This document shows, one piece after another, positions 1-64,000 of a stretch of DNA of 64,000 nt (position 1 is its first letter; each line of letters opens with the position of its first letter). A program made the position numbers and the translations under genes. Source of the DNA: Desulfovibrio sp. JY (GTDB lineage: Bacteria > Desulfobacterota > Desulfovibrionia > Desulfovibrionales > Desulfovibrionaceae); assembly GCA_021730285.1 (NCBI GenBank), contig CP082962.1, positions 248,001-312,000 of the forward strand. Reading direction: 5' to 3'. The notes under the pieces were generated by a model. That model had not been told where the DNA came from, did no database searches, and was given only the letters and a program-made list of their open reading frames with translations.

Positions 1-1600
1 CGAGTTCGGTGTCGAGGGTGGTGTTGGCGGCGCGTAGCGCGTCGGCGTAAAATCGCCGGTCCCGAAAATCATCCTTGTAACGCCAGACCCCGCCCGGGCC
101 CGGGTCCATGACCAGTGGCGCGCGTCCGGCCGCCGGGGCAAGGGTGACGCGGGTGGTGGTGAAAAGCCAGCTGAAAGTCTTGAGCGGCAGACCGGGCAGG
201 CGCGGCCTTTTTGGGGCATCGTCGGTGTAAAAGGTGTCGATGTCGGCAATGCGACGGTACCCCGGCGCGGCAAAGGTCCCGGCCTCGTCGAACCGGCCGG
301 GGAGATACCAGCCGAGGGCAAAGCGGCGCGTATTGCGCTTGTAGCCGTGGAAATTCAAAGCGTTGACATCGCCACGCACGCCGTCCAGCCAGTGGAAAAA
401 GTCCCGATCGAGACTCAGGGAACGCCCGAAGAAGCCCGGATAGGCGGAAACGCTCGGCCACAGCAGGAAAAGGCAGGCGGCCAGGGCGAAACCCGCCGCC
501 ACCTGAGACCCGAAGCGAAACCGGGACAAGGCCCGGGCGGTCACGTCGCGCAGCCCGACCACGCCGCAGGCGGCGAAAAGAACCATGGCCGGAAAGGCCA
601 TAACGAAATGCCTGCCCTCGAGAATCGACCGCAGCAGACTGCGCGAACTGACCAACGCCAGGCTGGTGATCCCCGCCACGAGACAAAGCAGCCCCAGCCC
701 CCGCCATTGGCGATGGGACACACAGCGCCAAAGCCCCAGGGCGAGCATGGCGCACCAGCCGATGACGTAGCCCCGGGGCAGATGCGGATCGAGCGCGATC
801 AGGCCGCGCAGGATCTTGCCCGCAAAGGCGACATTCACGCCGGCCCACGGATGGACGGACGGATCGAGCAGAAACGTCCGGGCGAAAAAAACCGCCGGAA
901 GCCACGGAAGATACGCCAGCCCCACTGCCGCGCAGGTGACCAGCAATGGCGTCAGCCGGCGGCGTCGCCCAGCCGCCCCAGCCGTCTCAGCGGGAGCCCG
1001 CCACAGGACGAGGCCCGCCCACAGACACTGGGCCGCGAAGGCGGGCAACGCCTGGTAGCCGGCATAGAGCATGGCCAGGGCGCAGGCCCCGTAGGCAATC
1101 CAGGCCCACACGGTACGCTTTTCCACGGCCCGGACCACGAGCCACAGCGCATAGACGGCCAGGCATAGGAACAGCGCATAGGTCTTGATGGCCTGGGCGA
1201 AGCCGAGGGGATAGAGCAGGAACACGGACAGGACGGCGGTGACGAACCCGACCGCGGGGCCGAAGAGTCGCCGGGCGAGCAGCCACAGCCCAAGGGGCGT
1301 CAGCAGCGCGGCCAAAAGACTCGGAATGCGCGCGGCCAGCGAACTTTGGTGGATGGCCAGGGCCAGATGCTGTACGCCGTAGACAAGCGGCGGCTGAAAA
1401 TCGAAGATGGTGTCGGCCGGGCCCTGCCATTTCTGGACGGCGACCATGTCGCCCAGGGGCATGAGCGCCCGGTCCAAATTGAGGTAGTCGTCCTCCCATA
1501 GGGAGGCAGCGTCGATTCGCCAGAGCCGGGTGGCGAAAAGCCCGGCCAGCAAAGCCAGAACAATCAGGGCTATAATAAGCCGACGCCGGTCAACCCGCAT
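1..1600 (-). CDS. GT39-type membrane glycosyltransferase (3' end off window)
   Basis: An open frame runs from an ATG at 1600 to the left edge without a stop (533 codons seen). The N-terminus has a transmembrane helix followed by a luminal segment with the pair WEDDYLN, and then many hydrophobic helices. This is the layout of family 39 (ArnT/PMT-like) glycosyltransferases, where an early Asp/Glu loop between helices 1 and 2 is catalytic and the donor is a polyprenyl-phosphate sugar. It would act in the cytoplasmic membrane and transfer a sugar to a lipid or protein acceptor. The acceptor cannot be named from the sequence. The gene lies 248 bp downstream of a terminator that ends the preceding minus-strand unit, so it is probably transcribed alone. 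The family call rests on topology and the N-terminal motif, and the C-terminus is not visible. Confidence 0.7.
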   Translation of the reverse strand, partial: MRVDRRRLIIALIVLALLAGLFATRLWRIDAASLWEDDYLNLDRALMPLGDMVAVQKWQGPADTIFDFQPPLVYGVQHLALAIHQSSLAARIPSLLAALLTPLGLWLLARRLFGPAVGFVTAVLSVFLLYPLGFAQAIKTYALFLCLAVYALWLVVRAVEKRTVWAWIAYGACALAMLYAGYQALPAFAAQCLWAGLVLWRAPAETAGAAGRRRRLTPLLVTCAAVGLAYLPWLPAVFFARTFLLDPSVHPWAGVNVAFAGKILRGLIALDPHLPRGYVIGWCAMLALGLWRCVSHRQWRGLGLLCLVAGITSLALVSSRSLLRSILEGRHFVMAFPAMVLFAACGVVGLRDVTARALSRFRFGSQVAAGFALAACLFLLWPSVSAYPGFFGRSLSLDRDFFHWLDGVRGDVNALNFHGYKRNTRRFALGWYLPGRFDEAGTFAAPGYRRIADIDTFYTDDAPKRPRLPGLPLKTFSWLFTTTRVTLAPAAGRAPLVMDPGPGGVWRYKDDFRDRRFYADALRAANTTLDTEL

Positions 1601-1788
1601 GACCGCAACCGTCCCCTGCCGCAACGTCAAAGCCCGGCTTCGGTCCGCGTCGACGGGACGCGTCCTGATACCGGGTGTTCATGGCGCACGTCACCCATGC
1701 CCCCCCGTTCCCGCCCGGTCCACCGGGCGCGCATGTGATCCGCGTTCTTATCGTTTGGACGCCCACCGCGCAACGCCTGGGGTGGGGA

Positions 1789-1825
1789 GGGAAAAAAGGA
1801 GGGGGCCTTCCTTCAGAAAGCCCCC
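1789..1825 (-). terminator. Rho-independent terminator
   Basis: On the minus strand a 10-bp stem (1825-1816 with 1810-1801, one G-T wobble, 5-nt loop) is followed by a T-rich run at 1799-1789. It closes the minus-strand unit ending at 1849. Confidence 0.75.
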
Positions 1826-1848
1826 CCGGAAACGCGAGATCCTCCGCC

Positions 1849-2133
1849 TCAGGCGCGGAGCCTGGGACGGGAGTCGCGGCGGGGCTGGCGGGCGACGGCC
1901 GGAGTCACGCGCGCGGTCGGGGTGGCGGGCCGGGACGGCTCTTGCTCACCGGTCAGGTCGCTACGGGAGAAATGGACGTACCAGTCGTTGGCGCTTGCGG
2001 CCTGCAACTGGGGTTTGTCGGATTTGCGGGCGAAACGCTCCAGAAGGCGGTCGGAGAACCCATAGATGCGATCGGCCAGCACCACGGCGCAAAAAGCAAA
2101 CAGGAATTCGGTAAACGCCAGTCGCAATTCCAT
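1849..2133 (-). CDS. Small membrane-associated protein (94 aa)
   Basis: The start ATG at 2133 is preceded by a strong AAGGAGG ribosome site. A longer reading of this frame, starting at 2538, would only overlap the Usp gene. The N-terminal 20 residues are hydrophobic (FTEFLFAFCAVVLADRIYGF) and fit one membrane segment. The rest is basic and Arg/Pro/Ala-rich with no domain I recognise. It starts 23 bp after the Usp stop and is followed by a terminator, so it is the last gene of the TSUP-Usp unit. Function is unknown. The operon position suggests a membrane partner of the permease or stress protein, which is inference only. Confidence 0.75.
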   Translation of the reverse strand: MELRLAFTEFLFAFCAVVLADRIYGFSDRLLERFARKSDKPQLQAASANDWYVHFSRSDLTGEQEPSRPATPTARVTPAVARQPRRDSRPRLRA

Positions 2134-2156
2134 GGGGTCCTCCTTGGGAGAAAAGG

Positions 2157-3053
2157 TTAGGTTTCTTCGTCCAAGGGTACGGCGTCCGCATCCCCTGGAG
2201 CGGCCTTGACCACCAGGACCGGGCAGGAGGAAAGGGCCAGCACCCGCTCGGCCACGCTGCCGAGCAACAGCCGCCGCAATCCGCTCTTGCCGTACGACCC
2301 GAGCACCAGGCAGCCGGCTCCGACCGAGGCGGCATGGGCCGCGATGGCCCGGTAGGGCGAGCCTTCCAGAATCGTCACCGCACAGGCCACGTCCCGCTCC
2401 TTGGCCGCCTTGGCCACCGCCCCCGTGGCGACAAGCGCCCGGCGCTTGATGTCCTCGAAGATGCCGTAGATCAGATGCCTGTCCACGGGGACGTCGAGGG
2501 CCGCCACCACATCCAGGGAGCCGGCGTAGGCGGCGCAAAGGCCGATGGCGCGCCCGGCGGCGGCCATGCTCTGCTTGGAGCCGTCAACAGCCGTAACCAC
2601 CTTGGTAAAATCCAGCGTGGTTCGTTCTGGAACAACCAGCACGTCGCACGGGCTGTAGCCGATGATCTTGGCCACATTTCTCCCAAGCAATATCCGTTCC
2701 ATATAGGCGCGCCGCGCATCGCCCACAACGATCAGACTGGCCTCCTCGCCCTCGGCCGCATCCACCAGCCGCTCGAAGGCCTCCCCGGCCTCGAGCACTT
2801 TTTTAAGCGGCAACCCGGCCTTGGACGCAGCCTCCCCCGCCGCCTCGAGGGCCTCCTCGAAGGGCCGCAACAGTTCCCGGCGTTCTCGTTCCCGGCCGAT
2901 GCGCTCGAGCCCGCCCAAGGCGGGAGCCACCGCAACGGCAACAAGCCGCCCCCGTAAGGAGGCGGCCAGGATCATGGCCTGCTCGAAGGCTCCCCGGGAG
3001 GCCGAGGAGCCGTCGAGCCCGACGACAATGGTCTTGGGTCGGTGCACGTACAT
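2157..3053 (-). CDS. Tandem universal stress protein (UspA family)
   Basis: This 298-residue protein contains two UspA domains, about residues 8-145 and 148-290. Each opens with the beta strand typical of the fold (IVVGLDGS near the N-terminus; VVTAVDGSKQS in the second half). The second domain ends with the ATP-binding signature G-x2-G-x9-G-S (GSYGKSGLRRLLLGS) followed by a C-terminal VLVVK strand. The first domain has a weaker version (GDARRAYMERILLGRN). Proteins of this family bind ATP in the cytoplasm and respond to stress or energy state. The start is 4 bp after the end of the TSUP permease gene, so the two are almost certainly cotranscribed, which suggests a role in modulating the transporter. 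Confidence 0.93.
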   Translation of the reverse strand: MYVHRPKTIVVGLDGSSASRGAFEQAMILAASLRGRLVAVAVAPALGGLERIGRERERRELLRPFEEALEAAGEAASKAGLPLKKVLEAGEAFERLVDAAEGEEASLIVVGDARRAYMERILLGRNVAKIIGYSPCDVLVVPERTTLDFTKVVTAVDGSKQSMAAAGRAIGLCAAYAGSLDVVAALDVPVDRHLIYGIFEDIKRRALVATGAVAKAAKERDVACAVTILEGSPYRAIAAHAASVGAGCLVLGSYGKSGLRRLLLGSVAERVLALSSCPVLVVKAAPGDADAVPLDEET

Positions 3054-3057
3054 CGGG

Positions 3058-4101
3058 CTAGGCCCCGTTTTCCAGCCTTCTGGCCTTGAACATGGAGGCC
3101 AGGATGATGCCCGCGCCGATCAGCAGGGCCACCACCATGATGCCGAAGCTCGTCTGGGTGAGCAGGGACACGGTGGAATCGGCGAAATTGGTCAGGGAAA
3201 GCTTGTTGAGGTACTTGGGCATGGCCAGAAAGCGGCTTACGGCCACGATGAGCATGATGATGGCCATGACCATTTTGATCATGTATTCCTTGACGTAGGT
3301 GGTGCCGATGGCGCCGAGCTGCACGCCGAAGAGCGAGCCGCCGAGGATGATGAGCGTGAGCCGGATGTCGACCATGCCGTAATAGGCCCAGATCAGCGTG
3401 CCGCCAAGGCCCATGACGAAGGCGATGACCAGCTCGGAGGCCGAGGCCACGATGCTGGTGACGCCGATGACGTACATGAGGCCCGGAACGCCGATGAACC
3501 CGCCCACGGCGATGGTGGCGGCCAGCATGCCGGTGGCCAGGGAGACCGGGATCAGAAACCACATGGAGATGCGCACGCCGGCCCGCTTGAAGGTGAGCAT
3601 GGGCCACAGCTCGATGGCCTGGAGACGCTGGGCCAGGCGGTTGGGCGAGCCCGCGGCGCCGCCGGAACGGGCCAGGCGCATGGCGTCGCGCATGACGAAG
3701 CTGCCGACGGTCAACAGCACCACGACGAAGGCCAGACTGACGTAGAGGTTGGAGCCGGCCTGCCCCCAGCGCTCCAGAATGGAGGTCTGGACCTTGATGC
3801 CGAGCTGGACGCCGATTTCGGCGAAAAGGCCCATGATGACGCCCAGTTTGATGTCCACCTGGCCGTAGCGGTAGCGCTTGATGGAGCCGACCAAGGCCTT
3901 GGGGAACTTGTGGCACATGTTGCTGGCCACGGCCACGGGGCCGGGAACGCCAAGGCTCATCATACCCGGGGTGAGCACGAAGGCCCCGCCGGAGCCGATA
4001 AAGCCGCTGACCAGTCCGCCGATGAAGCCGACCAGAAAAAGAAAAACGACGGAATACATATTGAGGTCGATGAAGGTGATCATTTCGCCAGCGCCGTGCA
4101 T
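3058..4101 (-). CDS. TSUP (TauE/SafE) family anion permease
   Basis: This 347-residue polytopic membrane protein has about eight hydrophobic helices in two related halves. The halves carry the family's glycine-rich elements GFIGGLVSGFIGSGGAF near residue 25 and AVGGFIGVPG in the second half. TSUP proteins export or import sulfite, sulfate, sulfoacetate or other organosulfur anions. In a sulfate reducer, sulfite or sulfate movement is the natural guess, but the substrate is not shown by the sequence. The ATG at 4101 follows GGGAGG at a normal distance. It sits 94 bp downstream of the Usp-membrane protein gene and 4 bp upstream of the tandem Usp gene, in one minus-strand unit. Confidence 0.9.
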   Translation of the reverse strand: MHGAGEMITFIDLNMYSVVFLFLVGFIGGLVSGFIGSGGAFVLTPGMMSLGVPGPVAVASNMCHKFPKALVGSIKRYRYGQVDIKLGVIMGLFAEIGVQLGIKVQTSILERWGQAGSNLYVSLAFVVVLLTVGSFVMRDAMRLARSGGAAGSPNRLAQRLQAIELWPMLTFKRAGVRISMWFLIPVSLATGMLAATIAVGGFIGVPGLMYVIGVTSIVASASELVIAFVMGLGGTLIWAYYGMVDIRLTLIILGGSLFGVQLGAIGTTYVKEYMIKMVMAIIMLIVAVSRFLAMPKYLNKLSLTNFADSTVSLLTQTSFGIMVVALLIGAGIILASMFKARRLENGA

Positions 4102-4195
4102 GTCCTATCCTCCCGTACCCTTGCGGTGCTCGTAACCCTTGAAACCCTTGAAAACCTTGACGCGGCCGCGACTGTCCCGGGCCGCCGCAGAATGC

Positions 4196-5002
4196 CTACG
4201 CGTTGATCTGGGCGGCAGCGCGGCCGTCCTTGCGCTTCTCGGTCGAAACGGTCGTCTGCTTCTTGGCCGCCGCGCCCTTGGAGGCCTCGATGCCGAGCGC
4301 CGACCAGAAGGCGCCGGTGAAGCTGCCGTGCACGTAGGAGAACAAGAACACGGTGATGACCGGCACGATGGCGTACAGGCCGCCCTTGGCCGACAGGTTG
4401 GCGACCCAGTCGGTATGGGTGAAAACCGCCGCGTACAAAGCCACCGACCCGATGCCGAAGATGATGGAACGAACCCCGTTGCGTTTGCGCGTTCTCTCGG
4501 ACATGGACAACCTCCCAGGATTTCGGTGTTGCAGCATCTTGCGGCCGCGACCGCGCCCCTTGCCGTCCGCCTCGGCCACATCCAGGCCGAAGACCGGCAC
4601 GGGCGAACGCCGGGCCACATCCTCAAGTCGAATCGCCGGATCGAGCACCACGAAATCGATGCGCCGGCCGCCGTGCACCAGGGCCAGCACCGCCTCGGAC
4701 GCCTTGCCCGAAGCCGTGACATGCTCGAAGCCAATGTTTGATTGTTGCGCCTTTGCCGCGAACGCGGCCGCGTCGTGGGCGGCCCCGGCGGCGAAGCGCT
4801 CCCGCCGCGTCAGCCTGTCGCCAAACCGGGGCAGGGTGTCGACGTAGGCCGCCAGGATTCCGAGCCCCAGCCGCTCGGCCACGCCCAGGGCGTATTCGGT
4901 CAAGGCGGCAGCCGCCTGGCCGCCCCGAACCACCACCAGCACCTGGTGGGGCCGTCCGGCCGGCATCTGGGTTTCCTGCGTCATGGTCGCGGCGTCGTGC
5001 AT
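4196..5002 (-). CDS. Usp-like domain fused to small membrane protein
   Basis: The frame is open from 5074, but the ATG at 5002 has the better ribosome site (GCGAGGACAGG), giving 268 residues. Residues about 15-150 look like a divergent UspA fold (QVLVVVRGGQ opening strand, then DFVVLDPAIRL and PVPVFGLDV). The last about 100 residues form a different module with two membrane segments (IIFGIGSVALYAAVF and LYAIVPVITVFLFSYVHG) and a Lys/Ala tail. An in-frame ATG at 4504 is preceded by its own GGGAGG, so the membrane module may also be made separately as a 102-residue protein. It is the first gene of the TSUP-Usp unit. A role in regulating or assembling the permease is inferred from position only. 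Confidence 0.75.
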   Translation of the reverse strand: MHDAATMTQETQMPAGRPHQVLVVVRGGQAAAALTEYALGVAERLGLGILAAYVDTLPRFGDRLTRRERFAAGAAHDAAAFAAKAQQSNIGFEHVTASGKASEAVLALVHGGRRIDFVVLDPAIRLEDVARRSPVPVFGLDVAEADGKGRGRGRKMLQHRNPGRLSMSERTRKRNGVRSIIFGIGSVALYAAVFTHTDWVANLSAKGGLYAIVPVITVFLFSYVHGSFTGAFWSALGIEASKGAAAKKQTTVSTEKRKDGRAAAQINA

Positions 5003-5120
5003 CCTGTCCTCGCGTTGTGGGCTTCGCGCCCGGATTGCGCTTTTAAGAACAAGATGCGTGCCATTTTGAAACATTCTTCTAACTATACGTTTTTATTTGA
5101 TAAGATTTGATTTTTCAAAA

Positions 5121-5142
5121 ACTGACTGACCGCTCAGTCAGT
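5121..5142. promoter_or_regulatory. Perfect 9-bp inverted repeat, TetR-like operator
   Basis: ACTGACTGA and TCAGTCAGT flank a 4-bp centre (CCGC), giving a 22-bp palindrome. It lies 119 bp upstream of the Usp-membrane start (5002) and 212 bp upstream of the receiver-Lon start (5355). Length and symmetry resemble operators of TetR-type repressors. No such regulator is encoded next to it. Confidence 0.55.
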
Positions 5143-5266
5143 GTTGCCATCTGCAACGCAACATCGCTTCGTCCCCCCGCAACCCGCATAACCACGTTAT
5201 TTCCCGTCAAAACGGCCACTGCGTTGCAATCTGCAACATGCCATCCGGAGCGTAACAATGCGCAAC
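5143..5266. promoter_or_regulatory. Three GTTGC-N5-GCAAC inverted repeats
   Basis: Sites lie at 5143-5157 and 5223-5237 (identical except for one spacer base, both with ATCT in the spacer), with a weaker one at 5252-5266 (GTAAC-N5-GCAAC). The first is directly adjacent to the 22-bp palindrome. They lie upstream of the receiver-Lon gene and are spaced 80 and 29 bp apart, which resembles an array of dimeric activator or repressor sites. The rest of the 352-bp gap (5003-5354) has an AT-rich stretch at 5070-5120, likely part of the promoter of the minus-strand unit. Confidence 0.5.
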
Positions 5267-5354
5267 AGGCGCTTCGCTGATGCCAGGCGCGGGGCATTTG
5301 CCCGTCCGCCCGATTTGACGCTAGATTGGCCCATCCGGTCCCCAGGAGAACGCC

Positions 5355-7382
5355 ATGTTTTTCCGCAACAAATCCCGCCCGGCCGAGCCCGCCGCCCCGA
5401 ACACCGCAGAGGCCGAAAACGGCGTGCTCGAAACCCTGCGCCGCTCCGTGGAAGACGCCCGGCTGCCGGCCCAGGCCGCCGATGCCGCCGGTCGCGAACT
5501 GGAACGCCTGGAAAAAACCGATCCGTCCGTGGCCGAATACGGCGTCGGCATCAACTATCTGGAATTTCTGCTTAAGCTCCCCTGGAACAACTGCACCCGC
5601 GACACCCTCGACCTCGCCCGGGCCAGGGAGGTTCTGGACGCGCGGCACCACGGGCTCATGGCGGTCAAGGAGCGCATCCTGGAATTTCTGGCCGCCCGGG
5701 CGCTTCGCAGCGCGGCCAAGCCCAAGCTCCTGGTGGTCGACGACGAGGAAATCGCGCGCATGAACATGGCCCATGTCCTTGGCAAGGAGGGCTATGACGT
5801 GCGCACGGCCGGCGACGGCCTGGAGGCGCTGGACATCCTGACCGGAGGATTCGCGGCCGATGTGGTGGTGACGGATCTCAAAATGGAACGCCTGGACGGC
5901 ATGGAGCTGTTGCGGCGGCTGCGGCGCACCGCTCCGGACGCCGCGGTCGTCATGGTCACGGGATTTGCCACCGTGGGCACGGCGGTGGAGGCGCTCCGGG
6001 CCGGGGCCGCCCACTACCTCGGCAAGCCGGTCAATCTCGACGAGCTCAAAAAGACCGTGCGCGAGGTCCTTGACGCCAAACTGGCCGCTTCGCCGGGGCG
6101 CGGGCCGGTGTTGTGCTTTTCCGGCCCTCCCGGGGTCGGCAAGACGTCCGTGGGGCAGGCCGTGGCCGAGGCCCTGGGCCGCGAATTCGTGCGCCTGTCC
6201 CTGGCCGGGCTTCGCGACGAGGCCGAACTGCGCGGCCACCGCCGCACCTACGTCGGGGCCATGCCAGGGCGCATCCTCAAGGAACTGGCCCGCATCGGCG
6301 TGTCCAACCCGGTCTTCATGCTGGACGAGATCGACAAGATCGGCGCGGATTTTCGCGGCGACGCCGCCTCGGCCCTGCTCGAAATCCTCGACCCCGAGCA
6401 AAACGCCCGCTTTTCCGACAATTACCTGGAAATTCCCTTCGACCTCTCGCGCATCATGTTCATCGCCACGGCCAACGACGTCTCGCGCCTGCCCGGCCCC
6501 CTGCTCGACCGCCTGGAAAACCTGGCCTTCCCCGGTTACACCGACCGGGAAAAGCTCGGTATCGCCAAGGACTTCCTCCTGCCCCGACACCTGCGCGAAA
6601 ACGGCCTGTCCCCGGATTCCATCACCTTCACCGACCAGGCCCTTGGCCGCATCATCGACGACTACACCCGCGAATCCGGCCTGCGCGGACTCTCCCGCGA
6701 AGTCGGCGCGGCCTGCCGCCGCCTGGCCCGGCTCACCTTTGAGGACAAAGGCACGGCCCCGACCGCCATCGACGCCCCGGACATCCCCAAGCTCCTGGGG
6801 CCGCGCCGCTTCACCCGCGAGGCGGCCGAAGCCGGCGACCGCGTGGGCGTGGTGACGGGCCTTGTCGTCGGCACGCACGGCGGCGAAATCGTCTTCGTCG
6901 AGACCGCCCGCATGCCCGGCTCCGGGCAGCTGCTGCTCACCGGCTCCCTCGGCGACGTGCTGCGCGAATCGGCCCAGGCGGCGCTCAGCCATATCCGCAG
7001 CCACGCCGTCGCCCTCGGCGTCGCCCCGGATTTTTTCGAAAAAACCGACATCCACGTCCACTTCCCGGCCGGCGCCATCACCAAGGACGGCCCCTCGGCC
7101 GGGGTCACCATCTTCTGCGCCCTGCTCTCCCTTTTGACCGACCGCCCCGCCCGCTGCGACGTGGCCGCAACCGGCGAGATGACCCTGGCCGGACGCCTGC
7201 TCCCCGTGGCCGGCATCCGGGAAAAATGCCTGGCCGCCAAACGCGCCGGCATCACCACCGTCGTCCTGCCCCAGGCCAACGCCCCTATCGTCGAGACCCT
7301 GCCCGCCGACGTGCTCGAAGGCCTCGATATCGTCCTGGCCGCCGACGCCACCGCCGCCGCCGAGGTGTTGCTCCGCAAATAG
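5355..7382 (+). CDS. Lon-type protease with embedded receiver domain
   Basis: This 675-residue protein has the Lon ATPase and S16 protease core but no N-terminal LON substrate domain. Residues 50-120 match the Lon helical linker just before the ATPase (LEFLLKLPWNN, HHGLMAVKERILEFLA). A complete response-regulator receiver domain follows at about 123-240 (acidic pair D129/D130, phosphoacceptor D174, T202, K224). The AAA+ module then resumes with Walker A GPPGVGKTS (257-265) and Walker B FMLDEIDK (321-328). The protease domain has the catalytic Ser581 in KDGPSAG and Lys624, 43 residues later as in E. coli Lon. All catalytic residues are intact. The prediction is an ATP-dependent cytoplasmic protease gated by phosphorylation of D174. 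The ATG at 5355 follows CCAGGAGAACGCC. No histidine kinase is adjacent. Confidence 0.93.
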   Translation: MFFRNKSRPAEPAAPNTAEAENGVLETLRRSVEDARLPAQAADAAGRELERLEKTDPSVAEYGVGINYLEFLLKLPWNNCTRDTLDLARAREVLDARHHGLMAVKERILEFLAARALRSAAKPKLLVVDDEEIARMNMAHVLGKEGYDVRTAGDGLEALDILTGGFAADVVVTDLKMERLDGMELLRRLRRTAPDAAVVMVTGFATVGTAVEALRAGAAHYLGKPVNLDELKKTVREVLDAKLAASPGRGPVLCFSGPPGVGKTSVGQAVAEALGREFVRLSLAGLRDEAELRGHRRTYVGAMPGRILKELARIGVSNPVFMLDEIDKIGADFRGDAASALLEILDPEQNARFSDNYLEIPFDLSRIMFIATANDVSRLPGPLLDRLENLAFPGYTDREKLGIAKDFLLPRHLRENGLSPDSITFTDQALGRIIDDYTRESGLRGLSREVGAACRRLARLTFEDKGTAPTAIDAPDIPKLLGPRRFTREAAEAGDRVGVVTGLVVGTHGGEIVFVETARMPGSGQLLLTGSLGDVLRESAQAALSHIRSHAVALGVAPDFFEKTDIHVHFPAGAITKDGPSAGVTIFCALLSLLTDRPARCDVAATGEMTLAGRLLPVAGIREKCLAAKRAGITTVVLPQANAPIVETLPADVLEGLDIVLAADATAAAEVLLRK

Positions 7383-7389
7383 AAAGACT

Positions 7390-7549
7390 GGGGGAAACTT
7401 TTCTGTAGAAAAGTTTCCCCCAGGCCCCCTTCCAAAGACTTTTAACGATTACAAAGTATTATCGATACCAATCTGTAATTATTAAAAGTTTTTGGGAGGG
7501 GAGAGCGCGAGAGGGGAAACCCTTTTTCCAAAAAGGGTTCCCCTCTCGC
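7390..7549. terminator. Paired long hairpins between converging genes
   Basis: Hairpin 1 (7390-7421) has a 14-bp stem of the GGGGGAAACTTTTC type with a TGTA loop. Hairpin 2 (7507-7549) has a stem of the GCGAGAGGGGAAACCC type. Between them an AT-rich stretch is bounded by the inverted pair AGACTTTTAA and TTAAAAGTTT. The cassette lies between the converging receiver-Lon and cytochrome b genes and most likely ends transcription in both directions. The same cassette type recurs at 15775-17386 and 28107-28144. Confidence 0.65.
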
Positions 7550-7574
7550 ATTCTCTTCATTGTCCTTACCTCTA

Positions 7575-8186
7575 CTATCTTTCCCAGCCGGTGATCATGG
7601 CCTGCACGTGGGCCAGGGGCGTATGGCCGGTGGTGGTCATGTAGACGTGGACGACCAGGAAAACGAGAATGGCGAAAGCGCCGATGAGGTGCGCCAGGGC
7701 CACGGCGGACAGGCTCAGGCCGCCGAGGCCCAGGGAGGCCCAGTCGTTGTAGCTGTAGTAGAGGAGCCCGGTGACCATCATGAAGGGGAGCAGGAAGGTG
7801 GCCAGGACCAGGTAGGTCAGGCGTTGCAGCGGGTTGTGCTTGACCTCGGCCGTCTTGGGGCAGGGATGGGGCGCGCCGAGGAAGATGCCGTAGGCGTAGA
7901 AGCGCATGACCTCGAACATCTTTTTGGTGGTCGGCACGTACTGCTTCCACTCGCCGGTGGTGGCGATCCAGAAGATGAAGAAGGCGAAGGCGATGAGCCA
8001 GGTCACGCCGAGCCAGGCGTGGACGGACACGGCCCGTTTGTAGCCGAGCAGGGTGAAGGTGCCGTGGACCTCGAAGCCGGTGGCCAGCAGGCACAGGATC
8101 AGGGCGGCCTGCAACCAGTGCCAGAAGCGTTCGTAGCGGGTGTAGATATAGAGCATGCCCTTGGCGGCGTTGGCGTCGTTTTGCAT
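7575..8186 (-). CDS. Cytochrome b561-like membrane subunit
   Basis: The ATG at 8186 overlaps the stop of the octaheme cytochrome gene (TAATG), so translation is probably coupled. An upstream in-frame start at 8357 only extends into that gene and is not used. The 203-residue protein has four hydrophobic helices and conserved histidines suited to two b hemes (RFWHWLQA near residue 21, VHAWLG, HLIGAFA, HVYMTTTGH near the C-terminus). It resembles the membrane subunits of formate dehydrogenase/Ni-Fe hydrogenase and thiosulfate reductase, which pass electrons between quinones and periplasmic redox partners. Here it likely connects the quinone pool to the octaheme cytochrome encoded just before it. 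Confidence 0.88.
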   Translation of the reverse strand: MQNDANAAKGMLYIYTRYERFWHWLQAALILCLLATGFEVHGTFTLLGYKRAVSVHAWLGVTWLIAFAFFIFWIATTGEWKQYVPTTKKMFEVMRFYAYGIFLGAPHPCPKTAEVKHNPLQRLTYLVLATFLLPFMMVTGLLYYSYNDWASLGLGGLSLSAVALAHLIGAFAILVFLVVHVYMTTTGHTPLAHVQAMITGWER

Positions 8187-9847
8187 TATCCCTTCCTCCT
8201 CTTGCGGGAAACGAAGCGAACGGCCCCATGGCCGCACACGGCCAGGATCGCGGCCACGACGGCCGCCCAGCCCACGGTGGTCACGGCGGCGTGGATGTCG
8301 CGCCCCGGGACGTAGACGCCGGGCAGGCCTTCCAGCCGCCCGCCCTGGCTGTGGCATTCCCCGCAGGCCACCACCTGCTCCTTGGGGGCCACCATGTGGG
8401 TGGTGGGGAAGAAGTATTCCGTTTCCACGAATCCGACCTCGCCGGAAAACGGCTGGTCCACGTAGGCCATGCCGGAGGTGATGGAGGTTTTCCAGTCATA
8501 GCCGGTCCAGAAGGCGGTGGGGTCCTTGGGCCCGAACAGGTGCGGCACGACCATGGTGGCGTTTTTCGGGTCGAAGGGCTGTTCTCCGATATGGCGCTTG
8601 AAGGGCATGATGCGCGATTTCGGATCGTCCGGCGAACCGGCCGGGGCGTTGACGGAAACGCGCCGGGTCGGATCGACGGTGTCGGTGATGAGCAGGTTGC
8701 TCATGGCCCCGTTGAACCAGCGGTAGGTGGGGACGACGTTTTTCTCCCAGACGAAGTCGCCCTTCTTGGTGTCGTAGACGGGCTTGCCGTAGGGCCCCTT
8801 CTTCTTGAAGGGCTTGCCCTCGGCGTTCATGCGTCCCGCCGTGGACCAGTCCCAGGACATCTTGGTCGGCAGCACCCGGGCGAACCGGGGGATGTGGCAG
8901 GCCTGGCAGGCCACCTTGTCGGTGTGGTCGTTGGCCTTGGCGTCCTTTTTGTGGGGCTTTTGGCCGTGGCAGGATTCGCAGGCGATCTTGGAGGCCAGGT
9001 CGGCCTCGGTGAGGCTGATGCGCTCGGGCGCGGCCGGCGAGGTGTAGAGCCGCCCGGCGATCTGGTGCTCCTTGGTGGTGTGGCAGCGCTGGCAGGTGAA
9101 ATTGAGCCCGTCGACGTCCATGTGCACGTCCAGGGACTTTTTCGGCGCGCCCATGGAGCTGTCCAGGTCGCCGTGCTTCACGCCGTCGCCGCCGCCGCCG
9201 TAGAAATGGCACACGCCGCAGTTGAGGCGGTCGGGCCGGCCCACCTTGCCCACGATCAGCTTGTAGTCCGGCGGCAGGTAGGTCACGCCGTCTTCGGGAA
9301 AGAGCGTGGGCTCGGTGGCCGGATAGCCGGCCTTGGTGGGGAATTTCTTATAGGTGTGGGTGGTGTCGTGGCACACCAGGCAATCGATGCGGTCGTTGGA
9401 GGCGAAATCGAAGTCCTTGTTCTTCCAGCCGTAGCCGATGTGGCAGGAGGTGCAGCGCGGTTCGTTGGACGGCACGGCGATACAGAAGTTGTTGAGTGTC
9501 TTGCCGTACTTGCCCATGGATTTGCCGTCGCCGCAGTCCGGACAGATCCAGGTCCAGTGGATGGTGTGGTGAATCTGGCCGGCGGCCAGGTCGTGGCAGG
9601 ACAGACAGGCCGCCGTGACCTCCTCCGGTTTGGTGAAATCCTTTTTGAGGGCCTCGAATTTCGAGTGGTCGGCCGTGGTCCAGCGGGCCCCCGGAGCCTT
9701 GACCGCGCTGCGGGCCAGCTGCCGGCCCGGGGCCTTGTCCTCTTCCTCTCCAGTGGCGGCGAGCGGGGCCGGGCCGCTCCAGGAGGCGGCCAGAATCAGC
9801 ACGGCCGCGACGACGATCCATGTCCATGGCTGCTCGGGAAGTCGCAT
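8186..9847 (-). CDS. Octaheme cytochrome c, tetrathionate-reductase family
   Basis: The ATG at 9847 follows AAGGAGG and gives 553 residues with an N-terminal signal/anchor (WIVVAAVLILAASW) and a C-terminal transmembrane helix ending in RKRRKG. Eight canonical heme motifs are seen in order: CLSCH (81-85), CTSCH, CLVCH, CGVCH, CQRCH, CESCH, CQACH and CGECH. A ninth, unusual one is CPDCG at 102-106. The order and length match octaheme tetrathionate-reductase-family proteins, which in vitro reduce tetrathionate, nitrite or hydroxylamine. The physiological substrate is unknown. The protein would lie on the periplasmic side, tethered to the membrane, and receive electrons from the cytochrome b encoded by the overlapping next gene. 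No promoter was identified in the 272 bp upstream. Confidence 0.88.
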   Translation of the reverse strand: MRLPEQPWTWIVVAAVLILAASWSGPAPLAATGEEEDKAPGRQLARSAVKAPGARWTTADHSKFEALKKDFTKPEEVTAACLSCHDLAAGQIHHTIHWTWICPDCGDGKSMGKYGKTLNNFCIAVPSNEPRCTSCHIGYGWKNKDFDFASNDRIDCLVCHDTTHTYKKFPTKAGYPATEPTLFPEDGVTYLPPDYKLIVGKVGRPDRLNCGVCHFYGGGGDGVKHGDLDSSMGAPKKSLDVHMDVDGLNFTCQRCHTTKEHQIAGRLYTSPAAPERISLTEADLASKIACESCHGQKPHKKDAKANDHTDKVACQACHIPRFARVLPTKMSWDWSTAGRMNAEGKPFKKKGPYGKPVYDTKKGDFVWEKNVVPTYRWFNGAMSNLLITDTVDPTRRVSVNAPAGSPDDPKSRIMPFKRHIGEQPFDPKNATMVVPHLFGPKDPTAFWTGYDWKTSITSGMAYVDQPFSGEVGFVETEYFFPTTHMVAPKEQVVACGECHSQGGRLEGLPGVYVPGRDIHAAVTTVGWAAVVAAILAVCGHGAVRFVSRKRRKG

Positions 9848-10119
9848 GCGCCCTCCTTGATTGCCGTCCGGGGGGACGGTAGGGGCGCTTGCCCGGCACG
9901 GGAAACGCCCTGGTTCCAAGACGAGTCACAGGGATGCGGGAGACTATGGATTTGGGTCCAACCGTACCATGACAGGGAAGAAATTGGAAAGAAGTATTGC
10001 ACCATGCCGAAACAATACGCCCTTCGGGCCGGGACCGGACAGATGGCCGGGAAAAGACGCGAAAAAGGCCGACAACGTCTCCGTCGCCGGCCCTGTACGT
10101 CGTTATCGCCAGCGCGCCG

Positions 10120-10356
10120 CTAGTAGCCGCGCGTTTCCTGGCTGTGGCCGATAAGCCCGCCGGCGATGCCGCCGAGCGCGCCGCCGATGCCCGCGCCGAT
10201 GCCGGCATTGCCGCCGGAGATGGCGCTGATGGCCGCGCCCGCGCCCGCACCGATGGCCGCGCCGGAAAGCGCGCCCTGCTGGGTTTTGGTCATATTGGTG
10301 CAGCCCAGACCGCCGACAAGCAACAATGCGGCGATCACCGCGCTCAAACGCTTCAT
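10120..10356 (-). CDS. Glycine-zipper lipoprotein (78 aa)
   Basis: The ATG at 10356 follows AAAGGAGG. The 78-residue product has a lipoprotein signal ending at a Cys near residue 18 (VGGLGC), then a run of glycine-zipper repeats of the form GAAIGAGAGA / GGALGGIAGGLIG typical of small outer-membrane glycine-zipper proteins (OsmB/SlyB-like). These often accompany envelope stress. It has no obvious operon partner. The downstream 272 bp before the octaheme start contain nothing I can assign. Confidence 0.85.
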   Translation of the reverse strand: MKRLSAVIAALLLVGGLGCTNMTKTQQGALSGAAIGAGAGAAISAISGGNAGIGAGIGGALGGIAGGLIGHSQETRGY

Positions 10357-10461
10357 GGCGTCCTCCTTTATGCAACCATGGGCCACGGCCGCAGCCGGCC
10401 CACCGTTCCTGTCATGCGCACGAATCGTGCGGCTATCCTTGAACAAAGCGGACAGCGGCGG

Positions 10462-10926
10462 CTAGTTGCCGGCCTTGGCCTTGGTCTTGGCATGCGTCGC
10501 CTTGGTCTTGACCGCCTTGGTCTGGACGTCCTCGGACACCTCCGTGGGCAGGCTGGCAACCGGACAATGGGGCTTGGCCATCTCGTACCACATCACCGAC
10601 ACCACCGGCCGCTTGAGCTGGTCCGGATGTCCGGCGTACCACTTGTCGATGGTGGCGACCATCTGGTCGAACGTATAGGGGCTCAGGCCCTCGGACCAGG
10701 CCTCGATGGTGCTGTTTTTCGCCGGATGCTTGCCCTGCACTTCCTGGTCCAGTTCGATGATCGTCGCCGCGCCGACCAGAAACGCCTTGCGTTCCTGGGG
10801 CGTGGATTTTGTCCAATGCTCGCCGGTCACCACCGGCATCGGACGATCCTCGGCCAACGCGGGCACGGCCATGGCCGCGGCCAGAAGCAGCCCGCAAACC
10901 AGCAGTCCCAGAATTTTCGACTTCAC
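10462..10926 (-). CDS. Exported protein of unknown function (154 aa)
   Basis: Translation probably starts at a GTG (10926) preceded by AAAGGAGTG. A clear signal peptide ends at VPALA-ED (residue about 25). The mature part carries a helical segment (QERKAFLVGAATIIELDQ) and WYAGHPDQLKRPVVSVMWYEM, followed by a Lys/Ala/Thr-rich tail. The arrangement resembles small periplasmic proteins of the Rap1a/Tai type but the match is too weak to name. It is divergent from bioB, separated by 190 bp. Confidence 0.75.
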   Translation of the reverse strand: MKSKILGLLVCGLLLAAAMAVPALAEDRPMPVVTGEHWTKSTPQERKAFLVGAATIIELDQEVQGKHPAKNSTIEAWSEGLSPYTFDQMVATIDKWYAGHPDQLKRPVVSVMWYEMAKPHCPVASLPTEVSEDVQTKAVKTKATHAKTKAKAGN

Positions 10927-11116
10927 GTCTCACTCCTTTGCAATGGGTCTTCCCACCGACAAATCAAGAATCCGCGACAGCATCGCAACCGCCTCCCCCG
11001 ACGGCAGGCAGTCCGACACTCTTACCGAAACTATGCAGAAGGACCACGCAAATTGCAAGCTGGACACAACTTGCCAAGCCTCCCGGCGAGCCTTAAGCAT
11101 TCCCCCGGGTACTACC

Positions 11117-12109
11117 ATGACGCACCAAACCACCCTTCCCCAGGAACTGTCCCGCCCGCTTTTGGCCGGCGCATTTCTCTCCGACACCGACCGCGACCGG
11201 CTGCTGGCCGCCCTGCCCCGGGCCGAAGGTCCCGAGCTCACCGCCCTGGCCCAGGCCGCCGACGCCATCCGCCGCGCCCGACTCGGCAACGCCGCCTCGC
11301 TTTGCGCCATCATCAGCGCCAAATCCGGCCGCTGCGGCGAAAACTGCGCCTTCTGCGCCCAGTCCGGACACCACCACACCAGCGCGCCCGAATACCCTTT
11401 TCTCGCGCCGGCCCGCATCATCGCCGCCGCCAAGGCCATGCACGACGCCGGCGTGGCCCGCTTCGGCATCGTCGCCTCGGGCAAGGCCCTGCCCCAGGCC
11501 GAACTGGAACACGCCGCCACCGCCATCGCCGGCCTCAAAGCTTTCGGCATGGCCGCCGACGCCTCCTTCGGCGTGCTGCCGGACGACGCCCTGGCCCGGC
11601 TCAAAGCCGCCGGACTCGCCGCCTACCACCACAACCTCGAAACCTCGCGCGCCTTCTATCCGCGCATCTGCACCACCCGCAGCTTCGAGGATAACCTGGC
11701 CGTGCTGCGCACCTGCAAACGCCTCGGCATCCCCGTCTGCTCCGGCGGCCTGTTCGGCATGGGCGAATCCTGGGCCGACCGCGCCGACCTGGCCCAGACC
11801 CTTCTCGAAGCCGGCGTCATGTCCGTCCCCATCAATTTCCTAAGCCCCATCCCCGGCACGCCCCTGGGAAGCCGGCCGCCTCTGGCTCCCGACGAAGCCA
11901 CCCGCATCGTCATCCTGCTGCGCTTCCTGCTGCCCGACCGCCATCTGCGCATCTGCGGCGGCCGGCCCACCGTCTACGGCGCGACCGCCCCCCTCGCCCC
12001 CATGGCCGCCGGAGCCGACGGCCTCATGGTCGGCGACTACCTGACCACCGCCGGCGGCACCCTGGAGGCCGACAAGCAAGGACTGCGGCAACGCGGCTTC
12101 ACGCTGTAG
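11117..12109 (+). CDS. bioB: Biotin synthase
   Basis: The ATG at 11117 gives 330 residues. The upstream extension of the frame to 10706 crosses the opposing gene and is not coding. The radical SAM cluster motif C-x3-C-x2-C is at C73, C77 and C80 (CGENCAFC), followed by the BioB-type AQSGHH. Further BioB landmarks are YHHNLETS with the fully conserved Asn, the GGLFGMGE loop and NFLSPIPGTPL. The enzyme inserts sulfur into dethiobiotin to make biotin, using SAM and a sacrificial iron-sulfur cluster. No other biotin genes are adjacent. The ribosome site is weak. An imperfect inverted repeat at 11053-11077 is a possible operator but not convincing. Confidence 0.95.
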   Translation: MTHQTTLPQELSRPLLAGAFLSDTDRDRLLAALPRAEGPELTALAQAADAIRRARLGNAASLCAIISAKSGRCGENCAFCAQSGHHHTSAPEYPFLAPARIIAAAKAMHDAGVARFGIVASGKALPQAELEHAATAIAGLKAFGMAADASFGVLPDDALARLKAAGLAAYHHNLETSRAFYPRICTTRSFEDNLAVLRTCKRLGIPVCSGGLFGMGESWADRADLAQTLLEAGVMSVPINFLSPIPGTPLGSRPPLAPDEATRIVILLRFLLPDRHLRICGGRPTVYGATAPLAPMAAGADGLMVGDYLTTAGGTLEADKQGLRQRGFTL

Positions 12110-12158
12110 CGACGGGACGGCAGGGCTCCCGCCTCTATTAGGACGCGCTTACCGCAAA

Positions 12159-12191
12159 AGCCCCCGCCGACGCATCGCATCGGCGGGGGCT
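12159..12191 (-). terminator. Rho-independent terminator
   Basis: A perfect 12-bp GC-rich stem (12159-12170 with 12180-12191) has a 9-nt loop. On the minus strand it is followed by TTTTGC, so it terminates the DUF1254 gene. It may also help end bioB transcription from the other side. Confidence 0.8.
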
Positions 12192-12242
12192 GTCGTCAGG
12201 TCCGCAACAGTCCGGGCGCGGTGTCCGCAAACCGCCTGGCGG

Positions 12243-13691
12243 CTATTGGACGCGCACCACGGCCGGGATCTTCCACGTACCGTCCAAGATGGAAGGCGGC
12301 GACGTATTCGGCCAGTAAAGCCGCAGCGTCAACGCAAAGGGGCCCTTTGGCGCGGGAAGCCAGTTGGCTTCCTTGGCTTTGCCAGGCGAGTCGTGCTGGA
12401 AATACAGCGTCACCGAACCGTCCGCGTTCTTCACGAGCTTGTCGCGCGGGCTCACGGTCAGCTTGTTCGCCTTGTTCGGGTAAAACCACAAGCCGGTCGG
12501 CGTGGCCTCGTACATGGTGATCGACCAGAAAGCCAGGGGGTTGACGGGCGGCAGCTCTCCCTTGGCGAAGGTCAGCGTGTACTTGTTGGCGCCGTCGAGT
12601 TTCTGTCCGGAGCCGTCGACATAGGTCGTCGGATAGACCGAGACATGGGGGAGCTGCGAAGGCCAGCCGCGTGTGGCCCAGGCGCCGCGTTCGAGGTAGT
12701 TGGTCCCGTAGCGGCCGCCGACCGTCGTCACGCGCCAGCCGTTCACGGACGTTCCCAGCCCTTCCCAGGCGGCGGTCATCTTTTCGAGGGCGATTTTGGG
12801 CACGTCGCGCAGCGCGGCCTGGGCGGCCGCATCGAGCTTGCCCGGATCGAAGGGCTGGCCCGCAACGATGCCGATTTTCGCCATGCGCGCGATCATGGAC
12901 GCATCCTCAGGCACCGCCGGCGCCGCGCCCGCCATGAGCTTGGTCATCAAATTGAAATAGCCGGTGGTGCCCAGGGCGGCGATCGCTTTTTGCGGCGCTT
13001 CCGTCATGCTGAAGCCCGGATTGGGATTCACGGGCGGCGCCTTGAAGGTATACGGCTTGCCATAGGCGGAAAGCGGCATGACCTTGTACTGCGCCTGCAG
13101 CGCATGCACCTTTGCCAGGTCCGTGGGCGTGTTCAGCGCGTAGGTGCGGCCGAGGATCACCATGTAGCGCGTCGGAAAGCTGATGTGCGTCATGCCCTTG
13201 GGCACCTCGCCTTTCCAGCCGGGCCCCGTGAAGAGATAGGTCATCGCCTTCTCGCCGCTGGTGTTCGTGCCGACGCTGTCCTTCACGATCATCCAGAGAT
13301 CGACCAACTCGAAGGTGAAAAAACGCTTCTTGATCGCGGGATGGCTGAAGACCTGCGGCTCGGACAAATCCAGCCAAGCCACCGAATACAGCGTGTCGGC
13401 ATTGGTGGCCGAAACGCCCCGGTAGGTTGCCGGCGGATAGCCCTTGATATTGAAGAAGGTGCCTGTCGGCGCGGTGACTTCCCCGACCTTGTCCACGTTG
13501 CTCATCTGCATCCGCGTCACATCCGTGGTGACAAGCGAATAGCCGTAGATGTAAGCATCCACGGCGATTTTCTGTACTTCCTCCGGGCTGGCCGCCGACG
13601 TATTCTGGGCGTGGGCTGCGGAGGCGACCAGCAGCATCGCCAGGGCGAGCGCCGCGCCCATCGCAGTTCTCATGCTACATCTCTTTCGCAT
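12243..13691 (-). CDS. Secreted DUF1254/DUF1214 protein
   Basis: Three ATGs in a row follow GTGGAGG. The last (13691) has the best spacing and gives 482 residues. A signal peptide ends at AHA-Q (residue about 28). The N-terminal half carries the DUF1254 pattern (AVDAYIYGYSLVTTDVTR, NADTLYSVAWLDLS) and the C-terminal half the DUF1214 pattern (FWSITMYEATPTGLW, LPAPKGPFALTLRLYWP). The two domains normally occur together in periplasmic proteins of unknown activity in diverse bacteria. The gene stands alone with its own terminator. Function is unknown. Confidence 0.9.
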   Translation of the reverse strand: MRKRCSMRTAMGAALALAMLLVASAAHAQNTSAASPEEVQKIAVDAYIYGYSLVTTDVTRMQMSNVDKVGEVTAPTGTFFNIKGYPPATYRGVSATNADTLYSVAWLDLSEPQVFSHPAIKKRFFTFELVDLWMIVKDSVGTNTSGEKAMTYLFTGPGWKGEVPKGMTHISFPTRYMVILGRTYALNTPTDLAKVHALQAQYKVMPLSAYGKPYTFKAPPVNPNPGFSMTEAPQKAIAALGTTGYFNLMTKLMAGAAPAVPEDASMIARMAKIGIVAGQPFDPGKLDAAAQAALRDVPKIALEKMTAAWEGLGTSVNGWRVTTVGGRYGTNYLERGAWATRGWPSQLPHVSVYPTTYVDGSGQKLDGANKYTLTFAKGELPPVNPLAFWSITMYEATPTGLWFYPNKANKLTVSPRDKLVKNADGSVTLYFQHDSPGKAKEANWLPAPKGPFALTLRLYWPNTSPPSILDGTWKIPAVVRVQ

Positions 13692-13999
13692 CATCATCCT
13701 CCACATTTAACGTTTGGCGATTTTTCCACCTGACCATGCATCATACGGACAGCATGACAACACCTTATTTACATCGTATCCACATAGCACAACAAAGCGC
13801 CTTTGTCTTGCAGCATTGCGCAATTATTTGTCGCGAAGCGAAATCAAAGGGCATTCTGCCCTGGCGCATGAACTTGCTTTTTTATTTGGCCATGGTCCCG
13901 GAGAAAATCGGAGTTTCCCGAGAATCGTCGCCGCCCGCTTTCTTGGGATGCCAGGCCCCCTGGGACGGGCCGCATCCCCGTCGGAGGGGAGGCGGGAAT

Positions 14000-14028
14000 T
14001 TGCGCATCATACCGGCTTGCGCTACATA
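14000..14028 (+). promoter_or_regulatory. Candidate sigma-70 promoter
   Basis: TTGCGC (14000-14005) and TACATA (14023-14028) are 17 bp apart, 43 bp upstream of the thioredoxin-reductase-like ATG. It lies in the 379-bp divergent gap (13692-14070) between the DUF1254 gene and this gene. The rest of the gap is AT-richer than its surroundings but shows no gene or repeat. Confidence 0.4.
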
Positions 14029-14070
14029 ATGGCCGAACCTTTTCGTATTTCGACTTCAAGGAGCGGCACC

Positions 14071-15759
14071 ATGGCCCTTTTCGGCGGTGATAAAGACAAG
14101 AAAGCCAAGGACGCAAAGAAGGCGGCGAAGGACGAGCCCAAGCGACTCATTCCGGAAGACAACATCCCGGAACTCAAAAAGTTTTTCAAACCGATGCAGG
14201 AAACGGTGGAATTGCTTGTTTTCACCGACCCGAAACAGAACACCCCGTACAACGGATTCATGGAATCCCTGTGCCGGGAGCTGGCCGAGATCACTGACAA
14301 AATCACGGCCAGATTCGAGACGTTGGAAAGCGACGCGGCCAGACAGCACGGCGTGGATTTCTCCCCGACGCTGCTTTTGGCCCCGGACCGGTACAAGATC
14401 CGCTACCTGGGCGCGCCGCTCGGCGAGGAGGCGCGCACGCTGATCGAGACCATCCTGCGGATTTCGGTCGGCAAGAGCGGCCTGGGGCAGACGTCCCGGG
14501 AGCTGCTCAAGGAACTGACCGAGGAGCGCCATATCCAGGTGTTCGTCAACCCGTCCTGCCCGTATTGCCCGGGCCAGGTGGCCAATGCCTTCCACTGCGC
14601 CATCGAGCGGCCGGACCTCGTGTCCGCCGACTGCGTGGACGCCTCCCAGCATGTCGCGCTGGCTCAGCAGCATCAGATCGGCTCGGTGCCGCACACCATC
14701 ATCAACGACGAGTTCTCGACCCTGGGGCTGTTGCCCGAGGAGCGTTTCGTGGCGGAGCTGGTCACGCTCAAGACCGCCGAGGAGTTTCTTGGCGGACACC
14801 ACGGGCTGGAGGATGGCGGGCCGGATGTCGTCGAGGTGGACGTGGTGGTGGCCGGGGCCGGGCCGGCCGGTCTGACGGCCGCCATGTACGCCGCGCGAAG
14901 CGGGCTTTCGGCCGTGGTGCTGGAGAAAAACGTCATCGGCGGCCAGGTGGCGCTCACCCCCGTGGTCGAGAACTACCCCGGGTTCGCCAACGTGCCGGGC
15001 AAACGGCTGATGGAGATGATCGCCGACCAGGCGCGCGGCTATGCCCAGGTGCACGAGGGCGAGGGCATCGACGAGGTCAAGGTCGGCAAGAATATCGAGG
15101 TCTACACCGACAAGGCGGTGTACGTGGCCAAGGCGCTCATTCTGGCCACCGGCGCGACCTGGAAGAAGCTCGGCGTGCCCGGCGAGGAACGCTACTTCGG
15201 CTTCGGCGTCAGCTACTGCTCGACCTGCGACGGCTATCTGTACAAGGAAAAGAAGGCGGTCATCGTCGGCGGCGGCGACACGGCCCTCACCGACGCGCTG
15301 CACCTCAAGAACCTGGGCGTGGACGTGACCGTCATCCACCGCCGCCAGGAGCTGCGGGCCGAAAAATACCTCCAGGACGCGGTGGCCAAGGCGGGCGTGG
15401 CCCTGCTGCTCGGCTCCGTGGTCACGGAGATTCTAGGCGACGACAAGAAGGTGACGGCGGTGAAGGTGAAAAACCTGGCCGACGACGCCGAACAGGAAAT
15501 CACCACCGATGCCGTGTTCGTGGCCATCGGGCTCGAGCCCAATACCGGCATCGCCGAAGAGCTGGGACTGAAACTGGACAAGGACGGATTTATCCGCACC
15601 GACCGGGGCAAACGGACCTCGATCCCCCGCATCTACGCCGCCGGCGACGTGACGGCCGGTGCGCGCCAGATCGTCACGGCTGTCGGCGACGGCTCCACCG
15701 CCGCCCTCTCGGCCTTCGAAGACCTGTCGCACCCGTACTGGAAGAAGGAAAAAGCTTAA
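14071..15759 (+). CDS. AhpF-like thioredoxin reductase fusion
   Basis: The ATG at 14071 follows CAAGGAGCGGCACC and gives 562 residues. Residues about 28-245 are two thioredoxin folds. The first lacks the cysteine pair and the second has CPYC (C163, C166), with cis-Pro in SVPHTI. Residues about 255-555 are a low-molecular-weight thioredoxin reductase: FAD motif GAGPAG (262-267), redox centre CSTCDG (C383, C386), NADPH site GGGDTA (400-405) and IYAAGDV near the end. The architecture is that of AhpF, which passes NADPH/NADH electrons via its own N-terminal disulfide to AhpC. No AhpC is adjacent. A Bcp-type peroxiredoxin lies 2.6 kb away beyond the IS. Likely cytoplasmic, in peroxide defence or thiol reduction. 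Confidence 0.92.
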   Translation: MALFGGDKDKKAKDAKKAAKDEPKRLIPEDNIPELKKFFKPMQETVELLVFTDPKQNTPYNGFMESLCRELAEITDKITARFETLESDAARQHGVDFSPTLLLAPDRYKIRYLGAPLGEEARTLIETILRISVGKSGLGQTSRELLKELTEERHIQVFVNPSCPYCPGQVANAFHCAIERPDLVSADCVDASQHVALAQQHQIGSVPHTIINDEFSTLGLLPEERFVAELVTLKTAEEFLGGHHGLEDGGPDVVEVDVVVAGAGPAGLTAAMYAARSGLSAVVLEKNVIGGQVALTPVVENYPGFANVPGKRLMEMIADQARGYAQVHEGEGIDEVKVGKNIEVYTDKAVYVAKALILATGATWKKLGVPGEERYFGFGVSYCSTCDGYLYKEKKAVIVGGGDTALTDALHLKNLGVDVTVIHRRQELRAEKYLQDAVAKAGVALLLGSVVTEILGDDKKVTAVKVKNLADDAEQEITTDAVFVAIGLEPNTGIAEELGLKLDKDGFIRTDRGKRTSIPRIYAAGDVTAGARQIVTAVGDGSTAALSAFEDLSHPYWKKEKA

Positions 15760-15774
15760 GAAGGGAAAGAGAAT

Positions 15775-15815
15775 GCGAGAGGGGAAACCCTTTAAAAAGG
15801 GTTCTCCCCTCTCGC
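15775..15815. terminator. Long hairpin, left half of split cassette
   Basis: GCGAGAGGGG and CCCCTCTCGC arms enclose an inner AACCCTTTAAAAAGGGTT stem, starting 16 bp after the AhpF-like stop. It is nearly identical to hairpin 2 at 7507-7549. A small perfect hairpin (15843-15857, GGTGCAG arms) follows. Together with 17351-17386 it forms a cassette now split by the IS. Confidence 0.65.
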
Positions 15816-15886
15816 GCTCTCCCCTTCCTAAAGTTTTCAATGGGTGCAGGCTGCACCGTAACAAATTATTTTTATTAAAAGTCTTT

Positions 15887-16170
15887 CCTATGTGGCCCAA
15901 AGTCAAGCCGGCTGACGCAGTCTAACCGCCCGTTTCCTATTCGCGCCCGAAGCGCCAAGTACCGATTCGGTAGTTTTCGGATTTTCGCCATTTGAGAAAC
16001 GCCGCCATGCGGCCAGACTTTTCCGCGACCAATCCGAAAAATTGTTGGCTGTTAGGCTTTCAGTCTTCCCTACTCGTTGCCACAGGTCCTTGTTGGCGCT
16101 GCAATACCCTCTTGGCGGGCGAGGAGCACGGGGCTTCCCAGAGCCGGCGTGATCCTCGCCCGCCGCCGTT
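15887..16170 (-). ncRNA. Candidate IS guide RNA (seekRNA/bridge RNA) region
   Basis: The 284-nt noncoding 3' end of the IS is far longer than its 5' side (85 bp), which is the placement known for the guide RNA of IS1111-group elements. In transposase sense it opens with a strong stem-loop: perfect 12-bp arms at 16164-16153 and 16125-16114 just after the transposase stop. Imperfect stems and loops follow. This fits a 5' stem followed by guide loops. The RNA itself is inferred. Confidence 0.5.
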
Positions 16171-17253
16171 TCACGCCATAACCGCCTCAAATCGGTACGC
16201 TCGTTTCTCCAGGCTCAGCCGCCACAAAATGATGGCCAGTTTTCGAGCTAAGGCTGTGATGGCCTTTTGGGCCAGGCCGCTTTTCCCCAGCAACTTGTGA
16301 TACCAGGCCTGAGCCTTCGGATCGTGTGCGCGCCATTTCCAGGCCGCCTCCACTAAAAGACTTCGCAGTTTGGTCTGCCCCACGGGCCGTAACCTGGCCC
16401 GGCCCTTGCTCTCGCCGCTCTGGCGCACCATGGGGGCAAGTCCCAGATAGCTTGTCACCTCTTCGGCCCGGCTGAAACGTTCCGGCTGAAACAACTCCAG
16501 ACGGAAGGTCGCGGCGATGAGCGGCCCCACACCGGGCACGGTGCGCAGGCACTTGATGACTTTGTCATGCTCTCCCTGGCGGCAAATTGTCTCAAGTTGC
16601 TGTTCAACGAGGGACAATTCGCTGGTGATGGCATGCATCTCCCGCACAAAACTTTCCAGCGTATACCGGGCAGCCTGATGCATGGGCAGTTTAAGCAGGG
16701 ATGCTACAGCGACCTTGCTCCAGTATTTCAGATTGGGTGGTTCGGTAAGGCCCAAAAAAAGCAGATGGGAATGGATGCGCAGTTTCACACGACGCAGGTC
16801 GTCGGCCAGATCGTGTCGTCGGCGCTCCAGGCTCCTCTGGGCTTCTTGCTCCTCGGTCGGCACGGCGATGGGACGCAGCATCCCCTTGGCGGCGTAATCG
16901 GCCAGTTTGACGCAATCGAGCCGGTCTGTTTTTGCGCCCCAGACCACGGGGCGGGGAATCCGACTGGGAGCCGCCACGAGATTGGGAATCCCTGCCTTTG
17001 TGAGCGCTCTGGACAGGGTGAATCCGGTCGGCCCGGATTCACTGGCCGCCATGGCCACGGTGACGCCCACCGCGGCCAATTTGTCGATCAGAGCCTGCGG
17101 GCTCGCCGACATCACCAAGGTGTGGACGACTCCATCAAACCGACGTAACGCAACAAAATAACTATTTTTATGGACATCCAATCCGACAAAAAAAGATCGA
17201 CCTTGTGAAGCCTCCACAAACGCTTGAAGTTGGGATAACGCTTGTCCTGCCAT
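16171..17253 (-). CDS. IS110-family DEDD transposase
   Basis: The ATG at 17253 follows GCGAGGAGACCAAC and gives 360 residues. The frame is open upstream to 17751, but that part lies in a neighbouring gene. The N-terminal RuvC-like domain has the DEDD set: D26 in FVGLDVHK, E72 in SESGPTG, D110 and D113 in TDRLDCVKLADY. The C-terminal Transposase_20 domain has TVPGVGPLIAATF (about 238-250) and YLGLAPMVRQSGES with the conserved serine near 279. All expected catalytic residues are present, so the element may be active. It catalyses RNA-guided, site-specific insertion without target duplication in this family. Confidence 0.95.
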   Translation of the reverse strand: MAGQALSQLQAFVEASQGRSFFVGLDVHKNSYFVALRRFDGVVHTLVMSASPQALIDKLAAVGVTVAMAASESGPTGFTLSRALTKAGIPNLVAAPSRIPRPVVWGAKTDRLDCVKLADYAAKGMLRPIAVPTEEQEAQRSLERRRHDLADDLRRVKLRIHSHLLFLGLTEPPNLKYWSKVAVASLLKLPMHQAARYTLESFVREMHAITSELSLVEQQLETICRQGEHDKVIKCLRTVPGVGPLIAATFRLELFQPERFSRAEEVTSYLGLAPMVRQSGESKGRARLRPVGQTKLRSLLVEAAWKWRAHDPKAQAWYHKLLGKSGLAQKAITALARKLAIILWRLSLEKRAYRFEAVMA

Positions 17254-17350
17254 GTTGGTCTCCTCGCCTCGTTTGTGTCTACGAGCACATTTACTGGCAC
17301 TATCAGCCAGTTTGAGGGTCGAGGCCAACATGGTATTTGGGAAGGGGGTC

Positions 17351-17386
17351 CGGGGGGAACCCTTTCTACAGAAAGGGTTCCCCCCG
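17351..17386. terminator. Long hairpin, right half of split cassette
   Basis: A perfect 16-bp stem of the CGGGGGGAACCCTTTC type has a TACA loop, 7 bp from the radical SAM stop. It likely ends that minus-strand gene and, before the IS inserted, paired with 15775-15815 as a two-hairpin cassette. Confidence 0.65.
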
Positions 17387-17392
17387 GTTCCT

Positions 17393-18382
17393 CTACAACA
17401 TCGCGTAAAATTCGGCGGGGGAGAGTTCCGTGGATTCGAACCAGCCCCGTTCGGACAGGTGTCGGCGGATATCCTGGCACAGCTCGCACTTGTTGACGTA
17501 GCCTCCCGGCCGGGGCGTGTACTCCTCCAGGGCCGTGGCGTAGTCGTAGAAGCCCCGGATACCGGTTTCGGCCAGGGTGGTGAGGATGGGGTAGCGTTCC
17601 GGGTCGAGCGGCGTGCCGAGGTCGTCGGCCCGAAAGGCCAGTCCCGCGCACAGTCCCGGGATGTAATCGCCGTAGAGGTCCATGTGGAAATGGCCGACGT
17701 CGGTGAGTTCCGCCCGGCAGTCGGCCGAGGCCTCGGCCAGGATGGCCGCAACCGGACGTCGCCCCAGGGCCGGGGCGAAGAGGTCGAAGGCCCGGCCGCC
17801 CAGATGTATCCATATCCGGCGCAGAATCTGGGCCGGGTAATCCTGGCCGAAGCGCTCCTGATATTCCCGCAGCGGGTGCGTCGTCTCGGGATCGAAGGCG
17901 CGCATGTCCTCCAAAAAATGTTCCTGCCAGGGAAATACGACGATGCCGGCCGCCTGGGCCGCCTCGATGGTCCCGAGCGTCTTGCGCAAGGGGATGAACC
18001 CGTTGTGCATGGGCGTTATGGACACCAGCAGCCGGGCCAGGCCCATGGCGCGCAGCTCGGTTAAAAGCTCCACGGCCTCGTCCGCGTCCGTGAACCAGGC
18101 CCCGCTCGTCTCCACGTATTCGATGGGCATGCCCGCCTCGTCGGCGGCCGCCAGCAAGCCGGCCAGGGACAGGGGGTCGGAGAGGGGCTCGCCGCCGCCG
18201 ATATGCATGGCCGCCGCGCCAAGTGCACGCGCCTTGGCGAAAAGAGTCGTGGCCAGCCCCTGGTCCATGTAGATGGGTTCCCGGCCCGGGCTGCCCCGAT
18301 ACAGGCAATGGGGGCAGGCGCTTTGACACTGGTAGGTGGCGATAAGCCCGCCCGACTGGAGCCGCGAGACGCACAAGGACAT
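17393..18382 (-). CDS. Radical SAM protein of unknown function
   Basis: This 329-residue protein has the radical SAM cluster motif C-x3-C-x2-C at C19, C23 and C26 (CQSACPHC), and the glycine-rich SAM-binding stretch MHIGGGEPLSDP about 35 residues later. A conserved-looking Cys pair (CELC) lies near residue 300 and could bind an extra cluster or metal. The N-terminus TYQCQSACPHCLYRG resembles peptide-modifying or SPASM-like enzymes, but no substrate peptide or other pathway gene is next to it. It ends 6 bp before the hairpin and lies 6 bp downstream of the bcp gene, so it probably belongs to the slt-bcp unit. Confidence 0.85.
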   Translation of the reverse strand: MSLCVSRLQSGGLIATYQCQSACPHCLYRGSPGREPIYMDQGLATTLFAKARALGAAAMHIGGGEPLSDPLSLAGLLAAADEAGMPIEYVETSGAWFTDADEAVELLTELRAMGLARLLVSITPMHNGFIPLRKTLGTIEAAQAAGIVVFPWQEHFLEDMRAFDPETTHPLREYQERFGQDYPAQILRRIWIHLGGRAFDLFAPALGRRPVAAILAEASADCRAELTDVGHFHMDLYGDYIPGLCAGLAFRADDLGTPLDPERYPILTTLAETGIRGFYDYATALEEYTPRPGGYVNKCELCQDIRRHLSERGWFESTELSPAEFYAML

Positions 18383-18388
18383 GGGGCG

Positions 18389-18877
18389 TTACCCTTGCGC
18401 CAGCCCGGCCAGGGCGTCGAGGACCGCTGCGGCGTGCCCGGCGGCCTTGGCCACCTTGGGCCAGGCCCGGCGCACCACGCCTTCGGGGTCGATGAGGAAG
18501 GTGGAGCGCACCACGCCCATGGCTTCCTTGCCGTAGGCCTTTTTCAGCCGCCAGGCGCCGTAGGCCTTGTGCACGGCCATATCCGGGTCGGACAGCAGCT
18601 GCACGGTCAGATCGTTTTTGACGATGAACTTCTCATGGGAGGCCGGGGCGTCGCGGCTTATGCCGACCACGGCCGCGTCCAGTTCGACGAAGCGGGGCAT
18701 AAGGGTGGAGAATTCCAGGGCCTCGGTGGTGCAGCCGCTGGTCATGTCGCGCGGGTAGAAATAGAGCGCCAGCCAGCGGCCGGCGAAATCGGCCAGGGAA
18801 TGGACCTGCCCGGAAGCGTCCGGCAGGGAAAAATCCGGCGCGGGCTGCCCGGCTTCGGGCCAGAGGACTTCGCTCAT
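18389..18877 (-). CDS. bcp: Bcp/PrxQ-type peroxiredoxin
   Basis: This 162-residue protein has the Prx fold: PAPDFSLPDASGQ, then YFYPRDMTSGCTTEA with the peroxidatic Cys49, and R and T positions typical of the family. No other cysteine exists in the protein, so it is of the 1-Cys Bcp kind and needs an external thiol. It reduces hydrogen peroxide and alkyl hydroperoxides in the cytoplasm. Its ATG overlaps the stop of the lytic transglycosylase gene by four bases (ATGA), suggesting coupled translation. Confidence 0.92.
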   Translation of the reverse strand: MSEVLWPEAGQPAPDFSLPDASGQVHSLADFAGRWLALYFYPRDMTSGCTTEALEFSTLMPRFVELDAAVVGISRDAPASHEKFIVKNDLTVQLLSDPDMAVHKAYGAWRLKKAYGKEAMGVVRSTFLIDPEGVVRRAWPKVAKAAGHAAAVLDALAGLAQG

Positions 18878-19560
18878 GGTTTCTCCCGTCCGCCGGCCAG
18901 GGGCGCGGCATCGGTCAGGGTCAGCTTCTTGTGCATGGCATCCAGGTCTTCCACCGGATAGCGCTGGCGCAGGTAGAAATAACGGTCCACCACCTTCAGC
19001 ACGTAATCCTTGGTTTCCTCGTAGGGTGGCACCCCACCGTGCTTGGCCACGGCCCCGGGCCCGGCGTTGTAGGCGGCCAGGGCCATGACCTCGGTCTGGA
19101 ACCGGTCCAGCATAGACCGCAAATATTTCGTTCCCGCGGCGATATTGCGCTCCGCGTCGAACGGTTCGCTTAGTCCCAGCACTTTCTGGGTGTCGGGCAT
19201 GATCTGCATGATGCCCTGGGCCCCCTTGGGCGAAACCGCGCAGGGGTTGAACCGCGATTCCTGCTCGATCAGCGCATAGACGAGCCGTGGGTCGAGACCG
19301 TTTTTTCTGCTGTAAATATTGACCAGGCGCAAGAGCTTCTTGTCTTCGATAAGCGCCGGGTAGCGACAGGCCACGGACCGTTGCCTGGCCTGCCGCAGCC
19401 GCACGTCATGCTTGGCGGCGGCCACGGGATCGGGCAGCGCGATGCCGTGTATCTCGGTCGCCGAGGTCGGCACGGTGGCCATTTTCGGCCCGGCGGCCAG
19501 TGTGGGAAGCGCCGCAGTGACGACCAGAAACGCCGCCACGACCGGCAAAACAACACGCAT
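18874..19560 (-). CDS. Lytic transglycosylase (SLT domain)
   Basis: The ATG at 19560 follows CAAGGAG and gives 228 residues with a signal peptide ending near LAA-G (residue 23). The SLT domain covers about residues 75-205: catalytic Glu in ALIEQESRFNP, then SPKGAQGIMQIMPDT, AGTKYLRSML and ALAAYNAGPGAV. It cleaves peptidoglycan glycan strands to 1,6-anhydro products in the periplasm. The family is used in cell-wall turnover and assembly of trans-envelope machines. It is first in a minus unit with bcp and the radical SAM gene. Confidence 0.92.
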   Translation of the reverse strand: MRVVLPVVAAFLVVTAALPTLAAGPKMATVPTSATEIHGIALPDPVAAAKHDVRLRQARQRSVACRYPALIEDKKLLRLVNIYSRKNGLDPRLVYALIEQESRFNPCAVSPKGAQGIMQIMPDTQKVLGLSEPFDAERNIAAGTKYLRSMLDRFQTEVMALAAYNAGPGAVAKHGGVPPYEETKDYVLKVVDRYFYLRQRYPVEDLDAMHKKLTLTDAAPLAGGREKP

Positions 19561-19632
19561 GGACACGACTCCTTGGTACTCTCTTTTCAGCCCCCTACCT
19601 TCTTCCACAGGGATTGACAAGAAACGGGGGCA

Positions 19633-21207
19633 TCAACGCACCTGCTTTCGCCAGCGATCAATCGTGTCGTCGATAAAGCCCGGCTCGTTACGCGGCGCGG
19701 ACCAGACCTCGGAAAAACGCGCCGTATCGCTGCGCGGCCGCTCGCCATCGGCCAGATCGCGCAGGCGGATGCGCATGGGCACGGGCACGCCCTCGCCCAC
19801 CACCACCGCCTCCTGGGTGCGTAGCGCCGGCAGGGCGGACAAAAGCCCGGCCGCGTTTTCCGGCATGGCCCGGCGCACGAAGAGCTGGTCCTGCTCGTTG
19901 CTCATGCGCAGCGACACGAGGGTGTTGACCTGGGACAGCACGGTTTCGGAAATCTCCGACGGCCGCTGGGTGACCAGGCCAAGCGACACGCCGTACTTGC
20001 GGCCCTCCTTGGCGATGCGCGAAAGCGCCCGGCGGGTGGGCCCGAACGCGGCGGCCGTGTCGCGCGGCACGTAGCGATGGGCTTCCTCGCAAACCAGCAG
20101 CACCGGTACCCCGCGCCCGCGCTCGGTCCACAAGGCGAAGTCGAAAATCAGCCGGCACAGCACCGACACCACCACATCCACGATCTCGGCCGGCACGCCG
20201 GCCAGATTGAAGATGGTCAGCGGCCGCCCGTCGGCCGGGAGCCGCAGATAGCGCGCCAGGACATCGGCCATGCCATCCTCGACCGTCAACTGGCCGAACA
20301 TGAAGGTGAAACGCCGGTCGCGGCGCAAGGCGTCGATGCGGGTCGTCAGGCGCAGGTAGGGGATGGAACTTTCGGGCTTGTCCAGTCGCCCCATGCCGGT
20401 TTTGAGCAGCTCCGTCACCCGGGCCAGCCGGTACGGCACCGGCGTGTCGATGGTCAGGGCCGCATCGTCCTGCCCGGCCCCGCGCATGAACTCCGCCTTG
20501 GCCGTCAGCACGCAGTCCTTGAGGATATTGGCCTCGGTCTCGCGGTAGGGCTGCTCGCCGCTGCAAAAAACCTGGGCCATCTCCTCGAAATCGAGCAGCC
20601 AGTACGGCAGGGCCAGATTGTCGGTGGTGACCGATTCGGCCATGTCGCCAAAGGCGGCGGCATATTCGTCGTGGGGATCGAGCAGCACGATATGGCCGTG
20701 AGCATGGGCGGTCAAAACCGAACGCAACAGCACCGCCACCGTGCAGGACTTGCCCGAACCGGTGGTGCCGAGCACCGCGAAATGCTTGCCCAGAAAATCG
20801 TCGACAACCATGAAGGCCGGCACGTCCGCGTCCTGGTGCAGCGTGCCGATCAGGACGCTCGACTTGGCCGGCTTGGCATAAATGCGGGCCAAATCCCCGG
20901 TGACCGCGCGCCGGACGACAGCCCCCAACTTCGGACTGATGGACACGCCGCGCTGAAACGTGAATTCTTCGGTTTCCGCCCCGAGACTCTCGCCCAAAAG
21001 CGCCAGGCGGGCCATGCGCATGCCGTCGGCTTCCGGACCTGGCGACGGCGTGAAAAGCGCCTGCACCAGGCCGAACACCATGGACCGCTCGGAGACAATG
21101 ACCGCCATGTCGCCCACGCCGACATCGGCCGCCACGGCCGCGTCCAAGACCACAACAACCTCCGCGCCCTCAACGGACGCCACATAGCCGATTGGCGTTC
21201 GGTCCAT
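19633..21207 (-). CDS. HerA-like ATPase (DUF87)
   Basis: The ATG at 21207 lies just after GGAGGC, which belongs to a repeat module (see 21227-21262). The 524-residue protein has an N-terminal beta-barrel (HAS-barrel) of about 100 residues, Walker A GTTGSGKS (147-154), Walker B VPVLLVCEEAHR, and the C-terminal sensor region GLVTQRPSEIS typical of HerA/FtsK-related ATPases. HerA proteins form hexameric DNA translocases that work with the nuclease NurA in end resection, or with SIR2 or other effectors in defence. No nuclease partner is adjacent here. Confidence 0.9.
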   Translation of the reverse strand: MDRTPIGYVASVEGAEVVVVLDAAVAADVGVGDMAVIVSERSMVFGLVQALFTPSPGPEADGMRMARLALLGESLGAETEEFTFQRGVSISPKLGAVVRRAVTGDLARIYAKPAKSSVLIGTLHQDADVPAFMVVDDFLGKHFAVLGTTGSGKSCTVAVLLRSVLTAHAHGHIVLLDPHDEYAAAFGDMAESVTTDNLALPYWLLDFEEMAQVFCSGEQPYRETEANILKDCVLTAKAEFMRGAGQDDAALTIDTPVPYRLARVTELLKTGMGRLDKPESSIPYLRLTTRIDALRRDRRFTFMFGQLTVEDGMADVLARYLRLPADGRPLTIFNLAGVPAEIVDVVVSVLCRLIFDFALWTERGRGVPVLLVCEEAHRYVPRDTAAAFGPTRRALSRIAKEGRKYGVSLGLVTQRPSEISETVLSQVNTLVSLRMSNEQDQLFVRRAMPENAAGLLSALPALRTQEAVVVGEGVPVPMRIRLRDLADGERPRSDTARFSEVWSAPRNEPGFIDDTIDRWRKQVR

Positions 21208-21226
21208 CGCTGTGTGCCTCCGGCGG

Positions 21227-21262
21227 CCAGGGGGAAACTTTTTGAAAAAAGTTTCCCCCTGG
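21227..21262. repeat. GGGGGAAACTTTTT-type hairpin upstream of HerA
   Basis: A long stem (CCAGGGGGAAAC arms) is followed by a CCCCTTCAAAAACTTTCAA tail, as at 28070-28144. Its left flank, GGCCGCCGGAGGC on the minus strand, supplies the GGAGG ribosome site of the HerA gene. Confidence 0.65.
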
Positions 21263-21334
21263 ACCCCCTTCAAAAACTTTCAACGGGCTCCATGCCCGAT
21301 GCGTCAACGCTTCAGTTTCCCAAACGTCTCTTCC

Positions 21335-21513
21335 ATGCGGCGCTTCGCCGCTGGCGCGGTTGTTGCCGCAATCGCGTCCGGCGTCGAGGCGCAACGCGCC
21401 TCGTGCCGCCGGGCCGATTGCGGCAACAAACAATCCATTCCCACCAGCCCCCGACACCTCCACCCGTCATCCCAACCCGGTAAAGGGGGGTCCGGGGGGC
21501 ATCAAGCCCCCCG
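21335..21513. repeat. 95-nt structured repeat, copy A, with hairpin tail
   Basis: The core (21335-21429) has a 5' hairpin (GCGGCG-CTT-CGCCGC), a perfect 15-bp outer stem (21360-21374 with 21415-21429) and an inner 7-bp stem with a 3-nt loop (21386-21402). A less conserved spacer and a CCGGGGGGC hairpin at about 21492-21513 follow. Copies B and C are at 52123 and 55162. Confidence 0.85.
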
Positions 21514-23688
21514 GTCGGGAGGGTCCGGGAGGGGCGACGCCCCTCCCGGCGCTTCCCCTCCCCCCGCTGCCGCTTCCACCTGCGCCGCCGCCAGGGCCGC
21601 CTCGATGGCGACGGCCAGATCGCGGCGCAAAATAGGCTTGAGGAGCAGGTCGCGGATGCCGATGGCCCGGGCCGCGTCCTTGCTCATGGTCTCGCTGAAT
21701 CCGGTGAGCATGAGCACCGGCAGATCGGGGCGAATGGCCAGGACCTCGCGGGCGAGGTCGGCGCCGGTCAGGCCCGGCATGTTCTGGTCGGTGACCATGA
21801 GGTCGCAGGCTGTGGGATCTTTTTGGATGCGGGCCAGGGCCTGCCGGGGATCGGTTTCGGCCTGGACGGCGTAGCCCAGGGATTCGAGGAGTTCCCGGCC
21901 GATTTCAGCCAGGGCCGGCTCGTCGTCGACGAAGAGCACACGTCCCCGACCCCTGCGGGGCTGGGGTCCGGCGTCCTGGTCCGCCTCGCCGGCATGATCG
22001 GCCAGGGGCAGGTAGACGCTGAAGGTCGCGCCCTGCCCCGGAGCGCTTTCGACCTTGATGTCGCCATTGTACTTGCGCACCACGCCGTGGGCCACGGCCA
22101 GGCCCATGCCCGTGCCCTCGCCGGGTTTCTTCGTGGTGAAAAAGGGGTCGAAAATCCGCTCCTGGATATCGACGGGAATGCCGGGGCCGGTGTCGCGCAC
22201 CCACAGGCGCAGGCAATCGGCGGCCGGCGCGTCGCCGCCGATGGGGCAAAGCCCGCCCAGGCACTCCTCCAGCCCCACTTCGAGCACGCCGCCTGTTTCG
22301 CGCATGGCCTGGGCCGCGTTGCCGCACAGGTTCATGATGATCTGCTGGATCTGGGTGGGCTCGGCCAGGATGGTGTCGCGGCCGGGGCGCACGGCGTCCA
22401 CCAGTTCGATGGAGTTGGGCACGGTGGCCCGGATGAGCTTGAGGGTTTCCTTGACCAGGGGGGCCACGTGCAGGGGCTTGGCCCCTTGTTCGTTCTGGCG
22501 GCTGAAGGAGAGGATCTGGAGCACCAGGTCCCTGGCCCGGCGGCAGGCGGACAGGATATGGTCGACGCGGCGGGCCAGCGGGCTGTCCGGCGGGGCGTCG
22601 CCTTCGATCATCTCGGTAAAGCCCATGATGATGCCGAGGATGTTGTTGAAATCATGGGCGATGCCGCCGGCCAGGGTGCCGATGGCTTCCATCTTCTGGC
22701 TCTGGCGCAGGCGCTGTTCGAGATTCTTGCGTTCGGTGATGTCGTGGGCCACGAACACGGTGCCGATGGGGACGTCATCGGCATGGGACAGCGGCGAGGC
22801 GGTGACGAGAAATTCCCCGTGCAGCCTGGCGATGGCGATCTCCCGGGAATGGTGGCGGCCGTCGGTCATGGCCAGGATTTCCCCGGAGCGTTCGCCGGGC
22901 CGGTCGGGCAGGTCGAAGACGAAGGCGGCCTCGCGGCCGACGACTTCCCGGGGCGACAGGCCCAGGCGGTGGGCCATGGCCAGGTTGAGGCGGCGCACCC
23001 GCCGTTCGCGGTCGATGACCACGACCATGTCCTGGACGGAGTCGAAGATGCCCTCCCACTCCCGCTTGGCCGTGACGATGAGTTTGGTGACGCGTTCGCG
23101 CTCTTCGATTTCCCGGGTGAGCTTGCGGTTGGCGCTGGCCAGGGCGGCGGTGCGCTCGGAAACGAGGGTCTCCAGGTGGCTTTTGAGCGCCGTGAAATCG
23201 CGTTCGGCCCGCCATTTGGCGCACAGGGAGGTGGCGAACTGGCGGATCTCCTGGGAATGGAAGGGCTTTTGGATGTAAAGCAGCTTGTCGGCCGGCGGCA
23301 CCCGGGCGGCGATGCTGGCCGGATCGACGTCGGTGAAGGTGGTGACCACCACGATCTGAACCCAGGGATCGAGGGCCCGTATCTCCTCGGCCGCGAAAAG
23401 ACCGCCGCGCCCGGGCGGCATGTGCACATCCAGGAAGGCGGCGGCATAGGGCCGGCGCTCGCGTTTGGCCGCGACCACGGCCGCCACAGCCTCCTCGCCC
23501 TGGCGGCACAGCGTCAGTTCGAACCGGGGTTCGTCGGATACGGGAGGCGCGCCCCCGAGCCCGTCGAGGCCGCCGAGGATGTCGTCCCGGGGCGCCAGGA
23601 TCTCGGTGAAAAGAGCGAGGATGCGCGGCTCGTCGTCGGCCACCAGCAGGCGCAGGGGCGCGGGTGTCGGTTGGGTGGATGCGGCCAT
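21502..23688 (-). CDS. Hybrid histidine kinase, REC-PAS-HK-REC
   Basis: The ATG at 23688 gives 728 residues; the frame is open further upstream but overlaps the TPR gene. An N-terminal receiver domain (about 12-155) has D87 in FLDVHMPPGRGG. A coiled coil (about 160-205), a PAS domain (about 210-320) and a HisKA domain with H345 in GGIAHDFNNILG follow. The HATPase has N-box NLCGNAAQAM and G-boxes DTGPGIP and GTGMGLAV. A C-terminal receiver has D in LMVTDQNMPG. It would sense and relay a signal by phosphotransfer in the cytoplasm; no membrane segment was seen. It starts 44 bp after the TadD-like TPR gene, suggesting control linked to the Tad pilus. The last about 20 residues are encoded by the hairpin repeat at copy A. 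Confidence 0.92.
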   Translation of the reverse strand: MAASTQPTPAPLRLLVADDEPRILALFTEILAPRDDILGGLDGLGGAPPVSDEPRFELTLCRQGEEAVAAVVAAKRERRPYAAAFLDVHMPPGRGGLFAAEEIRALDPWVQIVVVTTFTDVDPASIAARVPPADKLLYIQKPFHSQEIRQFATSLCAKWRAERDFTALKSHLETLVSERTAALASANRKLTREIEERERVTKLIVTAKREWEGIFDSVQDMVVVIDRERRVRRLNLAMAHRLGLSPREVVGREAAFVFDLPDRPGERSGEILAMTDGRHHSREIAIARLHGEFLVTASPLSHADDVPIGTVFVAHDITERKNLEQRLRQSQKMEAIGTLAGGIAHDFNNILGIIMGFTEMIEGDAPPDSPLARRVDHILSACRRARDLVLQILSFSRQNEQGAKPLHVAPLVKETLKLIRATVPNSIELVDAVRPGRDTILAEPTQIQQIIMNLCGNAAQAMRETGGVLEVGLEECLGGLCPIGGDAPAADCLRLWVRDTGPGIPVDIQERIFDPFFTTKKPGEGTGMGLAVAHGVVRKYNGDIKVESAPGQGATFSVYLPLADHAGEADQDAGPQPRRGRGRVLFVDDEPALAEIGRELLESLGYAVQAETDPRQALARIQKDPTACDLMVTDQNMPGLTGADLAREVLAIRPDLPVLMLTGFSETMSKDAARAIGIRDLLLKPILRRDLAVAIEAALAAAQVEAAAGGGEAPGGASPLPDPPDRGA

Positions 23689-23732
23689 TTCGCGTTTCGC
23701 CTTTCCGGGGGCATCGACAGTCGCCCCCCGGC

Positions 23733-24764
23733 CTAGGGCATCTCCAGCCTGTCCAGGCGTTCGGCCGCCGCGGCCCGGCCCGACGCGGACGGCGCGGCGG
23801 GGGAAGAGGCCGCGGGCCTGGCCTGGGCCGGCACGGCCACAGGCTGTCCGGCGGCCGGCTGGGCCGGGGCGGAGGATGGCAGGGCCACTTCCTCGGCCGT
23901 GGACAGGCGGGTCAGGTTGTCGTGGGCCACGGGATAGAATTTCGGATTGGCGGCAATGGCCCGTTCGAAATATTCCTGGGCCTTGGCCTTGTTGCCGGCC
24001 TCCATGTAGCACACGCCGACGTTGTTGAGCGCCGTGGCCTCGCCGGCGACGCCGGCAAACGCCGCGTAGGCGTCGTCGTAGCGGCCGAGCTTGCACAGGG
24101 CCAGCCCCAGATTGTTGGCGATCTTGGGAGATTTCTTCACCCCCCCGGCCTTGGAAAACGCGGCCACGGCATCCTCGGTGCGGCCCATGAGCATCAGCGC
24201 GAGGCCCCGGTTGTTCTCCACATCCGGGTCGAAGGCGACGGCCAGGGATTTGTCGTACACGGCAAGCGCCGCCTCGGGCCGGCCTTCCCGGGCCTCGATG
24301 GCCCCGAGCAGGGCCGCCGCGCGGGACAGGGACGGCGAAAGCTCCAAGGCCTGGGCCAGGGTCTTGGCCGCCTCGTCCTTGGCCCCGCCGAGGTAGAGGG
24401 CGAAGCCGAGTCCCTGCAGGGCCGGGGCGTATTTCGGGTCGGCCGCAAGCGCCGCCCGGTAGGCCATGGCGGCCTTGGGGTAATTGCCCACGCGCAGGTA
24501 CAGGTCGCCCATGCGGGTGTGGACCACGGCCGGCGCGGCTCCGGCCTTAAGCGCCGCCAGATAGAGCCGGCCGGCGTCCTTGGGGTCGCCGTGGGCAAGC
24601 GCGGCGTCGCCGGAGGCCAGGGCCTCGGCCCCTGGCTTGCCGGCCAGGGCGTCCGGCCCGGATTTTCCCTTGGAACCGGCACAACCGACGAGTCCGGCCA
24701 TCCCGGCCAGACAAAGAGCCACAAGCGCGGCCGCCAGCACCGCCCGTACCTTCTCCTTCACCAC
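23733..24764 (-). CDS. TPR lipoprotein, TadD-like
   Basis: The most likely start is a GTG at 24764 (or the next codon) after AAGGGGAGG; the frame is open to 25022 but that part reads as noncoding. The 343-residue product has a lipoprotein signal (AGLVGC, Cys near residue 25) and about seven TPR units between residues 50 and 285 (for example YRAALAADPKYAPALQGLG). An Ala/Pro-rich tail follows. It lies back to back with the tadE/tadG genes, which points to TadD, the outer-membrane-associated pilot lipoprotein of Tad pilus assembly. That assignment rests on context, since TPR lipoproteins are common. Confidence 0.8.
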   Translation of the reverse strand: MVKEKVRAVLAAALVALCLAGMAGLVGCAGSKGKSGPDALAGKPGAEALASGDAALAHGDPKDAGRLYLAALKAGAAPAVVHTRMGDLYLRVGNYPKAAMAYRAALAADPKYAPALQGLGFALYLGGAKDEAAKTLAQALELSPSLSRAAALLGAIEAREGRPEAALAVYDKSLAVAFDPDVENNRGLALMLMGRTEDAVAAFSKAGGVKKSPKIANNLGLALCKLGRYDDAYAAFAGVAGEATALNNVGVCYMEAGNKAKAQEYFERAIAANPKFYPVAHDNLTRLSTAEEVALPSSAPAQPAAGQPVAVPAQARPAASSPAAPSASGRAAAAERLDRLEMP

Positions 24765-25099
24765 GCGCCCTCCCCTTGTCCTTGGCCCAGCATAGCAAAG
24801 GCCGCCGGGTGGGTAAACACGGCCGCCGGGCGACGGCATCCCCCGCCGTCCTTTGCTGGAAGAGCACCTCCACGAAAAATGGTTCGGCCGCGATATACTC
24901 CACGATTCATAGATTCCATCCGACGCTGCCACTGGCCTTTTCCGGTTCGAGCAAAAAAAATTTGTCAAGCGGCCATGTTGCGCAAGCCGGCCGTCTCCGA
25001 CTCCCTTCCCCCGCCCTGGCATGAATCTTTCAGACGCCTAGGGGAATGCCCCTAGGGGGAATTGCACATCCCAGAGAAACGACAAGCGAGATGCATGCC
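24765..25099. other. Divergent gap between tadD-like and tadE
   Basis: This 335-bp gap has an AT-rich stretch at 24945-24975. A perfect hairpin lies at 25037-25056 (CCTAGGGG arms, 4-nt loop) in the probable 5' leader of tadE. No promoter could be fixed and no gene is seen. Confidence 0.4.
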
Positions 25100-25543
25100 A
25101 TGAAACGACTTCACAGGGACCAGCGCGGCCTGGCGGCCGTGGAAATGGCCATCGCCATGGTGCTGCTCGTCCCCCTGCTCCTCATCCTCGTGGAGGCGAG
25201 CCGGGCCCTGACCGAATATTCCCAGCTGCAAAACGCGGCCATGGAAGGAGCGCGCATGCTGGCGCGGCAAAACGGCGATACGGACGGAGTCGAGAATTAC
25301 ATCAAGCATACGGTGCTCACGGATGCCTCCGGGAAGCCCCTGTTCGACGGCGCCGACCCGACCGTGACCATCTCCCCCCGCGACGCCGACAACAACGTAA
25401 CCGTGCAGGTGGACCATGACTACAGCCCCTCGTTCATGCCGCAATACGACGACTCGGGGAATCCCAATCCTTTCAATTTGCTTGGATCGGATACGCTCAC
25501 GATTTCGGCCAAGACGACCATGGCTTTGCCGGCGGCAAACTAA
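25100..25543 (+). CDS. TadE-family minor pilin
   Basis: The ATG at 25100 is best spaced from an upstream AAGCGAG; another at 25091 is too close. The 147-residue product has a basic leader (MKRLHRDQRG) followed by AAVEMAIAMVLLVPLLLILV, the prepilin-like junction and hydrophobic helix of TadE. The C-terminal domain is predicted to be outside the membrane. TadE-type pseudopilins are processed by the TadV/CpaA peptidase and help build the Flp pilus. It is the first of three pilin-like genes on the plus strand. Confidence 0.85.
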   Translation: MKRLHRDQRGLAAVEMAIAMVLLVPLLLILVEASRALTEYSQLQNAAMEGARMLARQNGDTDGVENYIKHTVLTDASGKPLFDGADPTVTISPRDADNNVTVQVDHDYSPSFMPQYDDSGNPNPFNLLGSDTLTISAKTTMALPAAN

Positions 25544-26930
25544 CCGGGGCGACGCCCGTGGGGCGTCGAGCGTGGTCATGGCGGCGGCTCTGGTCGGGCT
25601 CATGGCCGCCGCGGGCGTGGCCGTGGACCTCGGCCGCGTCTACGTGGCCCACAACAAGCTGCAAAACGCCGTGGACGCGGCCGCGCTGGCCGGCAGCCTC
25701 CAGCTTCCCGACGACCCGGACGTGGACAACGGCAAGGTTTCGCAGGCGGTCACGAGCAACCTGGCCGCCAACGACCCCGAGGCCACGGCCACCGAAATCG
25801 CCTCGGGCGGGGCCACCCGCAGCGTGTGCGTCACGGCCGAAGCCAACGTGGACATGACGCTGTCCAAGGTGGTGGGCCTCGACGCCACCACGGTCACGGC
25901 CGATGCCTGCGCCGGTTACAACGACATCGAGCTGGTCATGGTGCTCGACGCCACGGGCAGCATGCGGGGCACGCCCATCGCCAACGTCAAGGAGGCGGCG
26001 GCGAACCTGGTCGACCTCATCATGCCCGATTCCGGGGCCAACACCCGCTCCAAGATCGGGCTGGTCCCCTTCCAGGGCAAAGTCCGCATCGACGGCAACG
26101 ACCCGGTCACAGCCGAGCGGGACCCCGACGGCGTGGGGGCCGGCTGCCGCAATGCCGACGACACCTTAAACGACGGCAAGCTCAAGACCGAATACAGCGA
26201 CACCAGAAGCCGCAACTCCATTTTCTACGGCTACACCATCAGCGGCGTGAGCACCTATTACGACAAGACCTGCTCCGGCATGTCTCCCATCCGGGCCCTG
26301 TCCTCGGACAAGGATGCCATTCTCGACAATATCGACGCCATCAACGCCGGGGCCGTGACCTCGGGCACGCTCATCTCCGAGGGCATCAAGTGGGGCCATC
26401 GCGTGCTCTCGCCCGAGGCGCCCTACACCGAAGGCAACACGGACAAGAAGGTGCGCAAGATCATGATCGTGCTCACCGACGGCGACACCGAGGACGGACG
26501 TTGCGGCGGCCGCTACGCCTCGGCCTCCCGGACCATCAACTCCTACTGGACCAACGCCTACTTCGGCCAGGGACTCAAGCCCAACACATCGGGCTCGCCC
26601 TATTCCACCCTGTCCACGGCCACCGAAACCCTGGCCCAGATTCCCGACTGCGTCGACGGCGGCAAACTCAACCAGTTCGTCCTCGACGAAGCCGACGACG
26701 CCAAAAACGACGCCGACTATCCGGTGGAGATCTTCGCCATCCGCTTCGGCGATTCCGACGCCACGGACATAAGCCTCATGAAGCAGATCGCCTCGTCCAA
26801 GTCCGGCACCGACGACCATTATTACGACGCGCCGGACAGTTCCGACATCAAGGACATGTTCAAGAAGATCGGCCAGCAGCTCGGCCAGCGCCTCATGAGC
26901 AAGAAGGAAGCCACCACCGGCACGCCATAG
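25416..26930 (+). CDS. TadG-like pilin with von Willebrand A domain
   Basis: The start is uncertain. The ATG at 25416 (after AGGTGG) overlaps tadE by 128 bp, while in-frame GTG 25572 and ATG 25578 would give a shorter leader. The leader TNRGDARGASSVVMAAALVG and the following helix resemble TadE/TadG N-termini. A VWA domain spans about residues 165-490, with a MIDAS-like VLDATGSMRG (Asp-x-Thr-Gly-Ser) and IMIVLTDGDTEDG. A few cysteines (CRNAD, CSGM, CGG, CVDGG) could form disulfides. TadG is a pseudopilin-like factor required for Flp pilus biogenesis. The VWA domain suggests metal-dependent adhesion or protein contacts. Confidence 0.82.
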   Translation: MTTAPRSCRNTTTRGIPILSICLDRIRSRFRPRRPWLCRRQTNRGDARGASSVVMAAALVGLMAAAGVAVDLGRVYVAHNKLQNAVDAAALAGSLQLPDDPDVDNGKVSQAVTSNLAANDPEATATEIASGGATRSVCVTAEANVDMTLSKVVGLDATTVTADACAGYNDIELVMVLDATGSMRGTPIANVKEAAANLVDLIMPDSGANTRSKIGLVPFQGKVRIDGNDPVTAERDPDGVGAGCRNADDTLNDGKLKTEYSDTRSRNSIFYGYTISGVSTYYDKTCSGMSPIRALSSDKDAILDNIDAINAGAVTSGTLISEGIKWGHRVLSPEAPYTEGNTDKKVRKIMIVLTDGDTEDGRCGGRYASASRTINSYWTNAYFGQGLKPNTSGSPYSTLSTATETLAQIPDCVDGGKLNQFVLDEADDAKNDADYPVEIFAIRFGDSDATDISLMKQIASSKSGTDDHYYDAPDSSDIKDMFKKIGQQLGQRLMSKKEATTGTP

Positions 26931-26950
26931 CGCAACGCAGGAGCACGACC

Positions 26951-27457
26951 ATGTTCACGCCGCCTCCCCGCAACCAGTCCCCCTCCCGCCGCACGACGCG
27001 GCGGGAATCGGGCGCGACCGCCGTGGAATTCGCCATGGTGCTGCCCGTGCTGGTTCTCATGCTCCTTGGCATCATCGAAATCGCCAACATCCTGCGCATC
27101 CAGTTCACCCTGGAAAGCGCGGTCACCACCGTGGCCCACACCATCTCCCAAAACCCCGACATCACCAACCAGTCCGATGCCCAGAACCTTTTCACCAGCC
27201 ATCTGGCCGACTATGCGCCCCTGGTGCAGCAAAACACCGACACCCACGATCCGTCGGCCCCGCCGGCGCTGACCATGAGCCCGACCATCAGGCCGACGTG
27301 CAACTCGAGCGCCTGCACGCCGTTTCTCATTACGATCACCTACACCTACAGCGCGCTCTCCGCGCCCATGCAGCCCTTTTTCGACGGGCTGACCCTTTCG
27401 GCCTCGGCCCGCAAAAGCCCCGAGCCCAACACGAGCACCACGCTGGTTGCCAAGTAA
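26951..27457 (+). CDS. Second TadE-family minor pilin
   Basis: The ATG at 26951 follows CAGGAGCACGACC, 20 bp after the TadG stop. The 168-residue product has an Arg-rich leader, then ESGATAVEFAMVLPVLVLML, the classical TadE/F junction with the Glu at +5 of the mature pilin. The rest is predicted to be extracytoplasmic and contains a CNSSAC pair. It is likely TadF or a second TadE. The three pilin genes and the next small gene form a plus-strand operon. Confidence 0.88.
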   Translation: MFTPPPRNQSPSRRTTRRESGATAVEFAMVLPVLVLMLLGIIEIANILRIQFTLESAVTTVAHTISQNPDITNQSDAQNLFTSHLADYAPLVQQNTDTHDPSAPPALTMSPTIRPTCNSSACTPFLITITYTYSALSAPMQPFFDGLTLSASARKSPEPNTSTTLVAK

Positions 27458-27483
27458 AAGCCCCGCACCGGAGGAAACACCCC

Positions 27484-27810
27484 ATGAAAAAAATCTCCAT
27501 CGCCCTGGCGGCGGCCATCGTCCTGACCCTGACCGGGCTGGCCCCGGCCGCCACGACCAAGGCCAGCGTGGTCAACTTCTACAATGCCTACCTGACCCTG
27601 GTCAGTTCCAGCGACTACGTGCCCTTGTCGCGGGATACGCCCGAGGCTTTCGACGCCAAGTTCGACGCCATCGCCAGGGACACCGGCTTCGAGGATGCCG
27701 CAGCCGCCCTGGCCGCCGGCGAAGACTATGCCGCCGACGCCGAGGTGGCCGCCCTGCGCAAGGCCGTGGCCGACAAGATTCTCGAGCAGTATGCGCCGTA
27801 CAAGGAATGA
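27484..27810 (+). CDS. Small exported protein in tad locus (108 aa)
   Basis: The ATG at 27484 follows CCGGAGGAAACACCCC. A signal peptide ends near APA-A (residue 22). The mature part is about 85 residues, acidic and Ala-rich with predicted helices (NFYNAYLTLVSSSDYVPL, AALRKAVADKILEQYAPYKE). No domain is recognised. Its place as the last gene of the pilin operon suggests a periplasmic assembly factor, by inference only. Confidence 0.78.
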   Translation: MKKISIALAAAIVLTLTGLAPAATTKASVVNFYNAYLTLVSSSDYVPLSRDTPEAFDAKFDAIARDTGFEDAAAALAAGEDYAADAEVAALRKAVADKILEQYAPYKE

Positions 27811-28164
27811 CGCCGGGGACGTCCCAAAGGAATCCTGCCCAACCGCTGGTTGGCCGGCCCGGGAGCGGGTGCGGCCGCCACGCGCGGCGCATATTTGAAG
27901 AATACGCCTTCGTGTCCGCCACACCCGTCCCCGGCCCTGTCAACCCATCTCATACCCTTGAGCAATCTCCGCCTGTGACGGCGCCCTGAGCCCATCGCCT
28001 TTTGCCCTTCTCACAAATATTGCATCATTTCCGAAAAATAACGTGTATTTTCAGGCAGCACCGAGTGAAACGCCCCTGCCCCCTTTGAAAGTTTTTGAAA
28101 GGGGGTCCAGGGGGGAAACTTTTTTCAAAAAGTTTCCCCCCTGGCGGCCGTTCGCATTGGAGCA
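27811..28164. terminator. Converging gap with long hairpin at 28107-28144
   Basis: The hairpin has CCAGGGGGGAAAC-type arms around a TTTTTTCAAAAA centre and is preceded by its CCCCCTTTGAAAGTTTTTGAAAGGGGG companion. It lies between the converging pilin operon and the TadC operon and likely stops both. Nothing else was identified in this 354-bp gap. Confidence 0.6.
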
Positions 28165-28536
28165 TCAGAACAGACGTGAAAACGCCGCGACAAGGGCCGC
28201 CAGGCGTCCCGAAGCCAACGCCAGCCCGACGAGGGCCACCACCGCGAACAGCATGATCCGCAGGGCCAGGCGGCGGGCCAGGAAGCTGCCGGCGAATCCG
28301 GCGCCCAGGCGCGGGGCCGGGATGATGTTTTCGGCGCGCAGCAGCCGGTAGAGGCCGACAACGGCCGCCAAGCACACGACCAGGGCCAGCAGGTTGTCGA
28401 GGTTGTGGAAGAAACCCGAAAGTCCCCGCGCCGCGTCCACAGCCTGATGCGCGTTGCCGGACAGGGCGTCGGCAATGCCCTGCCCTTTTCCCTGCAGCTC
28501 CCCGACGGAGCGCATGACGTCGTCCGCGCCGGCCAT
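28165..28536 (-). CDS. Small two-helix membrane protein at end of tad operon
   Basis: Two ATGs follow AGGAGG; the one at 28536 has the better spacing (8 bp). The 123-residue product begins with an amphipathic helical part and has two transmembrane helices (NLLALVVCLAAVVGLYRLL and IMLFAVVALVGLALASG) linked by a basic loop. It starts 12 bp after the tadC stop and is probably the last gene of the minus tad operon. Function is unknown. Confidence 0.75.
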   Translation of the reverse strand: MAGADDVMRSVGELQGKGQGIADALSGNAHQAVDAARGLSGFFHNLDNLLALVVCLAAVVGLYRLLRAENIIPAPRLGAGFAGSFLARRLALRIMLFAVVALVGLALASGRLAALVAAFSRLF

Positions 28537-28548
28537 GTCCATCGCCTC

Positions 28549-29493
28549 CTAACGATTGATGTTGCCGAACATCCGCATGAGGCTGATGGCCGCCGGTCCC
28601 AGGATCACGATCAATAGCGTGGGGAAGATAAAAAGGATGAGGGGGAAAAGCAGCTTGACCGGCAGCTTGGCGGCCATTTCCTCGGCCAGCTGGAACCGCT
28701 TGGTGCGCATGGAATCGGCGTAGACCCGCAGGGTCTGGGCAATGGAGGTGCCGAACATGTCGGTCTGGATGAGCATGGCCACAAGGCTGCCCATGTCCTC
28801 GAGCCCCACCCGGGACGACAGGTTTCGCAGCGCCTCCCGCCGCGATTTGCCGGCCCGCAGCTCCAGGGTCAAAAGCCGCAACTCGGAACTCAAAATCGGC
28901 TCCTTGGGGGCCAGCTCCAGGCATACCCGGTACATGGCGGCGTCAAGGCCCATGCCCGCCTCGACGCAGACCACGAGCAGGTCCAGGGCGTCGGGCAGGC
29001 CGTGCTGGATGGCCTTCTGGCGCTTTTTCACCCGCGAATCGAGCACGATCCCCGGCAGGTAGAATCCCCCGGCCACGCAGGCCAGGGCCGCGAGCATCTT
29101 GTACTGGGCCGGAACCCGGCCCGACATGGCCAGAAGCACACCCACGAGAAGCCCGACCATGGCCGCGCCGACCTTGATGCCCCAGTAGATTTCCACGGCC
29201 CCGGGCTGGCGGAACCCGGCGTGGATCAGGGTCGTGCGCGTCTTGGAAAGCTCCTTGGCCTCCTTGGGCTTGACCGCCTCGCCAAAGCGGGAGGCCATGC
29301 CCCGGGCCAGCCCGACCAGCCAGCCGAAGACCCCCGGCCGGCGACCGCCCCCCGGCTCGACCGGACGCAGCATGGCCATGGCCCGCTCGGCGATCTCCCG
29401 GCGCTGCTCGCGCTCGTCGCGCAGGACCATGACGGCGTACACGAAAAAGCCGACGCTGGCGGAAACGAGCAGGGAGATAAGCACAAGTTGCAT
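28549..29493 (-). CDS. tadC: Tad pilus inner-membrane protein TadC
   Basis: This 314-residue protein has an N-terminal membrane helix, a basic region, two helices about residues 105-160, a cytoplasmic T2SSF domain (DALDLLVVCVEAGMGLDAAMYRV, LRLLTLELRAGKSRREALRNLSSRVG) and a final helix pair. This is the standard TadC layout. Together with TadB it forms the inner-membrane platform of the Flp pilus machine. It follows tadB by 7 bp. Confidence 0.92.
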   Translation of the reverse strand: MQLVLISLLVSASVGFFVYAVMVLRDEREQRREIAERAMAMLRPVEPGGGRRPGVFGWLVGLARGMASRFGEAVKPKEAKELSKTRTTLIHAGFRQPGAVEIYWGIKVGAAMVGLLVGVLLAMSGRVPAQYKMLAALACVAGGFYLPGIVLDSRVKKRQKAIQHGLPDALDLLVVCVEAGMGLDAAMYRVCLELAPKEPILSSELRLLTLELRAGKSRREALRNLSSRVGLEDMGSLVAMLIQTDMFGTSIAQTLRVYADSMRTKRFQLAEEMAAKLPVKLLFPLILFIFPTLLIVILGPAAISLMRMFGNINR

Positions 29494-29500
29494 AACGGCC

Positions 29501-30484
29501 TCAGACCTCGATGCGGACCATCTTGCGGATGACCAGGATGCCCATGGTCATAAGCCCCATGACGAGATAGATCAGGATGCGGCCCAAAGGCTCGGTGAAA
29601 AGCAGGTTCAGGTAGCCGGGATTGAGCATCTGCACCGCGCCGCACACGAAAAACGGCAGCAGGCACAGGACCCAGGCCGCCATGCGCCCCTCGGCCGAAA
29701 GCACCCGGATGCGCCCCTTGAGCTTGAGCCGCTCGCGGATGAGCCAGGCGATGTTGCCGACGATCTCGGCCAGGTTGCCGCCGGTTTCGTTCTGGATCTT
29801 GACCGAGATCACAAAGAAGTTGAGGTCCGGGCAGTCCACCCGGTCCATGAGGTTGTCCAGGGCCACGGCCACGCCCATGCCGAAGTTGATCTCCTCCATG
29901 GTCGTCTGGAACTCGCCCCGGATGGGCTCGGCGAATTCGCTGACCACCATGCCCATGCCGCTGGTGAACGTGTGCCCGGCCCGAAGCGCCCGGCCCACGA
30001 GCTCCAGGGCCTCGGGCAACTGGCGCTCGAATTCCTGCATGCGCCGGGCCTTGCGCATGGCGATCCACTTGAAGGGCATAAGCCCCAGCCCGATGCCGAC
30101 GGCCAGGCACACAAACGTGTTTTGCGCGTAGAGCGACGCCGCCGCATAGCCCGTTGTCGCAAGGACCAGCGACAGCAGGACGAAGATGCCAAGCGGCGCC
30201 TCGATGTCCGCCTGGGCCAGCATCTTGTCCATGCGCCGGCTCCAGGCCTGGCGCGACAGGAAGACGTCCAGCCAGCGCAGCCCGCTCATCTCGTGGCGCT
30301 TGACCAGATCGCCGGCCACATCCGCCGCCGCGTCAGAGCCGCGCGTCGCCGCCCGGATGCGCCGGGCCAGCTCCTTGCCGCTCTTGTCCGTCAGCCGGCG
30401 CACCACGAAGACCGCGGCCACGAACACGTAGACCAGCGACAACAGCCAGGCCAGCGACAAAATGCTCGGCGGTCCCTCGGTCAT
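29501..30484 (-). CDS. tadB: Tad pilus inner-membrane protein TadB
   Basis: This 327-residue protein has an N-terminal helix, a helix pair around residues 95-140, the T2SSF domain (QLPEALELVGRALRAGHTFTSGMGMVV, FNFG-like EEINFGMGVAVALDNLMDRV, ISVKIQNETGGNLAEIV) and a C-terminal helix pair. This is the TadB pattern. It sits between tadA (60 bp upstream) and tadC and partners TadC in the assembly platform. Confidence 0.92.
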   Translation of the reverse strand: MTEGPPSILSLAWLLSLVYVFVAAVFVVRRLTDKSGKELARRIRAATRGSDAAADVAGDLVKRHEMSGLRWLDVFLSRQAWSRRMDKMLAQADIEAPLGIFVLLSLVLATTGYAAASLYAQNTFVCLAVGIGLGLMPFKWIAMRKARRMQEFERQLPEALELVGRALRAGHTFTSGMGMVVSEFAEPIRGEFQTTMEEINFGMGVAVALDNLMDRVDCPDLNFFVISVKIQNETGGNLAEIVGNIAWLIRERLKLKGRIRVLSAEGRMAAWVLCLLPFFVCGAVQMLNPGYLNLLFTEPLGRILIYLVMGLMTMGILVIRKMVRIEV

Positions 30485-30544
30485 AAGCGGCCCTCCCTTC
30501 CGGTGCGCGGGGCGCGTTGCGGCGGCATACGCTCCCCTGGCGAA

Positions 30545-31915
30545 TCAGCTCTCGACAATGTTTCGCGGGTCGAACACGCCGTTTGCCATCCGGATACCCT
30601 TGGACTCGAACTTGGCCGCGAACTTCGGCCGGATGCCCCGGGCCAAAAAAGCGCCCTTGACCTTGCCGTCGGCCGTGACCCCGCGCTGCTCGAAGGCAAA
30701 AATCTCCTGCATGGTGATGACCTCGCCTTCCATGCCGGTCAGCTCCTGAAAGCTGACAAGCTTTCTGCTGCCGTCGGAAAAACGCGAAATCTGGATGATC
30801 ACGTCCACGGCCGAGGCGATGTAGCGCTTGAGCGAGAGCGCCGAAATGGTCAGCCCGGCCATGGCCACCAGCGTCTCCAGACGCATGAGGGCGTCGCGCG
30901 GGGTGTTGGCGTGCAGCGTGGCCAGCGACCCGTCGTGGCCGGTATTCATGGCCTGCAGCATGTCGAGGGCCTCGGCCCCGCGCACCTCGCCGACGATGAT
31001 GCGGTCCGGGCGCATGCGCAGACAGTTGCGCACCAGATCGCGCTGGGTCACCTCGCCGCGCCCCTCGATATTGGGCGGACGCGATTCCAGACGCACCACA
31101 TGGTCCTGCTTGAGCTGCAACTCGGCCGCGTCCTCCACGGTCACGATGCGCTCGTCATGGGGAATGAACCCGGACAGGCAGTTGAGCATGGTCGTCTTGC
31201 CCGTGCCCGTGCCGCCGGAAATGAGGATGTTGAGCCGGGCCAGGACAATGCCCTGCAACACCTCGGCGATGTCGCGGGTCATGGCCCGAAACCGTATCAG
31301 GTCCTCGATGGTCAGCTTTTCCTTGGCGAACTTGCGGATGGAAAGCGCCGGACCGTCGATGGCCAGCGGCGGAATGATGGCGTTGACGCGCGAGCCGTCG
31401 GGCAGGCGCGCGTCCACCATGGGCGAGGATTCGTCCACGCGACGGCCCACCCGGGACACGATGCGGTCGATGATCTTCTTTAAGTGGTCGTTGTCCTTGA
31501 AGCGCGATTCGGTGAGCACCAGCTTGCCGGAGCGCTCCACGTAGATCTGGCGGTAGGAGTTGACCAGGATGTCGTTGACGCTCGGGTCCTTGAGAAAGGG
31601 CTCCAAGGGGCCAAGGCCGAGCATCTCGTCCTTGACCTCGTTTATCATCCGCTCGCGCTCGACCTGATTGAGCGGCGTCTGGGAAAACTCGTCGCGCAAC
31701 AGCCGCTCGACCAGCTTGCCGATCTCCCCGCTGATGGCCACGGCATCCAGCGTGTCGAGCAGCGACAAATCGATCAGGTCGATCAGCCGGTCATGGATGC
31801 GGGTCTTGATCTCGTAATACTCGTCAACGGCAACGCCCGGCTCCTTGCGCTCCGTCGCGGCGGACATCCCGGGCCGCTGCCCCTGCCGCATAAGCGGCGT
31901 TCTTCCGCGTTCCAT
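30545..31915 (-). CDS. tadA: Tad pilus assembly ATPase TadA/CpaF
   Basis: The ATG at 31915 is the chosen start (456 residues); the frame extends to 32068 but that part is the repeat-rich leader. The N-terminal domain has [21 protein letters not shown]. The ATPase core has Walker [15 protein letters not shown], an Asp box with VTVEDAAEL, Walker [16 protein letters not shown] and a His box GSLATLHAN. It is a secretion-type ATPase powering Flp pilus extension in the cytoplasm. It is separated from cpaE by 272 bp of tandem hairpins, which is unusual inside an operon. Confidence 0.93.
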
Positions 31916-31943
31916 ACTCACGTGGCGTGCCTGCCTCCGGCGG

Positions 31944-32177
31944 CCAGGGGAGGCTCCGCCTCCCCTGGACCCCACCGCCAGAAGGGGCGTTGCCCCTTCT
32001 GGACTTCCCCACCGGGGGGCCGAGGGCCCCCCGGTCCCCCCATATAGGGGGTTAATAACGACCACCATTACAGCCGATGCCGTTTATCTCTACCGTATCC
32101 GCGACATCCCAACAACAACCCCGTCAAAGGGAGCCGGGGGAAATCCCCCCGGGAGGGAGGGGCGACGCCCCTCCCGG
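31944..32177. repeat. Tandem GC-rich hairpins in the tadA leader
   Basis: Three 25-nt perfect hairpins follow each other: 31944-31968, 31978-32002 and 32011-32035. A CCCCC-N6-GGGGG hairpin (32036-32051) follows. Further on are CCGGGGGAAATCCCCCCGG and GGGAGGGG-type hairpins at 32133-32177. The first module is identical to 57850-57874. They lie in the 5' leader of tadA, downstream of cpaE. Confidence 0.8.
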
Positions 32178-32187
32178 ATCTTACTTG

Positions 32188-33357
32188 CTACTTGCGGCCG
32201 GTAAGGCGTTTGAGGCCAAAGAGGCCCTTTTTGCGTTCCGGTTCCGGGACCGGGGGGGCCAGGGCCCGGGCCAGGTCGGCCAGGGACCGGGTGACTGGGG
32301 CCTTGGGCGCGGTTTCGAGCAGCGTCTTGCCCTGGTTTATGGCCGCGAGCGTGGTCGGGTAATCGTTTGGCACCTGCCAGAAAACCGGCAGGGAAAGCGC
32401 CTTTTCCATGTCCTCCACCACCAGGTCGCTGTCGCGCAGGTGGCGGTTGACCACGATCTTAAGTTTCTCATCGAGCCCGGCCTCGGCCTGCCGGATATTG
32501 TCCAGGAAGCGGCGCACGTTGGCCAGGCAGGGCAGGTTCTGGACGCACACAAGCACGATGGCGTCGGAAATGTCCATGACCTTGAGGGTGATTTCGTCGA
32601 GGTACATGCCGAGATCGATGACCACGGTATCGAAGATCTGGCGCATGAGCTCCAGGAGCTTGGAGATGTTCTCGGGCGTGGCCATCTGGAGGTCGTCGAG
32701 CCGGCTTGGCGGGGCCAGGAGGTAGAGCCCCGAGGGATGGCGCGACATGACGCTCATGAGGTAGGTGGCGTCGAGCCGGCTGATGTTGCCGAGCACTTCT
32801 CCCCAATGGTATTTGGGGGTGATGTCCAGAAACAGCTGGGCCTCGCCGAAGGGCAGGTTCATGTCCACGAGGGCCACCGAGGCCCCGGGCCGCAGCGTCA
32901 GGCAGGCGGCGGCGATATTGACCGCGGCGGTGGTGGTGCCCACGCCCCCCTTGGCCCCGAAGACGTCGATGATGCTGCCGTGCTTGCCGCTCATGGGGCC
33001 AAGCCGGCTTTCCAGGCGGGTTTTGAGCCGCCACAGCGCCATGCGGACTTCCTCGTGGCTGACGGGCTGGGGAAAAAATTCGCGCACGCCCTGGCGCATG
33101 AGCCGCATGAGGATTTCGGCGTCGTAGGTTTGGGCCGTCAGGAACACCTCGCGTTCGCCCCGCCGGGCCACGGTCTCGGCCAGTACCTCCAGGGCTTCCT
33201 CGCCACCGTCCGGGTCGAGCTCGCACACGAGCAGTTCGGCGAACTCCTCGCCGTCGCCGATCACCTCGAAATCGCCGTCCTCGGACAGGCACTCCTCGAA
33301 AGCCCTTCGCGCGGGCGAGGCGGCCATGTCCAGGAACACCGTGAGTTTGTCGCGCAT
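32188..33357 (-). CDS. cpaE: Tad pilus localisation ATPase CpaE/TadZ
   Basis: This 389-residue protein has an N-terminal receiver-like domain (about 1-118) that lacks a clear acidic pair, and a ParA/MinD-type ATPase domain (about 127-370). The deviant Walker A is FGAKGGVGTTTAAVNIA and Walker B is DTVVIDLGMYL. TadZ/CpaE proteins position the pilus machine at a pole. The tail is rich in Lys (RKKGLFGLKRLTGRK). It lies 30 bp downstream of the small lipoprotein gene. Confidence 0.92.
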   Translation of the reverse strand: MRDKLTVFLDMAASPARRAFEECLSEDGDFEVIGDGEEFAELLVCELDPDGGEEALEVLAETVARRGEREVFLTAQTYDAEILMRLMRQGVREFFPQPVSHEEVRMALWRLKTRLESRLGPMSGKHGSIIDVFGAKGGVGTTTAAVNIAAACLTLRPGASVALVDMNLPFGEAQLFLDITPKYHWGEVLGNISRLDATYLMSVMSRHPSGLYLLAPPSRLDDLQMATPENISKLLELMRQIFDTVVIDLGMYLDEITLKVMDISDAIVLVCVQNLPCLANVRRFLDNIRQAEAGLDEKLKIVVNRHLRDSDLVVEDMEKALSLPVFWQVPNDYPTTLAAINQGKTLLETAPKAPVTRSLADLARALAPPVPEPERKKGLFGLKRLTGRK

Positions 33358-33387
33358 GCTCGTGTCCTCGCAGGACTTGCTGCAGCC

Positions 33388-33660
33388 CTACTGCCCCTTG
33401 GCGATGTTGAGGATCGGATTGGAGGCGGTCTCTTTTTCCGTCGGCTTGGCCTGCTGGTAACGGTCGTAAGCCATGGCCGCCTTTTCCCCGTCCATGCCGA
33501 CCACGGGCGTATCGTCGCCGGCCGTGGGGTCGATTTTCTGGTTGTCGAACACGGCATGGAACGACTTGCCGTAGTCCCAGTTCTGGGTCTTGTCCGCCTG
33601 GCAGCCGGCCAGGAGGCCGAAAAGGGCGAGAAACGCCAGCATTGCCGTCATGCGGTACAT
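33388..33660 (-). CDS. Small lipoprotein of the tad operon (90 aa)
   Basis: The ATG at 33660 begins a 90-residue product with a lipobox LLAGC (Cys near residue 20). The mature part carries NWDYGKSFHAVFDNQKIDPTA and GMDGEKAAMAYDRYQQ, a pattern shared by short Flp/Tad locus lipoproteins found between the secretin and CpaE. It probably helps the secretin at the outer membrane, in the place of CpaD/TadD-type pilots. Function is inferred from position. Confidence 0.8.
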   Translation of the reverse strand: MYRMTAMLAFLALFGLLAGCQADKTQNWDYGKSFHAVFDNQKIDPTAGDDTPVVGMDGEKAAMAYDRYQQAKPTEKETASNPILNIAKGQ

Positions 33661-33708
33661 GGGAGCCTCCTGCCGGATGAATCCGGATGCGGCGGGGAAC
33701 CGCCGTTG

Positions 33709-35295
33709 TTACTGTATTTCCCTGGGCCTGGCCACGGCGGCCACGGGCACGGCGTGCCCGAAATCGCCGTCCAGGGTGCCCGGCGTGGCCAGCGTCCGGG
33801 CCTGCGCCGCGCCGGCGTCGGATTTGGCATCCCGGTTGATGCCCAGGAAAAATTCCAGGTCGTCGGGCTCGTGGGCCGAATCCGTGGGCAGGGAAATGGC
33901 TTTCTTATCCAGCGGCTTGACCAAGTGGGCGGTGATGAGGATCACGAGCTCGCTCTGGTCCTTCTGGTACTGGGAGCTTTTGAAAAGCGCGCCGAGCACC
34001 GGAATGTCGCCGAGCACCGGATACTTGTCCATGGAATTGCGGGACTGCTCGTTGAGCATGCCGGCGATGGCGAAGGTCTGGCCGTTTTTCAGTTCGATGG
34101 TGGTCGAGGTCTGCCGGGTGTTGATGGCCGGGATGGTGGACCCGAGCAGGGTGATGGCGCGGGTGTAGTCGAGATTGGAGACCTCGGGGTTGACCTTGAG
34201 GTTGATGCGGTCCCCGGCCACGATGGTCGGCGTAAAATTGAGCTGCACGCCGAACTTCTTCCATTCGATGGTGGTGGTGCCGAGCCCCGAGGATACGGGC
34301 ACGGGAATCTGGCCGCCGGCCAGGAAATCTGCGGTCTGGCCGTTTAAGCAGACCAGATTCGGCTCGGCCAGGATCTTGACCAGTCCGTTTTGCTTGAGCA
34401 TGTCGACGACGGCGGTCATGGCCGTGTTGCCGGCGCCGCCGAAGTTGGTGTTCCAGCGGGCCACGGCCGTGCCCTGGTTCATGCTCATGGTCGCCTTGCT
34501 GGAGGGCTGGTTGAACTCCCGGTAGGCCAGCTGAATGGGCGACGAATCGAAGCTTGCCGAGCTGTCCGCGGATTTGGCCGTCATGGTGATGTATTGGTAC
34601 GCGTTTTGGGGGTAGTAGGTGTCGAACATGCCCGAGGCCACGGACGAAAGGCTGCCGACGAGGGTATAGGCGAAGTTGCCGTCGCCGACGGCGCTCAGGT
34701 TGATGCCCATGCGGTTGACCAGGGACTTGGACATCTCGGCCACGCGCACCTCGAGCATGACCTGCTGCACGCCGCCGACGGAAAGCAGGTTGAGGACTTT
34801 TTTGGGCGCGTAGACCTCGGCCAGGGTCAGGGCCTTTTTCATGTTGCCGCTGTCGCGCACGGTGCCGGAAAGCGCGATGGAATCCTGGCTGGCCATGACC
34901 TCGATGCCGGTTTCCCCGGGCATCACGTCGTGGAGCATCTTTTTGAGCCGGGAAATGTCCGGGGCGACGTCCAGGTCGTAGACGGCGCGGACCTTGTCGC
35001 CCTTGTCCCAAAGGGTCAGGTTGGTGATCCCCGGAGCCCGGCCGGTAACGTAAATCTGCCGTGGGGAAAGCAGCACGAAATCGGCGATCTCGGGCTGGGC
35101 CACGGACACCCGCGACACGTCCGCGTCGCTTTGCAGGATGACGGACTTGCCGATGGTCAGCGACAGCTTGGGCGCGGTGCGCACGGCCACGGCCCCGATC
35201 CGACCCGGCGCGGCGTAGGACATCGTGGCCAGGCCGCACACAAGCAGCCAGATGAGCAACCGGGCGCCCGGTTTCGTGAACTTACGGCCGCGCAT
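33709..35295 (-). CDS. rcpA: Tad pilus secretin RcpA/CpaC
   Basis: This 528-residue protein has a signal peptide ending at SYA-A (residue about 28). The N-terminal domain LTIGKSVILQSDADVSRVSV is typical of CpaC. A BON-like domain (about 105-160) and a secretin homology domain follow, including VEVRVAEMSK, LAEPNLVCLNGQTADFLAGG, and the closing VPVLGDIPVLGALFKS and ELVILITAHLVKP. It forms the outer-membrane ring through which the Flp pilus passes. Its start overlaps the end of cpaB by 14 bp. Confidence 0.93.
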   Translation of the reverse strand: MRGRKFTKPGARLLIWLLVCGLATMSYAAPGRIGAVAVRTAPKLSLTIGKSVILQSDADVSRVSVAQPEIADFVLLSPRQIYVTGRAPGITNLTLWDKGDKVRAVYDLDVAPDISRLKKMLHDVMPGETGIEVMASQDSIALSGTVRDSGNMKKALTLAEVYAPKKVLNLLSVGGVQQVMLEVRVAEMSKSLVNRMGINLSAVGDGNFAYTLVGSLSSVASGMFDTYYPQNAYQYITMTAKSADSSASFDSSPIQLAYREFNQPSSKATMSMNQGTAVARWNTNFGGAGNTAMTAVVDMLKQNGLVKILAEPNLVCLNGQTADFLAGGQIPVPVSSGLGTTTIEWKKFGVQLNFTPTIVAGDRINLKVNPEVSNLDYTRAITLLGSTIPAINTRQTSTTIELKNGQTFAIAGMLNEQSRNSMDKYPVLGDIPVLGALFKSSQYQKDQSELVILITAHLVKPLDKKAISLPTDSAHEPDDLEFFLGINRDAKSDAGAAQARTLATPGTLDGDFGHAVPVAAVARPREIQ

Positions 35296-36196
35296 GGCTT
35301 TTCTCCTCAGGCTTCGCCTGGTTTACGCCGTCGAGGGTGATGCGCTCGCGCTCGGTGCCCCGGATGATTTCCACGCTGTAGCCGCCCTCCTCGGGCTCGC
35401 CTTCGGCGGGAGCGCCTTCCAGGGGCGAGGTCGGGGGGCCGGCCGGCGCGGCGGCAAAGGCTTCCAGGCTTCCGGCCACGTCCGCGCCCGGGGTCGTGAC
35501 CACGTCGTCGTCGCCGGGCTTGCGCAGCGCCATGTGCATGCTGCCGAGATCGGCCGCCAGGGCCAGCCGCTCGGCCTCCTCGGGCGTGACCATGAGCGTG
35601 AAGGAATCCGTGCTGGCCAGCTCTTCCCGGCCGTCCTTGCCGATACGGGGCTCGAGCTCGGTGCCGGTGGCCAGGACCGGGATGTTCTCCAGGATGACCT
35701 TGGAAATCTTTTCCTCGAGCTTGCCCGGCCGGGCGTAGGTGACCACGACGTCCACCCGGCTGCCCGGGGTGATGAGCCCGCCCGAGCCCATGACCTTGGT
35801 GCCCTTGACGGTGAGCGCCCGCTTGCCGGGCGAGACCGCCGCGTCCAGGCCGCCGCTCGTGGCGCCCTTGGCCAACAGCTTGTCCGGAGTGATGGGGTCG
35901 TCCTTGGAGATATCCCGGGCCGCGACCCGGCCCACGGCCTCGGCGACGCCACGAAGCGCCCCGCCCGGAGCGGCTTCGACCTCGTAGGGCTTGAGCCGTA
36001 GCATGGCCGCGTCCAGGCGCGCTCCCTTGGGGATGGCCACGGCCGCCACCAGCACGTCGACCTTTTTCGCCTCGACCCTGGTCCGCTGGCCCTGCCCCGG
36101 GCCGCGTACCGACCCCAGCCAACGGATGGTCAGCACGCCGGCCACCAGGGCCAAAATCACGGCCAGGATCATGTGGGGGATCGCCTTGGACTTCAT
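35282..36196 (-). CDS. cpaB: Flp pilus assembly protein CpaB/RcpC
   Basis: The ATG at 36196 follows GCGGAGGAACGG and gives 304 residues. After an N-terminal membrane helix (MILAVILALVAGVLTI) comes a SAF domain (VLVAAVAIPKGARLDAAMLRLKPY, with VAARDISKDDPIT) and the RcpC/CpaB domain (ALTVKGTKVMGSGGLITPGSRVDV, ILENIPVLATG, TLMVTPEEAERLALA). It is a periplasmic partner of the secretin that may contact peptidoglycan. It is the first gene of the long minus tad operon. Confidence 0.92.
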   Translation of the reverse strand: MKSKAIPHMILAVILALVAGVLTIRWLGSVRGPGQGQRTRVEAKKVDVLVAAVAIPKGARLDAAMLRLKPYEVEAAPGGALRGVAEAVGRVAARDISKDDPITPDKLLAKGATSGGLDAAVSPGKRALTVKGTKVMGSGGLITPGSRVDVVVTYARPGKLEEKISKVILENIPVLATGTELEPRIGKDGREELASTDSFTLMVTPEEAERLALAADLGSMHMALRKPGDDDVVTTPGADVAGSLEAFAAAPAGPPTSPLEGAPAEGEPEEGGYSVEIIRGTERERITLDGVNQAKPEEKSHARP

Positions 36197-36546
36197 CCGT
36201 TCCTCCGCCCTGGGCCGCGCCTTGCCCCGCGCGTCGCCCGGCACCTGGAACACAGCGTTGTTTTACTTTATTAAACGGTGGCACAGGCCACCCGCGTCTG
36301 TTTCTCCCGAAGCGCGCCGGGGCCCGGCCCGCTCCCGGCCTTTGCCCACAACGCCTTGCGCCGGATTTCCGGCGGGGCAACCCGGTTTCGAGCGGGCGGC
36401 CCGGCCGGGCCGGGAGCGATCGGCAATGCCTGTGCAGCAAGAAGCCTGCCACCCGACCCCCTGTTTCGCGCCGGGCCGAAACGATTGCCCCGAAGCGGCC
36501 ATGAGGGTAGCCTGCCAGCCATGCCTCGCGCCAAGGAGCCTCGCCC
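36197..36546. other. Divergent gap, tad operon and addA promoters
   Basis: This 350-bp gap separates cpaB (-) and the AddA-like gene (+). An AT-rich island at 36258-36276 stands out in the GC-rich background and contains a loose inverted repeat (GTTTTA..TTAAAC). It is the likely promoter region of the tad operon. No convincing -35/-10 or -24/-12 pair was found and no gene is seen. Confidence 0.35.
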
Positions 36547-39500
36547 ATGCTGATCCAGGTCAAGGCCTCGGCCGGTTCCGGCAAGACCCACGCCTTAACC
36601 GAGCGCTTCATCTCCCTTGCCCTGCGCACGGCCCGAAACCTGCCCCGCAGCTGCGCCGGCAGCCTCGAGGCCGGCTACGCCCTGCCCGAGATCCTGGCCG
36701 TGACCTTCACCAACAAGGCCGCGGCCGAGATGCGCGAGCGGGTCTTCACGCGCTTAAAAAAGATCGCCCTGGGCCTCGGCGGCGCGGACGCCGACTCCCG
36801 GGGCAAGGCCCGCGACGAGCTGGAAGAGCTGCTCGTCCACGCCGAGCGCCTCAATATCCGCACCATCGACAGCCTGCTGTTCCTTTTGGCCCGCATCTTC
36901 GCCCTGGACCTCGGGTTGCGCCCGGATTTCGAGCCGGCCTTCAACGATGCGGAACTGCTGTCCGACGTCTACGACCGCCTGGCCGCCCGGTTGCCCGAGG
37001 ACCCTGGACTGGGCCGGCTTTTCGGCGACGCGGCGGCGGCCCTGCTCCAGGGGACGTCCGGCTTTTTGCCCATGGCCCCCTTTCGGGAGCGGATCCTGGC
37101 CGTCACCCAGAAGCTTTTGACAGAGCCGCTGGCCCATCCGGCCGAACCCGAGGCCCTGCGCCTGGGCCTCGAGCGGCGCATCGGCCGGCTGGCCAACGCG
37201 GCCGGGGCCATCTTCGCCGCCCTGGACGCGGCGTCGCTCAAGGCCAATTCCAATTTCCTGGCCTTTCTGCGCAAATGCCGCGAAGCCGCCCAGGCCGACG
37301 CCCCGCCCCAGTCCGCCTACGCCGGCAAGGCGACGCTTACCGACTGCATGCTCAAGGCCAGTCGCGACGCGGTCACGCCCGAGCTCGAACGCCTCTACGC
37401 CGAGCTTAAGGAGGCCCACGGCGCCTGCGAGCGCGAGCTGCCGGCGCTGCGCGCGGCCATGGGCCTGGCGCCCTTTGTCGCCCTGGCCGGGGCCCTGGCC
37501 GAAGACTACCCCACCTACCTGACCCAGATGCGCAAACTCCCCCACTCCCAGTGGTCGCGCCTGGTGGCCGGCCGGCTCGGCGGCGACATGGGCGTGCCCG
37601 ACGCCTGGTGCCGGCTGGGGGCGGGGCTGGCCCACATCCTCATCGACGAATTCCAGGACACGGCCCGCGACCAGTGGGAGGTGCTGCGGCTTCTGGCCCT
37701 GGAATGCCTGGCGCGCGGAGGGAGCCTCTATCTCGTCGGCGACGTCAAGCAGGCCATCTACGGCTGGCGCGGCGGCGAGGCGGCCCTTTTCGACGAGGCC
37801 CCGGCCGATCCCGAGCTTTCCGGGGTGGTCGACGGCGTCACGCGCCAGACGCTGCCCGTCAACTGGCGTAGCGCCCCGGTGGTGGTCGACGCCAACAACC
37901 GCTTTTTCGCCCCCCTGGCCGATCCGGATACGGCGGACCGCGTGGCCGCAGCCCTGCTCGGCCCGAACCTCGCCTCCGCCGCGCCCAAGCTTGCGGCCGC
38001 GCTTGGCCGGGCCTTCACCGACGCCCGCCAGAGCCTGCCCGACGACTACCATGGCCCGGACGGGCACGTGCGCATAACGGCCCTGGCCGGCGCCTCGGCC
38101 GGCGAATACGAGGACGAGGCCCGCAAGGCGCTCGTCCGGCTGCTGACGGACGAACTCATCCCCCGCCACGGCCCGGGCGGCGTGGCCGTCCTGACGCGGT
38201 CCAATCCCCAGGCCGGCCGGGTGGCGGACTGGCTGATCCGGGCCGGCATCCCTGTGGTGACCGAAAACAGCCTGCTTCTGGCCGAGCATCCGCTGATTCG
38301 CCAGCTGGCCGCCATGCTGGCCTTTCTGGATTTTCCGCCGGACAGCCTGTCCTTTTTCGCCTTCGTTTCCGGACGCGAACTTTTCGGCGACATCGCCGGC
38401 ATCGGCCGCGACGAACTGGCCGACTGGCTGACGGGACTCCCCCACCGGGGCTCGCTGTCCCTGGCCTTTCGCGCCCGCTGGCCCGACGTCTGGGACCGGC
38501 TGATCCGGCCCTACCAGCGCCAGACCGGACTGGCCGCGCCCTATGACCTGTTGCGCGAGATCGTGGCCGGTTACCGGCTGCTTGAGCGCCGCCCCGGCGA
38601 CGAGGCCTTCATCCGCCGTTTCCTGGAAATCGCCCATCTGGCCGAGAACAAGGGCTACGGCTCCATCGCCGCCTTTCTCGACTTCTGGCGCGAACTCGGC
38701 TCGGACGAGAAGGTGCCCCAGCCGGAAAACATCGACGCCGTGCGGGTCATGACCATCCACAAGGCCAAGGGGCTCCAGTTTCCGGCCGTGGTCGTGCCGT
38801 TTCACCACTTCACGGGCAAGGCCGGCCAGGCGGACCTGGTGGTCGGCCACGTGGAGGAAGGCGAGGTGCTGGCCCCGGACATGCCCGGCCTCGGCCCGGA
38901 CCATGCCCTGCGCCGGGCCCGCGAACTGGCCGAGCAACTGCACCTCCTCTACGTGGCCTGGACCCGGCCGCAGGTGGAACTGCACGCCTTCGTGCCCGGC
39001 TTCGGCAAGCTGCGCGACGAGGCGCGCTATCCCCTGCCCAAGGCGCTGACCATCCTTTTCGCCGCCTTCGGCCAGGATCCGGCCGCCGGCGAGCCCATCC
39101 GCCTGGGGAGCCTGCCCGACGCGCCGCCGACCGCCGCCCGCGCCTGCCCGGCCCTCGAAGCCGAAACGCCGGCCGATACGGAAACGACCGGGGACGGACA
39201 GGCCGTCGCGGCCGACAAGGAGGCCATCGCCGTGGACGCGCCCATGGCCTGGCTGCCGCGCCTCAAGGTCTACCGCAACGTGGCCCGCGATATCCGCGAC
39301 AGCCTGCGCTTTTCCGAAAAGCGGCGCGGCGAGCTGGCCCACCTGGCCGCCGAAACCTTCGCCCGCCTGGGGCACGACCCGGCCGATCCGCAGCCCGCCG
39401 CCAGACGCGCCGCCGCCATGGCCCTCGGTGGGCAGCGCCTGGACGCGGGCCTTCGCGCCCGGCTGACCGGGGAATTCACGGACATGCTGGTGTGGCTGGC

Positions 39501-39783
39501 CGAGCTGCCCGACTGCCGGGACGCCCTGGCCGACGGCATCCTGGAGCGCGAACTCCTGGACGATGCCGGCGCGCGCCACCGGCCGGACCTGCTCTTCGCC
39601 GGACCGGAACACACCCTGGTGCTCGACTTCAAGACCGGCCATGAAGACCCCGAACACGTGACCCAGGTCTCCCGCTACCTGCGTTTGGCTCGCGCCCTGC
39701 CCGGCCGGGCCGGACTGCCGGCCAGGGGGCTGCTCGTCTATCTCGACAAGCGGGTCTGCCGGCCCGTGGAGGCCGCTTCGTGA
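36547..39783 (+). CDS. addA: AddA-type UvrD helicase with PD-(D/E)XK nuclease
   Basis: This 1078-residue protein is a superfamily 1A helicase. Walker A is KASAGSGKTHAL (residues 6-17), motif Ia LAVTFTNKAAAEMRERV, motif II LIDEFQDTARDQWEV, motif III/IV GDVKQAIYGWRG, motif V VMTIHKAKGLQFPAVVVP and motif VI LLYVAWTRP. The C-terminus has a RecB-type nuclease motif (RPDLLFAGPEHTLVLDFKTG, about 1020-1040, then QVSRYLRLA). With the next gene it makes an AddAB helicase-nuclease that processes double-strand breaks for RecA loading. The ATG at 36547 is preceded by AAGGAGCCTCGCCC. The next gene overlaps its stop by four bases. Confidence 0.9.
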   Translation: MLIQVKASAGSGKTHALTERFISLALRTARNLPRSCAGSLEAGYALPEILAVTFTNKAAAEMRERVFTRLKKIALGLGGADADSRGKARDELEELLVHAERLNIRTIDSLLFLLARIFALDLGLRPDFEPAFNDAELLSDVYDRLAARLPEDPGLGRLFGDAAAALLQGTSGFLPMAPFRERILAVTQKLLTEPLAHPAEPEALRLGLERRIGRLANAAGAIFAALDAASLKANSNFLAFLRKCREAAQADAPPQSAYAGKATLTDCMLKASRDAVTPELERLYAELKEAHGACERELPALRAAMGLAPFVALAGALAEDYPTYLTQMRKLPHSQWSRLVAGRLGGDMGVPDAWCRLGAGLAHILIDEFQDTARDQWEVLRLLALECLARGGSLYLVGDVKQAIYGWRGGEAALFDEAPADPELSGVVDGVTRQTLPVNWRSAPVVVDANNRFFAPLADPDTADRVAAALLGPNLASAAPKLAAALGRAFTDARQSLPDDYHGPDGHVRITALAGASAGEYEDEARKALVRLLTDELIPRHGPGGVAVLTRSNPQAGRVADWLIRAGIPVVTENSLLLAEHPLIRQLAAMLAFLDFPPDSLSFFAFVSGRELFGDIAGIGRDELADWLTGLPHRGSLSLAFRARWPDVWDRLIRPYQRQTGLAAPYDLLREIVAGYRLLERRPGDEAFIRRFLEIAHLAENKGYGSIAAFLDFWRELGSDEKVPQPENIDAVRVMTIHKAKGLQFPAVVVPFHHFTGKAGQADLVVGHVEEGEVLAPDMPGLGPDHALRRARELAEQLHLLYVAWTRPQVELHAFVPGFGKLRDEARYPLPKALTILFAAFGQDPAAGEPIRLGSLPDAPPTAARACPALEAETPADTETTGDGQAVAADKEAIAVDAPMAWLPRLKVYRNVARDIRDSLRFSEKRRGELAHLAAETFARLGHDPADPQPAARRAAAMALGGQRLDAGLRARLTGEFTDMLVWLAELPDCRDALADGILERELLDDAGARHRPDLLFAGPEHTLVLDFKTGHEDPEHVTQVSRYLRLARALPGRAGLPARGLLVYLDKRVCRPVEAAS

Positions 39784-42700
39784 AACCCGTCGGCGTCATT
39801 CCCTGGACCGAGGAATTCTTCGGGGCCGTGGCCGAGCGGCTGGTGGCCGCAACCGGCGGCGATTTCCGCGACACGCTGGCCATCTTTCCCCTGCGCCGGG
39901 CGACCAGGCATTTGTGCGACCGGCTGGCCGCCATGGCCGAGCTGCCGAAACCGCTGCTTTTGCCCGAAATCACCGCCGTCGGCGACTGGGCGGCCGAGGT
40001 CGGCGCGTCGTTTATGCCCGAGCCGCCGGTGACCCTCGACACCCTCGACCGGGTGGCGCTGCTTTACGACATCGTGCGCGAAATCGCCGCGGAAAACGCG
40101 GGCGAGGCCCAGCCCGGGGCGTTTCCCACGGACATGGCCCGCTTTTTCCCCTGGGGCCTGGAGCTGGCCGAACTGATGGAGGAACTTTTCCGCCACAACG
40201 TGCCCGGCCGGGACCTGGAATACCTGGAGGGGCAGGTGGTGCCCCCCGCCGCCGCGCTGCTTTCCCGCCTCGGCACCATCTACGCCCGGTACCGGGAAAA
40301 GATGCTCGAGGCGGGCCTGGCCACGCCAGGGCTCCTTTTGGCCCTGGCCGGGGAAAACGCCAAGGAGGCGGCGACGCGCCTTGCCGGCAAGCGGGTTTTC
40401 GCCTGCGGCTTCGCCGTGGCGTCCGGGGCGGAAAAGGCGCTTTTCACGGCGCTGTGGCGGCAGGGCAACCTGGAGATGCTCTGGCACGGCGACCCGGCCC
40501 TGGCCAATCCCGGGGCGCGGGTGCATTTCGCCTGCCTGGAGCAGAAACGCTGGCTCGGGACCCTAAACGCCCGGGCCGGCTGCATCACCGGCGGCAAGGC
40601 CCGCCGTGCGCGCCGCAAGGACGATCCCGACCGCCCCACCCTGGTGCTCGGCGCGGGCACGGCCAACCTGTCCTCCAAGAAGCTGCGCTTTTTCGAGGGC
40701 CACGACCTCCACGCCCAGCTCAAGGCCCTGGAAGGCTGTCTGGCCGAGGGACAGGCGGCCGACGCCCTGGACAGCACGGCCATCGTGCTGCCGGACACCG
40801 GCCTGCTCTCCCCGGTGCTCCACATCCTGCCGCGAAAAGACGTCAATATTTCCATGGGCTATCCCCTGGCCCGCTCGTCGCTGGCCAGGCTCCTGGAGAC
40901 CATCCTCACCCTGCAGGAAACGCGGCTGGACACCGGGCGCTACCACTGGCGCGAGCTTGTGGCGCTTATCCGCCATCCCTACCTCAAGATGCTGCACACA
41001 GGCGACGACGAACCCCTTCGGGCCGTGTTTCACGCCCTGGAAGCGGCCCTGCGCCAGGGCGGCGCCTTCGTCGATCCGCTGGCCCTGGAATTCGGCGACG
41101 AGGAGGCCCCGCCGCCAAAGGAAGCCCTGGCCCTGTGTCGGGAGGTTCTGGAGACGTGCCTGACCGCCTTCGAGGACGTGGACACGCCCCGGGCGCTCGG
41201 CAACGCCGTGGGCGGGTTGTGCGAACTGCTGCTCGACCCCGCGCGCAGCGGCGACGCCTGGGAACGGTTTCTCATCGACGCCGAGTGCCTTTTTCGCCTA
41301 GCCACGAACGTGGTCCCGGCCCTGACCGGCGGCCGGCTGGCCGACGCGGTCCTGCCCCGCGAAACGCTTTTTGCCCTGTTGCGACGGCTCCTGGCCGACG
41401 AGAGGGCCCCGTTCGAGGCCGAACCGCTCACCGGCTTGCAGGTGCTCGGCGTGCTGGAAACGCGCCTCCTCTCCTTTCGCCGGGTGTTCGTCCTCGACGC
41501 GGTGGAGGACAAGCTGCCCGGAGCCGCGCCCTACGAGCCCCTGCTTCCCGATCCCCTGCGACGGCTTTTGAAGCTCCCGGACAGCCGCGAACGCGATCTG
41601 GTCGCCGCCTACAACATCTACCGGCTTTTTTTCGGGGCCGAGGAGATCACGGTGTTCTACCGCACCGGGTCCTCCGGGGCCGGACTTTTCGAGGACAAGC
41701 CCGTGCGCAGCCGGTTCGTGGAGCAGCTTTTGTGGGAGGAGGAAAAACGGCTCGGCCGGGTGCTTCTGCCCGGTGAAGCGCCGGTGTCCCTGGTTTCGAT
41801 CCCCCTGTGCCCCATCCCGGAGGGCGACGCGGCCATGCCCAAATCCCCGGTCGTGGCCGAACGCCTGCGCGCCTACCTGGCCGAAAAACGCCTGTCCGCC
41901 ACCTTTCTCGACACCTACCTCACCTGTCCCTTGCGCTTTTTCTACCGCTACCTGACGCCGCTGGCCCCTTTGGCCGAGGTGGCCGAGGAAGGCGACCGGG
42001 CGGCCGTGGGGCAGGTGGTCCACGACACGCTGAAGGAATTCTTCACGCCCTATCTCGGGTGCGACATCGACGCGGCGGACATCGACGCCGCCGCCTTGGC
42101 CGATCTTTTCGAAACGCGCCTGCGCGCCGATCCCGCCTATGATGCCCTGCCCCCCGACGGCCGGCTGCTTTTGCTGCGGGCCGGGCGCACGCGCCTTGCC
42201 GCCATGGCCGCCGGTTTGCCGCGCACCATGCCTGTGGCCCTGGAAACCGAGCTTGCCGCCAGCATCGAGACGGCCGGGCGCAGCTTTCTGCTCGGCGGCC
42301 GGCTCGACCGGGTGGACCGCCGCGAGGACGGCATCGTGATTTTGGATTACAAGACCGGCGGTCTGCCGGCCCTGGGACAATCGCTCTGGGACGACGAGGC
42401 GCTGTGGGGCCGGTTGTCCCGGTTCACCGCCCCGGACGACGACCCGGAACTGCTCGAGACCGTGGCCAGACGCGTGGGCAGCCTGCAACTGCCGCTCTAC
42501 TGCTGGCTGTACGCGGCAGGCCAGGGCGAGACCCCGGCCGACGCCGCCTTTGTGGAGCTCAAGGAAACGGGCCGGGAAAAGCCCCTGTTCGGCCCGCGCC
42601 GCGACCAGAGCGCCCGCGAGGAAGCCATCACCGGCCAGACGCCGGCGCTTTTGGCCTTCGCGCTGCGCCACCTGTCCATGGCCACGCGCTTTCCCCCGCG

Positions 42701-42788
42701 CCCGGACGCCCGGCGCTGCGCCTACTGCGATTTCCGTCCGGCCTGCGGGGCGCGCCCGGGCGGCGGCGCCGCCGCCTCGGACACGTAG
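39780..42788 (+). CDS. addB: AddB-type nuclease subunit
   Basis: A GTG start at 39780 overlaps the addA stop (GTGA) and follows GTGGAGGCC. The 1002-residue protein opens with FPLRRATRHLCDRL, as in the alphaproteobacterial-type AddB, and has no Walker A. An inactive helicase-like body precedes the C-terminal nuclease domain: LDTYLTCPLRFFYRYL with the first Cys, VGQVVHDTLKEFF, and the catalytic VILDYKTGG. The terminal CAYCDFRPACG completes the four-Cys iron-sulfur site. AddB cuts the 5' strand and helps recognise Chi-like sites. The pair is a complete double-strand-break resection complex. Confidence 0.88.
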   Translation: MKPVGVIPWTEEFFGAVAERLVAATGGDFRDTLAIFPLRRATRHLCDRLAAMAELPKPLLLPEITAVGDWAAEVGASFMPEPPVTLDTLDRVALLYDIVREIAAENAGEAQPGAFPTDMARFFPWGLELAELMEELFRHNVPGRDLEYLEGQVVPPAAALLSRLGTIYARYREKMLEAGLATPGLLLALAGENAKEAATRLAGKRVFACGFAVASGAEKALFTALWRQGNLEMLWHGDPALANPGARVHFACLEQKRWLGTLNARAGCITGGKARRARRKDDPDRPTLVLGAGTANLSSKKLRFFEGHDLHAQLKALEGCLAEGQAADALDSTAIVLPDTGLLSPVLHILPRKDVNISMGYPLARSSLARLLETILTLQETRLDTGRYHWRELVALIRHPYLKMLHTGDDEPLRAVFHALEAALRQGGAFVDPLALEFGDEEAPPPKEALALCREVLETCLTAFEDVDTPRALGNAVGGLCELLLDPARSGDAWERFLIDAECLFRLATNVVPALTGGRLADAVLPRETLFALLRRLLADERAPFEAEPLTGLQVLGVLETRLLSFRRVFVLDAVEDKLPGAAPYEPLLPDPLRRLLKLPDSRERDLVAAYNIYRLFFGAEEITVFYRTGSSGAGLFEDKPVRSRFVEQLLWEEEKRLGRVLLPGEAPVSLVSIPLCPIPEGDAAMPKSPVVAERLRAYLAEKRLSATFLDTYLTCPLRFFYRYLTPLAPLAEVAEEGDRAAVGQVVHDTLKEFFTPYLGCDIDAADIDAAALADLFETRLRADPAYDALPPDGRLLLLRAGRTRLAAMAAGLPRTMPVALETELAASIETAGRSFLLGGRLDRVDRREDGIVILDYKTGGLPALGQSLWDDEALWGRLSRFTAPDDDPELLETVARRVGSLQLPLYCWLYAAGQGETPADAAFVELKETGREKPLFGPRRDQSAREEAITGQTPALLAFALRHLSMATRFPPRPDARRCAYCDFRPACGARPGGGAAASDT

Positions 42789-42823
42789 GACGAGGGACGA
42801 CCGCGCCCCATCCCCCGGACGCG

Positions 42824-43327
42824 CTAGCGGTTCAGGGAATCCTCGGGTTCGGTATTTTTCTTCGGGCGCAGGGGCTCGTAGTAGATGGCCGATTTGGTGG
42901 CCTTGGTCGCATTGTTGTACTTGAGCTTCATCTTCATCTTCTTTTCCGGAAAATCCCAGGACATCACCAGCCAATCGCCGTCGGTTTCGGTTTCGGGCGT
43001 GCCGGCCAGTTTCGTCGTCACCTGCTTGATGATGTCGATGTTGTCGTGCTCGGTGCGCATGATGCGGTCGTACAGTTTGCCGTCGACCACACCGTAGACA
43101 ATCACAGGGGCCAGCCGCTCATGCACGCCCAGCCGGCAGGGGCCGGTGAAATTGTAGTACGCGACGCCGTCCTTCTCCATGAACTTCACGAAGTAGTCGT
43201 GATCGTTTACCTCCGCCAGCGGCTTACCGTAGGGCGGCTTGGCGCAGTCGAATTCCCCGGCCCAGGCGGTAGCGGCAGCGGCGACAAGACACAGCAGCAG
43301 ACACAGAAGCGACAGGCGGCGCGACAT
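42824..43327 (-). CDS. Exported protein of unknown function (167 aa)
   Basis: The ATG at 43327 follows CTTGGGAGGACACCTC, a better start than 43375. A signal peptide ends at AWA-G (residue about 23). The mature part has two cysteines (EFDCAKPPYG and TGPCRLGVH) that could pair, a segment VAYYNFTGPCRL and a WDFPEKKMKMKLKY strand. No family is recognised. It lies 84 bp downstream of xerC and may be transcribed with that operon. Confidence 0.75.
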   Translation of the reverse strand: MSRRLSLLCLLLCLVAAAATAWAGEFDCAKPPYGKPLAEVNDHDYFVKFMEKDGVAYYNFTGPCRLGVHERLAPVIVYGVVDGKLYDRIMRTEHDNIDIIKQVTTKLAGTPETETDGDWLVMSWDFPEKKMKMKLKYNNATKATKSAIYYEPLRPKKNTEPEDSLNR

Positions 43328-43411
43328 GAGGTGTCCTCCCAAGGGATTGTAAAGTGCCCGACCATAGAGAAACATCCGCCCCGCGGCAATATCCCGGTTA
43401 AAGACGGCGCT

Positions 43412-44407
43412 TCAGTCTTTTTTCGGGGCGGTATGCGTCGCGGACGCTTCGTCCGAACGCGGGTGGGCCTTGTCGTAGACCTGCATGATGCGGGCAAGTT
43501 CGAGGTGGGTGTAACGCTGGGTGGTGGAAAGGCGCGCGTGGCCGAGCAGTTCCTGGACGCTGCGCATGTCGGCCCCGGATTCGAGCAGATGGGTGGCGAA
43601 ACTGTGGCGCAGCATGTGGGGGTGGGTGTGCTTGGCGATACCGGCGGCTTTGGCCAGGGCATCGACGATGCGCGCCGCCTGCCGGCGGTTGAGCCTGCCG
43701 CCGCGCGAGCCCAGGAAAAACGCCTGTTCGCGCGGATCGGGCGCGAATTCCGCCCGGCGCATGGCGTATTCCCGCAACCGCTCCCGGGAGGCGTCGCTTA
43801 GGGGGGCGAGGCGCTCCTTGCCGCCCTTGCCGTAGACCCGGGCCACACCCTGGGCGATACTCACGTCGTCGAGGTCGAGCCCCACGGCCTCGGCCACGCG
43901 AAGCCCGGAGCCGTAGAGCAGTTCGGCCAGGGCCAGATCGCGGCAGGCCTCGCGCGAGCCGTCGGCGGCCGGCGTGCCGGGGCTCGGCGTGACCAGGGCC
44001 ACGGCCTCGTCCACATTGAGCGCCTTGGGCTGGCGCTTTTCCGTCTTGGGGTTTTTGAGCCCGGCCAGGGGATCGACTTCCACCAGCTTCCTGCGCAGCA
44101 TGTAGCGGAAAAAGCCGCGCAAGGCCGAGAGCTTGCGCCCCATGGACGTCTTGGCCTCGCGGCGGCGATGCAGCTCGGCCAGAAACCCCCGGCCATGTTC
44201 CCGGGTCACTTGCCCGGGCTGGCCGAGGCTGAGGCCCCGGCCATGCAAAAAAAACTCGAACTGGTCCAGATCCACGCCATAGGCGGCCAGCGTGGCCGGG
44301 GAGTAGCCTTTTTCGGCCGCGAGGTAGTCGAGAAAACCGACCACGGTCTCCGGTCGGGCCGTCGCGCCGGGCGCGTCCGGTTCAGCCTTGCCGCTTGTCG
44401 AGGACAT
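43412..44407 (-). CDS. xerC: Tyrosine recombinase XerC-like
   Basis: This 331-residue protein has the SAM-like core-binding domain (about 20-105) and the catalytic domain with all six active-site positions: R170 in GSGLRVAE, K194 in KGGKER, H264 and R267 in HMLRHSFATHLL, H290 in LLGHARL and nucleophile Y299. It matches the chromosomal XerC/XerD type that resolves chromosome dimers at dif in the cytoplasm. A second Xer is not in view. It overlaps the upstream REC-GGDEF gene by 26 bp at the end of an operon. Confidence 0.9.
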   Translation of the reverse strand: MSSTSGKAEPDAPGATARPETVVGFLDYLAAEKGYSPATLAAYGVDLDQFEFFLHGRGLSLGQPGQVTREHGRGFLAELHRRREAKTSMGRKLSALRGFFRYMLRRKLVEVDPLAGLKNPKTEKRQPKALNVDEAVALVTPSPGTPAADGSREACRDLALAELLYGSGLRVAEAVGLDLDDVSIAQGVARVYGKGGKERLAPLSDASRERLREYAMRRAEFAPDPREQAFFLGSRGGRLNRRQAARIVDALAKAAGIAKHTHPHMLRHSFATHLLESGADMRSVQELLGHARLSTTQRYTHLELARIMQVYDKAHPRSDEASATHTAPKKD

Positions 44408-45344
44408 AGCAGCTCCGGGGATTTTCCTTGGCCTTCTTCTTGAGCGTCATGGCCATCTGCGAGGCTTCGCCGTAGTGGGTGAGCCGGCCGTCGCGGTTGA
44501 ATATCACGGCAATGGAGATGGCCATGAGCGGAAAGGACCTGCGGTTGCCCTCGCGGTCCGTGGACAGGATGAAACCGCGCTCGCGGTCCTCGGCGTCGTA
44601 GAAATGGGGCACGATGTCGTCGAAGCTGGCCACCACGGCCTTGCAGGCCTCCTCCACCCGGTCCGTCGGCAGGATGAAGACGAAGTCGTCCCCGCCGACA
44701 TGGCCCACAAAGGCCTTCTGCCCGCCCACGGTCCGCACGGTGTTGACGATGATGCGCGCCGTCATCATGAGGATTTCGTCACCCCGGGAAAAGCCGTACT
44801 TGTCGTTGAACGACTTGAAGTAGTCGAGGTCGGCGTAGGCCAGGGCGAAATCCTCCTTGCGCTCGATCAGTTCCTGGATACGGCCGATGATCGAGGTGTT
44901 GCCCGGCAGCTTGGTCAGGGGATTGGCGTCGAGGGACCGCGAGGCCCGGGCCAGGGTCAACGACACCCGGGCCCGCAGCATGGCGGCGTCGAGGGGCCGG
45001 GTGAGCAGTTCGTCGACCTCCGTGGCGCACCAGTCGATGTCCCGGCCGGCCAGCGCCGCCTCGTCCATGACCAGAGCCACCGGCATCTGCCGGTAGACGT
45101 TTTCGCTTTTGACCATGGCCACGAGATCGAGCCCCGGGATGTCGGTAAGCTTCTGGTCCACCACGAGCAGGTCCGGCGGGTCGTTGAACAGGTGCTCGAT
45201 GGCCCCCCGGCCGCGCGGCCGGTCGAACAGCTCGATCTCGGCCGGGGTGAACGCCTGGCCGAAAAGGGCCATCAAATCCTGATCGGGGCTTAGGACCATG
45301 ATCTTCTGGGGCCTGGGGAAAAGGCAAAGAGGGGTGTCTGGCAT
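44382..45344 (-). CDS. Receiver-GGDEF protein with GGDDF signature
   Basis: This 320-residue protein has an N-terminal receiver-like domain (about 12-130, D63 in LLVVDQKLTDIPG) and a GGDEF domain (about 140-315). The substrate-binding helix is intact (ADLDYFKSFNDKYGFSRGDEIL), but the signature is GGDDF (217-221) rather than GGDEF/GGEEF, and the RxxD inhibitory site is absent (QKAFVGHV precedes it). It may still make c-di-GMP, or act as a receptor. The start is 6 bp after the HDOD stop, within the cpoB-dprA-xerC operon. Confidence 0.88.
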   Translation of the reverse strand: MPDTPLCLFPRPQKIMVLSPDQDLMALFGQAFTPAEIELFDRPRGRGAIEHLFNDPPDLLVVDQKLTDIPGLDLVAMVKSENVYRQMPVALVMDEAALAGRDIDWCATEVDELLTRPLDAAMLRARVSLTLARASRSLDANPLTKLPGNTSIIGRIQELIERKEDFALAYADLDYFKSFNDKYGFSRGDEILMMTARIIVNTVRTVGGQKAFVGHVGGDDFVFILPTDRVEEACKAVVASFDDIVPHFYDAEDRERGFILSTDREGNRRSFPLMAISIAVIFNRDGRLTHYGEASQMAMTLKKKAKENPRSCYVLDKRQG

Positions 45345-45350
45345 GGCGGA

Positions 45351-46190
45351 TCAGGTGAACGACAGGTCGGCGATCTCCACGAACTGCTCGCACAGATGAT
45401 CCAGGAGCTTCTCGACGTGGGCGGGTTTGAGCTTCAAAATCTTGAGCGCCTCGGGTTGCAGGTAGGTGGCCCCCACATCGCCGGAAAAACCGTATTCGAA
45501 AACCCGGACCATGAAATCGCCCAGATGCACGACGCTGGCCATTTCGGGGTACAGGCTCGCCAGGTGGGGCTTGTGGTGGTAGGTGAGCCCTTCCTTGATG
45601 TTGGCCGGCAGCTTCCAGTGCCCGGCCAGCCAGGCGTTGATGCGGTCATGGCCGAAGCCCATCACCTCGCGTTCGGCCTCGAGGTAGTAGCAGTCGCGCT
45701 CGGCCACCACCCGCTCGATCTCGGGCTTGAGGTCCGGCAGCTGGACCGTGGCCACCACCTTGCCGAGGTCGTGCAGCAGCCCGGCCACGGAATACTCCTC
45801 CGCATCCTTGAAGCCGAGCATCCGCGCCGTGGTCCCGCAGGCCATGGCGCAGCCCAGGCTGTGCTCCCAGAGCCCGACCATGTTTTCGGTCATGACCTCG
45901 AAAACCGAGGTGGACACGATGATCGAGCGCAGGACGTTGAAGCCCAAAAGCACGAGGGCGTGGCCGATGGAGCTGATGCGGCCGGGAAAGCCGTAGACCG
46001 GCGAATTGACCATCTTGAGGACCTTGGCCGAAAGCACCTGATCCATGCTGATGAGCTTGGCCACCTGTTCGGTGGTGGAGTCCGGACGCTCGACGAGCTT
46101 GCTCACCTCTTCGAGCACCTTGGGCAGGGTGGGCAGGTCGCGCACGGCCAGGATGCGGTCCTTGCGCTCGGTGCGCAGGTCCTCGCTCAT
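45351..46190 (-). CDS. HDOD domain signalling protein
   Basis: This 279-residue protein is a single HDOD domain (about 12-215): LPTLPKVLEEVSKLV, KLISMDQVLSAKVLKMVNSPVYG, ISSIGHALVLLGFNVLRSIIV, and the HD-like AGLLHDLGKVV. The second half retains GFGHDRINAWLAGHW and a YHHKPH. HDOD proteins are cytoplasmic regulators often linked to c-di-GMP networks, competence and DNA metabolism. Its ATG overlaps the stop of the preceding small gene by four bases (ATGA). Confidence 0.92.
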   Translation of the reverse strand: MSEDLRTERKDRILAVRDLPTLPKVLEEVSKLVERPDSTTEQVAKLISMDQVLSAKVLKMVNSPVYGFPGRISSIGHALVLLGFNVLRSIIVSTSVFEVMTENMVGLWEHSLGCAMACGTTARMLGFKDAEEYSVAGLLHDLGKVVATVQLPDLKPEIERVVAERDCYYLEAEREVMGFGHDRINAWLAGHWKLPANIKEGLTYHHKPHLASLYPEMASVVHLGDFMVRVFEYGFSGDVGATYLQPEALKILKLKPAHVEKLLDHLCEQFVEIADLSFT

Positions 46191-46633
46191 TTCGCGGCCC
46201 TCTTGCCCTTGGCCGCCGGGGCGGACGCTTCAGCCGGCGGCTGGTCGGGCGCGGGGGCTGCCGTTGCGGCTTCCTTGGCCGCCTTGGCCGCCGCGGCCGC
46301 CGCAATCATGGCCGCGCTGGAGGCCGCCTTCATGTGGAAATAGTTGTCCAAAAGCCGCCGGATCTGCCCCATCCACTTGTCGTCGGGATATTTGCGGAAC
46401 AAAAAGGGGATGCGCTCGATGCGCTTGTCGAACGACGACGCGCCGCCCGGTCCGTCGAGACTGATCGGTTCGCCCTCGACCACCAGATGGTCCACGCCCA
46501 TGGACTCGAAACGGGAAAGCAGGCTTTCGGAAATTTCGGAGCCGGCGGCGGCCACGGCGATGCCGTCGGCCCTGGCCACGGGCTTGGCCAGAATCATACC
46601 CGGCCGCGCCAGGTTGAGCGGGATTTTCTGCAT
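46187..46633 (-). CDS. Small HD-GYP-associated-type protein (148 aa)
   Basis: The ATG at 46633 lies just after the dprA stop. The first about 50 residues (LARPGMILAKPVARADGIAVAAAG, SLLSRFESMGVDHLVVEG) resemble the short module that precedes HD-GYP or HDOD domains. A middle part (FDKRIERIPFLFRKYPDD, IRRLLDNYFHMKAA) and a low-complexity Ala/Pro/Lys tail of about 45 residues follow. It is encoded directly before the HDOD protein with a four-base overlap, so it may be a split-off partner of that protein. Function is unknown. Confidence 0.78.
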   Translation of the reverse strand: MQKIPLNLARPGMILAKPVARADGIAVAAAGSEISESLLSRFESMGVDHLVVEGEPISLDGPGGASSFDKRIERIPFLFRKYPDDKWMGQIRRLLDNYFHMKAASSAAMIAAAAAAKAAKEAATAAPAPDQPPAEASAPAAKGKRAAK

Positions 46634-46641
46634 GGATCGCG

Positions 46642-47919
46642 TTACCCTTCCACTTCCCGGGTGTAGTACATGCCCGGCCATTTCCGCACAAGGCCCTTCA
46701 TCTCCAACAGCACCAGGGCCTGGCTCAGCGGGCCGGAAGCGGTCTCGAGCGTCCGGGCCAGGGCGTCGATGTGGCGCTTGCTGCCGTCGGCCAAGAGCTT
46801 CACAATCCCGGCCTCGAGCGGCGGAAGGTCCGGCGGCGAAGCGGTCGGGGCAACGGGCGATTCGGGCGGCGTGGGCGAAGCGGGCTTGGATTTCGGGGCG
46901 GCGGGCGGCGCGGGACGCGGCGCGGACTGGCGTTTCGAAACGGCGGGTGGCGCGGGACGCGGCGGCGCGGGGCGCGGCCTGTCCACGAAGGCGGCCAGCT
47001 CCCGGGCCAGGGCGGTCACGATGTCCTCGGCCGTCTGCACGAGTCTGGCTCCCTGGCCGATCAGCGCGTGGCAGCCGGCATAGGTGGGCAGGTTGACCGG
47101 CCCGGGCAGGGCGAAGACCTCGCGTCCCTGGTCCAGGGCCAGCCGGGCGGTGATGAGGCTGCCCGAGCGGGCCGCCGCCTCCACCACCATGACCCCGAGA
47201 GACAGCCCGGCGATGATGCGGTTGCGGATGGGAAAATTCTGGGACTGGGGCGGCGTGCCCGGGGGAAATTCGCTGATGATGGCGCCATCGGCCGCAAGCG
47301 CGCGCCAGACGTCGAGGTTGGCGTCGGGATAGACCAGGTCGAGCCCGGTGCCGCACACGGCAATGGAGCGCCCGGGCCCGGTCAGCCCGCCGAGGTGGGC
47401 CTGGCGGTCGATGCCATAGGCCAGCCCGGACACCACGGTGATGCCGCTGGCGGCAAGCCCGGCGGCGATTTCATGGGCGGCGGCGAAGCCGTAGCGCGAA
47501 CACTGTCTGGCCCCGACCATGGCCACGCAGGGACCGGAGAGCAGCCGCGCCTCGCCGACGACGTAGAGGACCACGGGCGGATCGGGCAAATCGCGCAGCC
47601 GGGCCGGGTAGGCCGGATGGAAATAGGGCAGGGGCAAAAGGCCCTTGGCGGCGGCGGCTTCGATCTCCCGCTGCGCAGCGGCGGTGGAGACGCCCCGGGC
47701 CAGACCCGCCGCGACCGCGTCGTCGCAAAGCCCCTGGGGACCGAAGCTGCGCACGTCGGCCAGCGCGGCGGCGGCGGAATCGTAGCGGTCGAAAATGCGT
47801 TTCCAGGTCCGGGGGCCGATGCCGGGGGCATGGCGCAGGCGCAGGCAAGCCCCGAGTTCGGTCAAAAACGCGTCATCGCCCGTCCAGGCGGTATCGGGCG
47901 CGACCGGCTCGTTGGTCAT
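46642..47919 (-). CDS. dprA: DNA processing protein DprA
   Basis: This 425-residue protein has an N-terminal SAM/HhH segment (about 25-75), the Rossmann core (about 95-310) with VAMVGARQCSRYG, SGLAYGIDRQAHLGGL, IAVCGTGLDLVYP, FPIRNRIIAGLS and EAAARSGSLITARLALDQGREVFALPG, and a winged-helix C-terminus (about 365-425) after a Pro/Ala linker. DprA loads RecA onto incoming single-stranded DNA during natural transformation. It overlaps the upstream cpoB gene by four bases. Confidence 0.95.
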   Translation of the reverse strand: MTNEPVAPDTAWTGDDAFLTELGACLRLRHAPGIGPRTWKRIFDRYDSAAAALADVRSFGPQGLCDDAVAAGLARGVSTAAAQREIEAAAAKGLLPLPYFHPAYPARLRDLPDPPVVLYVVGEARLLSGPCVAMVGARQCSRYGFAAAHEIAAGLAASGITVVSGLAYGIDRQAHLGGLTGPGRSIAVCGTGLDLVYPDANLDVWRALAADGAIISEFPPGTPPQSQNFPIRNRIIAGLSLGVMVVEAAARSGSLITARLALDQGREVFALPGPVNLPTYAGCHALIGQGARLVQTAEDIVTALARELAAFVDRPRPAPPRPAPPAVSKRQSAPRPAPPAAPKSKPASPTPPESPVAPTASPPDLPPLEAGIVKLLADGSKRHIDALARTLETASGPLSQALVLLEMKGLVRKWPGMYYTREVEG

Positions 47920-49184
47920 TTGGGCAGGGATTGGAGTTTCTGGCGAACAAGACCGGCCAGTTCCGCTTTGGGGTAATCCTTGAGATACCGTTCGTAGGAA
48001 GCCCTGGCGGCGGCCGTATCCCCGGCCTTCTCCTGGGCCATGGCCATCTTGTACAGAGCATCGGCGGCCTTGCCGTGCCCGGGCCAGCCCTTGGCCACCT
48101 TCTCGAAGTCGTCGATGGCGGTCTTGTAGTCGCCGGAGGAAAAAGCCCCCTCCCCCACCCAGTAGAGGGCATTGGGGGCCAGCGGGCTGTTGGGATTGGC
48201 GGCCAGAAACTGTTCGAAGGCGGTCTTGGCCGCTTTGGCGTTGCCGTTTATGGCCAGCTGCAAGGCCCTGTTGTAGGCGTCCTTTTCGGCCGGGGAAGCG
48301 GTTTCGGCATACCCGCCCGGGCCTGAGCCGCCGACGGTCGGGGCCGGCTTGGGGGACGGCTCGGGGGCCGTTGCGGCAGGCGTGGCCGCAGGCGAGACCG
48401 GCGGAGCGGCAGGCTCCGTGGGAGCGGGCGCTGCCGTGGCGGTGGCCGGCGGACCGGCCGCCGCGCCTGCCGGTCCGGCGACAGGCGGCGTCTGGGGCGG
48501 TTGCGCGATCGTCGCGGCCGGCTTTTTCTCCGCTGCCGTTACTGGCAACGGCGGGGTGGCGGGAGGCGTGGCCGCCGTGGCGACCTTGTCGGCGGCAATG
48601 GCGGCTTCGGGCGTGGTCGGCGCTTCGGCCGGTCCCACCCGGCCATAGCCGTGACGCCCCTTGGGCGCGTTCACCCGGGGCGAAGGCTGGGACCTGGCCG
48701 GCGGCACATTGCCGAGCGGCGGCATGGGGATGCCCTCCCCGGCCAGGGGCTGGGTGCGCTCCGGCTTCGCCGGCTGGCCCGGGGGGGGCGGCGCGGAAAC
48801 TTCCGGCGTTTGCCCGGGCTGGGGAGACGCTGGTGGAGACGCGGGCGCGCCTGCGGGCGAAGCCCCGGGATTGACGAACCCCATGCCCAGGGCGCTGCCC
48901 TGGGGCACGGCCACCTCCGGGGTCTTCACGCCCTGGGCGTGGAGCGCGGCCTGGATTTCACCGACCCGTTTGGCCAGGATGGCCAACTGACCGTCATTGT
49001 GGGTCTGGCGCTTTTCCAAATCCTTGAGCGTCGCCTCAGCTTTCTCCAGGGACGACTCCACCGCCTTGAGACGAAAATCATCGCTCCCTTTGCCCACGCG
49101 CAACGTATTGCCCGGCCCGCATGCAGCAAGCAGGCAGGAGACACAGATGGCCGTAGCCGCCGTAACAAGACGTTTTCCGCTCAT
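47916..49184 (-). CDS. CpoB/YbgF-like TPR lipoprotein
   Basis: This 422-residue protein has a lipoprotein signal (LLAACGPG, Cys near residue 22) and a coiled coil (about 40-85, LEKAEATLKDLEKRQTHND). A long Pro/Ala/Thr low-complexity stretch (about 90-295) follows, then three TPR units (YNRALQLAINGNAKAAKTAF, APNALYWVGEGAFSSGDYK, ADALYKMAMAQEKAGD). Coiled coil plus terminal TPRs is the CpoB/YbgF pattern; CpoB works with the Tol-Pal system at the division site. No tol genes are adjacent. It is the first gene of an overlapping minus operon. Confidence 0.83.
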   Translation of the reverse strand: MSGKRLVTAATAICVSCLLAACGPGNTLRVGKGSDDFRLKAVESSLEKAEATLKDLEKRQTHNDGQLAILAKRVGEIQAALHAQGVKTPEVAVPQGSALGMGFVNPGASPAGAPASPPASPQPGQTPEVSAPPPPGQPAKPERTQPLAGEGIPMPPLGNVPPARSQPSPRVNAPKGRHGYGRVGPAEAPTTPEAAIAADKVATAATPPATPPLPVTAAEKKPAATIAQPPQTPPVAGPAGAAAGPPATATAAPAPTEPAAPPVSPAATPAATAPEPSPKPAPTVGGSGPGGYAETASPAEKDAYNRALQLAINGNAKAAKTAFEQFLAANPNSPLAPNALYWVGEGAFSSGDYKTAIDDFEKVAKGWPGHGKAADALYKMAMAQEKAGDTAAARASYERYLKDYPKAELAGLVRQKLQSLPK

Positions 49185-49418
49185 GTCGCAATGCAGGGAT
49201 AAAGAGTTGGCAACCCATTCAAGTTCCGCCAGAAACTACGTCAGGGGGGCGCGTTGCGCAAGCCGATTTTGCGACGCGGTCTTCACTGTGCGTCTGTTTG
49301 TTGCATCCGACAGGAATTTAGGGCAAAAGCCGACGGCAAGGCGTGGCGTTTCACGGCGTCATGCCTGCTTTGCGCCATCCCCGCGCCAACCCCGACTCCA
49401 CAAAGGAGAACGCTCCTC

Positions 49419-50375
49419 ATGACCGAGGCCATCCCCATCGCAATCTTCTGGGCGGTCATGTTCCTTTTGGCCTTGCATCTGGGACTGGCCCTGGCCGCCG
49501 CCTCGGTGCCGGCCATCACCTCCCTGACGGGCCTGCACAAAACCAAGCGGCTGAAAATATTCATCGATAAATTCGGCCAACAGGCTTCCACCTTTGCCCT
49601 GCTCGGCGGATTGTGGGTCTTCGTGATCGTTTGCGCGGCCCTGGCGGCGCTGTGGTTCCTCTTGCCCGAAAAGGCCCCCTACGTCTGCGGCATCCCCCTG
49701 CCCCTGGCCGCCGTGGCCGGCCCCATTCTCCTTGGCGCGGCCGTCTTTCTCGCCTACCGGGGCCTTTGGCAGCGCCTCAAGACAAATAAATCCCTGCACG
49801 CGGTCATCGGGCTTTCGGCCACGGTGCTGCTCTGGGTCGCCTTTTACACCGGCCTGGCCAGCCTGCGCCCCCTAAGCCTCGCCCTTCCCGCCCCGACCGG
49901 CCCCGAATTCCTGTTGCCGCCGGCCGGTTCCCTGTTCTGGCGGCTGCTCGTGCTCGGCATCGCCTTGTCCGTGGCCCTGGCCGGCATCTTCACCGGAGCC
50001 TGGCTGGTCTGGCGGCGCAACAAGGACGATTTCGGCCGCGACTACTACAACTTCACCCTGCGCCTGACGGCTCGGATCGGCTTTTTGGGCCAGATCGCCG
50101 CCCTGGCCGCCATGGCCTGGCTGGTGCTCGGCTTCGTGCCCCTGGTCGGCGAAATTTCCAACCGCCTGACCATCGCCGTGGCCCTCTACGGCACCGGCAC
50201 GCTTTTCACCCTCGTCTGCCTCGGCGTGGTCATGCCCCAGGAAAACGCCCTGCGCCATAAACTCATGCTGGCCGTGGCCTTCCTGACCACCCTTGCGGCC
50301 CTCACCGGCCTTTTCGCCGGCCTGACGACGATCTTTTTCCCGGCCGTTTTCACGGCCCCGGTGCCGCTTCCGTGA
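49419..50375 (+). CDS. Polytopic membrane protein of unknown function
   Basis: The ATG at 49419 follows AAAGGAGAACGCTCCTC. The 318-residue product has about eight hydrophobic helices and few charged residues outside short loops. The first helix contains HLGLALAAASVPAITS, with a His that could bind a cofactor. A basic loop KTKRLKIFIDKFGQQAS follows. The pattern faintly recalls quinol-oxidase-like or heme-binding membrane proteins, but I do not recognise the family. A 234-bp divergent gap separates it from cpoB. Confidence 0.78.
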   Translation: MTEAIPIAIFWAVMFLLALHLGLALAAASVPAITSLTGLHKTKRLKIFIDKFGQQASTFALLGGLWVFVIVCAALAALWFLLPEKAPYVCGIPLPLAAVAGPILLGAAVFLAYRGLWQRLKTNKSLHAVIGLSATVLLWVAFYTGLASLRPLSLALPAPTGPEFLLPPAGSLFWRLLVLGIALSVALAGIFTGAWLVWRRNKDDFGRDYYNFTLRLTARIGFLGQIAALAAMAWLVLGFVPLVGEISNRLTIAVALYGTGTLFTLVCLGVVMPQENALRHKLMLAVAFLTTLAALTGLFAGLTTIFFPAVFTAPVPLP

Positions 50376-50450
50376 ACTTCGCGTGACGCCTCCGTTCGCC
50401 CAAGCGTCACATCCGTGGGCTATTCCTTGCCAAAAAGTAAGGAGCATCCC

Positions 50451-51836
50451 ATGCCCGCACGTCCCCTCGCCATCGCCCTGGCCGCGATCCTGACCGCCAC
50501 CAGCGCCCTGGCCGCCCAGGCCCCGACCGTGCAGAAATACACGGTCGAGGCCCCCCAATCGACCAATATCCCGGCCCCGGCCAGCCTGGCCAAGGCCTTC
50601 CCGAACGGCTTTCCCCTGGGGCTCGGCTCCGGCGTGGTCTTCGCCGGCAAGGACGCCGACGGCTCCATCGTGCTCTACGCCGTGGGCGATCGCGGCCCCA
50701 ACGCCGACGCGCCCGACTACGTTCCCACCCCCGGGGCCAAGCCCGAACCGGCGAAAATCTTTCCCGCCCCGGGTTACACCCCGTCCCTGGCCAAGCTGCG
50801 CGTCAAGGACGGCAAGGTGGAAGTCCTCGCCATCACGCCGCTTTTGACCGCCGACGGCAAGCCCATCTCCGGCCGCCCCCTGCCCAAAGGCAGCGTGGGC
50901 AGCACCGGCGAAACGCCGCTGGCCGCCGACCTGTCCGTGCTGCCCACGGACACCAACGGCCTGGATACCGAAGGCATCGCCATGGCCCCGGACGGCAGCC
51001 TGTGGCTGTGCGACGAATACGGCCCGTTTCTGGTCCACGTCGATGCCGCCACCGGGAAAATCATCAAGAAATACGGCCCCGGCCAGGGACTGCCCGAAAT
51101 CGTGGCCAAGCGGCAGCCCAACCGCGGCTTCGAAGGCGTGGCCGTGACCAAGGACGGCAAGGTCTTCGCCGCCGTGCAGTCGATCCTCGACGTGGACGGC
51201 AAGGTCAAAGCCTCCAAAGCCCCCTTCATCCGCATCGTGGAGCTCGACCCGGCAACCGGCAAGACCCGCATGTTCGGCTATCCCCTGGACAGCGAAGCCT
51301 ACAAGAAAAACGCCGACGCCAAGCTCGGCGACCTGACCGCCATTTCGCCGACCAAACTCCTCACCGTGGAACAAGGCAAAGGCGTGGATAAAAAGATGCG
51401 CAACATCGTCTACGCCATCGACCTGTCCCAGGCCACGGACCTGACCGGCAAAACCGCCCCCGACGGCAAGCCCCTCGAGACCGTCTCCGACCCGGCCGCG
51501 CTGGAAAAACTCGGCGTCAAACTGGCCCAAAAAACCAAAGTGGCCGACCTGCGCGCCCTGGGCTGGAACGCCGAAAAAGCCGAAGGCCTGTCCATCGCCC
51601 CGGATCACAAGACCCTTATCCTCACCTCGGACAACGACTTCGGCATGACCATCAAGCCGAATAACCCGGTCGCCGACAAGGACGGCAAGCCCGTCAAAAA
51701 GCCCGGCGACTACCAGCTCGCCCCCGGCGGGCAACTGTCCCACGACGGCCAACCCGTCCCCACCACCTTCGTCATCACCCCCACCACCGAAAAAACCGAC
51801 CTCTGGGTCCTCACCCTGCCCGAGGCGGTGCGGTAA
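50451..51836 (+). CDS. Secreted phytase-like esterase family protein
   Basis: The ATG at 50451 follows TAAGGAGCATCCC. A signal peptide ends at ALA-A (residue about 20). The 461-residue product is a beta-propeller-like protein with GLGSGVVFAGKDADGSIVLYAVGDRGPNAD, LDTEGIAMAPDGSLWLCDEYGPF, GFEGVAVTKDGKVFAAVQS and AEGLSIAPDHKTLILTSDNDFG. These match the esterase-like/phytase-like family. Members hydrolyse phosphoesters or carboxyl esters in the periplasm; the real substrate is unknown. It is followed by a repeat-rich converging gap. Confidence 0.82.
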   Translation: MPARPLAIALAAILTATSALAAQAPTVQKYTVEAPQSTNIPAPASLAKAFPNGFPLGLGSGVVFAGKDADGSIVLYAVGDRGPNADAPDYVPTPGAKPEPAKIFPAPGYTPSLAKLRVKDGKVEVLAITPLLTADGKPISGRPLPKGSVGSTGETPLAADLSVLPTDTNGLDTEGIAMAPDGSLWLCDEYGPFLVHVDAATGKIIKKYGPGQGLPEIVAKRQPNRGFEGVAVTKDGKVFAAVQSILDVDGKVKASKAPFIRIVELDPATGKTRMFGYPLDSEAYKKNADAKLGDLTAISPTKLLTVEQGKGVDKKMRNIVYAIDLSQATDLTGKTAPDGKPLETVSDPAALEKLGVKLAQKTKVADLRALGWNAEKAEGLSIAPDHKTLILTSDNDFGMTIKPNNPVADKDGKPVKKPGDYQLAPGGQLSHDGQPVPTTFVITPTTEKTDLWVLTLPEAVR

Positions 51837-51992
51837 ACGGGGAAGAGGCGGGGAGGCGAGCAAGCGGGGGCTCCGCCCCCGCCCCCCCGCCGGGAGGCCA
51901 TGGGCCCCCCGGGCCCCCCATCCGGTGTGCTTTGGCCGGGCGGGAGGCCGGGTTGGCTGGCGGAAAGGCGGAGAGCGGAGAGTGGAGAAGAT

Positions 51993-52061
51993 GCAGGCGG
52001 AATTTGTCGGGACGGTGCATGTCGCTTCGCGACAAGCTCGTCCCAAGCAAATTCCGCCTGC
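51993..52061. repeat. 69-nt long hairpin next to repeat copy B
   Basis: The outer arms GCAGGCGGAATTTG and CAAATTCCGCCTGC are perfectly complementary over 14 bp. Inside them a GGGACG/CGTCCC stem and a terminal GTCGCTTCGCGAC hairpin are present. Thymine-rich termination signals are absent, so it looks like a mobile palindromic element or structured RNA rather than a simple terminator. Confidence 0.7.
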
Positions 52062-52122
52062 ACCACGCCGGTCGCCCCTGCGGGGCGACATTCGGAGAAC
52101 ATCTCTTCTTAATTCTCTTAAA

Positions 52123-52217
52123 ATGCGGCGCTTCGCCGCTGGCGCGGTTGTTGCCGCAATCGTGTCCGGCGTCGAGGCGCAACGCGCCTCGTGCCGCCGG
52201 GCCGATTGCGGCAACAA
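52123..52217. repeat. 95-nt structured repeat, copy B
   Basis: It differs from copy A (21335-21429) at one position in the loop region. All stems are intact. Its hairpin tail (52287-52308) has CCGGAGGGC arms in place of CCGGGGGGC, with the partner base also changed. Confidence 0.85.
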
Positions 52218-52375
52218 AACAGAGGACGTCCCCCCCTGCCGCCCAACCCCATGGCCTCCCACCATCCCAACCCGGAAAAGGGAGGTCCGGAGGGCATAAG
52301 CCCTCCGGCGGGGTCCAGGGGCAGAGCCCCTGGCCGCCGGAGGCACCCCTTCCTCCCCTCCTCCCATTCCCTCGC

Positions 52376-54559
52376 CTATTTCGACGTCATCACCAACACG
52401 CCGTTCCATTCCCCCGCCGGCGGCTCAGCCAGCAACTTCTCGCAGCGCTTGACGTACGAAGCGGCGGCGGGGTCGGTGCCGGCCAAGGCGGTAAAGCCGG
52501 CCAGGGCGGCCTGAAAATCGCCGGAGATGAAGGCGTCCAGGGCGTTGGCGTAGGCATCGTGAGTGGCGGTGAGGGCTGCGGCGGCGGCGGGCCAAAGGGG
52601 TTCGTGGACGTCCACGGGTTCGGCCCGGCCGACCACGGCCACGCGGCCGAGGCGGCGGCTGGCAAAGGCGTCGCCGGCGGCGTCGCGGGTGGCGCTGGAG
52701 ATCATGGTATAGGTGCCGAATTGCTTGTTGATGCCTTCGAGGCGCGAGGCGAGGTTCACGGCGTCGCCGAGCATGGTGTAGTCGAAGCGGGAATCCGAGC
52801 CCATGTTGCCGACGACGGCCGGGCCGGTATTGAGGCCGACGCGCATGTGCAGATCGTGGCCGGAGCGTTCGCGGAAGGCGGGGCGCAGTTCGGTCAGTTT
52901 GTCCTGGCAGCGCAGGGCCGCACGCACGGCCCGGGCGGCGTGGTCCGGCTGGTCGAGGGGCGCGTTCCAGAAAGCGATGATGGCGTCGCCTTCGTATTTG
53001 TCCACGGTGCCGCCTTCCTCCAGGATGATGTCGGTCATGGCGGTGAGGTATTTGTTCAAAAGCGCGGTCAATTCCTGGGGCGTCATGCCTTCGGAGATGC
53101 CGGTGAAGCCCTGGAGGTCGGAGAAGAAGATGGTCAGTTCGCGCAGTTCGCCGCCGAGGCTCATGCGCTCGGGGTGGGCAATGAGCGCCTCGATGACGTC
53201 GGGGCTCAGGTATTGGCGGAAAGCGGATTTGATGAAGCGTTTCTGGCGGCCCTCGGTGGCGTAGCCGATGAGCACGGCGGTAACGAGGGAGCCGGCCACG
53301 GCCAGTTGCGGCAGGGCCAGGGGCAGCCAGCTTCCCAGGGCGTAGGCGGCCAGGGCGATGAGGATCGGCAGGGGCAGGAAGAGGATGATGACGCCCGCGC
53401 CGGCCATGGCCCCGGTGGTCAGGGTCACGGCCAGCCCGGCGGCCACGGCAAGGGCCCCGGCCAGCCACCAGCCGGCCCAGTGGGGGATGACGTGCAGGAA
53501 ATCGCCGGTCAGCAGACTTTGCAAGGTCTGGGCATGAATTTCCACGCCCGAGGTGACGCCGGCCACGGGCGAGGGACGCAGATCGAGCAGTCCCGGGGCG
53601 GAAAAGCCGAAGAGCACGTAGCGGCCCTTGAACATGTTCGGATCGAGGTCGGGCTTGCCGCCTTCGAGCAAGGTCAGCTCACTGCGGATGACCGCCGCCG
53701 CGGACACGGCCGGGAAATCCGACGAGCGCCGCCAGCGGGGGATGGCCCGGCCGGCGTCGTCGAGGGGCACGGTGACCGGCCCCAGGCGCAGGGAATGGCC
53801 GGCGATGGCGGCGTCGAGGTTGGGCTCGGCCAGCATGCGGGCGGCAAGGGGCAGCGACGGCACGGCCTTGCCGTCGAAGAGGCCGAAGAGGTTCACCCGG
53901 CGGTAGATGCCGTCGAATTCCGGGTCCTGGCTGACGTTGCCGAGGATTTTCGCCCCGGCCGCCACTTCGGGCACGGGAAAGGCGGCCTTGGGATAGATCG
54001 GGGCTTCGCTTGGCGGCACCTTGGCCAGCCAGGATTTGAGGCCCTTGATGACCAGGGGATCGGGCGGCACGTCGGCCGGCCAGACGTTCGTCTTGCCTGA
54101 CTCGCGCCCCAGAAAGACCGGCAGCACGAAGTTGCCCAGCCGCTTGCCAGCCGCCGCGAAGGCCGTGTCGTCGGCCACGCCGTAGGTCGAGGGCTCGGTG
54201 TAGAGCACGTCGAAGGCCACGGCCTTGGCTCCGCCGCGCCGGCAGAAATCCAGAATCGCGCCGTAGACCTCGCGCGGCCAGGGCCAGGACAGGCCGTTTT
54301 CCTTGGCTGCCCAGTCGAGGCTGGCCTGATCCAGGAGAATCAGCCGCACCGCGTCCGAACCGCCGTCCCGGGGCGTGAGCAACCGGGCCCGCCAGTCGAA
54401 GGTGCGCGCCTCGAACGAGGTCACGATGCCGGTCAGGGACAGCAGCCAGGCCGCCGTGAGCCCGACCACCCCGGCCATGACGCCGAAAAGGATGCGCTTG
54501 CGAAAGGCGGCCGCGCCGCCGGAACCGCCCTCTTTCGCGGGGGAAACCGTCTGTTGCAC
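52376..54559 (-). CDS. CHASE2 adenylate/guanylate cyclase
   Basis: The likely start is a GTG at 54559 after AAAAGGAACACAGGC; a TTG at 54577 overlapping the previous stop is the alternative. The 727-residue product has an N-terminal membrane helix, an extracytoplasmic CHASE2 domain (about 45-325: LLDQASLDWAAKENGLSWPWPREVYG, AVAFDVLYTEPS), three helices (about 340-430) and a class III cyclase domain (about 470-640). The metal-binding Asp residues are in FFSDLQGFTGISEGM and YEGDAIIAFWNAPLD, followed by GLNTGPAVVGNMGSDSRFDYTMLGDAVNLA. It probably makes cAMP in response to an external signal. Confidence 0.93.
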   Translation of the reverse strand: MQQTVSPAKEGGSGGAAAFRKRILFGVMAGVVGLTAAWLLSLTGIVTSFEARTFDWRARLLTPRDGGSDAVRLILLDQASLDWAAKENGLSWPWPREVYGAILDFCRRGGAKAVAFDVLYTEPSTYGVADDTAFAAAGKRLGNFVLPVFLGRESGKTNVWPADVPPDPLVIKGLKSWLAKVPPSEAPIYPKAAFPVPEVAAGAKILGNVSQDPEFDGIYRRVNLFGLFDGKAVPSLPLAARMLAEPNLDAAIAGHSLRLGPVTVPLDDAGRAIPRWRRSSDFPAVSAAAVIRSELTLLEGGKPDLDPNMFKGRYVLFGFSAPGLLDLRPSPVAGVTSGVEIHAQTLQSLLTGDFLHVIPHWAGWWLAGALAVAAGLAVTLTTGAMAGAGVIILFLPLPILIALAAYALGSWLPLALPQLAVAGSLVTAVLIGYATEGRQKRFIKSAFRQYLSPDVIEALIAHPERMSLGGELRELTIFFSDLQGFTGISEGMTPQELTALLNKYLTAMTDIILEEGGTVDKYEGDAIIAFWNAPLDQPDHAARAVRAALRCQDKLTELRPAFRERSGHDLHMRVGLNTGPAVVGNMGSDSRFDYTMLGDAVNLASRLEGINKQFGTYTMISSATRDAAGDAFASRRLGRVAVVGRAEPVDVHEPLWPAAAAALTATHDAYANALDAFISGDFQAALAGFTALAGTDPAAASYVKRCEKLLAEPPAGEWNGVLVMTSK

Positions 54560-54573
54560 GCCTGTGTTCCTTT

Positions 54574-55110
54574 TCAAAGGAGCCCTTGCAGGTGTTCCCG
54601 GATGTACTCCGGGGTATAGTTGCCGTCCGGCTTGGCTTTGATGCGCACCATGGGCAGGTCGAGGGTCCGGATCACTTCGTCCTTGAACCGGTCCCTGAGC
54701 GGCTGCCCATCGTGGGAGCTGTCGTCGAGTTCGATGATGCAGGCGACATAGTGGCCGGGACGGGTGATGATCACAAAATCCAGGTGCATCTTGGACACGC
54801 GGTTGAAGGCCGCGTAATACGCGCCTCTGTCGGTATATTTCAAATTCTTTTCGTCGTTGTCGATGCGCAGCACATCGGCCAGTCGCACCATGGACAGGAT
54901 ATGGTAGCGCCTGTCCACGACCTGTTCAAGTTGCTCGAAAAACTTGCTTTCGTTCTGCGTGAAGACTTTTTTCCTTTTGAAAATGCTGAAATCGAAATCC
55001 AGGGAATAATAGTCTTTCTTCGCCCTACCCTTGCGCCACCAGAGTATCCTGGCAACGATATAGGCCACAAGAATCAAGCCAAAGACAATGCCGACTGTTT
55101 TGAACTCCAC
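54574..55110 (-). CDS. DUF2726 protein with N-terminal membrane helix
   Basis: This 178-residue protein starts with a membrane helix (VGIVFGLILVAYIVARILWW), then a basic stretch and a DUF2726 domain (about 48-178): FTQNESKFFEQLEQVVDRRYHILSMVRLADVL, HLDFVIITRPGHYVACIIELDDSSHD, RDRFKDEVIRTLDLPMVRIKA. The domain has the order of a restriction-endonuclease-like fold (acidic E and D with a later K). It ends just before the cyclase start, so the two are likely coupled. Membrane anchoring is unusual for a nuclease fold, and function is unknown. Confidence 0.85.
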   Translation of the reverse strand: MEFKTVGIVFGLILVAYIVARILWWRKGRAKKDYYSLDFDFSIFKRKKVFTQNESKFFEQLEQVVDRRYHILSMVRLADVLRIDNDEKNLKYTDRGAYYAAFNRVSKMHLDFVIITRPGHYVACIIELDDSSHDGQPLRDRFKDEVIRTLDLPMVRIKAKPDGNYTPEYIREHLQGLL

Positions 55111-55161
55111 GAATCAATGCTCCGCCACGCTCGGCGCGCGACTCACCCGTAGTCTTCTTCC

Positions 55162-55256
55162 ATGCGGCGCTTCGCCGCTGGCGCGGTTGTCGCCGCAATC
55201 GCGTCCGGCGTCGGGAAGCGCAGCTTCTCGTGCCGCCGGGCCGATTGCGGCGACAA
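55162..55256. repeat. 95-nt structured repeat, copy C
   Basis: This copy carries compensating changes relative to A and B: outer stem TTGTCGCC/GGCGACAA instead of TTGTTGCC/GGCAACAA, and inner stem GGGAAGC-GCA-GCTTCTC instead of GAGGCGC-AAC-GCGCCTC. It lies in a 321-bp gap (55111-55431) between the DUF2726 and M48 genes. Confidence 0.85.
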
Positions 55257-55321
55257 GATCAACCCAACCCGCACCGTTTCCCCGCCCCTCCACCCACCAT
55301 CCCAACCCGGTAACGGGAGGT

Positions 55322-55425
55322 CCGGAGGGCATAAGCCCTCCGGCGGAGAGGTCCCGGAGAGGCAGAGCCTCTCCGGGCGGGGTCCAGGGGCAGCGCCCCG
55401 GCATATCCAGGGGCAGCGCCCCGGC
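55322..55425. repeat. GC-rich hairpin modules downstream of copy C
   Basis: Modules are at 55322-55343 (CCGGAGGGC arms) and 55353-55377 (CCCGGAGAGGC arms). Two near-identical CCAGGGGCAGCGCCCCGG units follow in tandem up to 55425. They fill the rest of the gap downstream of the M48 gene. Confidence 0.75.
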
Positions 55426-55431
55426 CGGTCC

Positions 55432-56349
55432 TTAGATATTCCCCAACGCCGCCTTGAACCGGGCCACGCGCGCCGGGGGCTCGTTGATCTCGGCCACCCG
55501 GGCCAGATTGGCCAGCTCGTGGATGCGATCGGACGGCGCGGGGTGCGTCTTGGCGAAGTCCGCGCCGCCGGGGGTGAGGCGCTTTTGCATCGCTTCCAGC
55601 ATGTCCGGCAACCCGGAGGGGTTGTAGCCGGTGCGGACGAGGATGGTGACGGCGGCCTTGTCGGCTTCGTATTCCAGGGTGCGGGAGTAGCCGTTGTTGA
55701 CCATGGTGGTCATGATGTCGCCGATGGAGTCCGCGAAGATGTTGGTCAGGCGGGCCACGTCCGCGCCGCCGGCCTGCTTGAGGGCCTCGCCGCCGATGAT
55801 GGCCAAGGCCTCGGTGGTGCGGGCGCGCTTGATGGCGCGCAGGGCGTCCTTGTGCTCCACGTGGGCGACCTCGTGGGCCAGTACGGCGGCCAGGGCGTTT
55901 TCGCCGGAACAGCAGCGCAGCATGCCGCGCGTGATGAAGACGAGTCCGCCCGGCGCGGCAAAGGCGTTGATCTCGGTGGAGTCGATGATGAGGAAGTGGT
56001 AGCCGCCGTAGGTCTGGGGCATGTCGGAGAACATGGCCAGGGACTGTCCCACTTCGTTGACGTAGGCATTGGCCTTGGCGTCGCGGTAGGGATGGTATTT
56101 GGTCAGAAGCGACGCGCCGACAGCCCGGCCGATGTAGTATTCCTGCTCGGGTGTGAAGTCCTCGGCGGCGTGGGCCACGGCCTTGACGCTTTTGACGGCC
56201 GAGGCGGCATAGTCGCCGACCGGCGCGCCGCCGACGCTCGCGCCGAAGGAATCGAGGACCCGGGAAAGTCCTTCGGGGTTGTTGCAGCCGTAGAGCGCGA
56301 AGCCGAACACGAGCAGCCCGGCCAGGGAAAGAAGGATACGCGACCTCAT
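55432..56349 (-). CDS. M48 family metalloprotease, lipoprotein
   Basis: This 305-residue protein has a lipobox FALYGC (Cys near residue 22). The M48 domain has the zinc motif HEVAH in AAVLAHEVAHVEHKDAL (about 160-175) and a downstream EYEADKAAV that supplies the third ligand. A C-terminal HPAPSDRIHELA matches the family. Such proteases (LoiP/BepA/YcaL type) process or degrade outer-membrane proteins in the periplasm. It is translationally coupled to the SH3 protein gene (four-base overlap), so the two probably work together. Confidence 0.93.
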   Translation of the reverse strand: MRSRILLSLAGLLVFGFALYGCNNPEGLSRVLDSFGASVGGAPVGDYAASAVKSVKAVAHAAEDFTPEQEYYIGRAVGASLLTKYHPYRDAKANAYVNEVGQSLAMFSDMPQTYGGYHFLIIDSTEINAFAAPGGLVFITRGMLRCCSGENALAAVLAHEVAHVEHKDALRAIKRARTTEALAIIGGEALKQAGGADVARLTNIFADSIGDIMTTMVNNGYSRTLEYEADKAAVTILVRTGYNPSGLPDMLEAMQKRLTPGGADFAKTHPAPSDRIHELANLARVAEINEPPARVARFKAALGNI

Positions 56350-56831
56350 TTCGCGCCTCCCTGGGGATGCACGCCGCCCTGGCTCAAAAAGGCCAGGAGT
56401 TGTCCCGGGTTGTAGCTGATGCGCTCCATGGCGTTGATGGCCGCGTAGTCGCCGCCGTGGCTGCGGCGATAATCCGCCTCGACCTGGGCGGAAAAGCCCT
56501 TGCCGGCCAGGGCCATTTCCTTGCCGGAAACGCTGCCCGTGCCGCCCGCCCCGCCCGAGGACATGGCCAGTTTCTCGGTGGTCAGGGCCGTGCGGTGCAT
56601 CCAGCCCGAAACGCCGCCGGGCAGGGTGACCTTGGCCCAGTCGCCCTGCTCGGTGCTCACGTTCACGCTCTGGCCATAACTAGCCTTGCCCACGATTTTG
56701 CCAAGGAATGAAGGCGACTGGCGCACTTGCCCGTCGCGCACGGACACACTCATGACCTTGGCCGCCAAAGCGATGGCCCCGCTCAGGCACACGGCCAGGG
56801 CCAGGGCCAGCGTCAGTTTCCGGTATCGCAC
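56346..56831 (-). CDS. SH3-domain exported protein
   Basis: A GTG at 56831 six bases after AAGGAG is a better start than 56918. The 161-residue product has a signal peptide or anchor (LTLALALAVCLSGAIALAA), then a bacterial SH3b domain (VMSVSVRDGQVRQSPSFLGKIVGKASYGQSVNV, DWAKVTLPGGVSGWMHRTAL). A C-terminal part has FSAQVEADYRRSHGGDYAAINAMERI. SH3b domains bind peptidoglycan or proteins. It is probably a periplasmic partner of the M48 protease. Confidence 0.88.
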   Translation of the reverse strand: MRYRKLTLALALAVCLSGAIALAAKVMSVSVRDGQVRQSPSFLGKIVGKASYGQSVNVSTEQGDWAKVTLPGGVSGWMHRTALTTEKLAMSSGGAGGTGSVSGKEMALAGKGFSAQVEADYRRSHGGDYAAINAMERISYNPGQLLAFLSQGGVHPQGGAK

Positions 56832-56927
56832 GAAGGACTCCTTCACATGGCGCGCGGCGCGCCGGACTTGTGCCCCAGAAAGGCGGCGTTGCTGGATAGA
56901 CTGCCGATATATCGACAAAATATCGTT

Positions 56928-57815
56928 TTACCGTTCCACCGTCACATGGGCCAGTTTCTCGAAATAGCGAATCATGCCGCCGTGATCGTCCTCGCCACAG
57001 CCATCGGCCAGCATGGCCTGCATGACTTCCATGACCGAGGCGGTAAACGGCAGGGGCACATGCAATTCGTTTGCCGTGCGCAACACGTTGGCCAGATCCT
57101 TGACGTGGAGCTTGAGGCGAAAGCCCGGCTCGAACTTGCGGTCCATGACCAGCGGCGCCTTGGCGTCGAGCACCGTGCTGCCGGCAAGGCCTCCGCGAAT
57201 GGCCTGATAGACAAGCTCCGGCTCCACCCCGGCCTTGGCCGCCAGGACAAACGCCTCGGACATGGCCGCAATGTTGAGCGCCACCACGACCTGGTTGGCC
57301 AGCTTGGCCACGTTGCCGGCCCCGACCTCGCCCACGCGGGTCACCGAGGCGGCCATGGCGAGCAGCACCGGTTTGACGGCTTCGAAATCGGCCGCGTCGC
57401 CGCCGGCCATGACCGTGAGCGTCCCGTCCACGGCCTTGGGTTCGCCGCCGCTGACCGGCGCGTCCAGAAACCGCACGCCCTTTTCGGCCAGGGCGGCCCC
57501 GATCTCCCGGCTGGCCAGCGGCGCGATGGAACTCATGTCCACCACGTAAAGACCCGGCCTGGCCCCTTCGATGACGCCGCCTTCGCCAAGCACCACAGCA
57601 CGCACCTCGGGCGAATCCGGCACCATGGTGATGACCAGCTCGCTTGCCCTGGCCACCTCCGCCGGCGACGGAGCAGAGGTCGCGCCATGGGCGGTCACGG
57701 CTTCGACGTTTTTCACGGTGCGGCTGAACACCGTCAGCTCGTAGCCGGCCCTAAGCAGATTGCGACACATGGGCTTGCCCATGATGCCAAGGCCGATGAA
57801 TCCGATTTTTTTCAT
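56928..57815 (-). CDS. garR: Tartronate semialdehyde reductase-like dehydrogenase
   Basis: The ATG at 57815 follows CCAAAAGGACACCCT. The 295-residue protein is a beta-hydroxyacid dehydrogenase: NAD(P) motif IGFIGLGIMGKPM (4-16), substrate motif FLDAPVSGGEPKAVDGTLTVMAGG (about 118-141), catalytic Lys in GNVAKLANQ (about 170) and KDLANVLRTA near the C-terminus. The neighbouring hydroxypyruvate isomerase makes the tartronate semialdehyde reductase (2-hydroxy-3-oxopropionate reductase) assignment likely; it yields D-glycerate. 3-Hydroxyisobutyrate or succinic semialdehyde reductase cannot be excluded. Confidence 0.85.
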   Translation of the reverse strand: MKKIGFIGLGIMGKPMCRNLLRAGYELTVFSRTVKNVEAVTAHGATSAPSPAEVARASELVITMVPDSPEVRAVVLGEGGVIEGARPGLYVVDMSSIAPLASREIGAALAEKGVRFLDAPVSGGEPKAVDGTLTVMAGGDAADFEAVKPVLLAMAASVTRVGEVGAGNVAKLANQVVVALNIAAMSEAFVLAAKAGVEPELVYQAIRGGLAGSTVLDAKAPLVMDRKFEPGFRLKLHVKDLANVLRTANELHVPLPFTASVMEVMQAMLADGCGEDDHGGMIRYFEKLAHVTVER

Positions 57816-57849
57816 AGGGTGTCCTTTTGGGTGTGGAGGCCTCCGGCGG

Positions 57850-57923
57850 CCAGGGGAGGCTCCGCCTCCCCTGGACCCCACCGCCGGGGGACCGAGGGCC
57901 CCCCGGTCCCCCCAACTAGGGGG
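57850..57923. repeat. GC-rich hairpin modules between hyi and garR
   Basis: 57850-57874 is identical to 31944-31968. It is followed by CCGGGGG/CCCCCCGG arms and a CCCCC-AACTA-GGGGG hairpin, the same series as at 31944-32051 but without the middle module. On the minus strand it ends in GGCCGCCGGAGGC upstream of garR. Confidence 0.8.
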
Positions 57924-57932
57924 ACAATGGGG

Positions 57933-58718
57933 CTAAAGGGTAAGTCCCATCTCCGTTACCCAGGCCAGGGAGGCGCGGGTATCGGGATCGGGCACGTATT
58001 CCAGGCCGACAAAGCCCTCGTAGCCCAGCCGGTCCAGTTCGGCAAAAAGGAAGGGAAACCGGATTTCCCCGGTGCCGGGCTGATGCCGGCCGGGATTGTC
58101 CGCGATCTGCACATGCCCGATGCGGGGCAGGTTGGCGGCGATGGTCGCGGCCAGCTCCCCCTCCTCGCGCTGGGCATGGTAGACGTCGTACTGCATGGCC
58201 ACGTTGTCGCGCGAGACGGCGTCGATCAGATCCATGACCTGCTCGGTGGTGCTCAGCAGAAAACCGGGGATGTCGAAATGGTTGATGGCCTCGATGACGA
58301 GGGTGCGACCCTCGGCGGCCAGGGCGTCGGCGGCGAAGGCCACGTTCTCGATGAGCGTCTCGAAGGCGTCCTCGGGCGAAACGCCGTCCGGCAGTTTTCC
58401 GGCCAGACAGTTGAGCCGGGCCACATCCAGGGTCTTGGCGTATTCGAGGGCCAACCCCACGCCGTCGCGAAATTCGGATTCGCGGCCGGGCAGCGCCGCG
58501 ATGCCGCGCTCGCCGCCGGCCCAGTCGCCGCAGGGCAGGTTGAAAAGCACCTGGGACAGGCCGTTTTCGGCCAGACGCGAGGCCAGTTCCACGGCCGGGT
58601 AGGCGTAGGGAAAGAGGTACTCGACAAAATGGAACCCGGCATCCCTGGCGGCGGCGAAACGCTCGGGAAACGGCGCTTCGGTGAAAAGCATGGTCAGGTT
58701 GGCTGCAAAACGCGGCAT
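57933..58718 (-). CDS. hyi: Hydroxypyruvate isomerase
   Basis: The ATG at 58718 follows ACCAAGGAGAATGCC. The 261-residue protein is a xylose-isomerase-like TIM barrel: MPRFAANLTMLFTEAPFPERF, FHFVEYLFPYAY, FNLPCGDWAGGERGIAA, NCLAGKLP, VIEAINHFDIPGFLL and GHVQIADNPGRHQPGTGEI. These match Hyi/OtnI, with metal-binding Glu, Asp and His positions in place. It interconverts hydroxypyruvate and tartronate semialdehyde in the cytoplasm. Next to garR it forms a two-step route from hydroxypyruvate to glycerate. Confidence 0.92.
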   Translation of the reverse strand: MPRFAANLTMLFTEAPFPERFAAARDAGFHFVEYLFPYAYPAVELASRLAENGLSQVLFNLPCGDWAGGERGIAALPGRESEFRDGVGLALEYAKTLDVARLNCLAGKLPDGVSPEDAFETLIENVAFAADALAAEGRTLVIEAINHFDIPGFLLSTTEQVMDLIDAVSRDNVAMQYDVYHAQREEGELAATIAANLPRIGHVQIADNPGRHQPGTGEIRFPFLFAELDRLGYEGFVGLEYVPDPDTRASLAWVTEMGLTL

Positions 58719-58752
58719 GGCATTCTCCTTGGTCGCATAACGCAACGCGAAC

Positions 58753-61368
58753 TCAGACGGTTTCGGCCGCAGGGCCGGGGGGGGACCAGGCGGGATCGAA
58801 GCAGGGCGCGCCCGAAAGAAAACAGGCCACCATGGCGTCGATGCTTGCCTCGCTGACCATAAGCATATCCGTCTGGCGGGTGAACTGCAAAAGCCGGCCC
58901 ATGTGCCCGAGCTTCTCCGCGATCACCTCAGCCGGGAATTTCTGGAACCGGCCGGCCACGCGGTCGGCGGCGGCGTCGACCACGAAACCCAGCGCCTCCA
59001 GGATGCGGCCGATGGCCTTGGCCCGGCGGGCGCGCTTGACGTCGTCGGCCGCGCCCCCGGCAAAGGAAAAGGTGATGTAGTTCTTGTTGACCGTGGCCCC
59101 GCAGTAGCAGTCGAGCACGCCGTAGTGATAGCCCACGCGGGAGCTGAAGTTGAGGTACTTGTCCGAGATGATGGCGTAGGACTTGTCGCCGAAGCGGTCG
59201 GTGCCGGCTCCGGGCTGGGAAAACATCTGTTCGGACATGACGGAGAAAAACCCGCCGAGGTTCACCGGCCGGGCGATGCGGGCTTCGCCGGTCAGCACGA
59301 GGCCCGTCAAAAGCGCGGCAAAGGGGCGCGAGGCGATATCCCCGGGCACAACCCGCGATTTGCCGGCCGCCTCGTCGCGGATGCCGCCGCCAAGGTCGAT
59401 GATGTGCAGGTCGAGGCCGGTGTTGGCATCGAGGGTGACGCTCCCCCCCTGCCCGCCCGAGGCCAGATCGCTGACCGCGAACATCACGCCGTAGGACCAT
59501 TCGTGGAGCAGCCTGGTTACGTCGTGCACGGTGCGGCAGCCCTCGGGCTTGAAGGAAGGGGCCTTGGGGTCGAGCAGGGTCAGCGGCACGACGCGCTCGG
59601 CCACATCGGTCAGGATGGCGTGGACTTGCGTGCCGGCCATGAACGTCGCGTCGGCCGGAGCCGTGGCCAAAAGTGCCTCCACCCGGCCCCGGTAGATCCG
59701 GCCCGAGGCCGCATCCACGGTGACGACCTCTCCCGGCGTAAGGAGGCTTGTCGCGCCATCGAGCCCCAAAAGCGTGGGCACGCCGAATTCCCGGGACAGC
59801 GAGGCCATGTGCCCGGTGACGCTGCCGTGGTCGGTGACGATGGCCGCCGCCCGGCGCATGGCCACCATGAACCGGGGATCGCTGTGGGGCGCGACCAGGA
59901 CCGCGCCCTGGGGAAAGGCGTCCAGGTCGTCGTCGGCCATGATCAGATGGACCGGGCCGCAGCCGACGCCCGAGCAGGCCGCCTGCCCGCCTTCCACGAG
60001 GATCGCGGCGCCGGGCACGGGCGGCGCGGGACGCGGGGCCGCGGCCGACAAGGCGGTCAGCTGGCGCGATTGCAACACCAAAAGCCGCCCCTGCCCGTCG
60101 ACGGCCCATTCCATGTCCTGGGGCCGGCCGAAATGGCGTTCCAGGGCCAATCCCCAGCCGGCCAGGGTCCGGGCGTCGTCGTCGGAAAGGCTCGGTTCCC
60201 GGCGCTTGTCCCCGGGCACGGGCACGTCGGTAAGCCCGCCCGTCGGCGACGGCACGAGCATGCGCGGCTTGTCCGTGACCACCCGCTCGGCCACGGCCAG
60301 GGTGTCGCGGTCGATAAGGAAGCTGTCCGGGGTGATGACGCCGTCCACGGCATAGGGCCCGAGGCCCCAGACGGCGTTTATGAGCACCGCGTTGCGGTAG
60401 GGGTCCTCGGGCAGGCGCGTGTAGAGCACGCCGGCCGCGACGGAGGGCACCAGGACCAGGCAGGCCACGGCCATGGCCACGTCGTCGTCGGGAATGCCCT
60501 TGAGCAGCCGGTAGGACATGGCGCGGGGGGTGAAAAGGCTGGCCAGCACGAACTTGTAGGCGCTGGAGATACGGTCCGGGGCGACATTGAGCATGGTGAG
60601 ATACTGGCCGGCAAAGGACAGCTCACCGTCCTCGCCGATGGCGCTCGAACGCACGGCGAAGCGGACGCCGGCGTCTCCCGCCGTCGCCGTGGCCACGGCC
60701 GCGTCCATCTCGCGCGAGACGGCCTCGGGGAGTTTCGCGCGCAGGATGGCGGCCTGGATGTCCTCGGCGGCGGCGGCCATGGAGGCCGGATCGTCGGGCG
60801 CGATACCCAGGCGGATGCTGGCCACGGTCTCGAACAATCCCGCTTCCTCGAAGAAGGCCCGAAATGCGGCGGTGGTCACGGCGAACCCGGGTGGCGACGG
60901 CAGTCCGGCCTTGCCCGCGATCTCGCCCAGGTTGGCGCATTTGCCGCCCACCTGGTCCACCATGTCGCCGGTTATTTCCGCCATGGGGATCACGAGCCGG
61001 CCGCGATAGGGATTGACCCGGCCGGCGATGACCGTCTTGATCTCGGACGAGAGCCGTTCGACCAGGGCCAGAAGCGTGGGCTGGGGCTTGCCGGAAAGGC
61101 GCTCGAAGCTTTTGATCATGCGGATGGCGTGGAACACGGCGCGGCTCGTGCGCGAACGGATAAAGGCCATGCCGAACACCTCGCGGCCTTCGAGCATGAC
61201 CTCGATTTCCGAAAAGATCTTGAGCAGCTCGGTGTTCGACTCGAGCAGCGACTGGAAATGGTTGTATTTTTCCCGAAAGATCGCGGCCGTCTCCTCGCGG
61301 GAGATGACCGGCCGGCGGGAAAAAAAGCTTGTGACCAGACCGCGCAGATCGGAAACGACGGTGCCCAT
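58753..61368 (-). CDS. PEP synthase-like protein with novel C-terminus
   Basis: The ATG at 61368 follows AGGAGCAGGTCC. The 871-residue protein has a unique N-terminal 110 residues and an ATP-grasp pyruvate phosphate dikinase domain (about 125-435: VDQVGGKCANLGEIA, FAVRSSAIGEDGELSFAGQY). The phosphohistidine domain (about 450-560) aligns with E. coli PpsA around IVTDHGSVTGHMASLSREFG, placing the catalytic His at 520. The C-terminal PEP/pyruvate barrel is missing. Instead there are about 300 residues with GLDLHIIDLGGGIRD and GYHYGVLDCYCGATVNKNY. It may phosphorylate something other than pyruvate. It lies 34 bp upstream of hyi. Confidence 0.85.
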   Translation of the reverse strand: MGTVVSDLRGLVTSFFSRRPVISREETAAIFREKYNHFQSLLESNTELLKIFSEIEVMLEGREVFGMAFIRSRTSRAVFHAIRMIKSFERLSGKPQPTLLALVERLSSEIKTVIAGRVNPYRGRLVIPMAEITGDMVDQVGGKCANLGEIAGKAGLPSPPGFAVTTAAFRAFFEEAGLFETVASIRLGIAPDDPASMAAAAEDIQAAILRAKLPEAVSREMDAAVATATAGDAGVRFAVRSSAIGEDGELSFAGQYLTMLNVAPDRISSAYKFVLASLFTPRAMSYRLLKGIPDDDVAMAVACLVLVPSVAAGVLYTRLPEDPYRNAVLINAVWGLGPYAVDGVITPDSFLIDRDTLAVAERVVTDKPRMLVPSPTGGLTDVPVPGDKRREPSLSDDDARTLAGWGLALERHFGRPQDMEWAVDGQGRLLVLQSRQLTALSAAAPRPAPPVPGAAILVEGGQAACSGVGCGPVHLIMADDDLDAFPQGAVLVAPHSDPRFMVAMRRAAAIVTDHGSVTGHMASLSREFGVPTLLGLDGATSLLTPGEVVTVDAASGRIYRGRVEALLATAPADATFMAGTQVHAILTDVAERVVPLTLLDPKAPSFKPEGCRTVHDVTRLLHEWSYGVMFAVSDLASGGQGGSVTLDANTGLDLHIIDLGGGIRDEAAGKSRVVPGDIASRPFAALLTGLVLTGEARIARPVNLGGFFSVMSEQMFSQPGAGTDRFGDKSYAIISDKYLNFSSRVGYHYGVLDCYCGATVNKNYITFSFAGGAADDVKRARRAKAIGRILEALGFVVDAAADRVAGRFQKFPAEVIAEKLGHMGRLLQFTRQTDMLMVSEASIDAMVACFLSGAPCFDPAWSPPGPAAETV

Positions 61369-61466
61369 GGACCTGCTCCTTTGTCAGGGCATTCCCTTTT
61401 GCGCCCGGACGTCTTCCCCGTTATGGTGCCCCGACCGGCCCGTCCGGCCGAACAAGGGAGGGACTT

Positions 61467-61556
61467 ATGGGCGCCAATCTGGCTATCGTGATGCTTGTCC
61501 TCATCTTCTCCGTGGCCATCGGCCTTTTCATCGGGAGCAAGATACGCCGCAAATGA
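61467..61556 (+). CDS. 29-residue membrane microprotein
   Basis: The ATG at 61467 follows AAGGGAGGGACTT, a strong ribosome site. The 29-residue product has one transmembrane helix (LAIVMLVLIFSVAIGLFIG) and a basic end (SKIRRK), which would place the C-terminus inside. It lies between the PEP-synthase-like start and the edge kinase stop, on the opposite strand to both. Support is the ribosome site, composition and topology; homology is unknown. Confidence 0.6.
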   Translation: MGANLAIVMLVLIFSVAIGLFIGSKIRRK

Positions 61557-61572
61557 CCGTACCGGCCAGCCC

Positions 61573-64000
61573 TTACCGGAGACAAACCGGCTCGGCCGGC
61601 GAGGCGAAGACGTCTTCGTCAAGCCCGGCTTCCCGGGACAGACGCCGCAGGACCTCCAGGGCCTCGGCGAAATCGTAGCGCGTAACGGCCCGGCGCAATT
61701 CCGCCAGGCCCTTCGCGCCGACGTGTCCGGAAACGGCCCGGCCAAGGGCCGCCACGTCCTCGTCGGCCTCAATGCTGCCTTCGGCCAGATGCGCGGCCAG
61801 ACGGCGCAGCAGCGGCGCGTAGTCCGCCGGTTTTGCCGCCGGCTTTGCCGCGGCGTCCCCTTGCGCCTCGGACGGCATCGCCGCCGGCACAGGCGTGCGG
61901 CCTTCCATGACGCGGCCGAGCGCCGCCAGCAGTTCCTCCCGCTCGAACACCTTGTGCAGGCAGCCATCCATGCCGGCCTCCAGGCAGCGCGCCAGTTCCG
62001 GGGCCGTGTCGTGGGCGGTCAGCGCCATGATGGGGATATCCGGCGGACATGGCGGGCTCACCCCGTCGGCCAGCAGCTTGCGGATGATGCGCGTGGCCGC
62101 CGGGCCGTCCAATTCCGGCATCTCGATGTCCATGAGGATGCAGTCGAAGGGGCGGCCGGAAGCCTTTTGCCCGAAAAGCGCCCGACAGGCGTCCTTGCCG
62201 TTGACGGCCGTTACGACCTCATGGCCGGCGCTGCGCAAAATCTGGGAAAAGATGGCCCGGTTGAGCTTGGCGTCGTCCACGAGCAGCACTTTCCAGCAGC
62301 CGGTCATGGCGCACTCGGGCGGGGAATCGGGCGGCGGCGTCAGCCGGGCCGCAGCCTCGACGGTGTCGGCCAGGGCGGCGGCATAGGCCTCGAGCGCTGC
62401 GTCGGGCGGCAGTCCCCCCCTGCCCAGGGTGACCTCCAGTTCCCGCGCGGCATCGGCCAACGCCTCGGCCGCGATATTGCCGGCCACGCCCTTGACCGTG
62501 TGGGCCAGCCGCCGCGCGCCGTCCAGGTCCCCCGCCGTCAGCCGCCGGGCCAGGGTCCGGCCGCTGGTGGCGTAATCGCGCACGAACTCCGCCGCAATGC
62601 TCGCAAGGAGCGCCCCGTTGCCGCCGAGCCGCTCCAGGGCCTTGGCCGCGTCCAGGCCGCAGACCTCCGGCGCATCGCCCCGGGGCGCTGGGGAGCCAGA
62701 CGCGGCCGCGTCCGCAAGAGCCGCCATGTCCCGGCCCGCCTCGACCGCCGGCGCGATCCACTGGCCCAGGGAAGCAAGCAGCCGCGCCGGATCGATGGGC
62801 TTGGTCAGATAGTCGTTCATACCGGCTTCCAGGCAGCGCAGCCGGTCGCCGGAAAGCGCATGGGCGGTCAGGGCCACGATGGGCAGATCGCCGCCGCCGG
62901 GCAAAAGCCGTATGGCCCGCGTCGCGGCCAGACCGTCCATGACCGGCATCTGCACATCCATGAGCACGGCATCATAGAGGGCCAGCCCGACCATCTCCAC
63001 GGCCTCGCGGCCGCCGCCGGCCACATCCACCACCGCGCCGAAACGTTCGAGGATCTCCCGGGCCACCTGCTGGTTGATGGAATTGTCATCCACAAGCAGG
63101 ATCAAGGCGCCGGCCAGGGGACCGGTCGCGCGGGAGGGACCTTCGGGCGCGGCGGGGTCTTGCGGCGCGGTCTGGGCCGGGGGGACGGCCGGGGCGGGGT
63201 GCCGCCCGGTCCTATCCTCCTCGAAGGGACAGGTGAAAAAAAAGCGGGAACCCTGCCCCGGTCGGCTGGCGACTTCCAGCCGGCCGCCGAGCAGTTCCAC
63301 GCCGCGCCCTACCAGGGCCAGCCCCAGGCCCGTGCCGCCGTAGGGCCGCGACAGGGAGCCGTCGGCCTGGGTGAAGGAGTCGAGCATGGCCGGGATGGCG
63401 TCGCTTTCCATGCCGATGCCCGTATCGGTGACGGCAAAGGCCAGCCCGACCCGGCCGTCCCGGCGCTCCACCAGCTCCACGGCCACGCGGATCGAACCGT
63501 GCTCGGTAAATTTGACGGCGTTGCCGACCAGCTGGCCCAGCACGCCCTCCAGACGGGCATTGTCGCCGACAAGCCGCGTGGGGACGCGCAGATCCAGGTC
63601 CAGCTCCAGGGACAGTCCCCTCCCCCGCGCCGCCGCGTCGAAGCGCCCGATCACCCTGCCAAGCGCCTGCCCCAGATCGAAGGCGACCGGGACCAGCTCG
63701 GCCAGCCCTTTTTCCAGCTGGGCGAAATCCGTGATATCGTCCACCACGCCGAGCAGGCCGGTGGCCGAAGCGGTGATCTGGGACAGATAGTCGCGGACGC
63801 GCGGATCGGTCACCAGGGGGACGGCCAGATTGGCCAGGCCGATGATGGCCGAAAGGGGCGTGCGCAGCTCGTGGGTCATGCGGGCCATGAAATCGGCCTT
63901 GACCTGCATGCCCGCCTGGGCTTCGCCGCGCAGCCGCTCATTGGCAGCCTCGGCCTCCCGCAACGCTTCTCGTAATCGGTCGCGCTCGGCGGTGACAAGC
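61573..64000 (-). CDS. Hybrid histidine kinase (5' end off window)
   Basis: The frame is open to the right edge; 809 codons are seen. From the edge it has a coiled coil, HisKA with the phospho-His in FMARMTHELRTPLSAIIG, HATPase (GNAVKFTEHGS, DTGIGM, YGGTGLGLAL), a receiver with D in AVLMDVQMPVMDG, an HPt domain with His in ARRLAHTVKGVAGNIAA, a second receiver with D in CILMDIEMPELDG and a C-terminal helical part. The order HK-REC-HPt-REC with an extra C-terminal module is of the BarA-like phosphorelay type, with the receivers split by the HPt. The sensor part is not in view. Confidence 0.93.
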   Translation of the reverse strand, partial: LVTAERDRLREALREAEAANERLRGEAQAGMQVKADFMARMTHELRTPLSAIIGLANLAVPLVTDPRVRDYLSQITASATGLLGVVDDITDFAQLEKGLAELVPVAFDLGQALGRVIGRFDAAARGRGLSLELDLDLRVPTRLVGDNARLEGVLGQLVGNAVKFTEHGSIRVAVELVERRDGRVGLAFAVTDTGIGMESDAIPAMLDSFTQADGSLSRPYGGTGLGLALVGRGVELLGGRLEVASRPGQGSRFFFTCPFEEDRTGRHPAPAVPPAQTAPQDPAAPEGPSRATGPLAGALILLVDDNSINQQVAREILERFGAVVDVAGGGREAVEMVGLALYDAVLMDVQMPVMDGLAATRAIRLLPGGGDLPIVALTAHALSGDRLRCLEAGMNDYLTKPIDPARLLASLGQWIAPAVEAGRDMAALADAAASGSPAPRGDAPEVCGLDAAKALERLGGNGALLASIAAEFVRDYATSGRTLARRLTAGDLDGARRLAHTVKGVAGNIAAEALADAARELEVTLGRGGLPPDAALEAYAAALADTVEAAARLTPPPDSPPECAMTGCWKVLLVDDAKLNRAIFSQILRSAGHEVVTAVNGKDACRALFGQKASGRPFDCILMDIEMPELDGPAATRIIRKLLADGVSPPCPPDIPIMALTAHDTAPELARCLEAGMDGCLHKVFEREELLAALGRVMEGRTPVPAAMPSEAQGDAAAKPAAKPADYAPLLRRLAAHLAEGSIEADEDVAALGRAVSGHVGAKGLAELRRAVTRYDFAEALEVLRRLSREAGLDEDVFASPAEPVCLR

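Follow-up and report, generated by a model that had tools for sequence, protein, structure and literature searches.

A 64,000-nucleotide stretch of contig CP082962.1 of Desulfovibrio sp. JY (positions 248,001 to 312,000; here called the window) carries a structured repeat of 95 nt whose copies differ by paired changes in their stems, which raises the question of what kind of element this is and what keeps its fold. The first-pass annotation, made from the sequence alone, listed three copies and offered an RNA element, a REP-like palindrome copied as a fold, and a chromosome-organising site as possible answers. All three copies are present on the plus strand at the positions given there. Compared with copy A over 96 nt, copy B is 99% and copy C is 89% identical. 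Each copy folds into a 6-bp hairpin plus a 15-bp outer, an 8-bp middle, and an 8-bp inner stem with a 3-nt loop, so that the outer stem and the loop stand as described, and the inner stem, previously given as 7 bp, comes out one pair longer. The plus-strand folds have z-scores of -5.5 to -6.3, and none of 200 shuffles folds as well. Sequence comparison bears out the T-A to C-G change in the outer stem of copy C; the G-C to A-T, C-G to A-T, and A-T to G-T changes in its inner hairpin are likewise real, and compensated changes in this hairpin are also seen against the ortholog in another genome of the genus, G011. Copies B and C also have the G-C to A-T change that was described for the tail hairpin downstream. 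A reversed unit immediately upstream of copy B had been missed. The features of the window referred to below are as follows.

21335-21429, plus strand: copy A (first hairpin, HP1, 21337-21351; spacer, 21352-21359; palindrome, PAL1, 21360-21429)
21502-23688, minus strand: hybrid histidine kinase/response regulator gene (Pfam), whose 3' end is followed by copy A, 73 nt from stop to element
50451-51836, plus strand: left convergent gene of copy B, phytase-like esterase domain (Pfam, PF13449)
51920-51990, minus strand: mirror tract outside PAL2, C-rich and G-poor on this strand (composition)
51991-52091, minus strand: element 2, the reversed unit of like architecture (PAL2, 51997-52057; spacer; HP2, 52071-52089; found by model R1 and the PAL2 pattern)
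52092-52122, no strand: A/T-rich spacer between the two hairpins of the copy B dimer (sequence)
52123-52217, plus strand: copy B (HP1, 52125-52139; PAL1, 52148-52217)
52218-52277, plus strand: C-rich, G-poor tract outside PAL1 of copy B, putatively rut-like (sequence; composition over all copies)
52287-52308, no strand: GC hairpin adjoining the C-rich tract, the tail hairpin of the first-pass annotation (sequence)
52376-54559, minus strand: right convergent gene of copy B, CHASE2 and adenylate/guanylate cyclase (Pfam)
55162-55256, plus strand: copy C (HP1, 55164-55178; PAL1, 55187-55256)
55432-56349, minus strand: peptidase M48 gene (Pfam), whose 3' end is followed by copy C, 176 nt from stop to element

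All six neighbouring genes in the window match Pfam families. Copy A is a solo unit flanked by two minus-strand genes. Read in the plus direction, the unit consists of a pyrimidine-rich stretch, HP1 (a 15-nt hairpin, GCGGCG-CTT-CGCCGC, with a 6-bp stem), a spacer (TGGCGC..), PAL1, a C-rich tract, and GC hairpins. Across all 123 palindromes collected, PAL1 is 66 to 80 nt long with arms of 13 to 28 bp. A small protein gene starting from the HP1 ATG was considered and rejected, as spacers of 4 or 5 nt and loops of 3 or 4 nt shift the frame between copies (by eye). No tRNA was found in the window. Integron attC sites have the consensus outer R boxes RYYYAAC ... GTTRRRY and come with an integron integrase; the PAL1 stems, 97 of 123 of which begin with TTG or GTG and end with CAA or CAC, do not fit these boxes by eye, and this identification was dropped as well.

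The count of three copies holds for the window, but the whole genome, which belongs to the genus Solidesulfovibrio (G000; 4.69 Mb, one contig), contains at least 42, found by the start pattern (T/C)GCGGCGCTTCGCCGC(T/C)GGC; 41 of these carry the palindrome and one has lost it. With 23 copies on the plus strand and 19 on the minus strand, and with an orientation that tracks the 3' ends of genes, the family gives no support to the idea of a chromosome-organising site. The covariance model R1, for which ten genomes supplied 30 element-1 copies, has matches in 13 of the 14 Solidesulfovibrio genomes, including three (G002, G009, and G011) that contributed no sequence to the model, and in none of the 45 other genomes of the same family or order. 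The best reading is that the family is specific to Solidesulfovibrio. The R1 counts are lower bounds, because at most 70 first-look candidates per genome were scored, with strict filters, and they may take in reversed units and opposite-strand matches of one palindrome. The HP1 sequence is exact in 137 of 139 copies, an invariance that is partly a matter of ascertainment because the copies were collected by an HP1 pattern and R1 finds more (24 versus 2 matches in G005, 24 versus 5 in G010, and 17 versus 1 in G013).

An exact 22-mer occurs in 53 stretches, 6 of which come from unrelated organisms, with one match each, and are taken as chance; one of the six, L100, is found at the extreme end of its contig and may represent contamination. 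Twelve Sinorhizobium records, each with a 23-bp match, were considered as plasmid relatives and are likewise taken as chance. In the metagenome assembly G009, many HP1 copies lie 40 to 90 nt from contig ends (e.g., L093, L101, L109, and L112), where the repeats probably broke the assembly. No published account of these elements was found among the matches listed for repeats of Desulfovibrio magneticus/Solidesulfovibrio and for termination in Desulfovibrio, a set of titles and abstract beginnings with few subscription papers.

Upstream of 22 of the 42 copies in G000 there is a second palindrome, PAL2, with an 8-bp hairpin of its own, HP2, in reversed orientation. Although R1 was built from element-1 copies only, it matches element 2 at 51991-52091 over its full length (E value of 1e-6), and such full-length, opposite-orientation matches lie beside HP1 copies at the copy B site and at 21 more sites in the fetched G000 stretches; these pairs are therefore head-to-head dimers. 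Sites between convergent genes usually have this reversed unit as well, and copy B is accordingly the right half of such a dimer, with C-rich, G-poor tracts on both outer sides. The HP2 pattern, which is narrow, has 23 hits in G000, all adjoining an HP1, one of them beside a damaged unit. The dimer at L141:8078-8240 (G000) has lost most of its PAL1. Element 2 is not a strict partner of element 1: R1 finds one solo element 2 in the fetched G000 stretches (L171:8004-8102), and at least five places in G011 match only the element-2 side of a dimer query. In a separate arrangement, L267 (G006) has tandem HP1 hairpins at about 2404 and 2472, some 68 nt apart, with a palindrome only after the second.

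The position of these units relative to genes, which were called by a crude codon-score finder of our own, is strongly biased. The gene to the right of PAL1 runs toward the element in 38 of 42 copies in G000 (P = 6e-8 versus one half), in 42 of 46 in G011, and in 42 of 50 called copies in the other nine genomes fetched, where the 8 exceptions have two neighbours that are both read from HP1 toward PAL1. Of the 132 copies with both neighbours called, none is flanked by divergent genes, G000 and G011 sharing many of these sites. Among gaps of at least 150 nt in the fetched G000 stretches, which had been chosen for their elements, an HP1 element is found in 0 of 52 divergent gaps versus 42 of 109 others (Fisher P = 4e-9), namely, in 23 of 43 convergent and 19 of 66 tandem gaps, while a majority of the eligible gaps (67 of 109) have none. 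Within the window alone, none of the 6 divergent gaps has an element, as against 1 of 4 convergent and 2 of 8 tandem ones. Elements in G000 lie 54 to 223 nt past the stop codon of the gene that they face. Where PAL2 is present upstream, the left gene also ends at the site in 21 of 22 copies, versus 6 of 20 without it (P = 1e-5), and 14 of the 20 solo copies are antisense to both neighbours.

The outer sides of the units also have a distinctive composition. In the first 40 nt to the right of PAL1, 41 G000 copies have 47 to 54% C and 13 to 20% G, and in the first 40 nt to the left of PAL2, 22 copies have 54 to 55% C and 5 to 17% G, versus 25 to 36% C and 24 to 35% G at 48 control 3' ends. This excess of C over G stands out in G000, G011, and G003; in G001 and the single-copy genomes it is less marked (44 to 53% C and 21 to 30% G).

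Other repeats were noticed in the window. A second dispersed palindrome family, D2 (GGGGAAAC..TTTTT..AAAAA..GTTTCCCC), is found in the window at 7391-7420, 7514-7543, 15780-15809, 17354-17383, 21230-21259, and 28111-28140, and D2-like sequences lie upstream of many solo element-1 copies. At 31924-32056 and 57830-57928, modular GC hairpins (GGCCAGGGGAGGCTCCGCCTCCCCTGGACCCC...CCGGGGGACC) are repeated near gene ends (D6 and D12).

The paired changes hold up in larger alignments, both of the copies of G000 itself and of those from two other genomes. Among 41 G000 copies, 39 of them distinct, two-sided changes affect 8 of 37 pairs, pairing holds in 99.3% of cells, and none of 500 shuffles reaches any of five covariation measures. 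In G003 and G001 (24 of the 26 palindrome-bearing copies, leaving out the inverted L222 as well as L227, which is identical to L226), 18 of 38 pairs are changed on both sides, in 105 cells, and the covariation score is 0.337, where shuffles give 0.081 and slid controls no more than 0.068. Twelve copies from seven other genomes behave likewise, with covariation in 18 of 28 predicted pairs; all these pair counts are not counts of events, because related copies inflate them.

The same alignments contain footprints of copying at the level of DNA. In the outer stem of the G003/G001 set, wobble pairs make up only 4 of 552 cells and unpaired positions 6, though 105 are changed on both sides, and many of the two-sided changes are swaps of G-C for C-G. 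L222 and L225, two copies from the same genome, have interiors that are exact reverse complements of each other (28 of 28 nt, versus 16 of 28 in direct comparison), and the PAL2 interior of L185 in G011 is inverted relative to its ortholog at 331111 (38 of 41 versus 31 of 43). An asymmetric bulge is gone in 5 of the 85 G000/G011 copies, whose arms pair over 20 to 23 bp, three without and two with one non-Watson-Crick pair; as two of the five (752266 and L203) are orthologs, this amounts to at most four events. One of the bulge-less copies, 1323430, has the loop AAA, versus TTT in its ortholog. Arm homogenisation with spacer inversion (PMC8604942) and multi-base compensatory change with loop inversion (PMC8794818) are described as footprints of polymerase template switching; arm homogenisation, multi-pair change, and spacer inversion are all found here.

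There are also signs of a preferred strand. The HP1-to-PAL1 strand, which is antisense to the gene that PAL1 follows, folds better in 116 of 123 PAL1 copies from 11 genomes; the copies are related, and the binomial test of this preference overstates it. For PAL2 the preference is unsteady (12:10 in G000, 20:10 in G011, and 1:6 in G003). In 30 ortholog pairs, one-sided changes outnumber kept two-sided ones (31 versus 7), and on the HP1-to-PAL1 strand the one-sided changes lean to G.U over A.C (19:7, P = 0.03), which suggests that ordinary compensation under selection contributes too. Together, the rare wobbles, the inverted interiors, and the complementary arms suggest that DNA template switching is probably the main means by which pairing is kept and that a degree of strand-specific selection is added to it, both processes being at work. 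Because the footprints of DNA copying explain the covariation at least partly, covariation alone is not evidence of RNA function here. The suggestion of an RNA element thus keeps its support from the better-folding strand and loses, at least in part, its support from covariation.

Comparison of orthologous sites shows how the palindromes change. Of the 42 sites in G000, 33 have an element at the matching place in G011, 30 of them by both flanks (46 G011 copies were fetched). In the 27 G000/G011 pairs with both flanks and both palindromes, the palindromes differ by 0.058 between orthologs and 0.101 between cross pairs, and the next 60 nt differ by 0.194 and 0.437, respectively. The true ortholog is unbeaten among the 27 G011 candidates in only 9 of 27 cases when judged by the palindrome, versus 18 of 27 by the flank, a disparity that points to exchange between copies within a species. 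Four G000 sites (269335, which is copy A of the window, 931233, 2858287, and 3903029) are matched by both flanks in more distant genomes; there the 15-nt HP1 is identical, and the palindromes differ widely yet stay paired, as in the same-site pair of TTGTCGCCGCAATCG in G000 and TTGGGGGCGCAATTTCGGGCAACG in G004/G008.

Palindromes are also frequently lost, being missing from 7 of 21 copies in G003, 3 of 15 in G001 (one cut by a contig end), 2 of 5 in G010, 2 of 46 in G011, 1 of 2 in G006, and 1 of 42 in G000. The locus 1657806 has an element in G000, a half-deleted copy in G011, and short spacers in G003, G010, and a piece of G001, a pattern that can be read as a gain in the lineage of G000 and G011 or as repeated loss; no target duplication can be made out. 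Its matches in G004 and G008 (L293/L294) have the same two flanking genes and a different long palindrome, GGGGCAGCGAATCGCCCGG..., in which the two genomes differ in one arm. The copy B dimer is absent from the matching place in G011, a gap that may be a deletion, as its junction lies in sequence common to both flanking hairpins. In G003, L226 and L227 lie on one contig in opposite orientation, and the identity of both the element and the near flanks makes them probably a recent duplication of a larger piece.

Our best explanation, which we hold only slightly more likely than not, is that of a REP/BIME-like repeat at gene 3' ends, without a RAYT, maintained by template switching and perhaps serving as a two-way barrier to transcripts. 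Its observed part comprises where the units lie and which way they point, their dimer architecture, the covariation, and the sequence traces of corrected arms and inverted interiors. The unit sits past stop codons, either by itself behind a single gene or paired head-to-head where two genes converge. During replication, the palindrome could template its own repair, one arm being rewritten from the other and the interior now and then flipped; such repair would keep the stems matched while the sequence drifts, and exchange between copies would homogenise the palindromes within a species. A transcript that exits the intergenic region and enters the next gene in antisense would present the hairpin cluster and, emerging next, the tract with more C than G. 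A C-rich, G-poor composition is the general character of rut sites, and on that ground Rho may load at these tracts. The two could form a barrier at gene ends in both directions, by pausing or termination, perhaps Rho-assisted, and/or by protection of 3' ends, and would keep transcripts from an antisense run into the neighbouring gene. The better fold of PAL1 on the strand antisense to the gene that it follows counts against the explanation as a whole, as do the frequent palindrome loss, the irregular T run after HP1, the one-sided stem changes, the weaker C excess in some genomes, and the many eligible gaps with no element; within it, this antisense fold suits the blocking of incoming antisense transcripts better than sense termination. 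The places with solo element 2 and the eight orientation exceptions slightly lower our confidence.

Among the alternatives, a non-autonomous mobile palindrome (REPIN- or MITE-like), whose Y1/HUH or other transposase has been lost or escapes recognition and for which gene ends are simply tolerated insertion sites, survives best, though we consider it unlikely. It would account for the many near-identical copies, for the locus 1657806 with its filled, half-deleted, and short-spacer states, and for the copy B dimer missing from G011. It could also account for the preferred strand of PAL1, since hairpins of single-strand transposases have a preferred strand. However, PF01797 (Y1_Tnp) has no match in G000 itself, on which ground a RAYT-linked REP was rejected and the linked RAYT-type transposase that the first-pass annotation had proposed looking for is not supported; nor is it found in the copy-bearing genomes G002 (69% complete), G006, G009, and G010. 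Eight of the 14 genus genomes are positive for Y1_Tnp, and its presence has no evident relation to copy number. In addition, no clean insertion site or target duplication was found at the copy B locus in G011 or at locus 1657806, the former gap being open to explanation by deletion, and the orientation relative to genes is strongly biased.

A structured RNA, either small or antisense, read from HP1 to PAL1 and covarying through selection on its fold, appears quite improbable. The better-folding strand, the lean of one-sided changes to G.U, and the strong covariation all agree with it, but no Rfam 15 family reaches its gathering threshold in the window, a consensus scan reveals no sigma-70-like promoter near copies B and C, the long-term stems have few wobble pairs, loops and palindromes are lost or replaced, and most solo copies are antisense to both neighbours. 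That the units are intrinsic terminators or mRNA 3'-end stabilisers of an ordinary sort, REP-type stabilisers included, and are repeated by coincidence is the least credible reading, and very improbable: distances past the stop, solo or paired placement to suit the gene arrangement, and hairpin clusters near the stops at copies A, B, and C (such clusters figure in termination; PMC8355165) speak for it, but the T run after HP1 in the sense direction occurs only in some copies (CATTTTAAGAA in some and CATGGAAGA in others, by eye), so that HP1 is not a canonical intrinsic terminator, the better fold is on the wrong strand, and most eligible gaps in the fetched G000 stretches have no element.

Returning to the proposed template-switched 3'-end repeat, a more far-reaching version of it, which we put forward tentatively and with considerable doubt, is that the long palindromes across the genus may be rewritten as wholes by DNA copying within and between sites with no recognised transposase, so that at the same gene end species come to have entirely different, though still paired, palindromes while the HP1 address and the preferred strand are kept. 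If true, this would be a self-templating repeat system in which covariation is mostly a product of mutation and which does strand-specific work at gene ends. An RNA is ordinarily judged functional above all by its covariation; because very strong covariation coexists here with direct template-switch footprints, the family is naturally suited to testing how far mutation by itself can produce covariation. It is also a REP-like population without a recognised RAYT, and its matching sites across the genus let copying, loss, and replacement be traced.

Of the classes first proposed, the REP-like palindrome copied as a fold proves the best for this family, which resembles BIMEs in the broad sense, being made of dispersed extragenic palindromes at gene 3' ends, solo or head-to-head. 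Di Nocera and colleagues place REPs mostly downstream of genes, between unidirectional and convergent ones, and often in head-to-head dimers (PMC3733652). The elements described here share with the REP/BIME and REPIN elements of the GTAG super-family, which go with RAYT transposases (PMC3733652; PMC3116915), their dispersed extragenic position, downstream location, and frequent head-to-head dimers. In contrast to REPs of 20 to 40 bp (PMC3733652), PAL1 is 66 to 80 nt long with arms of 13 to 28 bp. The unit also differs from REPs and REPINs in having two parts, a short hairpin and a variable palindrome, in lacking a GTAG tag, and in the absence of a Y1 transposase from the genome; only 4 of 123 copies have GTAG, on either strand, in the spacer or within the 10 nt that precede HP1 or follow PAL1. 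CGTC REPs, which are described as having no transposase, are similar in the lack of a dedicated transposase and in the predominance of head-to-head dimers, but have a CGTC (or TGTC/CCTC) tag, an 8- to 9-bp stem, and a CCA tail (PMC3733652), whereas the HP1 stem is 6 bp and the PAL1 arms are 13 to 28 bp. CGTC within 10 nt after PAL1 is found in 27 of 123 copies on the HP1-to-PAL1 strand and in 18 on the other and is not a consistent tag.

Like the hairpins maintained by template switching (PMC8794818; PMC8604942), these palindromes combine multi-base compensation, arm homogenisation, and loop or spacer inversion. Those hairpins were scored in RNA genes and yeast coding DNA, whereas here the inversions, of 28 and 41 nt, are in a dispersed intergenic family. 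Finally, the Ype, Efa, ERIC, NEMIS, and Bor repeats are intergenic stem-loop elements, several of them near gene 3' ends (PMC1590033); compared by their description in the available part of that source, which does not give palindrome turnover at conserved sites for them, the Solidesulfovibrio family differs in showing it. The kind of element is thus an already known one, REP/BIME-like, and what is new is the long, variable, and converted palindromes.
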